Position numbers and translations under genes: made by a program. A stretch of 44,694 nt of DNA, taken from a virus. The stretch is taken from positions 1-44,694 of the IMG/VR virus record IMGVR_UViG_3300044622_000127, one strand, 5' to 3'. This document shows, piece after piece, positions 1 through 44,694 of the stretch. Below the pieces are notes generated by a model. That model did no database searches and was not told the DNA's origin. It saw only the letters and a list, made by a program, of their open reading frames with translations. Every line of letters begins with the position of its first letter. Within the stretch, counting starts at the first letter, position 1.

Positions 1-3000
1 AACAACTTGCCCCAGTTCTTTATTCTGTAAGTAAGATCGCTTTGTTCGTAATCAATGTAGCGAACTTTGTCTAGATTCCACCATACCTGTCCTACTTGTG
101 ATGCTCCCCAATGGTAGTCTTCGTCGATTGTTACGACTGTGTTGGCTCCTCTGTTGTAAGAGGCTGGATCAACTGATGTTCTATAAGTAATGTCTTGATC
201 TGCTACACCTAATATCTTTCCTTTGATCGGATCAAACGTGTCAAGGCTAGTGATAATAGTTTGCGATTTGTTATCGTACAAGAACATACGAGTCACGCTT
301 TCTAGATCAACTTTTTCACCTTGCTCTCGTATTTTACTCCATCCCTTTGTAGCACCCGGGTTCTCAAAGAAGAATATCTGTCCAGCGTTAGTAGTCTCTG
401 GCACTGGAACTGACGGAGTCTCTATAGCATCGCCCCGTGATTCGCCAAAGTTAGCGCCAATAAACATTACCTTATCTGTCAGACAGACCGACTGTCCGAA
501 GTTATCCTCTGGACTAATTCCTTCTGGCATTAAATCATCAACGATACCAAATAGCGTTGGGTCTTCGTATGTCTTAGCACTATTGCTTAGTTCTTCAAAC
601 ACAAACACAGTACCTGTATTTGGTATTAGGTCGTTTATCACCGTAATGTTGCCGTCTAGTGTAACGGTTCCACCATCAATGATTGTGCGCTCGAGGGTGT
701 CGCCTCCCTTACTGCTGACTGCTAACGTGCTAGTAGATTCAATGTAAGCCAGTGCGCTACCAAACTGAGCCGACGAATCAGGCCGTGGGCTAATAATTGT
801 TTGGCTTAGGTAGAACGGCTTAATCGTAAATCCGACTGATCGACTAACCACTGTAAATTTCTCATTGGCAGTAGTATCAAATACTAGTAGTAAGTAACCG
901 AGTTCGTCTGTTGCTGTTAGCCCTGCTATTCCAACGGTGGTGTTCAAGTACGTTAACGTCTGAACAGGTGTGCCAGCAGGAATTTCAAAGTAACGATCAT
1001 TGATCTTTAGTTTCTTAGTATCAAAGTCGGCTAGCAGCTCCTCAGATAAGAAGGTGTTAAACTCTTGTGCCGCTAATGTGAATCTGAATACCGCACTAGA
1101 TTCGGTATCTTCGCTCCAGTATCCTGGTGCCCCAACGAACACGTTCTTACCAGATTCTGCTATAGCAACTGATGCGCCAAAGTTAGCACGGAACGATAGA
1201 TCGCTTCCTATCGTTAACTCTTGTAGAGGAGTTCCGAACTGGTTAAGCTCTACACGAATCTTTTGATTTACTTCTGGGGCTGGAGCAAACGTAACCGTTA
1301 ATCCTACCATCGTTGGGAATACTTCGACACCGTCTAAGAATACAGATGGTAGGAAGGCAGCATTGTGCGCTAATCCTAGTGCAAAGTCAGTCGTTGCTCC
1401 GTCACCGATGAATTCTTCTACGTATCTATCATAGACGTATGCTGCTCCAGCATCTTCAACTCCACTAACTGTCTTATCTGGTGCCCCGACTACTAGTTTA
1501 GTTCCGTCGCTATTGGTTTTAATTGCGTGTCCAAATCTGCTGCCTGCTGTACCAGTAAGGCTAGTAACCTCATCGTAATACGACCCTTGCCTGATGATAT
1601 AAGTATCAACTGGAGGAATAACAGTGAAGTCAATGTTATTGCCGTTAAGAACATAATCCTCGTTTGGTACCAGAGTCTCAGTAGCAGTAGATATTGAAAT
1701 TGCTTCCGTTGAATACGGAGTAAATGTGAGCGCATACGATTGTGCTATTCCGTCAGCTAAAATTGCCTGAGCAGAGCTTTCTACATCTATGTGTTTATAC
1801 ACATAAACTTTGTCTTCGCCTGGGGCGCCAACATACAGCCACTTCTGGTCCTTAGATACTGAAACACTATATCCAAAGTACGCATCTGTTGTTGTGTTGT
1901 TAATAATATGTCGTAAGTTAACATCTTGCCCAGATATATTGTAAATCACTACCTTACCGGCATTTGAATTAGGACCTGTAAGCGAAGTACTTTCTGGGGC
2001 TCCGACGACAACGATATCGTTGGTAATATCAACTGCGTGACCAAATCTCGAAACGCCTGATTGGTCGAGGATTAGTTTTGTTGGTACCGAGTACTTTCCT
2101 AATGCCTTAGCAAAGAATCTTGCTACACCACGTCCCAGGGTCATTTCATTATCTACTAGCGGACCTGCTTCTGGAGAACCGACTACACCTACAAGCCCGT
2201 CAGCACGAACAGCAATCGAATACCCTAAGTCGGCACCTTCAATTACTTCTCCCTTAGAAATAAACAGTTCTTCTTTAAATGTCCACGGTAAATTCTTTTG
2301 ATAAACTGCCCAGCGGTCATCTGTAGTGTCTTTATCGACCCATACTTTATCAGTCGGCAACCATCCTAACTTAGGAGCATATTCTTTCACTGCCGATAAG
2401 TGATCGACGCGTAGGCTACGCATCTTAAATAAGGCACCGTCATCTTCTAATACCGGTGTGTCTATTAGAGAGGCTTCTACTTCTTCTGTAATCGATACAA
2501 ATACGGTATCTGGAGAATCGACTCTTTCTACTTTGTAAAAACTGTCAATTTCCGGAGTAAAGCCTACTACCGCAAACACTTCGCCCGGTACCATCTCGTG
2601 TGAATATGACATCGTTAAAGTGATGAAGTTGTCAAGCTCGTATTCAGCTTTGATAACGCGAACGTCGGTCTCGTCGCAACGATACACGTTCCAGTCGCGG
2701 TTAACATCCTTAGCTACCCAAATCTTGTAGCCGCTATAGATACCCGAAACCAGCCCGTCTGCCTGCTGATAATTCTGTATGTCAAATATCGTAGCGTCGA
2801 TGTCGTGTAAGTTTACATAGCCCGCTGTTAGTATGTCGTCTTCGTATGTCGAGGAGTCGTCTCGATTCTTAAAGATGTTCTTTTTGTATGTTAGAGGACG
2901 CTTGTATAAGGTCCCTTTGTAAACTCCTGTTACTCCGGCGTCTGTTATTTGCTCTCCGTTATCAAGTAACGCTACGGAGATCGGGTCGTGTATATAAGAT

Positions 3001-6000
3001 CTGTCGTCTAACTGAATTTCAACGTACTGGTTAGTTTCAAGTGCTCCGTATTCTCCTACACGGAATGCCCATTCTTCGTTAAAAGTAACGTCGCCGGTTA
3101 AGTTATTAAACTGAGCAGAGGTTAGCGCAGTAACCGCATCTGTAGTTCCTTTGTCTCTAATGTATCCTTGGTAGAACTTTGACTGGGTAGTGTCGTTCAA
3201 ACTTAGGTCTGTCAGATACTTTCTTTCCCTGTACCCGATTACCCCAGTTCCAAACTTGTTTAAATCTTGGTCTGAAATCTGGTTATCAACGTCGTACATG
3301 TTCTCAAACTTCTTGGCATTGTAAGACATGTTTGGCAATAGACCAGTCTTTAACCTATCTTTGTCTAACTGGCGCCATAGTCCAAAGTTAAAGTTGTCAG
3401 CGGCCGAAATGTTCTCTATAGCAGCATACGGATAGCCTTTATAGGTAATAATATCGCCCTTGCGATAGTCTTTACCTGTCGACCATTCTACTAGCGGCTC
3501 ACCACTGAATACAAATCCAGACGGATTAACTTGTCCGAACCAATCGCTAGTTTTATTACCTATTAGTTTCAGACGATATTGCCTGTTTCCTAACTCTGGC
3601 TTGTAAATAATGTCACTGAATATAGTTTCGTTGTCGAATACTAGAACATGTTCATACTGGACCAAGTGTAACTCTACTAACCCAATAGAAATCTCTGGGA
3701 GGGTCGCTAACGAAAAATTCTCGCCGTCCCTATTTACAGTGAATTGGCTAGACTTTACTACGTTAAACCCAACATCGAGCACCTTAGATCCAATAGGCGA
3801 GTTGTCTATTGCATCAACTACTGCTTTGTCGGTGCTCAGATTAATCAAGTTCTGTACTGGGCTGACTACAATTATGCTTCCAGGAGTCCACCCTTGCTGC
3901 GTCCAGGTTAAGAATTCTTTAACTGACAATTCCCAGTTCTTCGTAGAAACAAGCTCTCGACTATAATCTTCAAAGTCAAACCCTTGCGAGATTAAGAATC
4001 GCTCGTAGCTTATTAAGAAATCTACTACCTGCTGCTTATTTCTAAACTCGTAACCGTAGGGGACTGCTATCTTAGTCTTCTGGTAGTTATTATAGACCGT
4101 GGCCGTAGCACCTGCTACAGAGACAGAGTGTTGATTAGTATTCGGTTCGCTTGGAATAATTGTGAAGAACGGGCTACGTAAGTTATATCCGCTAACTGAA
4201 TATCCGACCGTAGTCTTCTCAATGATAACCGCGCTATATACTGTCTTGTCAACTGGGGCAGACTTGTGTAGATGAATCTTATAGTTCTCGTTTGGTATAA
4301 TAATCGAATCGTTAGTGCTCGAAGGGCTACTTTGTTCAGCTAAAACCTTTAGATACTTTTGATCGGTATATCCAGCAAGTTTGTATCCTAGTTGGACTTT
4401 AACTTGGTCAATATTTTCGTGAATCTTATCGGCCGGGTCAACTCCATAGCTAGAAATGTAGTCAGCTATCCAGTTTAAGTAACCTGCGTTTCTTACAATT
4501 GATCCGTTGACTACTTCTCCGTTTACTTGTAAGTCGCTTGGAGAAAGATGTTGGTTAGATTCTTTCACCAAATTCTGTGACACAGAAGAGTCAGGAGCAT
4601 ACCCTTGTACATTTGCTAATAGACCAAAGTAGAGGGCCGGTTTCATTAATGCTAATGCCTTTTGTAAAGCAAACGGATAGTCGCTGCTTCTTCTCCACGC
4701 AGTTTCAACTGGAGCTTCGTCACCTACCTTAAAGGCGCCACTTGCGTCAGATAGGTTAAATGCTGTAATTAAGAATTGATCAGGGCTACGTAATTCTCCG
4801 GTTTCAGTAACTGGAATTACTTCTGTCAATCCTGGGCGAGCATATTGCTCGTATGTTCCGGCACGATCGCCAAATCGGATTAATCCGTCTTCTAGGTCTT
4901 GCCACAGGACTAAGTTACCGCCGGTATACGGGGCAGGACCGTATGTATCAATCCACCAGTCTGGTCTTTCTGAAAATCCCAAGGCCTCCCAGGGACGCAT
5001 ATGAGGAGCGTCGGTGTCATAGAAGTACTTATAAATTCCTCTCCAATGGCCAGACAAGTACTCATTGTCAATGACACTACGTGTTCTACTATAATTCCAG
5101 GTCCAGGCATCGTTGCTGTTGAACCATTCGTTCGTTGTAAAATTAACTCTGTTATTGCCTGCCCAGGTTAAGAAGCTTGAAGAGATAACGCGATCAAACT
5201 CTGTTTTTGTGTATTCCGTATTACGGAAGTTTCCTGGAATGTAGTTGTAGATGTCAAAGTTGTTAGGATCGTATGCTACCTTAATGTTGTTGTAGATACG
5301 AAGCTCAAGCTCTATTAACAGGTCGTCTCGTATATCTCCAAACGTTCGAGTAATGCTACCGTCGTGCCCGCGAACCACTGAGATTGGTTCACTATACGTT
5401 GCGTCTTCATACTCTGCTGGTTGAAACTTAGGATATAGTCCCAACTTAGTCGGGGTCTCAGGAATATAACAACCGTCTGTATTGTGGAATGTATAGATAT
5501 CGATGACCTGGTCAAAGATTAGTGGATTAACAAATACAATAGATGGACGAGTCTGAATAAAGTAATAATCTTGTCCTCTTGTTAATTGTACTCCGTCAAG
5601 GTACACTAGGATGGCTTTATTGCTTAGTTGGGTGTCAACAAAGATAGACTCAATTTCATACTCGGTTACCTCTTGGTCAATAACAACATAACTAGTAAGA
5701 GTCCTATTCTGATCAAATGGCACCATGTCGCTATAATACCAAGGACTCTTGTTGTTCTTAACTTCGTTTAATTTCTTTAGTATATAATCAACGCCAAGTC
5801 GCGGATCAGTAATGCCCGCATTAACTACCATTGAATAAGATTCTAAGAAACGATTCTTAAACTTAGTGTACTCTTGAGCAGCATATTCGATTGAATCGAC
5901 GAAGCTTATTTCCTTGTTCAGCAAGAACATCGAACTGTAAAGTACCGGAGCACTATGCTGAAGAATGCTGCCGCCGATGTCTTTAATGTACAAGTCGCGC

Positions 6001-8966
6001 AGATTGCTAAATCCCGGTACCTGACCAACTACATTATCAGTATTCTCTGAGATAGCAGTTAAGTGATTTCTAAACTGACCTAATGTAAGCGACAAGAAAT
6101 TATCATTAAGAGCATTGTAGTCTAGGTTCTGTGGGACTTCGTAATACCCTAACGTAGATACCTGATCTGAGTCTATTAGAATATCTACTTTGTCGTTTTC
6201 TTTAAGAGTACTATATATCTCTACGGCGTAAGTAACCCCGATAGAAATAATAGCGTACTGCGAAGTTGTTAGTGCTTTGTTGTTTACATGTACCCGTATT
6301 GTAGGCTCGTTTTCTACTGTCTTTGGTAGAATATCTATAGTAAACCTGTTACTATTACCGTTGGCTACAGATGAGATTACTTGTAGCTGCCTCGACAACC
6401 CGGCCTTTGTAGTCCAGATATTCTCTTTTTTAATTTCGTCGCGAGATATTATCTTAGGAATAAACCCTGAATTTACGTTGTATGAGACTGTACTTGATAG
6501 GTTAATAGCATTAAATGTGTCTGAGTCAAAGTTATTTTTAAACTCGATATCCCCAATACTATTAAAATTTCTGTAAGAGACTGGAAATCCTAATACAGGA
6601 TCACTTTCGCCCTCTCCTTCTTTAAAAGAGAAGATCTTGCTACCAATAAAGTTAGAGCTAGGATAAACTACTGCGTCATTGAAGTTTACTGAGTTCTCAT
6701 CGACGATATTAAACAACGGAGGAACATTTGTTCCGTTTTTCTGCTGTCCGTGGATCCATATATCACCGTTGAACCAGAAACTAGCACTACTAACTAATCC
6801 AACATTAGGACTTAGTACTCCATTGATCGGTGCATCGACGTGCCCGCTTGTCGTGTCAAGGACGCGAGAAGAAGGATTATAAACTGCATCGGGGTCGTCG
6901 ACTGGGACCAGTGGAACAGCGCATCCTGCCTTAGGAATTATTACGTCGTACGGTAAAATGTCGCTATCCTCGGCGAGAGTCAGATGAACCTTGACCTCTC
7001 CGTTTATGTCTAAGTGATTAACGGTATAAACTTTATTACGAACGATCGGATCTACGTCATTGACGAAGATTACTCTCATTCCGTCTTTCAACGACGCAGC
7101 TTCAGCAAACGTTAAGTCGTCGTCGATTCCATCTGATGGAGCAACATCGACGAAATCTACAACGGACCCCTCGACTTGTATCAATGCGTCAGTTACTGTA
7201 AAGTCGAGAATATCAATGTTTGGCTTCGCAATGCGACCAAAGTTAAAAAGTTCTATGTCTGGATCAAATTCAATAATCGGTCGTTGAGCTCGTTGTAATT
7301 GGTCAAACATTACAATCTTATTGTTGTATTTGGCGGTCTTAGTTAAGACATCAGTATGAAACCATCGATTGCTACGTGCCCACGCGTTCAGATCTACGCT
7401 GGATCTGTTAATTGTAATGTAATCGGGGGTAGCCGAACTGTTCAATGTTTCGTCGAATAACTCTTCATCAAATCCGTAGATGTCAAACGGAATCGAAGAT
7501 TCCGTGCTAACGAACTCAGGCACAACTAAGTGAGTAACTTTTACTAGCCTGATACTTACCCCGACCCCTTCGACGTAGTACTCGTTATCGGCGTATTCAG
7601 GCTGAACGACCTGTGTTCCAAACCTAACCTTTAACCCATTGGTAAATACAACTCCGTTAGGGCTAGTGTAGTTTTCTTTACCTAGTATCTCGTCTACGAT
7701 ATTTAAATCGAAGCCAACTACATCAACGATTCTGATCCTACCACTGTATTGTTGATCAGTTCCGTCATTGTAGTACAGATATTCTAGCGGAGCGGTAATT
7801 AGCGGTACTTCTTTAATCACACCGTTTATATTTTTGTAGAACTCTTTGTTAGCATGTTCGGTGCCCGAGTCTACAATCACTTTACTTTCTAGCGGAAGAT
7901 CTTGAATCCAGACTAAGTTGATTAATTCACCGCTGCCTGTATCTTCAGTTTGTATCTGCCAAATACCTTTACGCCTATTACTAGGAATGATATCACCTTC
8001 GTCATACGCTCTATCTCCCCAAGCATCACGAGCATACGGAGCATAATCAACCCAAGACGGATCCGACGTATCATTAGAAACAAAGATAACATACTTTCCT
8101 GCTAACTCGCTTGTTATTCCGTCTATCCCACCAAACTGAGAGATAATGCGTGTCACTAATTGCGAGTTAATGTCTGAAAATTTTAATGTAGTCGCTATGT
8201 CAACAGTCTGAACCAATGGTAAATTGATAAAATATGCCTGCTCGTCTGCAGACGGAACATTAAAGATAACCTTGCCATTGTCGAGGCCGTTGTCGATTAC
8301 TCCGTACACTTCTCTGGTGTTAATGTTACTCTGCGTTGGGCGGCGCCCAGATGTCCCGAGATCTGTCTGTATCCAAAACTGATTACCAGGTTGATCAACC
8401 TGAAACTCGTAACTTCCTCCGCGAGCTAATATGATATCAGGATTACGAGTTTCACCGAAACCGGAAAAGTTGTAAGCAGAGTCTTGCGTGTTCCTTTCTA
8501 TTAGAAAGGTGTTCGTTAAATCAACTGCGCCTGAGAATACATCAACTGCTTCAGGTCCAGCTGGTAACCAGTAATACTGGCTAAAGTTCACTAACTTGTC
8601 AAAGTCAATCTTACCGTCGAACGAGTATATCTCATTGTTAAACAGCCGTGAGTGGTTACCAGAAATACCTCCGTAATGTTGAATCTGATCCAGTAAGTCG
8701 GGATAACTACTTAGAAACCTAATATCCTTGTCTTTGTTAGTAACAACAACACATGGTTCTAATTGGTAATCCTGGCGGCGGTCAGTTTCTTCTGGTAAGT
8801 AATTATCTCCTGCTTTAAAAGTAGGAGCAAACTTACGTCCAATATACCCGTTTAACTTTTTAAAGTTGGGTTCAGTTACTAACTGATCGATAGTTGCGTT
8901 TAAGAACTTCTGGTTTGCAGTAGACCTGAATACCTCAGGTAAGAATCCGATTGTCCGAGTAGTCAT
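1..8966 (-). CDS. Giant virion structural protein with FG-GAP repeats (C-terminus off window)
   Basis: One frame stays open from an ATG at 8966 to the left edge, so at least 2988 residues are present and the stop is outside the window. The N-terminus (MTTRTIGFLPEVF) and following segments resemble the very large virion proteins that follow gene 6 in marine T4-like phages, probably peripheral baseplate or fibre-attachment components. This is recalled family likeness, not a search. Seven FG-GAP-like units occur with their F/L-G pair near residues 2247, 2308, 2364, 2478, 2596, 2735 and 2823. Typical examples are RFGHAVDITNDIVVVGAPES and RFGHAIKTNSDGTKLVVGAP. They suggest an integrin-like beta-propeller. 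Extra beta-rich segments separate some units, for example ADGIAQSYALTFTP. There is no signal peptide. The start lies 5 bases after the gp6 stop, so it is probably co-transcribed with the baseplate genes. The existence of the gene is certain; its exact role is inferred. Confidence 0.88.
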   Translation of the reverse strand, partial: MTTRTIGFLPEVFRSTANQKFLNATIDQLVTEPNFKKLNGYIGRKFAPTFKAGDNYLPEETDRRQDYQLEPCVVVTNKDKDIRFLSSYPDLLDQIQHYGGISGNHSRLFNNEIYSFDGKIDFDKLVNFSQYYWLPAGPEAVDVFSGAVDLTNTFLIERNTQDSAYNFSGFGETRNPDIILARGGSYEFQVDQPGNQFWIQTDLGTSGRRPTQSNINTREVYGVIDNGLDNGKVIFNVPSADEQAYFINLPLVQTVDIATTLKFSDINSQLVTRIISQFGGIDGITSELAGKYVIFVSNDTSDPSWVDYAPYARDAWGDRAYDEGDIIPSNRRKGIWQIQTEDTGSGELINLVWIQDLPLESKVIVDSGTEHANKEFYKNINGVIKEVPLITAPLEYLYYNDGTDQQYSGRIRIVDVVGFDLNIVDEILGKENYTSPNGVVFTNGLKVRFGTQVVQPEYADNEYYVEGVGVSIRLVKVTHLVVPEFVSTESSIPFDIYGFDEELFDETLNSSATPDYITINRSSVDLNAWARSNRWFHTDVLTKTAKYNNKIVMFDQLQRAQRPIIEFDPDIELFNFGRIAKPNIDILDFTVTDALIQVEGSVVDFVDVAPSDGIDDDLTFAEAASLKDGMRVIFVNDVDPIVRNKVYTVNHLDINGEVKVHLTLAEDSDILPYDVIIPKAGCAVPLVPVDDPDAVYNPSSRVLDTTSGHVDAPINGVLSPNVGLVSSASFWFNGDIWIHGQQKNGTNVPPLFNIVDENSVNFNDAVVYPSSNFIGSKIFSFKEGEGESDPVLGFPVSYRNFNSIGDIEFKNNFDSDTFNAINLSSTVSYNVNSGFIPKIISRDEIKKENIWTTKAGLSRQLQVISSVANGNSNRFTIDILPKTVENEPTIRVHVNNKALTTSQYAIISIGVTYAVEIYSTLKENDKVDILIDSDQVSTLGYYEVPQNLDYNALNDNFLSLTLGQFRNHLTAISENTDNVVGQVPGFSNLRDLYIKDIGGSILQHSAPVLYSSMFLLNKEISFVDSIEYAAQEYTKFKNRFLESYSMVVNAGITDPRLGVDYILKKLNEVKNNKSPWYYSDMVPFDQNRTLTSYVVIDQEVTEYEIESIFVDTQLSNKAILVYLDGVQLTRGQDYYFIQTRPSIVFVNPLIFDQVIDIYTFHNTDGCYIPETPTKLGLYPKFQPAEYEDATYSEPISVVRGHDGSITRTFGDIRDDLLIELELRIYNNIKVAYDPNNFDIYNYIPGNFRNTEYTKTEFDRVISSSFLTWAGNNRVNFTTNEWFNSNDAWTWNYSRTRSVIDNEYLSGHWRGIYKYFYDTDAPHMRPWEALGFSERPDWWIDTYGPAPYTGGNLVLWQDLEDGLIRFGDRAGTYEQYARPGLTEVIPVTETGELRSPDQFLITAFNLSDASGAFKVGDEAPVETAWRRSSDYPFALQKALALMKPALYFGLLANVQGYAPDSSVSQNLVKESNQHLSPSDLQVNGEVVNGSIVRNAGYLNWIADYISSYGVDPADKIHENIDQVKVQLGYKLAGYTDQKYLKVLAEQSSPSSTNDSIIIPNENYKIHLHKSAPVDKTVYSAVIIEKTTVGYSVSGYNLRSPFFTIIPSEPNTNQHSVSVAGATATVYNNYQKTKIAVPYGYEFRNKQQVVDFLISYERFLISQGFDFEDYSRELVSTKNWELSVKEFLTWTQQGWTPGSIIVVSPVQNLINLSTDKAVVDAIDNSPIGSKVLDVGFNVVKSSQFTVNRDGENFSLATLPEISIGLVELHLVQYEHVLVFDNETIFSDIIYKPELGNRQYRLKLIGNKTSDWFGQVNPSGFVFSGEPLVEWSTGKDYRKGDIITYKGYPYAAIENISAADNFNFGLWRQLDKDRLKTGLLPNMSYNAKKFENMYDVDNQISDQDLNKFGTGVIGYRERKYLTDLSLNDTTQSKFYQGYIRDKGTTDAVTALTSAQFNNLTGDVTFNEEWAFRVGEYGALETNQYVEIQLDDRSYIHDPISVALLDNGEQITDAGVTGVYKGTLYKRPLTYKKNIFKNRDDSSTYEDDILTAGYVNLHDIDATIFDIQNYQQADGLVSGIYSGYKIWVAKDVNRDWNVYRCDETDVRVIKAEYELDNFITLTMSYSHEMVPGEVFAVVGFTPEIDSFYKVERVDSPDTVFVSITEEVEASLIDTPVLEDDGALFKMRSLRVDHLSAVKEYAPKLGWLPTDKVWVDKDTTDDRWAVYQKNLPWTFKEELFISKGEVIEGADLGYSIAVRADGLVGVVGSPEAGPLVDNEMTLGRGVARFFAKALGKYSVPTKLILDQSGVSRFGHAVDITNDIVVVGAPESTSLTGPNSNAGKVVIYNISGQDVNLRHIINNTTTDAYFGYSVSVSKDQKWLYVGAPGEDKVYVYKHIDVESSAQAILADGIAQSYALTFTPYSTEAISISTATETLVPNEDYVLNGNNIDFTVIPPVDTYIIRQGSYYDEVTSLTGTAGSRFGHAIKTNSDGTKLVVGAPDKTVSGVEDAGAAYVYDRYVEEFIGDGATTDFALGLAHNAAFLPSVFLDGVEVFPTMVGLTVTFAPAPEVNQKIRVELNQFGTPLQELTIGSDLSFRANFGASVAIAESGKNVFVGAPGYWSEDTESSAVFRFTLAAQEFNTFLSEELLADFDTKKLKINDRYFEIPAGTPVQTLTYLNTTVGIAGLTATDELGYLLLVFDTTANEKFTVVSRSVGFTIKPFYLSQTIISPRPDSSAQFGSALAYIESTSTLAVSSKGGDTLERTIIDGGTVTLDGNITVINDLIPNTGTVFVFEELSNSAKTYEDPTLFGIVDDLMPEGISPEDNFGQSVCLTDKVMFIGANFGESRGDAIETPSVPVPETTNAGQIFFFENPGATKGWSKIREQGEKVDLESVTRMFLYDNKSQTIITSLDTFDPIKGKILGVADQDITYRTSVDPASYNRGANTVVTIDEDYHWGASQVGQVWWNLDKVRYIDYEQSDLTYRIKNWGKL

Positions 8967-8971
8967 ATGTT

Positions 8972-11900
8972 TTATGTAGATCCAACTGTTAATACACTAT
9001 TTACTCCAGCAAAGTTTGCGTTAATTTGCGACGCAGTTATTGCGCTAATTATTTCGACATTGTCAGCTGTAGCTGAGCTAATTAGAATCTCATTGGTTTC
9101 GGCGTTAATTTGATACAGGCTTCCGAACAGCGCCGACGGATCCTTAGGAACAACAATAACAGACGAAACATTTGGACTTAGAGTAGAGTGTAGATACGCA
9201 CTTAATTCGCTGAAGTAAAAGGTCTCGCCGAAGTCCCAGTTCTCTGTAGCAAAGTACGCATTAACAGCACCAATGACGCTTGACTTAATATCGTTATCGC
9301 TAATGTTCAAATTCACATTCTTAACTACTTTAAAGATTGCTTGTAAAGTAGGGTCAGACTTGTTGCCGAACAGAGGTTTAAACTTTGCGCTATTAAAAAT
9401 AATAGCGTCACTGATAGCTTTGTAATTTTCTAACTCGCTGTACTCTAATTTTAGCTGCTCAGTCGTTGGCGGGACCGGTTTTTCAAGTGTATTAGTCGAA
9501 TCGTTAATCCAACGTTGGTAATCCGTCGAGTATGAGTTAGTAAGTAAGAAAAGATCGACAATATTGTTCGGGCTCGGGTCAATGCGACGATAACCCGGAC
9601 TATTATGCCTATACTGGAAATACAAGTCTTCTCTACCATAGAACTTTTTGTAATCAGTAGTTTCGTACAATGAGTACACTCCGTTTAGAATTTCTAAAAC
9701 ATAAAACTTGTCTTCTGTCATGGCATAAAATACTTGACCGTCGTAGTAAAGAGTAATGTTAGGTTGTATATCTGCTAATGTCAGGTAGTCTAACACAATT
9801 AGAGTCGAACTAATCGGTAGAAATGTTTCAAAGCTGTCGTATCCAATGTCCTTCTTAAAGAACACTAGCTTCCTAATAGGATTTACAGTAGGATTCACTA
9901 CAGTAGCAAACAAGTCGGGGTTGTCTGGAACTCCGTCGTTATTATTATCAGTGAAAGTAACTAACACTTTATTCTGATTCTCGTAGCCGTCTATGTCAAC
10001 AATGTTCTTGTGGATATACCAGGTATAATCAACGCCTAACGGGTCGGATGAATCCGACTCAGAATTAACCTTTAAGATTTTAATCTGATCTTGAATAACT
10101 GATCGACCATCGTACACTTTAACTTTGTCGTCGAAGTAGAATTTTGTTTCTACTTTGCTCTCAAATGTGTAGTCTGTTCCTCTCCAGTATATTAGGTAAC
10201 CTACAGTCGTGCTGTACTCAAAGCGGATTAACCAGCTTGCGTCTGGGCCAACTCCCGGCACCGGACTAGTTAATGAGAACAACGGATCTTCGATATTGCT
10301 CGCATCGTAAATGTTTGCTTCTTCAACGATTTTCCAGGTTTCGTCGTTAATATCGTAGCGCAATGCAAAATTGTTAAACGCTGCAACTCTAGCAGCAATA
10401 TCTAGTATTAGCTCTTCCGGCAAGGAATTTTTAAAGACCGGAATAATTTGATCAACGAATGCGCCGTTAGGCACCTTTTGCGTGACTGTTACTGGTCCTG
10501 TCCCGTTAGCGAAACTACCTTGGCCACCGTTGGTACCATCACCTACTACTTGTTTTACTGATGAGTAAATGTAAAGCTGGTCGCCTGCGTACTGAGGTTC
10601 TCCAGTTTTAATTTGATTCTGAGCATTAAAGTATTTTCCTGTATCAGCGGAAAACTTAATAATTGCGCCCGACGCAATAAATCTGGCTACTTCGCTAGAA
10701 ACTGATCCAATCTGTAGAATTTGTTCAACGTCTAGGTTATCTTCTACTGTTATTATCGTGTTAAAGTAACCCGTAGATCCATTGGTAGTTAAAGAACTAA
10801 GATGCCAACCATAGCGAGTTGGATTGTGTCGTGTAAAATGATCGTAGTAGAAATGTGCCATCTCTTTCGAATCAAGGATCGACATTAAATTTTCAATTAC
10901 TGATCGTCGAGCACTAGTAGAGGACTGGATAGAGAAGTTTGTTGAAGGTAGCGTATCTTCTTTGTATAGGTACCCGTCTTGAGCAAAAATATTTGTGCTG
11001 GAATATTTTCCGCTGGTATCTTGAACGTCAAGGAAGCGACTAATGCCACTGCTGGTTCGATTAACTGCTTTCACTTTTAGAATATTTGAGAAGGCAGTAT
11101 ACGGAATGATGTTGTAGTCTTCGCCCGTAATCATTCTGCCCTGTGTGTAGTACTGCTGCGGCGCTTTCTGGCGAATGTCGTCGATGGACTCGTTTGCCGT
11201 TGCGTTTGTCACGGTATAGTTCAATGCTGCTCGTACAGTTAAAGTCTCAACGACGCCTGCTCGTGACACGTAAGGAATAGCAAGAGTTACGTTCTGTAGC
11301 TCGTCTGGAGTAATCTTGTAAGTCTGACCAGCGTTAGTGCGGAAGTAAGTTCTGAAGTCTCCTTGTGGAACGTTAGCAAACGATCCATCACCAAACACTA
11401 GGTCAATTTGATCACCTTCTCGTGTGTTAATCTGATACAGGTTGCGTTCAGACGACTTATTGTAGATTACGTTAACTCCTGCGATAGCCGGAACTGCGCT
11501 CCATGATGCCCGTTCAAACTTACTTGAATTCAGAGCATACAACCACACATCGGAATTATTGATACTGTTATACCCTACGTTTAGCACCCTATTAGGGACT
11601 GCCTCACCTAAGGTAAAATCTACGCTTTGTAGCTTACCTTGCTTGAAGTACAAGAAGTAACCTGTATTCAGACTGGCGTTCCCTCTGTTGTCATTGCGGT
11701 ACAAGAAATTAAACTTACCAGTTGGACGAGGTTCAGTTTCGTAAATGTACGATTGGTTAGAGCTAGTAGCACTTACCGCTTCAAAGTCTAAGCTACCACC
11801 GTTGACTGTAGCAGAAAAAGGAAACGCCGGGACCGTGCCCGCTGTAATGTTAATCGTGTATTCGTCAGTTCTGATTCCATTGATCACCTGTGTATTTCCA

Positions 11901-12418
11901 GGGTTACCAATTAGCTGGCTGTTTAACAAAGAAGCATTAAAGATTAACGAGAACTGCTCTGCCCAGTTGCTGTTTGCTGTATCATTCCAAGTAACGACGA
12001 TGTTAGCAAGGTCAATGCCGTTAGAATCTGTAACAGACTCAGTAGTTGTCACTGAGTTAATTTTCAGTAGTCCGGACGCTGATACAGCTCTTTTTGGGCT
12101 GTAGCTAATCAGTCGGGCTAGTTTTAAAATGCTGTCTCGACGTTCTGCTGTGTCAAGGAAGTTTTCACGAGCGTTCAGATCTGTACGGAATGCCAAGCTC
12201 TGTCCAAGGAAAGCAATAAGGTCTATTAGAGCAATGTATTCACTTGACTCAATGAAGTCATTGAAGTCTTCCGGGTAGTATAAACGCAGGTAATCGATCA
12301 TCGATTTACGAAGCGTTTCAAAGTCATACGATTGAAAGTCTGCCTCTCGGAAAGTCTGATATACTTTCTTCCAATCTGAAGCCACAAGTAAACTATTTTG
12401 CCTAGATGTCGATGCCAT
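8972..12418 (-). CDS. 6: Baseplate wedge protein gp6-like, enlarged
   Basis: The protein has 1148 residues. The N-terminus (DYLRLYYPEDFNDFIESSEY, then LIAFLGQSLAFRTDLNARE) is the typical opening of T4 gp6 relatives in the baseplate-J-like fold. gp6 dimers join the wedges into the ring around the hub. T4 gp6 is about 660 residues, so this copy carries several hundred extra residues, mostly in the middle and C-terminal half, which are beta-rich and not recognised. The ATG at 12418 is preceded by AAGGA at good spacing and by a late promoter box at 12439-12449. The gene sits between gp25 and the giant structural protein, in the usual 25-6 order of T4-like phages. The gp6 identity is strong for the N-terminal third; the function of the extra part is unknown. 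Confidence 0.9.
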   Translation of the reverse strand: MASTSRQNSLLVASDWKKVYQTFREADFQSYDFETLRKSMIDYLRLYYPEDFNDFIESSEYIALIDLIAFLGQSLAFRTDLNARENFLDTAERRDSILKLARLISYSPKRAVSASGLLKINSVTTTESVTDSNGIDLANIVVTWNDTANSNWAEQFSLIFNASLLNSQLIGNPGNTQVINGIRTDEYTINITAGTVPAFPFSATVNGGSLDFEAVSATSSNQSYIYETEPRPTGKFNFLYRNDNRGNASLNTGYFLYFKQGKLQSVDFTLGEAVPNRVLNVGYNSINNSDVWLYALNSSKFERASWSAVPAIAGVNVIYNKSSERNLYQINTREGDQIDLVFGDGSFANVPQGDFRTYFRTNAGQTYKITPDELQNVTLAIPYVSRAGVVETLTVRAALNYTVTNATANESIDDIRQKAPQQYYTQGRMITGEDYNIIPYTAFSNILKVKAVNRTSSGISRFLDVQDTSGKYSSTNIFAQDGYLYKEDTLPSTNFSIQSSTSARRSVIENLMSILDSKEMAHFYYDHFTRHNPTRYGWHLSSLTTNGSTGYFNTIITVEDNLDVEQILQIGSVSSEVARFIASGAIIKFSADTGKYFNAQNQIKTGEPQYAGDQLYIYSSVKQVVGDGTNGGQGSFANGTGPVTVTQKVPNGAFVDQIIPVFKNSLPEELILDIAARVAAFNNFALRYDINDETWKIVEEANIYDASNIEDPLFSLTSPVPGVGPDASWLIRFEYSTTVGYLIYWRGTDYTFESKVETKFYFDDKVKVYDGRSVIQDQIKILKVNSESDSSDPLGVDYTWYIHKNIVDIDGYENQNKVLVTFTDNNNDGVPDNPDLFATVVNPTVNPIRKLVFFKKDIGYDSFETFLPISSTLIVLDYLTLADIQPNITLYYDGQVFYAMTEDKFYVLEILNGVYSLYETTDYKKFYGREDLYFQYRHNSPGYRRIDPSPNNIVDLFLLTNSYSTDYQRWINDSTNTLEKPVPPTTEQLKLEYSELENYKAISDAIIFNSAKFKPLFGNKSDPTLQAIFKVVKNVNLNISDNDIKSSVIGAVNAYFATENWDFGETFYFSELSAYLHSTLSPNVSSVIVVPKDPSALFGSLYQINAETNEILISSATADNVEIISAITASQINANFAGVNSVLTVGST

Positions 12419-12438
12419 AATATTCCTTACACTATCCA

Positions 12439-12449
12439 GTATTTATGCC
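12439..12449 (-). promoter_or_regulatory. T4-type late promoter for gp6
   Basis: On the minus strand this reads GGCATAAATAC, which matches the T4 late -10 box TATAAATA except for the first base. It lies between the gp25 stop and the gp6 start. A leader of roughly 15 bases would contain the AAGGA ribosome site. Recognition by the gp55 encoded in this window is inferred. Confidence 0.7.
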
Positions 12450-12467
12450 ATTCGTAAACTGGTACTT

Positions 12468-12839
12468 TTAAGTGGATCTAGTTCTACGGTCGAACTGTAG
12501 CACTAGTCTATCCCGCTGATCAGTTTCAATAAAGGTAAGCTCTACTTCAATCTGAAGGCCGTGGTGATATTCTGCTATTGAGATAGCATCTGTGCGTAGG
12601 CGAGGATCGTAGTTTATGATAGTCTTAATGTCGTCTGAGATTGCTTTTTTAACCTCTACCGTTAAAGGCTCAAATAGCATATCCCATATTATGGTGCCAA
12701 AGTTAGGGTTATTAAGTTTCTCACCTTTGCGGATATGTAGGTGATTAAACAGATTTTGTTTAGACAGCTCAAAATCAACTACACGAAACTTCTTGCGTCT
12801 GTTAAATGTTGAAAAACCGCGGTAAAGAGTATTAGCCAT
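12468..12839 (-). CDS. 25: Baseplate wedge protein gp25
   Basis: The 123-residue product belongs to the GPW/gp25 family. The diagnostic segment is RKGEKLNNPNFGTIIWDMLF at about residues 37-56, followed by the conserved EPLTVEVKKAI region. gp25 is a core wedge component that contacts the sheath initiation site with gp6 and gp53. The start is set at 12839 (MANTLYRGFSTFNRR) because relatives begin about here and this start lies just outside gp5. A possible ATG at 12869 would add ten residues that overlap the end of gp5 and do not look conserved. No Shine-Dalgarno sequence precedes 12839; a late promoter box lies only four bases upstream (see that entry). T4 gp25 is 132 residues, so the length fits. 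Confidence 0.92.
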   Translation of the reverse strand: MANTLYRGFSTFNRRKKFRVVDFELSKQNLFNHLHIRKGEKLNNPNFGTIIWDMLFEPLTVEVKKAISDDIKTIINYDPRLRTDAISIAEYHHGLQIEVELTFIETDQRDRLVLQFDRRTRST

Positions 12840-12842
12840 AAC

Positions 12843-12851
12843 GTATTTATA
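12843..12851 (-). promoter_or_regulatory. Late promoter box abutting the gp25 start
   Basis: The minus strand reads TATAAATAC, a perfect late -10 box. It overlaps the gp5 stop codon and ends four bases before the gp25 ATG. By T4 spacing, transcription would begin at or very near the ATG and give a leaderless message. The box match is clear; activity is not shown. Confidence 0.5.
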
Positions 12852-15054
12852 CAGGCTTACTAACGCCACCTACTACCCTAGATGCCTGAGCAGGTACAGC
12901 CGGAGTGGTTGAAGCAGTATAGTTCTTAGCTAAGACTGTGTTAGCATATCTACCTTCGTTATAATAGGTTCCAATATCAGTGCCAAATCCATCTTTAGTA
13001 TTGCTTAATGTGCCTTTGTTCCACTGGATAGTTGCTCCTGCACCTTTAAGGTGTGATGCTGCTAAGTTGCCTGACACAACAGACGGGTCAGACCCAGCAT
13101 TAACTACTCCTGCGCTCTTAAGACTGTTGTAGTTCTGAGTAAGATTTTTGTCCATTACCTTTTCTTGTATAGATTGGTTCGCAAGAAAATCTTCCTTGCT
13201 CTTAATCCCGTCCTGACCGGTCCAGTTCGCTGGGTCATTGACTAGTGCGCCTCGTTGGCTAACAGGCGTAGCATCCCATACTTCTTTGCTAACGTATCCT
13301 TGCGTAACTAATACTGCTGAGCCAGACTGATACTTACCAAGGTAGTTGCCGCCTGAGCCACCTACTTTGCTGTAGTCATTACCTGACTCATGCTGTGCTA
13401 ACTGTGCTTTAAGCGCAGAAGTCTCTTCAGAGGACATTGGGCCTAGTTGTGGTCCGGGGAATTTAGCATGTTGATCGGCTACTGCTGCTGCACCTGCTTT
13501 AACTTTAACACCATCGCCGGTCGCAGAAGAAGGTCCAACTCCAGGTGGCGGTGGAGTAACATTGCCTTGAGTAGCGACCGGATTTCCTTGACTGTCTTTA
13601 ACTACTGTGCCATCACCGGTTACTAGAACTCCTTGTTGTACTGGTGGTGTGCCAGCTGAGTAAGAAGAGTGGCTTGAGTAAGGCTCGTGCGACGGATTCA
13701 TAGTGTCAAGAGGTATAGTAGTTTCCCTAGACCCTTTGTCCTTAACCCACTTCAATCCATCTAACAGCGGTTCTTTGTGTTTAACGCTCGGAATGTCCGC
13801 AGGTGTAACAATATCTGGCGCCGCTTTAGTATTCAAGTAGATCATTCCAGACGAACACACTAGTTCAGTTCCGGACCCAAGACCCATCTCGTTCCCTGCT
13901 ATCATTTTAAACGTTGAACCTGCCTTCTGTTCTACTGTGCCGCCATACTCCTTTAAGGCCGTAGTTGCTTTGAGGCTGATAGTTGCTGACTGTTTTTGGA
14001 TGCTTGTGTTAGCAAACATCTTAATATTGCCGCCGGCAAACATGTTAATGTCTTTGTCTGCGTGTAAGTTGATGCTGCGCTGTGATCTAACACTGATGTC
14101 ATTCTCAGCAAACATTAGAATCTTGCCTTCTCTAGTAAACTCTAACCAGGTTTTTCCGTTAGCGTTACCAATGTAAAGGATCTCCTCAGAATCGTTCATT
14201 AGTAGCTGGTGACCACCTGCTGTGCGTAATCGTATTAACTGATCTTTGCCCATACCACCACGAGTAGCAGACATTGTTCCATCGTCCATCACGAATGTGT
14301 GCCCGCCTTGGCGCCACGGTATGGCGTTGTTGTTAGCTTTCGGATCTTCGTCGCCCTCACGACCAGGAGTGCTAATGCCAAACACACGGCTCGGACTTTC
14401 ACGCTGTGAACTACTTGAGATTACTCCACGTACTTTATCGTCCTCTAATCCTTGATCTAACAATGTTCTAACTTGATGCTCGTGGATCGGCTTTTGGTTG
14501 CCAGTAAGGAACTCGTCCTTAACAAACGCCTGGTTATAGTCATTAAATTCTACAACCGGATAAGGTGGAGTCTTTAATGCTTTCTGTAGGGCAGGATCCT
14601 TTAGCGGTGCTACATTCGTAGCACCAGCTAAGCCTGGAGTAGCCCAATGGCTAAGATCAGGTTGAATACAAGCAAACCAGTATCCTCTGTTTATGTCACC
14701 GTTAACAAAAGTTATCAGCACATGATTACCGATATCCGGCGGTGTCATCCACATTCCATACGAGTGGTTGACTTCTTTGTACTCGTTCCTAGATTCGGGA
14801 TCTCTGTCAATAAACGGCGTTCGTGCTGCGCCCGTGTAAGGGCTAGCATAACTTACTGTTATCCAGTGGCTCTGATCGGTTTCTGTCCCACCGAAGTCTG
14901 ACACATATACTTGTAGTCTGCCAGCACGTATCGGGTCAGAGTTATTTTTAACAATGCCGATATACGGACCTGGGTCTCTTTGCCCTGAGCCAAGTGCTCT
15001 ATCTTTATCAGCAAACTTAGGAAGCTTGGTTCCTACTCTTTTATCAATTGTCAT
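12847..15054 (-). CDS. 5: Baseplate central spike gp5-like with C-terminal lysozyme-like domain
   Basis: The product has 735 residues. Residues about 28-140 form the OB-fold typical of gp5/VgrG (PGPYIGIVKNNSDPIRAGRL, then DIGNHVLITFVNGD). Residues about 310-400 hold short repeats such as DINMFAGGNIKMFANTSIQ, expected for the triple-stranded beta-helix of the spike. A Pro/Gly/Ser-rich linker follows. Residues about 545-690 look like a lysozyme or lytic-transglycosylase domain (LAQHESGNDYSK, then NYLGKYQ), with Glu in the ESG motif as the likely catalytic acid. The spike punctures the outer membrane and the enzyme opens peptidoglycan. T4 gp5 has its lysozyme before the beta-helix; here it comes after, which is unusual. 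The ATG at 15054 has only a weak ribosome site, so coupling to the upstream hub gene, which ends 15 bases away, is likely. Confidence 0.9.
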   Translation of the reverse strand: MTIDKRVGTKLPKFADKDRALGSGQRDPGPYIGIVKNNSDPIRAGRLQVYVSDFGGTETDQSHWITVSYASPYTGAARTPFIDRDPESRNEYKEVNHSYGMWMTPPDIGNHVLITFVNGDINRGYWFACIQPDLSHWATPGLAGATNVAPLKDPALQKALKTPPYPVVEFNDYNQAFVKDEFLTGNQKPIHEHQVRTLLDQGLEDDKVRGVISSSSQRESPSRVFGISTPGREGDEDPKANNNAIPWRQGGHTFVMDDGTMSATRGGMGKDQLIRLRTAGGHQLLMNDSEEILYIGNANGKTWLEFTREGKILMFAENDISVRSQRSINLHADKDINMFAGGNIKMFANTSIQKQSATISLKATTALKEYGGTVEQKAGSTFKMIAGNEMGLGSGTELVCSSGMIYLNTKAAPDIVTPADIPSVKHKEPLLDGLKWVKDKGSRETTIPLDTMNPSHEPYSSHSSYSAGTPPVQQGVLVTGDGTVVKDSQGNPVATQGNVTPPPPGVGPSSATGDGVKVKAGAAAVADQHAKFPGPQLGPMSSEETSALKAQLAQHESGNDYSKVGGSGGNYLGKYQSGSAVLVTQGYVSKEVWDATPVSQRGALVNDPANWTGQDGIKSKEDFLANQSIQEKVMDKNLTQNYNSLKSAGVVNAGSDPSVVSGNLAASHLKGAGATIQWNKGTLSNTKDGFGTDIGTYYNEGRYANTVLAKNYTASTTPAVPAQASRVVGGVSKPV

Positions 15055-15069
15055 GTTTGTTTAGCTTTA

Positions 15070-18000
15070 TTAAGGTAAAGGTGGAACTGCGTCTGAAGAC
15101 ACCGGCGTAGTACCGTCCGGAGAAGATGCGGATATTGCCGTTGGCACTAAATTTTTAACGTCGGCAAACTTTCTTTCTAATGTAGATGTATCCGGCAATG
15201 CGTTAGTAATAGATTGTCCTAACCCGCCAAACTTATCTACGTCAATTGGTCCTGAAGAAAAGTTTGGAACGTTAAACTGTCCTGAACCTAGTGCGCCGGT
15301 TGGGATGTCGGGCAAGATCTTTGTTGGTACTGCACTTATAATAGACTGAGGTGATATATTAGGAGCAGCGGGTAACCCGCCCGCTAGTCTAGACGCATAC
15401 TTATCGCTAGCATCGTCAATCTGCGGAGCAATCTCAACTCTAGCAGCGTCAGAAGGTACCACTTTCTTCTTAACGCCTGGAGTAGGTTGGTTAGGATGAC
15501 GAATCAGATTTAATTCTTGTTCAAACTTCCCGCCGGAGAACGAATTCGATACTGTAACAACCTGATATACTCCGGAAAATGCGCTGATCTTGTTCTCTCC
15601 TTTGTCTACCTTTACTAGCCCTGTAGTCTTATCATAGTCCCCTGCTGTGTTAAACGTTAGCATTACGTACACTGAACCGTCGTCAGTTTTTATGCTTCCG
15701 TTTTCATTGACTAAAATCTCTCTTGACTCTGTTAAAATCTTAGGCTTGTAGAATACGTCGTCTTGCTTAATAAAGTCTGGATCGCCGACTATTTTAAGCT
15801 TTACTCCGATCATATCTCCCTGTGCGCTAGACAACAAGTTCCTATCGATACTTGCTACAATATCAGCTTTTGGCGCAACTGTTAGGCTTGAACCAACTTG
15901 CTGACTCACAAATACTTTTCTTGTTTCGAGTGACACGCTGCCTTTAATCTTTTCGCTTAGAATCTGATCTAACAGTTCTCGAATTTTCTTTGCGTTCTGT
16001 TCCTTAGTTTGAACCTCAGATCCAGTAACGTTTTGCGCCTGACTAGCAATGGCCGTAGCTTGTTGATTTGCTGTGGCCGCATTAAAATATAATGCGTCAA
16101 ACGTTAAATCAAAGTTTATTATGTCTTGGTTGTTGCCTGTAAAAATATAGTCATACTTCTTAACGTAGTTCTTTACTGCTCCCATGTGCGCTTCTTCATT
16201 CTTAGTATTATATACCGTATGCTTCTTAATGTGATACGTTATAAACTTTTGATAATCGGCTATTTTCGGAATATACTCTCCTAAGGCAATGCTAGGTACT
16301 ACTTTATACCATTGCAACGGCTTCTCAAGAAATTCTTTAAGTTTCTCTTTTGTTACTAGTTCTGTTTCATTGTTAACATCTAATACTTGCTTCCAAATAT
16401 AAGAACTATTCTTAATAGCCTTTGCTATCACTTCTAATACCGACTGTCCGGCATTTAAAGACATAACGTTTGGTGTTTTTCCTTCTTCTCCAAATAGCTT
16501 AACCTTGACATTTTCGTCGACCTGTGGTGACTGTCCTGCTAACGCCATTGCAGTTGAATCAGCTTGTATGTTGGCTTTGTCTTGGAATGTTGCCGTCTTA
16601 ATGTCCTCGTCTATTTCAAAGTAAAATTGATACGGAGGATGCTCAGCGTGTCCATCTGCTACAAGTTGCTGCTGCCAAGCATTAATTGCCGCTGGATAGC
16701 TTCTTATTTTTTCTCCAGGTGGTATTACCACCTTGCCTTTAAATTGTCTATCTCTCTCGTTTAACGCGCCCACATACCTTACATCTTTTTCTCTCGCTTC
16801 GACTGCATCTTCTGACGCCTCTCCTTCGAGGCCTCCGTACACCGAATCGAACTTTTTAATTCTAGCCAATGCTGCTGCTCTATTCTCTTCGGCTTCTTTA
16901 TCGGCTTGTCGGGCATCTTTAATGTTATTGGTTACTAGTGCGGCATCTTTCTCATACTCGCCGGTGGCTCCTGATAACCCAGCAAAGAATTCTCCAACAG
17001 TCTGAGCAGTGACTTCTAACTTAAACGGCACTGTTGCTACAGTTTCAGCGAATGCTTGATGATTGTACGGGAAAGCAGAGATCTCGTACTCTGCTCCTTT
17101 GTTAGTTACCTTAAAGGACATAGTTGCTATGCGTATTGGAATATACTTAACGTTTTCCTTTAGCTTTTTTGGAATTCCGTCGGAGTTGTAACCAAAGAAA
17201 TCAATTTGAATCAGATACGGAATTGTAAGGTAACTAATAGGAGTAGGTATATCTTTTGAGAACACGTCTGCTAAATCTATAATTCTATTTAACAGGGTCA
17301 TCCCGTAAGGTTCTATTATTGTAAAGTCGATCTTAACGGCATTTGCGTTTCTGGCCTGTGGACTCATTCCAATAACAGTTTCCATGTTAAGCTTTTCGAA
17401 GAAGAAGTCTTCTTCGAATAATTCATCCCTTCCTAGTTCCCCGCGTCTCCCTGCACTAGCAATAAGAACATGCTTAGGAGTATACTTTCCAGTTTCAATC
17501 ATTGCGTTATAGTCCTTTGGACTTAGTGCATGAAGACTAAGATTGTAAGTGTAAGACGAATACTCGTGAAGAATATTAGGTCTGGTCAGATCCTTAGGGG
17601 TAGAGTCTAAAGGTGGATTTTGATTAGATACCGCAGGAGTTTCTTGCTCTGCGCTTGCAGCGGGAGCAGCATCTTCAGCAGCCGGCCCGATCATTCCTTC
17701 GCCGTCACCTTTTAACCCGTCTAGTTTGTCGACTGCGGCAGTAGGAGCTTCAGGAGTTATTACTCCGTCGACTCCTTGTGTATCAGTGACTGAAGACGGA
17801 AGCGCAGTTGTTTCTCCACTAATTCCCGGGGAAGGAGGTGGGGCAGGTGGAGGATTCAGATTAGTTTGTGTTTTAACTATTTTCCCATCAGGGGTTGAGT
17901 ACTCGTATAAACCAGTATCCGGATTTTGTCCCTTAGGCGTAAGCGTATCTTTCGTGTAAGCCAGAGTGTTAGCGTCTGGCGGAGTTTCAGATATCGACCT

Positions 18001-18072
18001 TTTGCCGGTAGTAGTATCTTGGTAGAAATGTCCTCCAGATACATGGTCCGGACCTAGGTATACGTTACCCAT
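15070..18072 (-). CDS. Large baseplate hub-like structural protein
   Basis: The product has 1000 residues. The first ~165 are Pro/Gly/Ala-rich and look disordered. Residues about 166-370 form a structured block (LHEYSSYTYNLSLHALSPKD; later YLIQIDFFGYNSDG) that resembles tail hub proteins. A charged Ala/Glu/Lys-rich helix follows, then a second structured block. The segment YQVVTVSNSFSGGKFEQEL near the end is typical of hub or VgrG-related proteins. The last ~120 residues are again Pro/Ser-rich. No separate gp27 homologue is seen in the window, and this gene directly precedes gp5, gp27's partner in T4. It may therefore supply the hub ring on which the spike sits; this is inference from position and style. 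The start ATG directly follows the gp53 stop (TAA-ATG) with TAGGA inside the gp53 end. Confidence 0.8.
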   Translation of the reverse strand: MGNVYLGPDHVSGGHFYQDTTTGKRSISETPPDANTLAYTKDTLTPKGQNPDTGLYEYSTPDGKIVKTQTNLNPPPAPPPSPGISGETTALPSSVTDTQGVDGVITPEAPTAAVDKLDGLKGDGEGMIGPAAEDAAPAASAEQETPAVSNQNPPLDSTPKDLTRPNILHEYSSYTYNLSLHALSPKDYNAMIETGKYTPKHVLIASAGRRGELGRDELFEEDFFFEKLNMETVIGMSPQARNANAVKIDFTIIEPYGMTLLNRIIDLADVFSKDIPTPISYLTIPYLIQIDFFGYNSDGIPKKLKENVKYIPIRIATMSFKVTNKGAEYEISAFPYNHQAFAETVATVPFKLEVTAQTVGEFFAGLSGATGEYEKDAALVTNNIKDARQADKEAEENRAAALARIKKFDSVYGGLEGEASEDAVEAREKDVRYVGALNERDRQFKGKVVIPPGEKIRSYPAAINAWQQQLVADGHAEHPPYQFYFEIDEDIKTATFQDKANIQADSTAMALAGQSPQVDENVKVKLFGEEGKTPNVMSLNAGQSVLEVIAKAIKNSSYIWKQVLDVNNETELVTKEKLKEFLEKPLQWYKVVPSIALGEYIPKIADYQKFITYHIKKHTVYNTKNEEAHMGAVKNYVKKYDYIFTGNNQDIINFDLTFDALYFNAATANQQATAIASQAQNVTGSEVQTKEQNAKKIRELLDQILSEKIKGSVSLETRKVFVSQQVGSSLTVAPKADIVASIDRNLLSSAQGDMIGVKLKIVGDPDFIKQDDVFYKPKILTESREILVNENGSIKTDDGSVYVMLTFNTAGDYDKTTGLVKVDKGENKISAFSGVYQVVTVSNSFSGGKFEQELNLIRHPNQPTPGVKKKVVPSDAARVEIAPQIDDASDKYASRLAGGLPAAPNISPQSIISAVPTKILPDIPTGALGSGQFNVPNFSSGPIDVDKFGGLGQSITNALPDTSTLERKFADVKNLVPTAISASSPDGTTPVSSDAVPPLP

Positions 18073-18378
18073 TTATAATCCTAAATCTTTAATTATCGTT
18101 TCTTTGGCGGGTAAGTAGATAAGGTTACCTGTTATAAAATCAAATAGCGGGCTCTTTAAGGAATTAGGGTTTCTAGCAGCAAATACCCACCATAGTGCCG
18201 GATCGCCATAAAGGTCGTAAGCTAACATATCTGGACGCAAGTGATACACTCTGTCAATCTGATACAGTTTGTCGCTAACTTGTTTAGTGATCTTCCTTTT
18301 TACTGCTATGTCTAAAAATTGACCGTATAATCCAGTATCATAATATGGGCTAGACTTAGAATATGTAACTGCTGCCAT
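18073..18378 (-). CDS. 53: Baseplate wedge protein gp53
   Basis: The 101-residue product contains the hallmark of the gp53 family: YHLRPDMLAYDLYGDPALWW then FAARNPNSLK (about residues 44-74), followed by FDFITGNLIYLPAK. gp53 joins wedges to the hub and lies near gp6, gp25 and gp48 in the baseplate. It is about half the length of T4 gp53 (196 residues) and keeps the conserved core. Its ATG overlaps the stop of the upstream tube-cap gene by one base (TAATG), so translation is probably coupled. Confidence 0.88.
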   Translation of the reverse strand: MAAVTYSKSSPYYDTGLYGQFLDIAVKRKITKQVSDKLYQIDRVYHLRPDMLAYDLYGDPALWWVFAARNPNSLKSPLFDFITGNLIYLPAKETIIKDLGL

Positions 18379-19205
18379 TATACGAATCCTCCTTTAAGCA
18401 GATCGCCCTTAGCAAATTGGCTAAGTGTAAATTCTGTAAGAGAGTCTCGACTGTAAATAGGTTGGAACTGGCATTGTAATGTACTGTAAGTCGGTAGCCT
18501 GGTTTTTCCGCTCTTGCCGTTAGTGGCGGGCCCCGGAGTCGGAACCTCAATGAAGTCTCCGTCGTGTGGCATGGTGTGCATGAACTGTGTCAGAACGCAA
18601 GGCACGTTAGGAAAGTAATGGGTGCCGTATCCTGTTAAGAACAACATCGGAGGTGGGGTGCCAGCTAAGCCTTCGCTGCCCCAGAACATCTTCGTTGCTG
18701 CTCTAAAAAAGTAAATTGCTGCAAGTAGGTACTGACCTTCTTCAACTGTTTGTACCGGAAAGTCTCCGTTGACTTGGATCTGCCCTATTTCGCTGCCTTC
18801 GTAAAAATGCATTGCGTAGTTGCTGTGTGCCAATGGTTGTGAGTTGTATTTTGCTGTATGAGTCATCTGTATCTGAGGGGTAATTGGGAATATCACTCCG
18901 CCTGTGTCCTGGATTGGTTTCATTAAAGAGTTACCGGTGTCTTCGTATAAAATCCTCGATCCTTGTCCGACAGATGCCTTGACGCGCCAGTCTGTTTGTT
19001 CATCACCAGCTTGGCCGCCTGCTTCTAGCCAACTAACAGGAGTTTTTGGAATCCTGGCAGTAGAGGCGCCACCTAGTAACCCGGCTAATGCCTTTCTAGC
19101 TTGTGACGGATCAAAGAAGCTAGTTGCTGCACTAGCCGTCGGCGACACCAGACTGCTAGGTCCAGAATTAGCAGGAAATTCAAACGGGTTATCGTCAATG
19201 AACAT
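18378..19205 (-). CDS. 48: Baseplate tail-tube cap protein, gp48-like
   Basis: The product has 275 residues. The part from about residue 72 (DWRVKASVGQGSRILY, then GGVIFPITPQIQMTHTAKYN, then LAAIYFFRAATKMFWG) matches what I know of the tube-cap/gp48-type proteins annotated next to gp53 in marine T4-like phages. These proteins sit on the baseplate and start tube polymerisation. gp48 and gp54 of T4 are related, so gp54 is an alternative name. The first ~60 residues are Ser/Ala/Pro-rich and probably flexible. The gene is the first of the minus-strand baseplate cluster, with a GGAG ribosome site and a late promoter upstream. Confidence 0.75.
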   Translation of the reverse strand: MFIDDNPFEFPANSGPSSLVSPTASAATSFFDPSQARKALAGLLGGASTARIPKTPVSWLEAGGQAGDEQTDWRVKASVGQGSRILYEDTGNSLMKPIQDTGGVIFPITPQIQMTHTAKYNSQPLAHSNYAMHFYEGSEIGQIQVNGDFPVQTVEEGQYLLAAIYFFRAATKMFWGSEGLAGTPPPMLFLTGYGTHYFPNVPCVLTQFMHTMPHDGDFIEVPTPGPATNGKSGKTRLPTYSTLQCQFQPIYSRDSLTEFTLSQFAKGDLLKGGFV

Positions 19206-19225
19206 TATATTTCTCCAAATTAGTA

Positions 19226-19254
19226 TTGCTATAAGTATTTATCTATGCTAATAT
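19226..19254 (+). promoter_or_regulatory. Possible host sigma70-type promoter for gene 55
   Basis: TTGCTA at 19226-19231, a 17-base spacer and TAATAT at 19249-19254 form a plausible bacterial housekeeping promoter. It points to gene 55, whose ATG is 25 bases downstream with AAAGGA before it. The spacer contains the opposite-strand late promoter. Early expression of the late sigma factor from a host-type promoter makes sense, but AT-rich phage DNA often gives such matches. Confidence 0.4.
19236..19243 (-). promoter_or_regulatory. Late promoter for the baseplate cluster
   Basis: The minus strand reads GATAAATA followed by CT, one base from the TATAAATA late box. It lies about 30 bases ahead of the gp48-like ATG, leaving room for the GGAG ribosome site near 19213. 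It probably starts late transcription of the minus-strand baseplate genes. Confidence 0.7.
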
Positions 19255-19279
19255 ATGCATACTTTAAAGGATTCTCCTT

Positions 19280-20188
19280 ATGACCAGACGCGTCAATTAC
19301 CTCAACAACAAAGACATTTTAAAAGAGATACACAAGAGTAAGACATCGTATTGCTCGTTTTTAACACCAGAAGACTCTGATTATGACCTAATCATCACTG
19401 GTGTTGGGCAAATCGAAACTGTAATCAGTGAAGGCAAGTTTGCCCGTGCTGATCGTTTAACCAAATTAGCCCAAGACGCCCAAATCATCGACGGTAAGAA
19501 GGTTAAAGTAGAAGCAATTGACCCAGAATCAATCCCAGTAGACGATATTGTGTTTCGAGTAATGACCTGGGAGCATATTCCAATTGCGCCGCCGTCGCCA
19601 CCAAAAGCCCTTAAAGGTAAAAAGGCTAAGGCAGTAATTATCGAAGACGACAACGAGTTGCTAGTTACTGAATACGATGAGCCTGTTCCAGAAGTCGAAC
19701 CCCCTACTCCAGCAATCAAATATGTTAAAGTCAATTTTCCTCCATTCCAACATTTCCGATTACAAACCAATGTAGACGGCACTTACACAGCCAGGCTTGT
19801 CGGTAAGTCGCATTGGAAGGGCGAATTCGAAACGGGAGAATTCTGTAAAGATCACGGCAAGGCCACTAACAAGCTTGCCCTTATGTATATGAAGCTATGT
19901 GAGCGATACGGAACTCGTGGCAACTGGCGCGGTTACACTTACAATGATGAAATGCGCTCGCAGGCTCTGCTTCAGTTATCGCAAATTGGGTTACAATTTG
20001 ATGAATCAAAGTCGGCGAACCCGTTTGCTTACTACACCGCAGCTATCACTAACTCGTTTACTCGTGTGCTAAACATTGAGAAGCGTAACCAAAACATACG
20101 CGACGACATATTGGAAATGAACTCTCTAAATCCTTCTTATACACGAATGAATAGTGGGTTTGATCAAGGACACGGTTCCGACGAATAA
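19280..20188 (+). CDS. 55: Late-transcription sigma factor gp55, extended form
   Basis: The product has 302 residues. The C-terminal third carries the gp55 signature: KATNKLALMYMKLCERYGTR, then MRSQALLQLSQIG, then NPFAYYTAAITNSFTRVLNI (about residues 195-280). This part corresponds to sigma region 2, which melts TATAAATA late promoters. T4 gp55 is about 185 residues. This protein has an N-terminal segment (NNKDILKEIHKSKTSYCSF) and a Pro/Glu-rich linker at about residues 100-148 (PPSPPKALKGKKAK, VPEVEPPTP). The C-terminus ends SGFDQGHGSDE; it is acidic but lacks an obvious hydrophobic patch like the T4 clamp-binding tail. It is the first gene of the plus-strand early/middle block and diverges from the baseplate cluster, its presumed target. 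Confidence 0.88.
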   Translation: MTRRVNYLNNKDILKEIHKSKTSYCSFLTPEDSDYDLIITGVGQIETVISEGKFARADRLTKLAQDAQIIDGKKVKVEAIDPESIPVDDIVFRVMTWEHIPIAPPSPPKALKGKKAKAVIIEDDNELLVTEYDEPVPEVEPPTPAIKYVKVNFPPFQHFRLQTNVDGTYTARLVGKSHWKGEFETGEFCKDHGKATNKLALMYMKLCERYGTRGNWRGYTYNDEMRSQALLQLSQIGLQFDESKSANPFAYYTAAITNSFTRVLNIEKRNQNIRDDILEMNSLNPSYTRMNSGFDQGHGSDE

Positions 20189-20238
20189 TCCAGCCAAACA
20201 AGTTGATCTACCCTATGCGAAGGCACTAAACTTATAAG

Positions 20239-21252
20239 ATGGCAAACCTATTTAAGAAAGCAATTATATTCACGGATCTACACCTCGGACTAAAATCAAA
20301 CAGCCAAGTCCATAACGAAGACTGCTTAAACTTTGTTAAATGGGCAATCGAAACGGGTAAAGCAAACGGATGTGATACTTGTTTCTTCCTCGGAGATTGG
20401 CATAACAACAGGGCAAGCATTAACTTAGTCACTTTAGACTACAGTATCCAAGCCCTAGAGCTAATGTCACAAGCGTTCCAGGTGTTCTTCATCCCAGGCA
20501 ACCACGATCTGTATTATCGCGAGAAGCGCGACATACAGTCGGCTGAATGGGCAAAGCATATTCCAAACATCCGCATTGTAAATGAGTTTTTTAAAGAAGG
20601 TGATGTTTCTATCATACCGTGGCTTGTTAAAGACGAGCATAAAAAAATTGAAAGACTACAATCTAAATATTGCTTTGGTCATTTAGAACTCCCACACTTC
20701 TATATGAATGGGATGGTCGCAATGCCGGATCATGGAGAAATTCAGCAAGACCATTTTAAGAATATCGAAAACGTGTACAGTGGCCACTTCCACAAGCGAC
20801 AGCACGGTAAGAACATAACTTACATTGGTAACTGCTTCCCGCACAACTACAGCGACGTAGGGGACGACGAGCGCGGCTGTATGATTTTAGAATGGGGCGG
20901 CAAGGAAGAATTCTTTACTTGGCCAGGGCAACCACGCTATCGTGTGTACAACCTAAGCCATGTTATCAACAATGCCGAGGCTATTCTCAAACCTAACATG
21001 CATGTCCGTGTTAATCTTGACATTGACATTAGCTACGAAGAAGCAACCTTCATTAAAGAAACATTTCAGGACACGTATAAGCTACGAGAGATTACGCTAT
21101 TACCAGTTAAGAAGGAATACGACGGGGCACAAGTTGAACCCGGATCTATCTCTTTCTTATCTGTTGATCAAATTGTAAGTGATCAAATCTCTACTATTAG
21201 CAGCGACCACTATGATCCTAAACTGTTGCTTGACATCTATCGGAACCTATGA
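20239..21252 (+). CDS. 47: Recombination exonuclease subunit gp47 (Mre11/SbcD type)
   Basis: The 337-residue protein shows the calcineurin-like phosphoesterase motifs of gp47/SbcD: FTDLHLG at residues 11-17, FLGDWHN at 50-56, PGNHD at 85-89 and GHFHKRQ near residue 180. The Asp and His residues bind the two catalytic metals. With gp46 it forms the nuclease that resects double-strand ends for recombination-dependent replication. Its length is close to T4 gp47 (339). In most T4-like phages gene 46 follows directly; here the stop overlaps an ATG that opens a remnant of gene 46, and an HNH endonuclease gene is inserted before the intact gene 46. Confidence 0.95.
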   Translation: MANLFKKAIIFTDLHLGLKSNSQVHNEDCLNFVKWAIETGKANGCDTCFFLGDWHNNRASINLVTLDYSIQALELMSQAFQVFFIPGNHDLYYREKRDIQSAEWAKHIPNIRIVNEFFKEGDVSIIPWLVKDEHKKIERLQSKYCFGHLELPHFYMNGMVAMPDHGEIQQDHFKNIENVYSGHFHKRQHGKNITYIGNCFPHNYSDVGDDERGCMILEWGGKEEFFTWPGQPRYRVYNLSHVINNAEAILKPNMHVRVNLDIDISYEEATFIKETFQDTYKLREITLLPVKKEYDGAQVEPGSISFLSVDQIVSDQISTISSDHYDPKLLLDIYRNL

Positions 21253-21293
21253 CATTCCGCATAAAAAATCTAACAGTTAAGCGCGTGGCATAA
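21249..21293 (+). pseudogene. Remnant of the original gene 46 start
   Basis: An ATG overlapping the gp47 stop (ATGA) opens 14 codons, MTFRIKNLTVKRVA, before TAA. The segment FRIKNLT-x-K matches the start of intact gp46, MFRIKNLTCKNF, at eight of nine positions. At DNA level the two copies differ in almost every synonymous position (TTC/TTT, CGC/AGA, ATA/ATC, AAA/AAG, AAT/AAC, CTA/CTT). The ancestral 47-46 junction was probably here, and the HNH gene separated it from the present gene 46. Confidence 0.7.
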
Positions 21294-21296
21294 ATA
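21289..21296 (+). promoter_or_regulatory. Late promoter for the HNH endonuclease gene
   Basis: CATAAATA followed by CT overlaps the stop of the gene 46 remnant. The AAGGAG ribosome site of the endonuclease starts at 21303. The inserted gene therefore appears to bring its own late promoter into an otherwise early/middle block, and may add late expression of gene 46. Confidence 0.6.
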
Positions 21297-21313
21297 CTCT
21301 GTAAGGAGAATTT

Positions 21314-21910
21314 ATGGCTAAGAAAAGAATATTTACAGAAGATGAAATAAAATTGATAGCAGATCCGCAATTATCATTGACTAAGCTAATGGAATTACTT
21401 AACGCTTCTATGCCGACTGTCGGTAAAATAAGGAAATCCTTAGGAGTGACAACAATTAGGGGCAGGAGAGAGGGGGTGTTAGTTCCAGGGCAAAGACGAA
21501 CTACTCATCACATTTGCCAAAACCCAGCATGCCAAAAAGAAATAGTTTCAATTCGCTCAAACCCACGAAAATACTGTTGTCATTCATGCCAGCAAAAAAC
21601 TGCTAATGTAGCAGCAAAAGGAAAAGGGACAAGGAAACTTCGCAACCCAAATACTCCAGAATATAAGAGGTATTCAAGGCTAGTTCACGGGATGAGTCAA
21701 GAAGTGTATAACGAAAACATAGATATTATTAACCCAGAGCGTCATCCACGAACACTATGCGGTGTAGAAGGCGGATGGCAATTAGATCATATTATTCCGA
21801 TTAAGGAGTGCTTTGATCGAGGAATACCACCAAGAGAAGCAGCATCACTAACTAATCTTAGAATGTTACCATGGAAAGAGAACCTTATGAGGCAATACAA
21901 GAATGTTTAG
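21314..21910 (+). CDS. Free-standing HNH homing endonuclease
   Basis: The 198-residue protein begins with a helix-turn-helix-like segment (about residues 8-45, LTKLMELLNASMPTVGKIRK). A Cys cluster follows (CQNPACQK then KYCCHSCQQK, about residues 68-92), likely zinc-binding. The C-terminal HNH core is WQLDHIIPIKECFDRG with NLRMLPWKENL; the HII histidine is the probable general base and the Asn belongs to the second motif. Such enzymes cut a phage lacking the insertion, and repair copies the gene in. It sits between genes 47 and 46, with its own AAGGAG and late promoter box. Its last codons overlap the gene 46 start: AATGTTTAG holds both the ATG and the endonuclease stop. Confidence 0.88.
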   Translation: MAKKRIFTEDEIKLIADPQLSLTKLMELLNASMPTVGKIRKSLGVTTIRGRREGVLVPGQRRTTHHICQNPACQKEIVSIRSNPRKYCCHSCQQKTANVAAKGKGTRKLRNPNTPEYKRYSRLVHGMSQEVYNENIDIINPERHPRTLCGVEGGWQLDHIIPIKECFDRGIPPREAASLTNLRMLPWKENLMRQYKNV

Positions 21911-23678
21911 AATCAAGAACCTTACATGTAAAAACTTCATGTCGGTCGGTAACTCTACGCAGGCAATCAATTTTGATAGACAAGACCTTACCTTGGTTTT
22001 AGGAGAGAACCTCGACTTAGGCGGTGATGACCACGGCGCAAGAAACGGTACTGGTAAGACTACTATATGTAATGCTTTGTCGTATGCGTTTTACGGGCAG
22101 GCACTAACAAATATCAAGAAAGATAACCTCATTAATAAGACTAATGCCAAAGGCATGTTGGTCACTATTGACTTTGAGAAAGACGGAATTACATATCGCA
22201 TTGAACGCGGGCGTCGACCTGGCGTCCTTACGTTGTATAAGGGAGACACAGCATTCGCTACTGAAGATAACGATGCTCAAGGAGACAGCAGAGAGACGCA
22301 AGGCGAGATTGATCGCATTCTGCTTATGTCACACGATATGTTTAGGCACGTTGTTGCTCTAAACACGTACACAGAGCCATTCCTTAGCTTAAAGGCTAAC
22401 GACCAACGAACCATCATTGAGCAGCTACTCGGTATTACAATGCTTAGTGAGAAAGCAGAGCTGCTTAAAGAAGCCATTCGCATTTCTAAAGAAACAATCA
22501 CAAGTGAAGAATACCGCATCAAGGCCGAATCCGAAGCAAATAAAAAGATCGAAGAGCAGTTAGACTCACTGAAGCGCAGGCAAGTTCAGTGGGACGCTAA
22601 ACATACGCAAGAGGTAGAAAAGCTAACTACAGAGTTAGAAGACCTGCTAACGCTTGATGTTGCTACCGAACTCCGATCACACGAATTACTTAAAGAGTAT
22701 AAGGCAAACGAAAAAGCCTTGCTTGATCTAACAGCAGAGTTTAACCGAACAACAACCGATCGAACACGCGAGCACAATGCCGCTAACAAAATTACTAAAG
22801 AACTTCGCGAGCTTGCTGCTAACGTATGCCACTCTTGCGGACAGGAATTTCACGGTGAAAAGCACGAGGCATTAGTCTCTGCTAAAAAAGTATCACTAAC
22901 ACACCACGAAACAGAAGTGAGTGAGATTGATCTCGTCCAAGCAGATCTTAAGACTGCTATTGCTGAAGTGCGAGGAATGATTGGCAAGAGGCCAACTACA
23001 TACTACGACAGGGTAGGCGATGCTCACAACCACAAAACGTCTATTGACCACACTCGTCACCTTCTCGAAGTAAAGATAGCAGAAGAGAATCCATACACTG
23101 AACAAGTAGCAGAAATGGAAGCATCGGCTATCTCAGAGATTGACTACAGCCTTATTAACTCCACTACAAAGATTAAAGAGCACCAAGAGTTCCTGCTCAA
23201 GTTACTTACTAACAAAGACAGTTTTATTCGTAAGCGTATCATTGACCAGAACCTAACATACTTAAATGCTCGCTTGTCCTATTATCTGGATAAGATCGGG
23301 TTGCCTCATACTGTAGTATTCCAAAGCGATCTGAGTGTTAGCATTGAAGAACTCGGTCGTGAGCTTGATTTCGACAATCTGAGCAGAGGCGAGCGCGGCA
23401 GACTAATCCTTTCCTTATCTTGGGCGTTCCGCGATGTTTGGGAATCGCTGTATGAGCCAGTTAACCTACTGTTCATTGACGAACTGATCGACAATGGTCT
23501 TGACACTAGTGGTGTTGAAAGTGCGATGGGCATCTTAAAGAAGATGGCTCGTGATGGGCACAAGAGCGTCTGGTTAGTGTCGCACAAAGACGAGCTAACC
23601 TCTCGTGTTGGTAACATCCTAAGCGTAGTTAAAGAAAGTGGCTTTACAAGCTACAACAACGATATGGAAGCTGTATGA
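21903..23678 (+). CDS. 46: Recombination ATPase subunit gp46 (Rad50/SbcC type)
   Basis: The 591-residue protein has a Walker A GARNGTGKTT (45-54), a coiled coil interrupted by the zinc-hook pair CHSC (309-312), an ABC signature LSRGERGR (from 493) and Walker B LLFIDEL (Asp526, Glu527). It is the SMC-like ATPase partner of gp47, holding and resecting DNA ends. T4 gp46 is 560 residues, so the protein is complete. The ATG at 21903 lies inside the end of the HNH gene in another frame. There is no strong ribosome site, so translation probably depends on reading of the endonuclease gene. The stop overlaps the first radical SAM gene (ATGATG). Confidence 0.95.
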   Translation: MFRIKNLTCKNFMSVGNSTQAINFDRQDLTLVLGENLDLGGDDHGARNGTGKTTICNALSYAFYGQALTNIKKDNLINKTNAKGMLVTIDFEKDGITYRIERGRRPGVLTLYKGDTAFATEDNDAQGDSRETQGEIDRILLMSHDMFRHVVALNTYTEPFLSLKANDQRTIIEQLLGITMLSEKAELLKEAIRISKETITSEEYRIKAESEANKKIEEQLDSLKRRQVQWDAKHTQEVEKLTTELEDLLTLDVATELRSHELLKEYKANEKALLDLTAEFNRTTTDRTREHNAANKITKELRELAANVCHSCGQEFHGEKHEALVSAKKVSLTHHETEVSEIDLVQADLKTAIAEVRGMIGKRPTTYYDRVGDAHNHKTSIDHTRHLLEVKIAEENPYTEQVAEMEASAISEIDYSLINSTTKIKEHQEFLLKLLTNKDSFIRKRIIDQNLTYLNARLSYYLDKIGLPHTVVFQSDLSVSIEELGRELDFDNLSRGERGRLILSLSWAFRDVWESLYEPVNLLFIDELIDNGLDTSGVESAMGILKKMARDGHKSVWLVSHKDELTSRVGNILSVVKESGFTSYNNDMEAV

Positions 23679-24610
23679 TGTTTAAGCTTGAGAAGGTTAA
23701 AGTTCTCCATTTAGAACCTACTACTACCTGTCAGGCTGCTTGCCCGCAGTGTTCGAGAACTATCTATAAATCTAACTTAGTCCCAGCGGAATTAAAGTTA
23801 CATAACATTCAGGCGTTGCTACCAGAAAAGTTTATCAAGCAACTAGACAAGATGTTTATGTGCGGTAACTTTGGAGACCCGGCTGCTGCAAGAGATACGT
23901 TAGAAATATTCAAATGGTTTAAAGCAGTCAACCCATCTATTACATTAGGTATGAATACCAATGGTGGAATCCGTCACGCTAGCTGGTGGGCGGACCTAGC
24001 AGCAGTCTTAACTTCTCCTACAGACTATGTTGTTTTTAGTATTGACGGATTAGAAGATACTAATCACATTTATCGCATAGGTGTAAACTGGGATAATATC
24101 ATGACTAACTCTGCTAGCTTTATCAATCGCGGCGGAAATGCTCACTGGGATATGTTAGTTTACAAGCATAACGAACACCAAGTAAGTGAATGTACCGAGT
24201 TAGCGAAATCTTTAGGGTTTAAATGGTTTAGGTCAAAAGTAACAAGACGTTTAATAAATGTAGATTTCTTAGAACTCCCGTCAAATACAAAAATTAATAA
24301 TGTAGTTAAAGGTAAGATTAACTGCCATGCATTAAATGAAAAAAGTGTTTTATTAAATGCACAAGGAAAGCTTCTTCCTTGCTGTTTTATCAATGACCTA
24401 ACCGCCCGATCAGATTTCGAAATAAAATCAACGCTAGTTCTAAATAACTTAGACTTATTTCAACACAGCCTCAATGAGGTTATCTCAACCTTCTCGGTTA
24501 TTACTGATACTTGGTCAGACTCAGTACCATACTCTGAATGTTCTAAGACTTGTTCGACCCAAGCATTTACTAACCAATGGAAGACTGAAATTTGTTTAAC
24601 TACGAATTAA
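23675..24610 (+). CDS. Radical SAM protein 1 with SPASM-like C-terminal cysteines
   Basis: The 311-residue protein has the radical SAM motif CQAACPQC (Cys19, Cys23, Cys26), which binds a 4Fe-4S cluster that cleaves S-adenosylmethionine. CGNFGDP, MNTNGGIRH and FSIDGLEDTNHIYR fit the family barrel. The C-terminal third has more cysteines (INCHAL, LLPCCFIND, YSECSKTCS), arranged like an auxiliary-cluster (SPASM or twitch) domain. Such proteins often modify peptides, but nucleoside or sugar substrates are possible. It overlaps gp46 by 4 bases, and the next gene, its paralogue, overlaps it by 19 bases. The substrate cannot be told from sequence. The 5'-deoxyadenosyl radical chemistry follows from the family. 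Confidence 0.85.
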   Translation: MMFKLEKVKVLHLEPTTTCQAACPQCSRTIYKSNLVPAELKLHNIQALLPEKFIKQLDKMFMCGNFGDPAAARDTLEIFKWFKAVNPSITLGMNTNGGIRHASWWADLAAVLTSPTDYVVFSIDGLEDTNHIYRIGVNWDNIMTNSASFINRGGNAHWDMLVYKHNEHQVSECTELAKSLGFKWFRSKVTRRLINVDFLELPSNTKINNVVKGKINCHALNEKSVLLNAQGKLLPCCFINDLTARSDFEIKSTLVLNNLDLFQHSLNEVISTFSVITDTWSDSVPYSECSKTCSTQAFTNQWKTEICLTTN

Positions 24611-25710
24611 TTGACGAGTATCAGATTGAGATAACAAACTACTGTAATGCAGCTTGTCCTCAATGTCCGCGAAATAATAACGGGCAAGGTGTTAACCCGC
24701 ATCTTATACTAGAACACCTATCCAGAGATGTCATTAACAAGGCATTTCCTGTGGAATTATGTGCTAGATTACGACAAGTTTTTTTCTGTGGTAGTTATGG
24801 TGATCCTATTGTTCATCCGGAGTTCTTAGACATACTGCGAGACTTCAGATCTAAAAATCCCACATTGTGGCTATACTTTCACACAAACGGCGGAGTACAC
24901 TCTCCAGAGTATTGGACTGAAATTGCAACCATCATGAATGGGTATGGGCAAATTGATTTTGGCATCGACGGGCTTGAAGACACTAATCATTTGTACAGGA
25001 AAAATGTTAAGTGGAGTAAAGTGATAGCAAATGTAAAAGCTTTTATTGCAGCTAAAGGTAGGGCGCAATGGAACTTTATTGTGTTTGAACACAACGAACA
25101 CCAGGTCGAACAAGTTAAAGAACTCGGATACGATATGGGTTTCTTTAATGTGTTAATACGCAACACCGGCCGATTCTTTAATCATAAAACACTAGAAGAG
25201 TTACCTGAATGGCCCGTTAACGATCGGACACCATATAAACTAAAGCCGCCTGTTAATGAACAGTTTAGGAACGCTAGTATGTTGTACTTGCCAAAATTAA
25301 AAGAACAGTATTCCGATATCTACGATTATTTTAGCACCACTGATATAAGATGTGATGCCTTAGCTGGTAAGAAAGTAGCCATTAATGCTAACGGTCTTGT
25401 TTTGCCGTGCAATTTCTTTAATCATAACTTATACGATGAACGATACTATAAAGACAATGTGTTACCGTGTGCAAACGAGTTGAGTAACATTAACGGTAAA
25501 AATCAGGTTAGAGAATTTTTAGAATCTTACGGTCTTAGCAATCTAAACATTAAAAATTATTCGTTAGCTGAGATTTTTCAAAACCCGATGTGGAGTGACT
25601 TAGTAGCAAGTTTTCACAAACCACTTGGAGAAGGCCGTATATTCGAATGCTCGATGACATGCGGATCAAAATTAAAAAAAGTTTGGGATCAAGGAGGATC
25701 TAAAATATGA
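24592..25710 (+). CDS. Radical SAM protein 2, paralogue of the preceding gene
   Basis: The 372-residue protein has CNAACPQC (Cys18, Cys22, Cys25). It shares FCGSYGDP, FHTNGGVHSPEYW, GIDGLEDTNHLYR and EHNEHQVEQVKEL with the preceding protein (CGNFGDP, SIDGLEDTNHIYR, KHNEHQVSECTEL), so the two arose by duplication. The C-terminal auxiliary-cluster cysteines are also kept (IRCDAL, VLPCNFFNHN, FECSMTCGSK). It has about 60 extra residues between the barrel and the C-terminal domain. The start is TTG at 24592 with TGGAAG upstream; no ATG fits the conserved N-terminus. The stop overlaps the dehydrogenase start (ATGA). The two may act as a pair or on related substrates; this is inference. Confidence 0.85.
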   Translation: MFNYELIDEYQIEITNYCNAACPQCPRNNNGQGVNPHLILEHLSRDVINKAFPVELCARLRQVFFCGSYGDPIVHPEFLDILRDFRSKNPTLWLYFHTNGGVHSPEYWTEIATIMNGYGQIDFGIDGLEDTNHLYRKNVKWSKVIANVKAFIAAKGRAQWNFIVFEHNEHQVEQVKELGYDMGFFNVLIRNTGRFFNHKTLEELPEWPVNDRTPYKLKPPVNEQFRNASMLYLPKLKEQYSDIYDYFSTTDIRCDALAGKKVAINANGLVLPCNFFNHNLYDERYYKDNVLPCANELSNINGKNQVREFLESYGLSNLNIKNYSLAEIFQNPMWSDLVASFHKPLGEGRIFECSMTCGSKLKKVWDQGGSKI

Positions 25711-26297
25711 AATATTTAGTAACTGGCGGAAATAGAGGATTAGGGAAACACTTTGTTGAATCGTTAGGAGCAGATAGCATTAGCCGCACAAACGGCTTTG
25801 ATATTACGTCGAGCGTAGCCGCAATTGCTACAAAAAGTCTAGACTACGATGTGTTTATCAACAATGCATTTGATGGGCCACCACACGAGCCCTGGGCAAA
25901 CTTCGGACAGGTTAATGTGCTTCATGCTGTTTACTTTAAATGGGCAGAAGCCAACAAAGCTGGATTCATTATCAACGTTGGCTCGTCTGGTGAAAAATCA
26001 ATTGTTGCTCCGGATCCTTCGTTCGAAACTTACCGTGTAGCAAAGGCTGCATTAGCGTATGCGAGCAAACAATGTACAGCAGCATTCAAAAATAACAAGG
26101 TCCCGTTCAAAACTACACTTCTAACTTTAGACCGGTTAGATACGGAATTAAGTCGAAGTCGCCCAACTTGGACTGGAAATGGATTAAATTTAACGGATGT
26201 CAGTAACTTCGTTAAATATGTAATAACGTTACAAAGCAACACAGTTGTTGAAGAAATAACGTTGTATGTAGATCTTAACCATAAAGAGGTAATTTAA
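25707..26297 (+). CDS. Short-chain dehydrogenase/reductase
   Basis: The 196-residue protein has the SDR nucleotide-binding motif TGGNRGLG (6-13), the structural NNA (52-54) and the catalytic pair YRVAK (Tyr109, Lys113) with Ser93/94 before it. It should be an NAD(P)-dependent oxidoreductase in the cytoplasm. At under 200 residues it is short for the classical family (about 250) because the C-terminal substrate-binding part is reduced. It overlaps the radical SAM gene by 4 bases (ATGA) and the next gene by one base (TAATG), so it is probably co-expressed with both. Its substrate may be the radical SAM product; this is inference from gene order. Confidence 0.85.
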   Translation: MKYLVTGGNRGLGKHFVESLGADSISRTNGFDITSSVAAIATKSLDYDVFINNAFDGPPHEPWANFGQVNVLHAVYFKWAEANKAGFIINVGSSGEKSIVAPDPSFETYRVAKAALAYASKQCTAAFKNNKVPFKTTLLTLDRLDTELSRSRPTWTGNGLNLTDVSNFVKYVITLQSNTVVEEITLYVDLNHKEVI

Positions 26298-26491
26298 TGT
26301 CAATTCATGACGATATTCTAGTAGCAATGGAAACTTACAAAGTCGAGCACGAAAAGTTCGCAGTGAAGGGGGTGATGGCTAGTGCCGCGAGAAGTCGCGC
26401 TGCACTAGGCGACATTGCCAAACTTTGTAAGGCTCGTAGAGCAGAAATTCAAGAAATCAAAAACGCCGCACAAGCAGCAAAGAAGAAGTAA
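26297..26491 (+). CDS. Small basic Hc1-like helical protein
   Basis: The 64-residue protein is rich in Lys, Arg and Ala and mostly helical: EKFAVKGVMASAARSRAALG followed by KARRAEIQEIKNAAQ and a KKK end. This resembles the small histone H1-like (Hc1-type) proteins found in many T4-like phages, which may bind DNA. The match is by composition and pattern and was not searched. It starts one base inside the dehydrogenase stop and ends directly before the nuclease ATG. Confidence 0.7.
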   Translation: MSIHDDILVAMETYKVEHEKFAVKGVMASAARSRAALGDIAKLCKARRAEIQEIKNAAQAAKKK

Positions 26492-27037
26492 ATGGGCGTA
26501 AACGGTAAATCAAAAGGTTCAAGCTTTGAGCGGAAGATCGCAAATCTTCTATCCTCAAGGTTTGAACCCATTACCGGCATTAAGCAAAGCTTCAGGAGGA
26601 ACGCGGATTCGGGTTCCTACTTTGGCGGAACAAATCAGAAACGAGTAGCAACACACGATTTAGATCACGCTAACTTTGGTGATCTTATCTGTCCTAAAAA
26701 CTTTGGGTTCTCTGTGGAATGTAAATTCTACAAGACAGGTCCTTCTTTTACTAGTATAGTAAAAGGGAAGATTACTCAGTGGGACGAGTGGATTACTCAA
26801 GCAAAGCAAGACGCTAAGAACTCCGAAAAGCTTATGATGCTTATCATTAAGTACAATGGAGTAGACGAGCTAGTGTTTGTGGAAGCCGAGATGTTAGGTC
26901 TAACTCTCGTGCTGCCATACAATGTAGTACCTTTTAACACAGTTTATGGTTATCGACTTAAAGACTTTTTAACTCTAACTGACGACAATTTTTTCCTCAT
27001 GGACAACGTAAAAACAGTAGAGATGCCAGCAGCTTAA
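26492..27037 (+). CDS. PD-(D/E)XK nuclease, Holliday-junction-resolvase or RecB-like
   Basis: The 181-residue protein has the ordered active-site residues of the PD-(D/E)XK fold: Glu13 in SSFERKIA, Asp64 in FGDLI and Glu76-x-Lys78 in VECKFY. The arrangement resembles archaeal-type resolvases and phage RecB-like nucleases. It may process branched DNA made during gp46/gp47-dependent recombination. The exact substrate is uncertain, since this fold also includes restriction enzymes. The ATG directly follows the previous stop (TAA-ATG). A terminator hairpin includes the last codons and the stop, so this is the last gene of the block. Confidence 0.75.
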   Translation: MGVNGKSKGSSFERKIANLLSSRFEPITGIKQSFRRNADSGSYFGGTNQKRVATHDLDHANFGDLICPKNFGFSVECKFYKTGPSFTSIVKGKITQWDEWITQAKQDAKNSEKLMMLIIKYNGVDELVFVEAEMLGLTLVLPYNVVPFNTVYGYRLKDFLTLTDDNFFLMDNVKTVEMPAA

Positions 27038-27064
27038 CGGCGACGGCATTGTCTACTGCTTTTA
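27015..27064 (+). terminator. Terminator spanning the nuclease stop codon
   Basis: CAGTAGA (27015-27021) and GATGCC (27022-27027) pair with TCTACTG (27052-27058) and GGCATT (27045-27050) around one bulged G, making a 13-pair stem. CTTTTA follows. The 17-base loop contains the stop codon. It would end transcription of the gene 55-47-46-radical SAM block. Confidence 0.6.
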
Positions 27065-27540
27065 CAACCTACTTAGACCAACTAAATACCTCAGAGACCA
27101 TCTCTAAAACAAATCCCAGTAATACCAGCAAGTACATAGTACCATTGTGTGAGTAGCCTTCGCTATTCCCCGTCGAGGTTGCCTTGAAAGTTACAGGCCG
27201 TCAGATTTTCGGGAGGTACACGGTTTAGGAATTAACGTAAGATTCCAAATGATGTGACTGTAGTCACACGCCTGCATTGTTTCGCTAACTAGGGACGATG
27301 CGGCCGCCGTTGAATAAAGCTTGAGTAGGGGGTACCGATCAACCGCCTCCGTAGATGTCTAACCCATCTAATCTCATTTAGTTAGTTTGGGTAGAAACTC
27401 CTACAGAAAGGCCCTCTTTTATACTTTGTCCGCCCTGGGCAAAGTATGAGCATTGCTCCACAGAAGAGATTAAACAATCAAAAGCAAAAAGCAGTTAAAT
27501 CAAATAAGATAAAGGGATTGAGCGCGATAAGCGCGAAAAT
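27065..27540 (+). ncRNA. Candidate structured non-coding RNA region
   Basis: This roughly 475-base stretch has no convincing protein gene or tRNA. It holds many potential hairpins: AGAGA/TCTCT near 27093, GTAGC/GCTAT near 27152, GGAAT/ATTCC at 27228-27246, TGTGAC/GTCACA at 27253-27268, GCATTGT/ACGATGC at 27274-27301, TAGATG/CATCTA near 27352-27370 and an 11-pair stem ATACTTTGTCC/GGGCAAAGTAT at 27421-27447. AACTAAAT (27080-27087) can also pair with ATTTAGTT (27376-27383). ACTAAATA at 27081 is a weak late-promoter-like box. It lies between two terminators. I recognise no tmRNA, RNase P or group I intron landmarks. Either strand could be the RNA; plus is assumed. Confidence 0.4.
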
Positions 27541-27541
27541 C

Positions 27542-27564
27542 AGATGTGCGTAAGCACATCTTTG
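27542..27564. terminator. Two-way terminator-like hairpin
   Basis: AGATGTGC (27542-27549), loop GTAA and GCACATCT (27554-27561) form a perfect 8-pair stem with a GNRA-type loop. TTTG follows on the plus strand and GATTTTC on the minus strand. It sits between convergent transcription units. The T tracts are short, so strength is uncertain. Confidence 0.5.
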
Positions 27565-27569
27565 AAGTA

Positions 27570-27782
27570 TTAGAAGAATGGTAATCCCGACTTCTTAGTA
27601 GTTTCAAGATTTTCCTTAATGATTTTGTTGATAGATTCACGTTCAGATAACGAAAGGATCATGGACTCATCGTACGAGATACTACCTCGCATGTACCAAC
27701 AAATCTTTAGTGCTTCGTCCTTAAAGGCTTTTGCCTCTTTCTCAATACTCTCAATAAAAGGTTTTATGCCTTCTATAGGCAA
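27570..27782 (-). CDS. Small conserved-looking protein after gp26, possible hub-assembly factor
   Basis: The ~70-residue protein ends YDESMILSLSERESINKIIK followed by ENLETTKKSGLPFF. Small proteins of this style follow the gp26-like gene in marine T4-like phages. A role in hub or tail assembly (a gp51- or chaperone-like function) is a guess from position. There is no ATG near the N-terminus. Two in-frame TTG codons are available, at 27788 and 27782; the second is better placed after AAGG (27795-27792). It follows gp26 by about 11 bases and is the last gene of a two-gene minus-strand unit. Confidence 0.65.
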   Translation of the reverse strand: MPIEGIKPFIESIEKEAKAFKDEALKICWYMRGSISYDESMILSLSERESINKIIKENLETTKKSGLPFF

Positions 27783-27793
27783 AGACAAAAGCC

Positions 27794-28630
27794 TTAGACG
27801 AAAAAATTCGAATAGTCAAACTGGATAGCAATATTAAATGGTTTAGAACAATCACCACAGTTAACGCTCACTGGCTTAATCTTTACCGTCTCATTAAGCT
27901 TATCTAAGTGAGCTTTAATTGTTGCAATAACTTTCCTATCTGCATTTGAATAAAATTCGTAGATGAATACTTTTTCGGAAACGATTGTTCCGTCTTCAGT
28001 TTTGATATATTCAGTACTGTCGACGAACGATTGTATATTCAGATCGAGTATTCGCTTCATGTGCTCCATAAACTTTAGCCCGCGCTCACTTTCTTCTAAT
28101 TCTGAATCGCTAACAGTAGCGAGCAACTTCTGTTCTTCGAAATTAACTAGATTTGTTTTATTAGCTTCAAAAAACATTTGAGGTTTAAATTTGATCTCTA
28201 AGTTGTCTACCGATAATACATCGTTGTAATTTGGAAATCTAATGTTCTGAAGTACATTGTTTAGATCAACTGAGTAGGTGTTTTCTTCGCTACAGTGAAT
28301 ACACTTTGTCTCAATATCCATGTTTGGACTATAACTAGCTATGCGTATTGCTATTAGTGCAGCATCAACGTCTGTGCTAGGCATTTTCCACGCATCTTTA
28401 ATATTTGGCATGCAGGACTGTAATACGTCGACAACCCCTGTTCCGTTAAATAATGCGTCTGGAGTGCGTATTGTGATCTCATCCTTAGTTGTCATTGGAT
28501 AAACTGGTATTTCTCCTGTTGCTGTTAGCTCGAGACTTCCCTCTGGCCAACATCGCCCGTCAGACGGTAATTTAACGTAGATAGCAGGACGACGAAAGTG
28601 CTTCTGAAGCGGATTAGCATTAGTGGACAT
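27794..28630 (-). CDS. 26: Baseplate hub protein gp26-like
   Basis: The 278-residue protein begins NPLQKHFRRPAIYVKLPSDG and continues VYPMTTKDEITIRTPDALFN then IAIRIASYSPNMDIETKC. This is the recognisable pattern of proteins annotated as baseplate hub subunit gp26 in cyanophage-like genomes. Two Cys pairs (CIHC near residue 105 and CGDC near residue 260) could form a zinc site linking the two ends. T4 gp26 is shorter (about 208 residues), so the name follows marine relatives. AGGA lies before the ATG and a late promoter lies about 35 bases upstream. Confidence 0.8.
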   Translation of the reverse strand: MSTNANPLQKHFRRPAIYVKLPSDGRCWPEGSLELTATGEIPVYPMTTKDEITIRTPDALFNGTGVVDVLQSCMPNIKDAWKMPSTDVDAALIAIRIASYSPNMDIETKCIHCSEENTYSVDLNNVLQNIRFPNYNDVLSVDNLEIKFKPQMFFEANKTNLVNFEEQKLLATVSDSELEESERGLKFMEHMKRILDLNIQSFVDSTEYIKTEDGTIVSEKVFIYEFYSNADRKVIATIKAHLDKLNETVKIKPVSVNCGDCSKPFNIAIQFDYSNFFV

Positions 28631-28639
28631 TTTATTTCC

Positions 28640-28647
28640 TATAAATA
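28640..28647 (+). promoter_or_regulatory. Late promoter for the tape measure gene
   Basis: A perfect TATAAATA box lies 38 bases before the tape measure ATG. Its predicted start region lies between it and an opposite-strand late box at 28665-28672, so the two face each other. Confidence 0.7.
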
Positions 28648-28664
28648 GTTAACTACATATCTAT

Positions 28665-28672
28665 TATTTATG
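28665..28672 (-). promoter_or_regulatory. Late promoter for gp26
   Basis: The minus strand reads CATAAATA, one base from the consensus. It lies about 35 bases ahead of the gp26 ATG with AGGA near the start. It overlaps the leader of the divergent tape measure gene. Confidence 0.65.
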
Positions 28673-28685
28673 TGGGCATATAACC

Positions 28686-31127
28686 ATGGCCGATGAAATC
28701 GACGTACTGCGAGAACAAGTAAAAGTCCTAACTGAACAGCTAGCTGCCATGGGCGGCACCTCAGCTAATTTTAACGCTGCAATGAATTCCTGGCAGAAGG
28801 AGGCCGAGAAGCGCGAAAAGGCTGCTAAACTAAGTGAAGCTGAACGAAAGAAGCAGGCCGATAAGCACATAGAACAACTCAAAAAGCTGCATGATCAACA
28901 TAAGAGAAATTTAATAACTGATGAAGAATTAGCCGAACAAGCTAGTGAATTAGAACGCGAGCTAGGTTACTTAACTAAAGGGTTAGACAAGACAACTAAA
29001 GCAAACGCAGCAGCGGCGATCCAACAGATTAAGAACATTGAGATTGTTAAAGGTGCATATGTAGACTTAGCTAAAGGCACAAAAGATCTTGCGATAAAAC
29101 TAACATCACAAGCTTTTAGTGCGTACTCGGGTATTTTAAAAGGAATACAAAGCGGAGCAAACGGAATACAACAGTCTGCTTCAATGATGTCTGCAGACTT
29201 AGACCTGTCTAACACAGGCATCCAGGGTATGGCAGGTATGGCGACTACTGCTGGCACTGCAATGATGGGCATGGGTGGTAGAGCCAGAATTGCTGGCGGC
29301 GCGCTAATGGTATTAGGCCAGGCAGCAAGTCTGGCATCGGGGGCTTTTACTGAATTAGAAAAGTTCAAAATTGAATTCTTTGCTAAAGAAATAGAAAAGA
29401 GCTTTGAAGCGTTTAAATCATTGTCGAAGAATGGCGTAGTACTTGGCGACGGACTAATGGGTTTAAGGGATGCAGCTCACGGAACGGGATTGTCAATGAC
29501 AACGTTGAGCAACATATCTAAAGCAAACCAAGCAGACCTATCAGCAGCAGGTATGGGTGCTACAGGTGGCTTTAAGTTAATGGCTAAAGCCTTTAAAGAC
29601 GGAGGAAAAACATTTAAAGGTTCGTTGCTTAACTTAGGATATGACTTAGAAGAGCAAGGCGAACTTGTTGCTAAAACTATGGCGCAGATGCGCCGTTCTG
29701 GAGTAGATCCTAACAAAGCTGACATACAATCTTCTACAAAAGAGTATGCTGCTAACCTAAGACTAATTTCTGCTATTACAGGTAAAGATGCTAAAGCAAA
29801 AATGGAAGAGGCTAAGAAAACTGCTACTAATGCTGCTGCAAGAGCAAAGATTTTAAGAATGCAACGTGGTGGCGACAAAGAAGCTGGAGCAAGATTTGAA
29901 GCTCAAATGGCAACTGCGGCTGCGCAAGGATTAGGTGATGCCTTCTTGCAAAAATTTGTAACTAGCGATGCACAAGGCCGCGGCGGCGTGTCGACTGATA
30001 CTGGATTTAACGTAGCAGATGCTGGAACCAATGGACAGCTCGGTAATAGCGTAGATGAAATGGTTTCCGCAACTAAAGATAGTACTAAGACAATGGAGCA
30101 GTTCAGAACGTCAATGGCAGAGAGAACAGGTAAGACCAATGAGCTCATGGGCAGCGAAGCGTTTGCGTCTAGTATGGAGCAAATATCAGCAGCAGCTATT
30201 TTAACAAGCAGCTCTACTGCTACAAAGGTTGCTGACTTCTTTATTAAAACAGTTACTCCGGCTATAGAAGGAATTCAAGGTGGCGCAGAAGGCAAAGCAG
30301 CCTCGGCGGAGATTCAAGGGCAGTTAAACTCTCAATCAGAAAAACAGAGACAATTGAATAATCTGATAATTCAAGGTGAAGAGAACAGACTAGCGTTGGA
30401 AGTTAAGGCTGCTGAAGGAATTGTTAAATACACAGAATTGATGGTCAAGGCCCACGATCAGATTACAAAACTCATTGACAAAATGGATTCACCATTTAGT
30501 TATCTGATGAGTAAGGTTAGTGACTTAGCAATGGGACTGGTAGGATTAGTACCACTCCTGTTTATGTTCAAAGGCGGACTAGGTGGACTAATAGGTTCAA
30601 TGGGTGGGTCGAGGCCTGAGTTGATAGGTCCTCCTCCACGCCCCGGAGGTCCTAGTGGAGGTGCTGCTCGTGGTGGCTTAGTAAGAGGAGCAGCAAACCT
30701 GGCTAGAGGAGCGGGCCCTACTGCTGCTGTACTCGGTGCTGGTTATGCAGGTTACAAGGCCGGCGAGTATATCAATGACAGTTTTCTAACAAACGATGAT
30801 GGAACGGGGAAAATCGCAAATTGGTTAGGTAGTATAGATGGAAGCGATGCAAAGTCTGCTAAGGAAGACCAGGCACTCAAGGATGCCATTGCAGCAAAGA
30901 ATGCCCGTAGTACTTTTGATCGACCAAAAGCTGAATTGTCTAAGTCGGGCACTACTAAAGAGATAGAAGTAAGCTCAACAGTAGTAGCTGAGTTACAGAA
31001 GTTGTCTGCCTTAGTAGAACAACAGAACAAACTAGCAAAAGAAGCAAATGATCTAAGAACACAGCTAGTTGATCTGTCAGAAAGCCACAAGAGAATAGCG
31101 GGCGATATTCGATCTAATACTGCCTAA
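28686..31127 (+). CDS. Tail tape measure protein (gp29-like role)
   Basis: The 813-residue protein starts with a long charged coiled coil (about residues 1-105, with SEAERKKQADKHIEQLKKLH). A Gly/Ala/Met-rich apolar region follows near residues 165-230 (TTAGTAMMGMGGRARIAGG). A mixed helical middle and a second apolar stretch come near 615-645 (AMGLVGLVPLLFMFKGGLGG). It ends with a Pro/Gly linker, another apolar Gly/Ala segment and a short coiled coil (VAELQKLSALVEQQNKLAKE). This is the make-up of a tape measure, which sets tail length and passes into the cell envelope at infection. T4 gp29 is 590 residues, so a longer tail is possible. Position next to hub gp26 supports the call; exact homology to gp29 was not tested. 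Confidence 0.75.
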   Translation: MADEIDVLREQVKVLTEQLAAMGGTSANFNAAMNSWQKEAEKREKAAKLSEAERKKQADKHIEQLKKLHDQHKRNLITDEELAEQASELERELGYLTKGLDKTTKANAAAAIQQIKNIEIVKGAYVDLAKGTKDLAIKLTSQAFSAYSGILKGIQSGANGIQQSASMMSADLDLSNTGIQGMAGMATTAGTAMMGMGGRARIAGGALMVLGQAASLASGAFTELEKFKIEFFAKEIEKSFEAFKSLSKNGVVLGDGLMGLRDAAHGTGLSMTTLSNISKANQADLSAAGMGATGGFKLMAKAFKDGGKTFKGSLLNLGYDLEEQGELVAKTMAQMRRSGVDPNKADIQSSTKEYAANLRLISAITGKDAKAKMEEAKKTATNAAARAKILRMQRGGDKEAGARFEAQMATAAAQGLGDAFLQKFVTSDAQGRGGVSTDTGFNVADAGTNGQLGNSVDEMVSATKDSTKTMEQFRTSMAERTGKTNELMGSEAFASSMEQISAAAILTSSSTATKVADFFIKTVTPAIEGIQGGAEGKAASAEIQGQLNSQSEKQRQLNNLIIQGEENRLALEVKAAEGIVKYTELMVKAHDQITKLIDKMDSPFSYLMSKVSDLAMGLVGLVPLLFMFKGGLGGLIGSMGGSRPELIGPPPRPGGPSGGAARGGLVRGAANLARGAGPTAAVLGAGYAGYKAGEYINDSFLTNDDGTGKIANWLGSIDGSDAKSAKEDQALKDAIAAKNARSTFDRPKAELSKSGTTKEIEVSSTVVAELQKLSALVEQQNKLAKEANDLRTQLVDLSESHKRIAGDIRSNTA

Positions 31128-31132
31128 TCGGC

Positions 31133-31140
31133 TATAAATA
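31133..31140 (+). promoter_or_regulatory. Late promoter upstream of the GIY-YIG gene and portal
   Basis: A perfect TATAAATA followed by CTAGAATG. It starts five bases after the tape measure stop and precedes the AAGGAG site of the endonuclease. It probably served gene 20 before the endonuclease arrived and now drives both. Confidence 0.7.
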
Positions 31141-31173
31141 CTAGAATGACTAAACAATCAAGGAGCAACTAAA

Positions 31174-31752
31174 ATTTCACCAGACAACAAAACCTATTAT
31201 GTTTACCAATATCTCAGAGAAGACGGAACTCCGTATTATATTGGCAAAGGAACAGGTAAAAGGATAAAAGAGAAACATAAATGTATTGTTCCTTCAGAAG
31301 AATATAGGCAAATTATCCAGCACGGTCTGACTCATCAGGAAGCTCTTGATATTGAAGTGGAGTTGATTAAAAAATATGGACGAATTATCGACGGTGGAAT
31401 CTTAGAAAATATAAAAGTAAATAGATGGGCTTGTAATCCCGGATGGCACCACTCAGAAGAGACTAAAAATAGGATATCAAAAGCAAAAATGGGCGTTAAG
31501 AAATCTGAGGAAACTAAGAAAAAAATGCGCCAAGCACAGTTATTACAGTCTGACGAAACGAAAGAAAAGATACGTAACACTTTAACTGGTATTAAGCATT
31601 CTGAAGAACGCATAGAGAAAAATAGACAAAGCGCATTACGACCAGAAGTTAAGGAAGCTAAGAGACAGAAGATGTTAGATGTAATAGCTACTAAAAAACT
31701 TGCCGGGTTAGGTTGGGGACGCGGAAAGAAAAATAAAGGAATTATACTTTGA
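31174..31752 (+). CDS. GIY-YIG homing endonuclease with NUMOD3 repeats, apparent ATT start
   Basis: The frame encodes about 192 residues. YYVYQYLREDGTPYYIGKGT near the N-terminus is the GIY-YIG nuclease motif, and the Glu in ALDIEVELIKKYG is the likely metal-binding residue. Four NUMOD3-type DNA-binding repeats follow: HSEETKNRISKAKMG, KSEETKKKMRQAQ, SDETKEKIRNTLTG and HSEERIEKNRQSA. The frame is open from TGA at 31147 but has no ATG, GTG or TTG before the nuclease motif. AAGGAG (31160-31165) sits eight bases before ATT at 31174, which would begin I/M-SPDNKTYYVYQ. So the start is either a rare ATT or a mutated ATG. A GTG at 31357 would lose the nuclease domain. It lies between the tape measure and portal genes and overlaps the portal start by 4 bases. 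Confidence 0.8.
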   Translation: MSPDNKTYYVYQYLREDGTPYYIGKGTGKRIKEKHKCIVPSEEYRQIIQHGLTHQEALDIEVELIKKYGRIIDGGILENIKVNRWACNPGWHHSEETKNRISKAKMGVKKSEETKKKMRQAQLLQSDETKEKIRNTLTGIKHSEERIEKNRQSALRPEVKEAKRQKMLDVIATKKLAGLGWGRGKKNKGIIL

Positions 31753-33479
31753 GCTGGAGAAAACACTTTAAAACCGCAAACATAAGCGGAAACATGAGCC
31801 CAATGAGTATGACAGATGTGTCTACCTCGTTCGGCATGAAGAATTATCAAAGCACTTTGCCTGATGTTTACGTTGGTCACCCAAACCGTATTGAGCGTTA
31901 CAACCAATACGAGCAAATGGATGCTGATAGCGAAGTTAATGCTGCGCTAGACATTCTAGCAGAATTCTCAACACAACCAAACATTGAAAACGGGACAGCG
32001 TTTGATATTAAGTTCAATGAAACACCAACTGACAACGAAATTAAGATCATTAAAGAGCAGCTCCAGCAATGGTGTAAGCTAAACGAGTTTGACAAGCGTA
32101 TCTTTAAAGTGTTTCGCAATACAATCAAGTATGGTGATCAGGTTTTTATCCGCGACCCAGAAAACTTTAAGTTGCTGTGGTCTGAGATGTCTAAGGTTAC
32201 AAAAGTTATCGTCAATGAATCAGACGGTAAGAAGCCAGAGCAGTATGTTCTTAAAGACATTAACCCAAATTTACAAAACCTAACAGTTACCGCAGTAACT
32301 ACCTCCGACACTTACACTAACAATCCGGTAACTGCTGGAACCGCAGGAGCGTTTAGCGCCACTAGTGGTGGAGGCGGCGGATCCACTGGATCGAGATTTA
32401 GCAATGCTAAAAACGAATCAGTCATTGACGCTGAACACATACTACACATCAGTTTAACTGAAGGATTAGATGCTTCTTGGCCTTTTGGTACGTCAGTGCT
32501 CGAAACAATCTTCAAGGTCTATAAGCAAAAAGAATTGCTCGAAGATGCTGTTATTATCTACCGTGTTCAAAGAGCACCAGAACGTCGTATGTTCAAGATC
32601 GATGTAGGTAACATGCCAACTCACTTAGCTATGGCATTCGTTGAGCGTGTTAAAAACGAAGTCCACCAACGTAGAATACCGTCGGTGTCTGGTACAGGCG
32701 GCAATATGGTTGATTCAGCGTACAATCCGTTATCAATGAACGAAGACTTTTTCTTCCCACAAACTGCTGAAGGCCGCGGATCAAGTGTTGAGGTATTACC
32801 AGGCGGTGCCAACTTAGGTGAGATTACTGACTTACGCTTCTTCACTAACAAGATGTTCCGTGGATTGCGTATTCCTTCTAGCTACTTACCTACACAGCTT
32901 GAAGAGTCTCCAAACTCTTACGGCGACGGAAAATCTACTACAGCACTAATCCAAGACTGGAGATTTAACCAGTATTGTATGCGACTTCAAAACCTCATTG
33001 TAGCAGCATTAGATAAAGAGTTCAAGTTGTTTATGCGATTCCGTGGTATAAACATTGACTCTAGCGTGTTTGATTTACGTTTTAACGAGCCACAAAACTT
33101 CTCAAAATATCGCCAGATTGATTTAGACCAAGCAAGGATTAGTTCATTTACACAAGTCGAAGGTTTCCCTTACATGTCTAAACGTTTCATTATGGAACGA
33201 TACTTAGGACTGAGTGAAGAAGAGATGCAGAAGAATGAAGAGATGTGGGCAGAAGAACATGCTGAGACAGAACTAAGCAAACCAGAAGATCCTAACTTGC
33301 GAGCAGTTGGCGTATCGTCTGGTGGCTTAGGTGCCGACATTGAAAACGTTACACCAATGCCAGAGGAAGGTGCCGATATGGGAACAGAAGCAGGAGCCGA
33401 AGCAGGCGCAGGAGCACCAGCACCAGGCGGCGCACCAGCACCAGGCGGCGCACCAGCACCAGGCGGCGCAGGACTATAA
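31749..33479 (+). CDS. 20: Portal vertex protein gp20
   Basis: The 576-residue protein is clearly gp20: QYEQMDADSEVNAALDILAE near residue 52, then FRNTIKYGDQVFIRD, RVQRAPERRMFKIDVGNMP and PQTAEGRGSSVEVLPGG. Twelve copies form the portal ring through which DNA is packed. T4 gp20 is 524 residues. Additions here are a Gly-rich loop (near residue 205) and an Ala/Gly/Pro tail with three exact GAPAPG repeats. The start is TTG at 31749, inside the end of the homing endonuclease gene, with AAGGA (31736-31740) eight bases before it. No ATG fits, so the endonuclease insertion may have cost the original start. Confidence 0.95.
   Translation: MSWRKHFKTANISGNMSPMSMTDVSTSFGMKNYQSTLPDVYVGHPNRIERYNQYEQMDADSEVNAALDILAEFSTQPNIENGTAFDIKFNETPTDNEIKIIKEQLQQWCKLNEFDKRIFKVFRNTIKYGDQVFIRDPENFKLLWSEMSKVTKVIVNESDGKKPEQYVLKDINPNLQNLTVTAVTTSDTYTNNPVTAGTAGAFSATSGGGGGSTGSRFSNAKNESVIDAEHILHISLTEGLDASWPFGTSVLETIFKVYKQKELLEDAVIIYRVQRAPERRMFKIDVGNMPTHLAMAFVERVKNEVHQRRIPSVSGTGGNMVDSAYNPLSMNEDFFFPQTAEGRGSSVEVLPGGANLGEITDLRFFTNKMFRGLRIPSSYLPTQLEESPNSYGDGKSTTALIQDWRFNQYCMRLQNLIVAALDKEFKLFMRFRGINIDSSVFDLRFNEPQNFSKYRQIDLDQARISSFTQVEGFPYMSKRFIMERYLGLSEEEMQKNEEMWAEEHAETELSKPEDPNLRAVGVSSGGLGADIENVTPMPEEGADMGTEAGAEAGAGAPAPGGAPAPGGAPAPGGAGL
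33414..33467 (+). repeat. Three exact 18-base tandem repeats at the portal C-terminus
   Basis: The unit GCACCAGCACCAGGCGGC occurs three times in a row (33414-33431, 33432-33449, 33450-33467) and encodes APAPGG units. Exact copies point to recent slippage in a flexible tail. Confidence 0.9.
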
Positions 33480-33490
33480 TTAGGAAAAAC

Positions 33491-33498
33491 GATAAATA
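33491..33498 (+). promoter_or_regulatory. Late promoter box abutting the small prohead gene
   Basis: GATAAATA, one base from consensus, ends five bases before the ATG at 33504. The predicted transcript would start at about that ATG. An internal ATG at 33525 is the alternative start. Confidence 0.55.
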
Positions 33499-33503
33499 TA
33501 TCT

Positions 33504-33746
33504 ATGTATGTAACTGAACTCTTTATGAACGAAACTACTATTGTCGAGCCTACTCCGCCAGGATACGCTACAGAAAAAGATGACCAAACGATCTTAAAAT
33601 TGTCTGATTTGCGTAAAACCAGATTGACATTAGGGCAAATAAATAAACTTCGCGCTATCAATGATATCAAAGCGATCGAACACGAGGCTAAACTTTCTAA
33701 GTTGTCGACTCAGTATAAACCAGCCGCGACAGAAGGCGGAATGTAA
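33504..33746 (+). CDS. Small protein between portal and prohead core genes
   Basis: The 80-residue protein has a helical, basic C-terminal half: LSDLRKTRLTLGQINKLRAI then AIEHEAKLSKLSTQYKP. Similar small proteins lie between gene 20 and the prohead core genes in marine T4-like phages. By position it may be a minor prohead core component like T4 gp67, but the sequence is not acidic like gp67. The start may be 33504 or the in-frame ATG at 33525; neither has a clear ribosome site. Confidence 0.7.
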   Translation: MYVTELFMNETTIVEPTPPGYATEKDDQTILKLSDLRKTRLTLGQINKLRAINDIKAIEHEAKLSKLSTQYKPAATEGGM

Positions 33747-33813
33747 TAAATAAGAGTATAGTCCGTAAAAACAATCAAAAACTAAGCATATTACCCCATT
33801 TTATTCTCTTCTG

Positions 33814-33821
33814 TGTAAATA
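33814..33821 (+). promoter_or_regulatory. Possible late promoter for the acidic core gene
   Basis: TGTAAATA differs by one base from TATAAATA and lies 34 bases before the ATG at 33856, with TAAGGAG in the leader. A second weaker candidate, AATAAATA, is at 33745-33752. Confidence 0.45.
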
Positions 33822-33855
33822 TCTTTACAGACTATTCCTTTAAGGAGAATACAGA

Positions 33856-34911
33856 ATGGCTAATAACAAGAATCGCTTCGAACAGTTGATAGAATTTATA
33901 ATTAACGAGGACGAAGCAAAAGCTAAAGAACTATTCCATCAAATCGTCGTAGCTAAGTCCCGTGACATTTACGAGAGTTTAGTTGACGAATCCCCAGTAC
34001 AGCAAGGCCGCAGCGCAGAGCGTTTAGGCAATGAAATCGAATCCCACGGTGATGTAATCGACGGCGACGAAATCGGCGAAGCAGAAGGTGATGAGTTCGG
34101 AGACGACGAATTCGCAGGTGACGACATGGGCGGAGATGAATTCGCAGGTGACGACATGGGCGGAGATGAAATGGGCGGCGGCGAGTTCGGTGGTGATGAC
34201 TTCGCAGGCGACGAAATGGGTGGCGAAGAGCTCCCAATCGAAGATCGCGTTATGGATCTAGAAGATGCTATCGACGAACTAAAAGCTGAGTTCGACGCTC
34301 TTATGGGCGACGAAGCAGAAGAGCACGGTACGGGCGGCGATGACTTCAGCGATGAAGAAGGCGACGGCGAAATTTCAATGGGTGGAGACGACGAATTTGA
34401 CGCAGAAGAAGGCGGAGACGACGAAGTCGGCGGCGAAGAACTAGACGACGAAGCAGAGACAGACGGTAAGAAGTTTGGCGAAGCATCGATCTACGGTGAA
34501 GGTCGTAAATCCCCAGCTGACTTAATGCGTGAATACGTAGAAAAAGTTACAGCAGTTAAACCTACAGAAGGTGACCCAATTGGATCGGGCGGAACAAAGT
34601 CCCCAATCAACAGCAAGTCAATCAACATTGGCGGTAAGAACGATATGGGCGGAACAACTGCTAATATCGCTAAGGGCGGAGTTGCGTCAGATCGTGACAG
34701 CAATACTGGTCCTAAGAAGCCGAGCAATGCTTACACCAAAGGCGAGAAGAAGATGGGCCAAGACAAGTACGAGAACAGCCCAGCTGCTAATACAAAAGGC
34801 TACAAAGACAAGCAAACAGCAAAAACAAAGGAAGGTGCTGATACAGCAGGTTCCCAGACTGTTGTTAAGAAGTCTTTCAACCCAGGTGGCACACCAGGAT
34901 TTAAGGGTTAA
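33856..34911 (+). CDS. Acidic prohead core protein, gp68-like position
   Basis: The 351-residue protein has a helical N-terminus (FEQLIEFIINEDEAKAKELF then IVVAKSRDIYESL), typical of prohead core proteins encoded between genes 20 and 21. Residues about 65-205 are an extreme Asp/Glu/Gly region with GDDMGGDE-type repeats, broken by a short helix (RVMDLEDAIDELKAEFDALM). The last ~130 residues are basic and low in complexity, with many Gly, Asn, Lys and Thr. Scaffold proteins of this kind fill the prohead and are cut by gp21. The identity with T4 gp68 is by position and N-terminus only. TAAGGAG precedes the ATG at good spacing. Confidence 0.75.
   Translation: MANNKNRFEQLIEFIINEDEAKAKELFHQIVVAKSRDIYESLVDESPVQQGRSAERLGNEIESHGDVIDGDEIGEAEGDEFGDDEFAGDDMGGDEFAGDDMGGDEMGGGEFGGDDFAGDEMGGEELPIEDRVMDLEDAIDELKAEFDALMGDEAEEHGTGGDDFSDEEGDGEISMGGDDEFDAEEGGDDEVGGEELDDEAETDGKKFGEASIYGEGRKSPADLMREYVEKVTAVKPTEGDPIGSGGTKSPINSKSINIGGKNDMGGTTANIAKGGVASDRDSNTGPKKPSNAYTKGEKKMGQDKYENSPAANTKGYKDKQTAKTKEGADTAGSQTVVKKSFNPGGTPGFKG
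34111..34170 (+). repeat. Exact 30-base tandem duplication in the acidic region
   Basis: A 30-base unit at 34111-34140 is repeated without change at 34141-34170 and encodes FAGDDMGGDE twice. Imperfect copies follow to about 34225. Confidence 0.9.
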
Positions 34912-34917
34912 TATTTA

Positions 34918-35544
34918 ATGTCCCGATATCTTAAAGAAGACCTAACCTTTGACCATGCTCGCATGGAAGTCCTCACTGAGGATGACGCTAAGGGCGGAAA
35001 GTCTCTTAAGCTTAAAGGAATCGTTATTCAGGGTGGGGTTAAAAACGCTAACCAGCGTGTTTACCCCATAGCTGAAATTTCCAAAGCAGTTGATACCATC
35101 ATGGAACAAGTTAAAGGTGGTTACTCAGTGCTAGGTGAAGTTGATCACCCTGATGACCTAAAGATTAACTTAGATCGCGTATCACATATGATTACTGACA
35201 TGTGGATGGATGGCCCTAACGGATTCGGAACTCTAAAGATTCTTCCTACTCCGATGGGCAATCTTGTCAAGACAATGTTAGAAGCAGGCGTAAAGCTAGG
35301 TGTATCGAGCCGTGGTAGTGGAAACGTCAATGAAGCAAACGGACATGTTAGTGACTTCGAAATCATTACAGTCGACGTAGTTGCTCAACCTTCCGCTCCT
35401 AATGCTTATCCAAAAGCTATTTACGAAGGCTTAATGAATATGAAGGGTGGTCAGAAATCACTAGAGATTGCTGGCGATGCTAGAGCACAAAAGTATCTCA
35501 AAGAAGAAGTTGTTAAGTTAATTAGAGAACTAAAACTAAAATGA
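34918..35544 (+). CDS. 21: Prohead core protease gp21
   Basis: The 208-residue protein matches the gp21 serine protease family that matures the T4 prohead. GEVDHPDD carries the likely catalytic His77, and GVSSRGSG carries Ser130/131. SDFEIITVDVVAQPSAPNAY near residues 145-164 is the conserved C-terminal strand region. It cuts scaffold gp22, core proteins and usually the N-terminus of gp23 after short Glu-containing sites. Its length agrees with T4 gp21 (212). The ATG lies seven bases after the acidic core gene, and the stop overlaps the micro-ORF start (ATGA). Confidence 0.93.
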   Translation: MSRYLKEDLTFDHARMEVLTEDDAKGGKSLKLKGIVIQGGVKNANQRVYPIAEISKAVDTIMEQVKGGYSVLGEVDHPDDLKINLDRVSHMITDMWMDGPNGFGTLKILPTPMGNLVKTMLEAGVKLGVSSRGSGNVNEANGHVSDFEIITVDVVAQPSAPNAYPKAIYEGLMNMKGGQKSLEIAGDARAQKYLKEEVVKLIRELKLK

Positions 35545-35636
35545 GAATTTTAACAGGCGCGCAAAATGATGTGCGATTGTTGAAGTGTAGTAAAGAAGTA
35601 GAAGTAATTTATAAGGAGTTTGTTAATGCCAAATAA
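35541..35636 (+). CDS. 31-residue micro-ORF bridging genes 21 and 22
   Basis: An ATG overlapping the gp21 stop (ATGA) opens MRILTGAQNDVRLLKCSKEV followed by EVIYKEFVNAK, then TAA at 35634-35636. The ORF contains the AAGGAG of gene 22 and overlaps the gene 22 ATG by 11 bases. The tight fit to both neighbours and the even, helix-like composition suggest a real peptide or a device for translational coupling. No function is known to me. A minor prohead part is possible. Confidence 0.5.
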   Translation: MRILTGAQNDVRLLKCSKEVEVIYKEFVNAK

Positions 35637-36729
35637 TGCCATTAAATCTCTGCTTGAAAACGGCATGATTAATGAGGAAACTCAACAGGCCATTACAGAA
35701 GCTTGGGACGCCCAGATAAACGAGGCGAAAGAGCAAGTACGTAGTGAACTGCGTGAGGAATTCGCACGTCGTTACGAGCATGATAAGTCAGTTATGGTTG
35801 TGGCTTTAGACAAAATGGTAACAGAATCTCTTCAGGTAGAAATTGCTGAGTTCAAGGAAGAGAAGCAAGCACTAGCAGAAGACCGCGTTAAGTTTCAGAA
35901 GCACATGCGTGAGTCAAGTGGACGTTTCAATCAGTTCATGACAGAAAAACTAGCAGAAGAAATCAAAGAACTACGTAAGGATCGCAAGGTTCAAAACGAA
36001 AGCTTAGGTAAGCTAGAGAAGTTTGTTATGAAGCAACTGGCTGGAGAAATCCAAGAGTTTGCTAAAGACAAGCAAGACGTCGTAGAAACAAAGGTTCGTT
36101 TAATTGCAGGTGCCAAGAAGAAGTTAGGCGAAATGCAAAAGACGTTTGTTTCCCGCAGCGCCGTGCTAGTTAAAGAAGCTGTTACAAAGAGTTTAGAGTC
36201 TGAATTGACACAGCTCAAAGAGGATATTCAAATTGCACGTGAAAATATGTTCGGACGTCGATTGTTCGAAGCTTTCGCTAGCGAATTCACTGTTACTCAC
36301 TTAAATGAGAACAAGGAAATTGCCAAGCTAACCGCACTGGTTAAAGCTAAGAATCGTCAACTAGAAGAGGCAAAGACACTTGTAACTAAGGCATCCAAAT
36401 TAGTTGAGTCGAAAGACCGTGAAGTAAAAGTTATTCAAGAAACTGCTGAGCGTAAGCAAGTAATAGCCGAACTGCTAAAACCGCTCAACAAAGAAAAGGC
36501 ATCAATAATGTCCGATCTACTTGAAAATGTACAGACCAATAAACTGCGTTCTGTATACGATAAGTATCTACCAGCAGTTCTTAACGAGAAGAAGGAAGTG
36601 TCCAAGCCTCAAGCACAAACACTAACTGAAGGACGTAAAGAAGTGACGGGCGATAAAACTGCTAAACCAACTGTTCAATACGATGCTGATAATGTCATCG
36701 CTATTAAACGATTAGCAGGGCTGAAGTAA
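35626..36729 (+). CDS. 22: Prohead scaffold protein gp22
   Basis: The 367-residue protein is almost wholly helical and charged, as expected of the main scaffold: the N-terminus is IKSLLENGMINEETQQAITE, with long coiled coils (EIAEFKEEKQALAEDRVKFQ) and the family's C-terminal half (ENMFGRRLFEAFASEFTVTH). It shapes the prohead and is then degraded by gp21. T4 gp22 is 269 residues, so this one is longer. The start is ATG at 35626, seven bases after AAGGAG; a TTG two codons upstream is less likely. Gene 23 follows 22 bases on. Confidence 0.92.
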   Translation: MPNNAIKSLLENGMINEETQQAITEAWDAQINEAKEQVRSELREEFARRYEHDKSVMVVALDKMVTESLQVEIAEFKEEKQALAEDRVKFQKHMRESSGRFNQFMTEKLAEEIKELRKDRKVQNESLGKLEKFVMKQLAGEIQEFAKDKQDVVETKVRLIAGAKKKLGEMQKTFVSRSAVLVKEAVTKSLESELTQLKEDIQIARENMFGRRLFEAFASEFTVTHLNENKEIAKLTALVKAKNRQLEEAKTLVTKASKLVESKDREVKVIQETAERKQVIAELLKPLNKEKASIMSDLLENVQTNKLRSVYDKYLPAVLNEKKEVSKPQAQTLTEGRKEVTGDKTAKPTVQYDADNVIAIKRLAGLK

Positions 36730-36751
36730 AAATCTTAGGAGAAATATAAAA

Positions 36752-37927
36752 ATGTCACAAAACCTATTAGAAAGTCGTTGGGGTGAAACCAAAGAGGCCC
36801 TGTTAGAAGGTTTACAAGGTTCACGCCGCACTTCGATGTCAGTAGTTCTAGAAAATACACGCCGTCACTTAGCAGAAAATGCTACAGCCGGTGGAACACA
36901 AGCAGCAAACGTAGCATCGCTTAACCGTGTCATTCTTCCAGTAATTCGTCGAGTTATGCCGACTGTTATTGCGAACGAAATCGTTGGTGTTCAGCCAATG
37001 ACAGGTCCAGTTGCACAGATTCATACTCTGCGTGTTCGTTATGCAGATGCAATGAATGCTGACGGTGGATTAACAGACACAGCAGCAGGTGACGAAGCTC
37101 TAAGCCCGTTCAAGATTGCAACAGCTTACTCCGGTAGCTCTGCAACTGGCCGTGCTGACAGCACAGCAACACTTGAAGGCGTTCCTGGACGTCGTATCAA
37201 TGTGCAGATCTTAAAGCAAGTCGTTGAAGCAAAGACTCGCAAATTAAGCGCACGTTGGACGTTTGAAGCAGCACAAGACGCACAAGCTATGCACGGTCTC
37301 GACGTTGAGGCAGAAATCATGGCAGCACTTGCTCAAGAAATCACGGTTGAAATCGACCAGGAAATTCTTAGCTCGCTACGTGCTCTGGCAGCAACAGAAG
37401 CAACTTACAACCAAGCAGCAGTTAGCGGTACAGCAACATTCGTTGGTGACGAACACGCAGCACTAGCAGTTCTCGTCAACCGCGTCGCTAACCAAATCGC
37501 AACACGCACACGTCGTGGCGCTGGTAACTGGGCAGTTGTTTCCCCAGCTGCACTAACAGTTCTACAGTCGGCAACAACATCGGCATTTGCACGTACAACT
37601 GAAGGCACTTTCGAAGCTCCTACAAACACAAAGTTTGTTGGTACATTGAACAGCGCAATGAAAGTTTATGTCGATTCATACGCAAGCGATTCAACTCCAG
37701 TCCTAGTTGGTTATAAGGGCTCGAGCGAAGCAGACGCAGCGGCGTTCTACTGCCCATACGTTCCGCTAATGAGTTCTGGTGTTGTTCTTGACCCAGCAAC
37801 TTTTGAACCGGTCGTTGGCTTTATGACACGTTATGGCTATGTTGAGTTAACAAACACAGCATCTAGCTTAGGTAACGCAGGTGATTACCTTGGTGAGATC
37901 GCTGTTCAGAACCTCACATTCCAGTAA
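36752..37927 (+). CDS. 23: Major capsid protein gp23, compact form
   Basis: The 391-residue protein is gp23: SLNRVILPVIRRVMPTVIAN, then VGVQPMTGPVAQIHTLRVRY near residues 80-100, and FEPVVGFMTRYGYVELTN near the end. It has the HK97 fold and forms the hexamers of the head. T4 gp23 is 521 residues and cyanophage versions about 460-475, so about 70 or more residues are missing, probably from the insertion domain and surface loops. The N-terminal ~60 residues may be the delta piece removed by gp21. TTAGGAG precedes the ATG. There is no separate late promoter; a strong terminator follows. Confidence 0.95.
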   Translation: MSQNLLESRWGETKEALLEGLQGSRRTSMSVVLENTRRHLAENATAGGTQAANVASLNRVILPVIRRVMPTVIANEIVGVQPMTGPVAQIHTLRVRYADAMNADGGLTDTAAGDEALSPFKIATAYSGSSATGRADSTATLEGVPGRRINVQILKQVVEAKTRKLSARWTFEAAQDAQAMHGLDVEAEIMAALAQEITVEIDQEILSSLRALAATEATYNQAAVSGTATFVGDEHAALAVLVNRVANQIATRTRRGAGNWAVVSPAALTVLQSATTSAFARTTEGTFEAPTNTKFVGTLNSAMKVYVDSYASDSTPVLVGYKGSSEADAAAFYCPYVPLMSSGVVLDPATFEPVVGFMTRYGYVELTNTASSLGNAGDYLGEIAVQNLTFQ

Positions 37928-37949
37928 ATCGAAGCAAACGCATCAAAAA

Positions 37950-37976
37950 GAAAAGCACTCTTCGGAGTGCTTTTTC
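37950..37976 (+). terminator. Strong terminator after gp23
   Basis: AGCACTC (37954-37960), loop TTCG and GAGTGCT (37965-37971) are followed by T5C. An A-rich run before the stem makes it partly two-way. It closes the head gene unit. Confidence 0.9.
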
Positions 37977-37996
37977 TTGAGCAAATATTCTGCCAA

Positions 37997-38004
37997 AATA
38001 AATA
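37997..38004 (+). promoter_or_regulatory. Late promoter box abutting the 124-residue gene
   Basis: AATAAATA followed by CTAG, then the ATG at 38009. The distance from box to ATG is four bases, so transcription would start at about the ATG. Confidence 0.55.
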
Positions 38005-38008
38005 CTAG

Positions 38009-38383
38009 ATGGAAAATAAAGAAGAACTCTTAAAGAGATTTAAAGCTACACTCGACATACTAATGCCAACTTTTGAATATGTAGATATGCTGCACGACGA
38101 AGAGCGAGATTTTTGCGAACAAGCGTTCCACGAGATTTCACCTTGTTATATTTTTATGTATGCTGTTGTCGTTGGAGGTAAGTTACCTGACGCTTATTCC
38201 TCGATTGATGCTCAGTTAGAAATGTTTGACAAGATAAAGTTCCTAGCAGGCATTAGTGCGGTCGAATACAGACGTCTGCGAGCAGTAAAAGACAGCTTAG
38301 ACCAGTATCAACTTGGCTTTTATGCCTTACTTGAAACCTTCTTGTTAATGTACCACGCTTATTCGTACGGGATAGAAAAGTAG
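38009..38383 (+). CDS. Unknown 124-residue helical protein
   Basis: I do not recognise this protein. It is helical, with an acidic N-terminal half (MLHDEERDFCEQAFHEIS) and a rather apolar C-terminal helix (FYALLETFLLMYHAYSYG), but it has no clear membrane span. TAG lies directly before its ATG in frame, so 38009 is the first possible start. There is no ribosome site; a late promoter box is four bases upstream. It stands alone between the gp23 terminator and the fibre gene promoter, so it appears to be a single-gene late unit. Confidence 0.75.
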   Translation: MENKEELLKRFKATLDILMPTFEYVDMLHDEERDFCEQAFHEISPCYIFMYAVVVGGKLPDAYSSIDAQLEMFDKIKFLAGISAVEYRRLRAVKDSLDQYQLGFYALLETFLLMYHAYSYGIEK

Positions 38384-38412
38384 CGTCTGAATTTTTGCCT
38401 TTTTCATGTTGG

Positions 38413-38420
38413 GATAAATA
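38413..38420 (+). promoter_or_regulatory. Late promoter for the fibre gene cluster
   Basis: GATAAATA followed by CA, 21 bases before the ATG at 38442, with AGGA in the leader. It probably serves the whole fibre cluster to the right edge, since the following genes are nearly contiguous. Confidence 0.65.
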
Positions 38421-38441
38421 CATTGATATAGGAAAAAGAGT

Positions 38442-39116
38442 ATGGCGCGAATAGTTAAAAAACTTGCCGAAGGCATAGAATACCTTGTAGTTACTGCTAA
38501 TGCAGCTCCGACGCTATTTACAATCGGTGAACTAGCGTCTAACAATGCTGAATTAACAGTTAACGGTAACTTAACCGTGAGAGGTACTAGCTCAACAATC
38601 CATTCAACTGACACGTTAATCGACGACAATTTCATTACGTTGAACGCTGGTGTAACTGGTGTTCCGTCGTTAGATTCTGGTATCGAAGTTGAACGCGGCA
38701 CTTCACCTAACGTTTCCATCCAATGGAACGAAACGGTTGATAGATGGCAAATGACAAACGACGGGTCTACATTTGGTAACATTGCTACCATCGGAGCAGG
38801 TTCTAGTTATATTGAGAACATAGTCGAAGATCTAACACCTCAGTTAGGCGGAAACTTAGATGTAAACGGTAAAACTATTACATCAGTTGGAGCAACAAAC
38901 GTAATTATTAATCCAGATGTCAATCTTCAGTTAGAGAAAGTGTTACAGATTAAAGAAATTACAGCTCCCGGTGCTAACGTAGCTGGATACGGACTTGTTC
39001 ACGGCAACGTAGTAGGTGGCGGAGGAACAGGTATTTACGTAACACACGAATCAGAGATAACACAAGAGCTAATTTCTAAAAAGAAAGCTCTAGCATTTTC
39101 AATTATTTTAGGATAA
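38442..39116 (+). CDS. Tail fibre-like structural protein
   Basis: The 224-residue protein has the beta-repeat NGNLTVRGTSSTIHSTDTLI then DDNFITLNAGVTG, followed by GIEVERGTSPNVSIQWNETV. These patterns recur in tail-fibre and other virion-surface proteins of marine phages (short strands ending in NGNLTV/N-T-I-D-D elements, then a GI-V-RG-W module). It is probably a fibre shaft or adaptor. The C-terminus ends in a short helix. AGGA precedes the ATG. Confidence 0.75.
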   Translation: MARIVKKLAEGIEYLVVTANAAPTLFTIGELASNNAELTVNGNLTVRGTSSTIHSTDTLIDDNFITLNAGVTGVPSLDSGIEVERGTSPNVSIQWNETVDRWQMTNDGSTFGNIATIGAGSSYIENIVEDLTPQLGGNLDVNGKTITSVGATNVIINPDVNLQLEKVLQIKEITAPGANVAGYGLVHGNVVGGGGTGIYVTHESEITQELISKKKALAFSIILG

Positions 39117-39122
39117 CAAATT

Positions 39123-39434
39123 ATGGCATTAGCTCGCGCAGCAATAAACAACGCTTCACCGACAACAGTATATACAAGTAGTGGAGCATCCGTAACGTCG
39201 GTTATTTATGTTTGTAATACTGGTACTGCCCAGACATTCGACCTTCACTTAGTTACAAGTGGAGGAACGGCCGACGCTACAAATTTAATTTACTCAGCCG
39301 TTCCTTTAACCGCAGCTGATACTTACGTCTTAGACAAAGAAAAGATTGTATTAGCTAACGGAGACTTTATTGCGGCCAAGGCAGGATCATTTGCTAGCAC
39401 AATTATTGTTACAGTTAGTTACATGGGAGCGTAA
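39123..39434 (+). CDS. Small beta-rich virion protein
   Basis: The 103-residue protein is all-beta by composition: SVIYVCNTGTAQTFDLHLVT, then YVLDKEKIVLANGDFIAAKA. This is the pattern of small virion decoration or fibre-associated proteins in marine phages. Its gene lies within a run of fibre genes, six bases after the previous stop. No enzyme motifs are seen; the precise role is unknown. Confidence 0.7.
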   Translation: MALARAAINNASPTTVYTSSGASVTSVIYVCNTGTAQTFDLHLVTSGGTADATNLIYSAVPLTAADTYVLDKEKIVLANGDFIAAKAGSFASTIIVTVSYMGA

Positions 39435-39437
39435 ACA

Positions 39438-39872
39438 ATGGGCCGTTTAATTAAGAACTATCAGTTTCGAGATGGTGTCTACGCATCTCGTCTCCAAGTA
39501 GGCGACGGCGCAATGGCGCCAAGTGCACCGCAGAACGGTCACATGCGATTTAATTCAAGCACACTTAAAGTTGAGGCTTACTACTCTGGTGCCTGGAGAG
39601 AATTGACCCAAGCCGGTAGAGTCGAAATTATTAAAGATTCGTTTACAGGTAATGCAACTGGTGGCCAAGTAGATTTTACTATGTCATTCTCAGACGCTGC
39701 AACTTATGTAGGAGGTAATGCCCAAGCAGTAATGGTATTCGCCGGCGGCGTATTTCAGAACCCGGAAGTGTCGTACACCATTCTTAATACTATCTTAACT
39801 TTTTCTGTTGCTCCAGCTGACGGAGTCTCAATTATTGTACTACACAATCTTAACAGTACGATTGTGGATTAA
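39438..39872 (+). CDS. Fibre-associated beta-structured protein
   Basis: The 144-residue protein has an N-terminal segment (APSAPQNGHMRFNSSTLKVE then YYSGAWREL), common in phage fibre adaptors that describe one strand-rich unit. A C-terminal module follows (VDFTMSFSD, AVMVFAGGVFQNPEVSYTIL, APADGVSIIVLH) that is widespread in phage tail fibres. The giant protein at the left of the window has similar inserted modules. It starts three bases after the previous stop. Confidence 0.75.
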   Translation: MGRLIKNYQFRDGVYASRLQVGDGAMAPSAPQNGHMRFNSSTLKVEAYYSGAWRELTQAGRVEIIKDSFTGNATGGQVDFTMSFSDAATYVGGNAQAVMVFAGGVFQNPEVSYTILNTILTFSVAPADGVSIIVLHNLNSTIVD

Positions 39873-39877
39873 CGCCA

Positions 39878-42487
39878 ATGACAATCACCAAGGTCCCAGG
39901 CCCGTTACTATACTCTGACTTAGATAGGCAAGGTGTCGATCTTCAGTTCACGACTGATAATTCACCACTACTCTATTTAGACTTTGCTAAGTTTCAAGTA
40001 GCAATTGACGGGAACACCGATTCAACAACAGAGACATTTACAGTATTCGGCAATGCTAAAATTGCTAACATACTTTTCCACAGCGCGTCAATTTCATCTA
40101 CAACAGATTTGACTCTGTCAGCGACAGGTAATATTAAGCTACCTTCGGTCGGCACAGATGGACTAGTCAGACTAACAGCAGATGGAGTTCTAATAGCTGA
40201 CACAGCAGACTACCGTGTTGCTGTTTCTATTCAAGGCTCAGTAGCTAACTACGCGGCTCTACCTGGTGAAGCAGCTAACGGCGACTTATGGATCACCTTA
40301 GATGACGGCCATGGTTGGTTGTCAGATGGAGCAGGTGGGTGGTCTGACATTGGTCAGATCGTCGGCCCTCAAGGAACAAGCGGATACAGCGGCGTGTCAG
40401 GTACTCCCGGTACGACAGTTATTATCGACGGAGCAGTAGCAGACTACGCATCGTTGCCGGGCGGTACAGCATTCGGCGATATATGGGTCACGTCTGACAC
40501 AAGCGATGCGTGGTTGTCTGATGGAATAGGCGGCTGGTCTAATCTTGGACCTATCCAAGGTCCAGCAGGCGCGTCCGGTTATTCAGGTACCAATGGAACG
40601 ATAGGAGCCGACGGTGCTTCTGGTTATTCAGGTACTAACGGAATCATTGGTGCCGACGGAGCATCGGGATACTCAGGCATTAACGGAACCATCGGCGCCG
40701 ACGGAGCATCCGGTTATTCGGGCATCAGCGGTTACTCGGGGTCAGTTGGCCCGCAAGGAACCTCGGGATATTCTGGTGCTGTTACCGACGGAACGTTTGT
40801 TCCTCTTGGAACACCAACCGACGGATTATGGACCGACGGTCTTAATGCTTGGACACCTTCAACTACTGTAACTGATGCGCTCGACGACTGCAACGAACTG
40901 TTTAGTTACCTAGCGCCGGCAGATGCTTCGGGGCTTGCTGGTAATATGTCAATGTCCGGCACTACACTTTATACAGGATACGCGTCGCAGAATAATACGA
41001 ACTATAAGACAGGTTTACCTGCGGGTTCGTTGTACACAGGTATGATCATTAACGACCCTACATTTACTTTAACTACGCCGTCTACTTCTACAATGTTTAA
41101 CAAAGCAGACGAAGGATACACTAGATGGTACGCTGCCACTGGCACTAACGCATACGGTGCAGCAACAAGTGAAGTGAACCATACTGCTAATTTTAACACA
41201 GCACAACGAGCGGGAACACAAACATCTACTCCCTGGACATCTGGCCAACTATCAGTTACATCAGTTACCTGGTACAACTCTTTTCCGAAATGGCAAAAAG
41301 GAAATGCTACTTTAACTCTTACTGGTGCTCAACTGTCACAAGGCTACAACAAGATTAAGATACAACGGGAAGGCGGCTTTACTACACAGTTTACGAACGA
41401 CTATGAAGTATTCTACGATAATGATGCAGGTGCTAACCCGACGGTGTCGGGCACACCTACAGCAGTTGAAGGTGTAACTGTTAACACTGGGTACCTATCC
41501 GGAGTAAATTTTTACATTAGAGGATCGACATTTAAAGTTGGTACAGTTGGATTAGATTGTTTCGACAACGTATATGTACTGAACCCATTGGCTATAACCT
41601 CCTCGGACAGCAATTCGATGGGTAATTCATCTATCGCATGGAATGACGCAACCGTAACAGGTGTAACTAATCCACCTACCATTGGTAATACGATGACAGT
41701 GACTGATAAGGTTATAACCGTTCCGTCAAGTAACGTAAGAAGCATTAACGCAAGAGTTACAATAACTCCTACTGACCCATACGGTTCATATTCAGGTGTT
41801 CAGTCTGCTTCTGCAAACCGACTGATTAACGCTTACTTAAATACAGTAGCAGGAACCTCGTCAGACGTTGGTGAGTTCTTCGACGATGAATGGTATAGGA
41901 TGCTTTCGAACTTTAGCTTAACAAGTACTTCATATTCAGCAGGCGGCGCCGGCGGGTGGGATTCGACAATCTCACTTGTATCTGGCACGACCGGATATAC
42001 TGGTTTGCAAGTTTACAACGGCGGATTAAGATATCCGGTTACAAATTACTCATCAGGATACTTACCTTCAACAGGTCAACCGAACTATTCAGGCGCAAGC
42101 GGATTAAGAACTTACATCAGATATTTTTATGTCGGCGGCGGTGTTCAGACCTTAACCTTTACATTAGCAAATCAATCTGGCACAACAAGCTTTGTTTCTG
42201 TTGCTACAGGAGCAAGCGGAAATAACCTAACAATGGAAATGTTAGCACCGAATACTACAGTCAACGGATCAGCAGTTGTTGAATTTAAAGACTGCTACGT
42301 AGCATACACGGCCGACACAGCAATTGGTTGCTACGCAAGCGGAACAAGAAGCTCTTCAACGAGCAATTGGGTTTGTTCGTTAGGTACTAAGTCTACTTCA
42401 ACAAGTGGCAGCGTAGTTGTTATTAGGATCACTGCTGCTGCTGCTTGGACAGGCGTACTTGAAACACTTTCGGTGGTAGGCACATAA
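39878..42487 (+). CDS. Collagen-like tail fibre protein
   Basis: The 869-residue protein has several parts. The N-terminus is beta-rich. Two related ~55-residue modules follow at about residues 117-170 and 188-240 (VANYAALPGEAANGDLWITL and VADYASLPGGTAFGDIWVTS), each ending with GGWS and leading into Gly-X-Y repeats. A collagen-like segment runs at about 228-305 with an 18-residue period (GASGYSG plus TNGTIGAD-type units). The remaining ~560 residues form a large beta-rich receptor-binding-like region rich in Thr, Ser, Asn and Tyr. Collagen-like repeats give a trimeric stalk. The C-terminal part is the likely host-binding tip. The stop lies one base before the next gene. Confidence 0.85.
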   Translation: MTITKVPGPLLYSDLDRQGVDLQFTTDNSPLLYLDFAKFQVAIDGNTDSTTETFTVFGNAKIANILFHSASISSTTDLTLSATGNIKLPSVGTDGLVRLTADGVLIADTADYRVAVSIQGSVANYAALPGEAANGDLWITLDDGHGWLSDGAGGWSDIGQIVGPQGTSGYSGVSGTPGTTVIIDGAVADYASLPGGTAFGDIWVTSDTSDAWLSDGIGGWSNLGPIQGPAGASGYSGTNGTIGADGASGYSGTNGIIGADGASGYSGINGTIGADGASGYSGISGYSGSVGPQGTSGYSGAVTDGTFVPLGTPTDGLWTDGLNAWTPSTTVTDALDDCNELFSYLAPADASGLAGNMSMSGTTLYTGYASQNNTNYKTGLPAGSLYTGMIINDPTFTLTTPSTSTMFNKADEGYTRWYAATGTNAYGAATSEVNHTANFNTAQRAGTQTSTPWTSGQLSVTSVTWYNSFPKWQKGNATLTLTGAQLSQGYNKIKIQREGGFTTQFTNDYEVFYDNDAGANPTVSGTPTAVEGVTVNTGYLSGVNFYIRGSTFKVGTVGLDCFDNVYVLNPLAITSSDSNSMGNSSIAWNDATVTGVTNPPTIGNTMTVTDKVITVPSSNVRSINARVTITPTDPYGSYSGVQSASANRLINAYLNTVAGTSSDVGEFFDDEWYRMLSNFSLTSTSYSAGGAGGWDSTISLVSGTTGYTGLQVYNGGLRYPVTNYSSGYLPSTGQPNYSGASGLRTYIRYFYVGGGVQTLTFTLANQSGTTSFVSVATGASGNNLTMEMLAPNTTVNGSAVVEFKDCYVAYTADTAIGCYASGTRSSSTSNWVCSLGTKSTSTSGSVVVIRITAAAAWTGVLETLSVVGT
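40564..40776 (+). repeat. Collagen-like repeat block
   Basis: Three to four copies of a 54-base unit encode G-x-N-G-x-I-G-A-D-G-A-S-G-Y-S. Copies differ mostly at third positions. A 32-base stretch (40646-40677) recurs exactly at 43149-43180 in the next gene. Confidence 0.85.
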
Positions 42488-42488
42488 C

Positions 42489-44694
42489 ATGGCATTCTCG
42501 ACCGACTCCTTAGCACAAGCCGCGTTTAAGAAACTATTCGGATTAGCACATACCGAAGGTAAGACGTTCCCGTTAGGTAACGAAGGCAACCCAAGCCAGC
42601 TAACAATTATGGCATCGGATGTTTATACAGATCCGATTCCGACAACGGCACAAACAGTAGCAAACACAATTGTTGCTTGCACCAATGCAACTAACGGTCA
42701 GGTAGATAGCTACCTAACAGTAGCTCAGAACTTAGCAATCGCTCCGGACGGCGCAGGTGAGGGTCACGCTTATCTAGTAACAGTGCCGGCAGGGCACGGA
42801 CTGATAGGACTGCCGAATCCGTTAACAGGACTCAACTATGCGCAAGGCGACATAGTAATGTCTATCATCCCAAAGAAGTTCGGCGGAACATGGCGGCCGA
42901 TTCTTTATGACGCAACTAAGACAGAAATACCTCCGCTATCAAGTCTTGACTGGATCATGGACGAGCGTGGCTTCGTTGTTATCCGTGATAATTCTACTGC
43001 GCCTGCGTACTTAGGATGCTGGGTCTATGTTGGTAAGACAGTTGCATCGTGGGGCGGCAGCGGCTACTCAGGTGCAAGCGGTTACTCGGGGACCGACGGA
43101 GTAATAGGAGCAGATGGAGCATCTGGTTACTCAGGCATTAACGGGACTATTGGTGCCGACGGAGCATCGGGATACTCAGGAGCAAGCGGTACATCTGGTG
43201 TAAGCGGCATATCTGGTTACTCAGGTGCAAGTGGCACGTCTGGCATCAGTGGTACAAGTGGCACATCCGGTCTGTCAGGTACAAGTGGCATCTCTGGCTA
43301 TAGTGGCATCTCTGGAGCAAGTGGTACCTCAGGTATTAGCGGATATAGCGGCATTAGTGGTACGTCTGGCATCTCAGGCACAAGCGGAATTAGTGGAACC
43401 TCGGGTATTAGTGGTACATCAGGTAAGTCTGGTTACAGTGGTATTAGTGGATATAGTGGAATCTCAGGCTACTCGGGCATTAGTGGCGCAAGTGGCACAT
43501 CTGGTATTTCTGGTTACAGTGGAATTAGTGGTTACTCAGGTATAAGCGGCGCATCAGGTACTAGTGGAATTTCAGGAACGTCTGGTATCTCTGGTTACTC
43601 AGGAATCTCTGGCTATAGCGGAATTAGTGGAACAAGCGGAACGTCTGGTATCTCAGGGACAAGCGGTATTAGCGGTTACAGCGGCATCTCGGGTTATAGC
43701 GGTATTTCAGGTACAAGCGGCATCTCTGGTACGTCGGGTATTTCTGGTTACTCGGGTGCAAGTGGTACTTCTGGTATAAGTGGATACAGTGGAGCATCAG
43801 GTGCAAGCGGCACATCGGGCATTAGCGGGTACTCGGGAGCAAGCGGTACATCTGGTATCAGTGGCATTAGCGGGTACTCAGGTGCAAGTGGAACAAGCGG
43901 TATATCAGGTATCTCTGGTACTTCTGGTATTAGCGGTACATCTGGTACCTCAGGTATTAGCGGCTACTCAGGAGCAAGCGGCACATCTGGTACTTCTGGT
44001 ATTAGCGGTACATCTGGTACCTCAGGCATCTCTGGCTACTCGGGAGCAAGCGGCACATCTGGAACAAGCGGTTACTCAGGCACAAGCGGTTACTCAGGCG
44101 CAAGCGGAACATCAGGAGCAAGCGGTTACTCAGGTACTTCCGGAACATCCGGTGCAAGTGGTATTAGTGGGTATTCAGGCGCAAGTGGTATTAGTGGGTA
44201 TTCAGGCGCAAGTGGAATTAGCGGATATTCAGGTACAAGCGGAATTTCCGGTTACTCAGGCGCAAGCGGTACATCAGGCGTTTCCGGTTACTCAGGCGCA
44301 AGCGGAACATCAGGAGCAAGCGGTTACTCAGGCGCAAGCGGTGCATCTGGTTATTCAGGTGTGTCAGGCGCAAGTGGTACGTCGGGTATCTCTGGTTACT
44401 CAGGCGCAAGCGGTACGTCGGGCATCTCTGGTACATCGGGTACGTCGGGTACATCTGGCTACTCGGGAGCAAGCGGCACATCGGGCACAAGTGGTATCAG
44501 TGGATACAGCGGAGCAAGTGGCACATCAGGCATCTCTGGTTACTCGGGAGCAAGTGGCACATCAGGTACAAGTGGAATTAGCGGTTACTCAGGAGCTTCT
44601 GGCACGTCAGGCATCTCTGGCTACTCAGGAACAAGTGGCACGTCGGGTACATCGGGCATAAGCGGCTATAGTGGCACGAGCGGGACATCAGGTA
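42489..44694 (+). CDS. Long collagen-like (Gly-X-Ser) fibre protein, 3' end off window
   Basis: The frame opens at ATG 42489 (MAFSTDSLAQAAFKKLFGLA) and stays open to the right edge, giving at least 735 residues. Residues 1-~185 form a globular head-like domain (VTVPAGHGLIGLPNPLTG, GGTWRPILYDATKTEIPPL, GFVVIRDNSTAPAYLGCWVY) similar to N-terminal attachment domains of marine phage fibres. From residue ~190 the chain is Gly-X-Ser in nearly every triplet, with X being Tyr, Thr, Ile, Ala and rarely Val, Leu or Lys. This is a collagen-like shaft. Serine fixed at the third position is unusual compared with animal collagen, where it is Pro or Hyp. The start follows the previous stop by one base. Confidence 0.9.
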   Translation, partial: MAFSTDSLAQAAFKKLFGLAHTEGKTFPLGNEGNPSQLTIMASDVYTDPIPTTAQTVANTIVACTNATNGQVDSYLTVAQNLAIAPDGAGEGHAYLVTVPAGHGLIGLPNPLTGLNYAQGDIVMSIIPKKFGGTWRPILYDATKTEIPPLSSLDWIMDERGFVVIRDNSTAPAYLGCWVYVGKTVASWGGSGYSGASGYSGTDGVIGADGASGYSGINGTIGADGASGYSGASGTSGVSGISGYSGASGTSGISGTSGTSGLSGTSGISGYSGISGASGTSGISGYSGISGTSGISGTSGISGTSGISGTSGKSGYSGISGYSGISGYSGISGASGTSGISGYSGISGYSGISGASGTSGISGTSGISGYSGISGYSGISGTSGTSGISGTSGISGYSGISGYSGISGTSGISGTSGISGYSGASGTSGISGYSGASGASGTSGISGYSGASGTSGISGISGYSGASGTSGISGISGTSGISGTSGTSGISGYSGASGTSGTSGISGTSGTSGISGYSGASGTSGTSGYSGTSGYSGASGTSGASGYSGTSGTSGASGISGYSGASGISGYSGASGISGYSGTSGISGYSGASGTSGVSGYSGASGTSGASGYSGASGASGYSGVSGASGTSGISGYSGASGTSGISGTSGTSGTSGYSGASGTSGTSGISGYSGASGTSGISGYSGASGTSGTSGISGYSGASGTSGISGYSGTSGTSGTSGISGYSGTSGTSG
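43059..44694 (+). repeat. Long Gly-X-Ser coding repeat
   Basis: More than 1600 bases encode Gly-X-Ser triplets almost without break. Higher-order units such as SGYSGASGTSGISG recur. Codons for Gly and Ser are mixed (GGT, GGC, GGA; TCA, TCT, AGT, AGC, TCG), so the DNA is less repetitive than the protein. Spurious open frames occur in other phases. Confidence 0.95.

Follow-up and report, generated by a model that had tools for sequence, protein, structure and literature searches.

How a free-standing endonuclease gene can settle between two overlapping genes is the question raised by the junction of genes 47 and 46 in a T4-like phage, virus record IMGVR_UViG_3300044622_000127 (positions 1 to 44,694; the window, meaning the whole 44,694-nt stretch analysed). 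In T4, gp46 and gp47 together make up a main recombination nuclease of the phage. In the window, the TGA of gene 47 overlaps, as ATGA, the ATG of a 14-codon ORF that is a stranded remnant of a gene 46 start; an HNH-type endonuclease gene follows, and the working ATG of gene 46 falls in the last codons of this gene with an overlap of 8 nt (Table 1). The working gp46 N-terminus is MFRIKNLTCKNF, and from the new start onwards gene 46 forms an intact ORF, with a full N-terminus that has no need of the remnant; an intron- or intein-type interruption restored by splicing was not found at gene 46 of the window. The initial annotation had read this arrangement as the insertion of a homing-type endonuclease gene at an ancestral 47-46 overlap, with the working start moved into the 3' end of the HNH gene, and this reading stands: relatives that lack the HNH gene begin gene 46 directly at the gene 47 stop, in L016, L041 and L058 again through an ATGA overlap, and a short segment closed by a stop occurs in none of these relatives.

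Table 1. Features of the gene 47/46 junction in the window
Feature	Position	Strand	Evidence and remarks
Gene 47 homologue, SbcD/Mre11-like nuclease subunit, intact upstream neighbour	20239..21252	+	Pfam Metallophos 1.5e-6; phrog_100 2.1e-65
Stranded remnant, ancestral gene 46 start, MTFRIKNLTVKRVA then stop	21249..21293	+	First ~10-11 codons homologous, then cassette sequence
Predicted hairpin over the HNH ribosome-binding site	21289..21316	+	MFE -11.6 kcal/mol, z -2.33; 5' arm contains the TAAATA box
TAAATA late-promoter-like box, T4 TATAAATA type	21291..21296	+	Its TAA doubles as the remnant stop codon
HNH ribosome-binding site AGGAG	21304-21308	+	Within the predicted hairpin
HNH-type endonuclease gene, 198 aa	21314..21910	+	phrog_5104 2.5e-22; weak match to endonuclease VII phrog_1035, 8.9e-5
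Likely gene 46 ribosome-binding site GAGG	21889..21892	+	Sequence; within HNH C-terminal codons (LMRQY); tail AATTTAATGAGRCAATAY conserved
Gene 46 homologue, SbcC/Rad50-like subunit	21903..23678	+	phrog_77 5.1e-93; codons 1-10 are the recoded working start

The HNH protein consists of an N-terminal HTH, a four-cysteine putative zinc site and a C-terminal HNH-like motif, the invariant columns of which are D158 H159, N181 and N190 in the family alignment; the structure model predicts a strand-strand-helix, with pLDDT > 90 across most of residues 121-190. Relatives of the protein give Pfam HTH matches, the Pfam HNH model matches no family member, and a PDB fold search with the protein model returned nothing at E<=0.001. 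A gene 46 relative lies directly downstream in 52 of the 54 IMG/VR matches to the nuclease family (L127 was checked on its gene 46 side), and no relative turned up when 84,980 prokaryote genomes were scanned with the HNH alignment.

The resemblance of the remnant to the working gp46 start, proposed in the initial annotation, is borne out over the stretch FRIKNLT-V/C-K, where eight of nine residues match and seven of eight shared codons are spelled differently (TTC/TTT, CGC/AGA, ATA/ATC, AAA/AAG, AAT/AAC, CTA/CTT and AAG/AAA; ACA alone is the same). That such a match arose by chance or through misassembly has a negligible probability: the window remnant taken alone is short, with nine informative residues, but it outscores all 200 shuffles on a profile of gp46 starts (p ~0.005), and the same structure recurs independently at this position in numerous contigs but not in the controls. 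A stranded start follows gene 47 directly in 15 of the 21-22 non-redundant HNH-family 47/46 junctions; at p<=0.01 a remnant is recognised in 14 of the 21 type-A HNH junctions, with L094 at p=0.025. The break point always comes after LTV, with TAAATA and then the ribosome site of the HNH gene next in line. An end of the gene is duplicated inside coding sequence with its native part displaced. A deletion derivative, L138, retains the remnant and an HNH tail, a pattern scan of IMG/VR for further remnants recovered only loci already in the set, and the remnant is absent from the 47/46 junctions that hold other inserted genes (0/28).

Comparison of occupied and empty alleles indicates that the HNH gene moves between phages and brings the adjoining gene 46 start with it. 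On the gp46 tree the HNH status changes at least nine times on well-supported branches, and occupied and empty alleles occur side by side in near-isogenic sets (L106 with L014; L099 and L101 with L028, L034 and L038). In L106, which carries the HNH gene, gp47 and the body of gp46 match the empty sister L014; for the HNH gene and the opening ~40 nt of gene 46, the match is to a different HNH-bearing phage. Informative sites in the last 360 nt of gp47 are recipient-like by 73:6, the first 40 nt of gene 46 are donor-like (8:0), the next 40 nt are mixed and positions 59-139 are recipient-like again (14:0); the HNH DNA is 93.7% identical to that of the donor-like L012. Likewise, the HNH gene of L101 is 100% identical to that of L099 across 588 nt in divergent flanks, and its gene 46 is donor-like at the start (12:0) and resembles the recipient L034 past ~340 nt. 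Both cases show horizontal transfer with co-conversion of a short flank, and the L106/L014 contrast, in which a donor-like cassette and start sit in recipient flanks, traces the new start to the donor, as the initial annotation had suggested when it proposed that the start came with the endonuclease. For the window there is no near-isogenic sister with an empty junction, and its transfer is deduced by analogy with L106 and L101; L102, the nearest in gp46, was left out as its contig lacks gp47 and looks rearranged.

These exchanges bear on an alternative in which a single old insertion at 47/46 was inherited vertically and often lost, with little active homing. The insertion point and left edge, ...GTTAA|YAGGTAAATA, common to all cassettes would agree with such a history, as would the deletion scars, which show that loss is common. 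Nevertheless, HNH genes that are 100% and 93.7% identical are flanked by DNA of different lineages and come with short donor tracts, and the HNH of the window and that of L093 share 72% identity, against only 52-56% for gp47 and gp46 of the two phages. We therefore regard this history as improbable.

With respect to which copy was altered, the wording of the initial annotation, which spoke of a recoded remnant, has to be reversed. The remnants are nearer than the working copies to uninvaded starts in 16 of 18 comparisons (Wilcoxon p 3e-4), and the remnant of L099 and L101 equals the intact start of L028 at 26 of 26 nt. The ancestral wording thus sits in the remnant, and it is the working gene 46 start that is recoded. 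The remnant is not always the fossil of the recipient itself, since in L106 it is donor-like and came with the cassette; if the window remnant is the start of its own lineage, the start of an empty sister would match TTCCGCATAAAAAATCTAACAGTTAA directly after gene 47.

The recoding has a focus at the insertion point, where the codon pair GTT-AAR is found in none of 22 invaded working copies vs 37 of 64 uninvaded ones (Fisher 4e-7). The pair has been lost by various routes, namely GTG-AAG, TGT-AAA (the window, Val to Cys), TTG-AAA, GTT-CGN, GTC-ATG and GTA-AAR, and GTG encodes this Val in 10 of 17 invaded vs 2 of 61 uninvaded starts, while the use of Val codons in the gene bodies is similar. Such an absence would fit, without proving, a protection of the working copies from cutting. 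A possible reading, about which we are doubtful, is that the recoding is mere lineage divergence carried with the cassette, with no selection for self-resistance or repeat avoidance. The donor tracts include the start codons, so that transfer alone yields differences between old and new copies, and over all shared codons a remnant differs from the working copy of its own phage just moderately more than expected (39 of 91 identical vs 54-57%). Against this reading, the loss of GTT-AAR is complete and was reached by different routes even though these genes use GTT more often than any other Val codon. The pair is also missing from some uninvaded phages, and a phylogeny-aware test of its loss yielded six well-supported independent pairs, none in the opposite direction, with a median p of 0.125; with only six such pairs, much of the Fisher signal may reflect a single recoded start that arose in an ancestor and was passed on with the cassette. 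The initial suggestion that the new start was selected to resist cutting also has support in the depletion of GTT-AAR, and shared ancestry weakens this test. Arrival with the endonuclease and selection against cutting are compatible alternatives.

The cassette also carries putative signals for its own expression. The TAAATA box before the HNH start is conserved in nearly all cassettes, and of the 26 gene starts examined in the window, 10 have TAAATA in the 50 nt before them, where ~0.5 would be expected from 38 copies on 89,388 nt (both strands); by whole-window count TAAATAC is not enriched, the enrichment being confined to the position upstream of gene starts. Most relatives have a predicted hairpin resembling that of the window, in several cases built from different arm sequences, and the leader hairpin reaches z <= -2 in 7 of 12 HNH leaders. 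The combination of a candidate late promoter box and a predicted hairpin over the ribosome site is that of T4-type homing genes: hairpins over the ribosome site are found in I-TevI, SegB and Aeh1 MobE (PMC2988022).

The position of the remnant beside this box raises the possibility, in our view an unlikely one, that the remnant is a selected element (a left homology arm, an HNH-binding operator as for I-TevI, or a leader peptide) and not a fossil. It lies immediately against the TAAATA box, and in I-TevI autorepression works through an operator that resembles the homing site and overlaps the late promoter (PMC2988022). Differences among the 14 distinct remnants fall mainly at third codon positions (64%), most remnants keep GTT or KIKNLTV across large divergence, and in L110 and L121 the remnant lies behind a cargo gene that follows gene 47, just upstream of the HNH gene. 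Yet the same pattern would be expected if successive invasions renew the remnants from functional starts, and in L111, L116, L119 and L124 the remnant is gone or can no longer be recognised.

Loss of the cassette has left its own traces. The scars of L135, L138, L142, L091, L076 and L023 still hold an HNH tail that includes the gene 46 ribosome site, the tail AATTTAATGAGRCAATAY being kept even where the rest of the HNH gene is gone; a search for HNH-tail relics gave three weak matches among 30 uninterrupted junctions. The idea that other cargo had replaced a former HNH gene was dropped, as HNH-tail relics were found at 0 of 28 cargo junctions, with L023, L076 and L091 as exceptions. Among the isolate phages nearest in gp46, Deifobo has no HNH gene at 47/46, and Phosso has two hypothetical proteins there, neither annotated as endonuclease-like. 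Distant HNH relatives (26-38% identity) lie at the 18/19 junction of Straboviridae, for example in Providencia phage PSTRCR_121, Serratia phage 4S and Klebsiella phage Merci; like the HNH gene of the window they stand directly upstream of a conserved gene, but in intergenic DNA, and no remnant of a gene 19 start was seen there.

In the literature searched, the only counterpart found is mitochondrial and concerns the 3' end. Mobile endonuclease ORFs of fungal mitochondria replace gene ends, for instance in Allomyces atp6 and in Glomus atp6, atp9, cox2 and nad3 (PMC3630166). As in the phages, a free endonuclease gene lies inside coding sequence without an intron or intein, supplies a divergent substitute, differing at synonymous positions and acquired by horizontal transfer, and leaves the native part stranded beside it. 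However, the fungal elements replace the C-terminus, whereas the phage cassette replaces the 5' end with its start codon and ribosome site and duplicates the N-terminus, not the C-terminus; moreover, the fungal elements are LAGLIDADG or GIY-YIG ORFs in mitochondria, whereas ours are HNH-type and occur in phages of many lineages. Among T4-like phages, the free-standing homing endonucleases Seg and Mob show short-flank co-conversion and late promoters (PMC2988022), and they too are stand-alone genes that adjoin their target and contain signals belonging to the gene downstream. They are mostly intergenic or split the host gene in two (Aeh1 mobE/nrdA, T4 mobA/gene 60), whereas here gene 46 is rebuilt with a second 5' end and the stranded remnant is kept. 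F-CphI of cyanophage S-PM2 (PMC6083498) is likewise a free-standing phage nuclease of the broad endonuclease VII/HNH kind, with a domain order and motif that differ from those of the window HNH; its own neighbouring target is made uncuttable by the psbA intron, whereas here protection would come from the recoded start.

Taken together, the locus is best explained as a free-standing homing endonuclease cassette aimed at the conserved gene 46 5' end, a reading to which we assign a probability of about 0.82. As genes 47 and 46 overlap, there is no intergenic room at the target. The HNH protein may cut an uninvaded gene 46 near codons 8-10, at approximately ...LTV|KNFMSVG (DNA ACNGTTAA|RAA), and repair from a cassette-bearing co-infecting phage would copy in the HNH gene along with a substitute 5' end for gene 46. 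In the resulting arrangement the old start is severed after about nine codons and closed by the stop within the late-promoter-like TAAATA box, while the new start and ribosome-binding site in the last HNH codons keep gene 46 whole. The replacement codons carry synonymous or mild changes that remove the GTT-AAR core, so that the repaired gene would no longer be a target, and that keep the two copies from forming a long direct repeat. The hairpin over the HNH ribosome site, with the promoter box as its 5' arm, may confine HNH translation to late transcripts. Tentatively, and at less than even odds, we propose that the cassette represents a new homing strategy for genes without intergenic space, in which a recoded target 5' end was selected to destroy the cutting site and break the direct repeat, and the old start is kept as a half-site, homology arm and possible operator by the late promoter.

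The locus shows how a selfish cutting gene can settle inside an essential overlapping gene without splicing or splitting the protein. Occupied, empty, hybrid and deleted alleles within one phage group amount to a readable record of homing, and resistance by synonymous recoding is therefore directly testable. With a homing element in gene 46, the element and its host gene would share a repair pathway.

The junction of genes 47 and 46 in the window, which encode homologues of SbcD/Mre11-like (gp47) and SbcC/Rad50-like (gp46) subunits, is occupied by a short ORF and an HNH-type endonuclease gene, both correctly placed in the initial annotation, as was the gene 46 ATG. That annotation read the short ORF as a remnant of the gene 46 start, and the match bears this out: eight of nine residues are identical to the gp46 N-terminus and seven of the eight shared codons are spelled differently. 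Two radical-SAM-like genes lie immediately 3' of gene 46 (23675-25710) and are its neighbours in several relatives too.

Layout of the 47/46 junction in the window
Feature	Position	Remark
Gene 47	20239-21252	Stop in ATGA overlap with the short ORF
Short ORF (remnant), MTFRIKNLTVKRVA	21249-21293	Opens at the gene 47 ATGA overlap
HNH-type gene	21314-21910	Gene 46 ATG inside its last codons
Gene 46	21903-23678	ATG within the 3' end of the HNH-type gene

Searches of IMG/VR gave 80 loci with gp46 as query (~59-63% identity) and 54 with the HNH alignment, 52 of which lie directly upstream of a gene 46, a placement that holds even at a gp46 identity of only ~25%. Many gp46 relatives are uninterrupted, the gene 47 stop marking the gene 46 start, with the window's ATGA overlap in loci L016, L041 and L058; others have unrelated genes in between. 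When the junctions were collapsed to 100 clusters, 22 carried the window-type HNH gene, 14 a variant with another N-terminus or the gene's tail only, and 64 no HNH gene. More generally, the 47/46 junction is a hotspot for insertions. Unrelated genes (radical-SAM-like, SGNH-hydrolase-like and others) are held by 28 of the 64 HNH-less relatives (within L002-L080), and neither a remnant nor an HNH tail relic was found at these 28 junctions. The endonucleases of L085-L090 and L122-L132 have a similar catalytic C-terminus (~57-74% identical to the window's) and a longer, quite different N-terminal region, suggesting that the part which recognises DNA has been swapped while the site stayed constant. 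In L090 (3400-4000), gene 46 additionally carries an apparent intein, an in-frame stretch between its N-terminal segment and the remainder, on top of the endonuclease upstream.

The presence of a remnant at HNH-type junctions is systematic. Scored with a profile of gp46 starts, it lies right after gene 47 in 14 of 21 scorable HNH junctions (p<=0.01) and at none of the 28 with other inserted genes; it is visible in L094 at p=0.025, and in L110 and L121 it stands just upstream of the HNH gene, separated from gene 47 by a cargo gene. The break point is constant, ...I-K-x-L-T-V-x-(R/W/T) followed by TAAATA and a ribosome site. L128, whose nuclease has a different N-terminal domain, also bears a remnant, MIQFQTLTVSSLAW. 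Most of the HNH gene is gone from L138, which keeps remnant and HNH tail, and only the tail persists in L135 and L140. In L111, L116, L119 and L124, for the most part the remotest members, no remnant could be recognised.

Over 26 nt, the remnant is nearer than the working copy to uninvaded starts in 16 of 18 genomes (mean closeness 0.70 and 0.64; Wilcoxon p 3e-4), and L099 and L101 have a remnant that matches the intact start of L028 exactly. The transfer can be traced in two groups of closely related phages. In L106, the final 360 nt of gp47 resemble the empty phage L014 (73 sites to 6), whereas the remnant is worded as in the HNH-bearing L012, with which L106 shares 93.7% identity in the HNH gene. 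The first 40 nt of L106 gene 46 are L012-like (8 to 0), the next 40 nt mixed, and what follows is L014-like (14 to 0) apart from a mosaic patch further on. L101 and L099 show no difference in the HNH gene over 588 nt; the gene 46 start of L101 is L099-like (12 to 0), and beyond ~340 nt its sequence is L034-like. These mosaics therefore show that the new gene 46 start arrived together with the endonuclease, one of the two alternatives raised in the initial annotation; in L106 the remnant travelled with it.

The GTT-AAR codon pair at the insertion point occurs in 37 of 64 uninvaded genes vs 0 of 22 invaded genes (Fisher 4e-7), counts to be read with caution for shared descent; supported independent pairs give six contrasts, 0 in the opposite direction, with a median p of 0.125. 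GTT is retained in most remnants. Invaded genes escape GTT-AAR by several routes, amino acid changes included (Val to Cys in the window), and use GTG for valine there in 10 of 17 cases (2 of 61 uninvaded); valine codon use in the remaining gene 46 is similar in both groups. Over all shared codons, remnant and own working copy are identical at 39 of 91, compared with 54% when remnants are set against uninvaded starts and 57% when uninvaded starts are compared with one another, a modest excess of differences. Given shared descent and this modest excess, resistance to cutting is favoured, but unproven, as the reason for the recoding; another reason, likewise unproven, would be that a direct repeat is avoided. 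L041, an uninterrupted clade-mate of HNH-bearing L081 and scar-bearing L023, has a recoded GTG-AAG start, and possibly lost the cassette by recombination of remnant with working start, retaining the resistant wording. Third-codon-position bias among remnants (64%) may have arisen because each new invasion renewed the remnant from a functional start, or because the remnant itself is under selection, whether as a half-site, an operator or a peptide.

Of 26 gene starts examined in the window, 10 have TAAATA no more than 50 nt upstream (~0.5 expected from 38 occurrences on both strands), which fits a late promoter of the T4 type. In the box that precedes the HNH gene, the TAA doubles as the remnant's stop codon, and the box lies in the 5' arm of a predicted hairpin spanning the ribosome site (z-score <= -2 in 7 of 12 leaders tested), with arm sequences that vary between phages (L012, L105, L111). 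The same arrangement is known from I-TevI, SegB and Aeh1 MobE, in which late transcripts alone are free of the hairpin (PMC2988022); for the window, promoter and hairpin function are inferred. The GAGG that is the likely ribosome site of gene 46 falls within HNH codons for LMRQY, a stretch that survives in loci without the rest of the HNH gene; this parallels T4, where embedded promoters favour endonuclease retention (PMC2988022).

Members of the nuclease family have an N-terminal helix-turn-helix (with Pfam HTH matches in several of them); four cysteines are invariant, and the C-terminus carries an LDH...N...N motif and a predicted strand-strand-helix. Neither the Pfam HNH model nor solved structures gave a confident match, and the HNH-type label therefore depends on motif and predicted fold; cutting, its position and self-resistance are inferred. 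The window has a second homing-type gene, a GIY-YIG-like ORF with NUMOD3-like repeats (31133-31757) and an apparent ATT start, with TATAAATAC and AAGGAG ahead. The portal gene begins at a TTG (31749) in overlap with the TGA of this ORF; like gene 46, it is conserved and has its start inside an endonuclease gene.

Distant relatives of the nuclease in cultured Straboviridae lie at the 18/19 junction, where no remnant was found. In the literature searched, we found no phage case of an endonuclease replacing a gene start. Free-standing homing genes of the T4 type share the regulation and co-conversion of the cassette (remnant, HNH-type gene and replacement gene 46 5' end), but are described (PMC2988022) as lying between genes or splitting a host gene. 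The closest counterpart of the cassette is the fungal mitochondrial mobile ORFs, which enter atp6, cox2 and other genes carrying a replacement C-terminus (PMC3630166); the phage cassette, in which the gene start is replaced, is their mirror image.

Follow-up and report, generated by a model that had tools for sequence, protein, structure and literature searches.

Radical SAM enzymes that work with a reductase partner are already known. In the C3 deoxygenation of apramycin, for example, the radical SAM enzyme AprD4 is coupled to a dedicated NADPH-dependent reductase, AprD3, and the substrate contains a sugar (PMC5461906). Two other members of the superfamily have also been described as sugar enzymes: BlsE decarboxylates the sugar of cytosylglucuronic acid (PMC3715490), and DesII carries out radical SAM chemistry on a sugar (PMC11434129). 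Among phages, pelagimyophages carry radical SAM gene cassettes in a hypervariable region, together with glycosyltransferases that are thought to alter the host O-chain (PMC7029224).

Here we analyzed a 44.7-kb virus record (44,694 nt; IMG/VR IMGVR_UViG_3300044622_000127), the whole of which is referred to below as the window. Its capsid protein is 67-70% identical to those of jumbo phages such as Paride and PA5oct (both of Pseudomonas), Phosso and Vibrio 2.275, and on this basis the window is in all likelihood part of the genome of a large T4-like phage. Two radical SAM genes (rSAM1 and rSAM2) and a short-chain dehydrogenase (SDR) gene lie within its recombination genes, as follows:

19280..20188, + strand: late sigma factor (gp55-like)
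20239..21252, + strand: gp47 (SbcD-like)
21314..21910, + strand: endonuclease VII-like gene, another accessory insertion, located between gp47 and gp46
21903..23678, + strand: gp46 (SbcC-like), the left border of the cassette
23675..24610, + strand: rSAM1, a predicted Twitch/SPASM-type radical SAM protein of 311 aa, optional module
24592..25710, + strand: rSAM2, a predicted Twitch/SPASM-type radical SAM protein of 372 aa with a TTG start, core of the cassette
25707..26297, + strand: SDR of 196 aa with conserved catalytic Ser/Tyr/Lys, near-obligate partner of rSAM2
26297..26491, + strand: Lys/Ala-rich 64-aa protein with an Hc1-like match, not specific to the pair
26492..27037, + strand: PDDEXK / RusA-like nuclease, the right border of the hotspot in the window

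The original prediction had described two radical SAM proteins and an SDR in an overlapping block that joins gp46, and its coordinates, overlaps and motifs were all reproduced. The overlaps are 4 nt between gp46 and rSAM1, 19 nt between rSAM1 and rSAM2, 4 nt between rSAM2 and the SDR and 1 nt between the SDR and the 64-aa protein. The TTG start of rSAM2 is supported by its homologues, which align from residue 1 or 2.

The CxxxCxxC motif is found at residues 19-26 of rSAM1 and 18-25 of rSAM2, and in an alignment of 35 sequences for each protein the three cluster cysteines and four C-terminal auxiliary cysteines are invariant. This invariant motif and Foldseek matches to radical SAM structures (E values of 8e-11 and 9e-12) place both proteins in the superfamily. 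rSAM2 passes Pfam PF04055 (35.2 bits against a cut-off of 29.5); rSAM1, at 20.9 bits, falls under that cut-off and matches phrog_21308 'radical SAM' at 1.7e-16. The two families are homologous to each other (hhalign probability 100). Both proteins contain the SPASM/Twitch pattern C-x(9-15)-G-x4-C, as C254-x13-G268-x4-C273 plus C353-x3-C357 in rSAM2 and as C217-x13-G231-x4-C236 plus C289-x3-C293 in rSAM1. In each case the four auxiliary cysteines would fit one auxiliary cluster, an arrangement that resembles a Twitch domain.

For the SDR, an alignment of 26 sequences shows T6, G7 and G11 to be invariant and has Ser93, Tyr109 and Lys113 in at least 90% of the sequences, which confirms the intact Tyr109-x3-Lys113 reported earlier. 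The SDR scores 21.3 bits against Pfam PF00106 and misses the cut-off of 26.6; its profile matches SDR structures, and it has the Gly-rich nucleotide-binding motif and the Ser-Tyr-xxx-Lys of a classical SDR. Its motif points to NAD(P)H as the probable cofactor, and R27, at the end of the second strand, presumably hints at NADPH. Taken together, the conservation of the cluster cysteines, the auxiliary cysteines and the SDR motifs argues that all three genes are real and conserved and that their products look catalytically intact.

How these genes travel was examined in IMG/VR loci collected in three sets, with rSAM2, rSAM1 or the SDR as the seed. Among the 64 non-redundant loci with rSAM2 at 50% identity or more, the SDR gene directly follows rSAM2 in 62 and is fused to it in two, giving adjacency or fusion in 64/64. 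The fusions take two forms, one of 564 aa (L156, L157, L185, L186, L187) and one of 589 aa (L191, L192), both of which keep the motifs of both enzymes; several of these fusion loci derive from the same contigs. An SDR lacking a full rSAM2 was seen in two loci, L189, where the contig ends within rSAM2, and L193, which at 43% identity is a true exception. rSAM1 behaves differently from the pair. It is adjacent upstream of rSAM2 in 16 of the 64 loci, elsewhere in eight (downstream of rSAM2 in 2/64) and not seen in the available flanks of 40, and at least 15 loci with at least 3 kb of flank per side have rSAM1 and no rSAM2. The original prediction, which treated the trio as a unit and named independent assortment as its refutation, therefore stands for rSAM2 and the SDR and fails for rSAM1, which assorts freely. 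A single obligate three-gene cassette was accordingly rejected, and the 'trio' is a pair plus an optional extra radical SAM module. The 64-aa protein is not tied to the pair either, because it also adjoins rSAM1 alone (L101, L104, L109), and it was rejected as a dedicated substrate on this ground.

It could be argued that the adjacency is inherited synteny only and that the two enzymes have separate roles and unrelated substrates. Most loci do share the gp46 position, their phages being related, and the distances of gp46 and rSAM2 are correlated (r 0.64). However, the pair is also found in records with no gp46 within the available flanks (L190, and L178, where it sits inside a radical-SAM array), it exists in two fused forms, and it stays constant across loci in which rSAM1 and a B12-type radical SAM module are variably present. 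Moreover, the distances of rSAM2 and the SDR retain a partial correlation of 0.25 beyond gp46, a modest effect reached by 1 of 999 permutations. Separate action of the two enzymes thus seems quite improbable.

The gene order at this site is sigma55-gp47-gp46-cassette-RusA-baseplate. Paride has sigma55-gp47-gp46-RusA-baseplate, gp46 and RusA being separated by a single gene on the opposite strand. Like Paride, the cultured phages Phosso, Atu_ph07 and Vibrio 2.275 show no cassette at the gp46 site. Among uncultured relatives the regions around gp47 and gp46 vary in content, with radical SAM modules, a B12-type radical SAM gene with a partner of ~170 aa, and SGNH-like genes in differing combinations. 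In uncultured jumbo T4-like phages, the gp46 site is a hotspot for accessory genes. Neither the SDR nor a close rSAM2 was found in any phage of the cultured-phage collection searched, nor in those named, cultured phages whose capsid protein is closest to that of the window. In 71 of the first 80 loci, a gene for a SegE-type GIY-YIG endonuclease comes after the cassette; as a guess, this endonuclease might help to move the cassette. In some relatives, genes for an MTA/SAH-type nucleosidase (under the curated cut-off of its best NCBIfam model) and an adenine phosphoribosyltransferase are found near the cassette, and these enzymes could clear the 5'-deoxyadenosine made by radical SAM enzymes.

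The SPASM/Twitch class is rich in peptide maturases, and the target of the radical SAM enzymes could be a RiPP-like peptide or a protein of the phage or host, in which case the SDR would reduce or oxidize the modified residue. Searches of PDB sequences with both radical SAM family profiles gave no match at E 0.1, and up to E 10 the rSAM1 profile found weak NifB and MqnE matches only. NCBIfam matches include peptide and metalloenzyme maturases as well as heme d1, tungsten-cofactor and MoaA models, all far under cut-off. The last three would also accommodate a pair that makes a small-molecule cofactor or metabolite apart from sugars, whether heme-, quinone- or metal-cofactor-like, but besides the low scores no cofactor genes were recognized adjoining the cassette, and we consider such a product very unlikely. 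At the level of AlphaFold models, BlsE is the first Foldseek match of both rSAM1 and rSAM2, though it gave no profile match in the PDB sequence searches. VIA-align instead ranks the peptide enzyme SuiB first, with SuiB, BlsE, SkfB and MoaA nearly tied and anSME, PqqE and ChlB close; DesII and BtrN are also among the VIA matches. Because SuiB and BlsE are nearly tied, fold ranking was rejected as a means of deciding between peptide and sugar. The alignment of the model to SuiB begins only at residue 101 of SuiB, such that the N-terminal part of SuiB, which contains its leader-binding domain, is not matched. The earlier suggestion to look for precursor peptides beside the genes yielded no dedicated candidate, since no small conserved precursor gene was seen to accompany rSAM2 and the SDR in these loci (ORFs of at least 40 aa surveyed) and the 64-aa neighbor is shared with rSAM1 alone. 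With the best bacterial homologue lying in a sugar cluster, as described below, a peptide or protein substrate appears unlikely.

Bacterial homologues are rare, occurring in 3 of 379 genomes in one phylum and 2 of 46 in another. The best-scoring one (L213, 35% identity) is flanked by an NDP-sugar dehydrogenase and a directly upstream SDR on one side and a Gfo/Idh dehydrogenase on the other, in an O-antigen-type cluster that further holds a PseC-like aminotransferase, WbuX and a glycosyltransferase gene. The window SDR and the L213 SDR show a generic match, with 28% identity over 152 positions. The other bacterial homologues have no adjacent SDR; L211 has a GT28-type glycosyltransferase several kb off, and L214 and L215 lie outside obvious glycan clusters. 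On the phage side, rSAM2 in L190 shares a 4-nt overlap with a glycosyltransferase gene (phrog_1962, 5e-23). This same locus has a QueD-like gene about 1.8 kb upstream of rSAM2, and QueD- and QueE-like genes are found in related phage records (L230), which would fit a pair that modifies a nucleobase, e.g. 7-deazaguanine in phage DNA, against restriction. In phage T4, the gene for the DNA alpha-glucosyltransferase is located near gene 47, which also speaks for this. Nevertheless, the QueD/QueE link to the pair consists of presence in some records, and the best bacterial homologue belongs to an O-antigen-type cluster. Thymidylate-synthase-type enzymes, a family that includes base hydroxymethylases, were found in only 2 of 19 records, and base modification of that type was rejected as a consistent trait. 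We regard a nucleobase substrate as distinctly improbable.

Related phages also encode enzymes for unusual amino sugars. A full-length DegT aminotransferase gene adjoins that of an NAD-dependent sugar epimerase/dehydratase in 12 of the 14 related phage records searched for both, although G002-G004 are closely related and the 12 are thus not all independent; none of the four cultured jumbo relatives has a DegT match. Among five dehydratase-aminotransferase loci that were read, three have an amidinotransferase-like gene, three a carbamoyltransferase-like gene and two have both. The nearest solved structures are amidinotransferases, carbamoyltransferases of the novobiocin/GdmN/TobZ type and, for the aminotransferase, scyllo-inositol transaminase. 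Together with the L213 cluster, the L190 glycosyltransferase, the BlsE match and two distant phage arrays described below, these genes form several lines of evidence, each of them indirect, that the pair probably remodels a sugar. However, the amino-sugar locus is distant from the cassette, with about 64 kb between them in G001, and it turns up as well in records that showed rSAM1 but no rSAM2 or SDR (G011), or the SDR alone (G009); it may thus characterize the clade instead of being a partner of the cassette. With rSAM2 not seen in some of these records, they provide context, not proof of partnership. A bolder and rather unlikely extension is that these uncultured jumbo phages form a lineage able to synthesize decorated, aminoglycoside-like amino sugars by itself, using a phage-encoded dehydratase, aminotransferase, amidinotransferase and O-carbamoyltransferase along with many radical SAM enzymes. 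In such a pathway rSAM2-SDR, fused in some cases, would serve as a deoxygenase or epimerase that acts on sugars by radical chemistry and is specific to phages.

We therefore favor, with moderate confidence, a two-enzyme redox unit in which rSAM2 and the SDR act on a saccharide, either nucleotide-activated or already in a glycan, and made by the phage or belonging to the host. Of the substrates first proposed, a sugar or surface group is the best supported, and the peptide and nucleotide options are kept as rivals. We infer the reaction, substrate, order of steps and purpose from sequence, structural models and analogy. rSAM2 would abstract a hydrogen from the substrate via the 5'-deoxyadenosyl radical and, aided by its single predicted auxiliary [4Fe-4S] cluster, would dehydrogenate, dehydrate or epimerize the saccharide. 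By analogy to AprD4/AprD3, the sugar radical may resolve into an intermediate that is a keto-sugar or has lost water. The SDR, in the role that AprD3 has after AprD4, would next reduce (or oxidize) this keto-sugar using NAD(P)H. An epimerization or a dehydrogenation would be just as plausible a reaction. rSAM1, a related optional enzyme, may alter another position or a related sugar. The product would most likely be found on a host surface glycan, where it could block rival phages, or on phage components.

A near-obligate, sometimes fused radical SAM/SDR pair in a jumbo-phage hotspot is new with respect to the sources searched. The original statement that no phage pathway with this trio has been described agrees with our literature search, most subscription papers lying outside it, where no phage radical SAM/SDR pathway was found, and with the cultured-phage collection. 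Because the rSAM2-SDR fusion occurs naturally, this unassigned radical SAM family of phages can be tested with a single assayable protein, and it follows from the pairing that a reductase may be required. More broadly, uncultured jumbo phages have unusually many radical SAM genes (up to 21 matches in one 320-kb record) and carry amino-sugar genes that were missing from the four cultured relatives examined, a contrast of relevance to how phages might remodel glycans to exclude rivals or evade defenses.

Among known systems, the pelagimyophages are a different phage group, and PMC7029224 contains no description of a radical SAM/SDR pair. Campylobacter phage CP220 and Pelagibacter phage Mosig resemble the cassette phages in having tandem radical SAM genes, accompanied by an amidinotransferase and two NDP-sugar transferases in CP220 and by an ArnB-like aminotransferase and a carbamoyltransferase in Mosig. 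Their radical SAM proteins are just 22-27% identical to those of the window, however, the neighboring genes differ, and no SDR homologue was found in either array. BtrN, SpeY and DesII have a similar fold and are radical SAM enzymes with aminocyclitol or sugar substrates; their identity to the window proteins is low (9-14%), and we know of no SDR fusion among them. BlsE, of the blasticidin S pathway, is likewise a radical SAM enzyme acting on a nucleoside sugar, but it is 14-17% identical to rSAM1 and rSAM2, its reaction is a decarboxylation, and its abstract describes no SDR partner (PMC3715490). The likeness to AprD4/AprD3 is one of description rather than sequence, and rSAM2-SDR differs in being sometimes fused and in residing in a phage recombination-gene locus; what the two systems share is the genetic coupling of a radical SAM enzyme to an NAD(P)H-dependent reductase.

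Three kinds of gene at or beside the cassette recur among the IMG/VR loci collected (coordinates are those of each locus or of the window):

L037:9710-10138 and equivalents, SegE-type GIY-YIG endonuclease gene, immediately 3' of the cassette
L052:5107-7130 and equivalents, B12-type radical SAM protein (~500 aa) with a ~170-aa partner, between gp46 and rSAM2
Window 26297-26491, a protein of 64 aa that matches Hc1 (histone H1-like)

The endonuclease gene occupies its position in 71 of the first 80 loci, and none was seen in the window. About half of these 80 carry the B12-type module, the smaller partner of which belongs to an unknown family. The 64-aa protein, mostly 64-75% identical to its counterparts in other loci, is also found in loci without rSAM2.

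Genes with a possible part in nucleobase or 5'-deoxyadenosine metabolism were found in four loci:

L230:12003-12527 and 18100-18978, and L190:4635-5075, QueD- and QueE-like genes
L078:10860-11402 and L036:11389-11913, on the minus strand, genes for a nucleosidase and an adenine phosphoribosyltransferase

The QueD- and QueE-like genes suggest 7-deazaguanine metabolism in the L230 and L190 phages. The nucleosidase and phosphoribosyltransferase genes, which adjoin each other close to the cassette, could possibly serve the salvage of 5'-deoxyadenosine.

Other genes were noted in passing:

L239:6409-8527 and L240:6198-8226, with equivalents in L241, L242 and L243, epimerase/dehydratase and DegT aminotransferase genes
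L239:77-1660, tryptophan-halogenase-family gene (Pfam E 4e-89, phage record)
Window 42489-44693, long collagen-like protein with SGYSG/SGTSG repeats, extending past the window end

The amino-sugar locus of L239 to L243, conserved in uncultured jumbo phages, continues into big proteins of unknown function, and some copies include amidinotransferase- and carbamoyltransferase-like genes.

Three related phage records, G007 (record of L124), G006 (L138) and G004 (L038), have very high numbers of radical SAM matches, 21, 17 and 16 respectively, whereas the four cultured jumbo relatives have 0-4 each.
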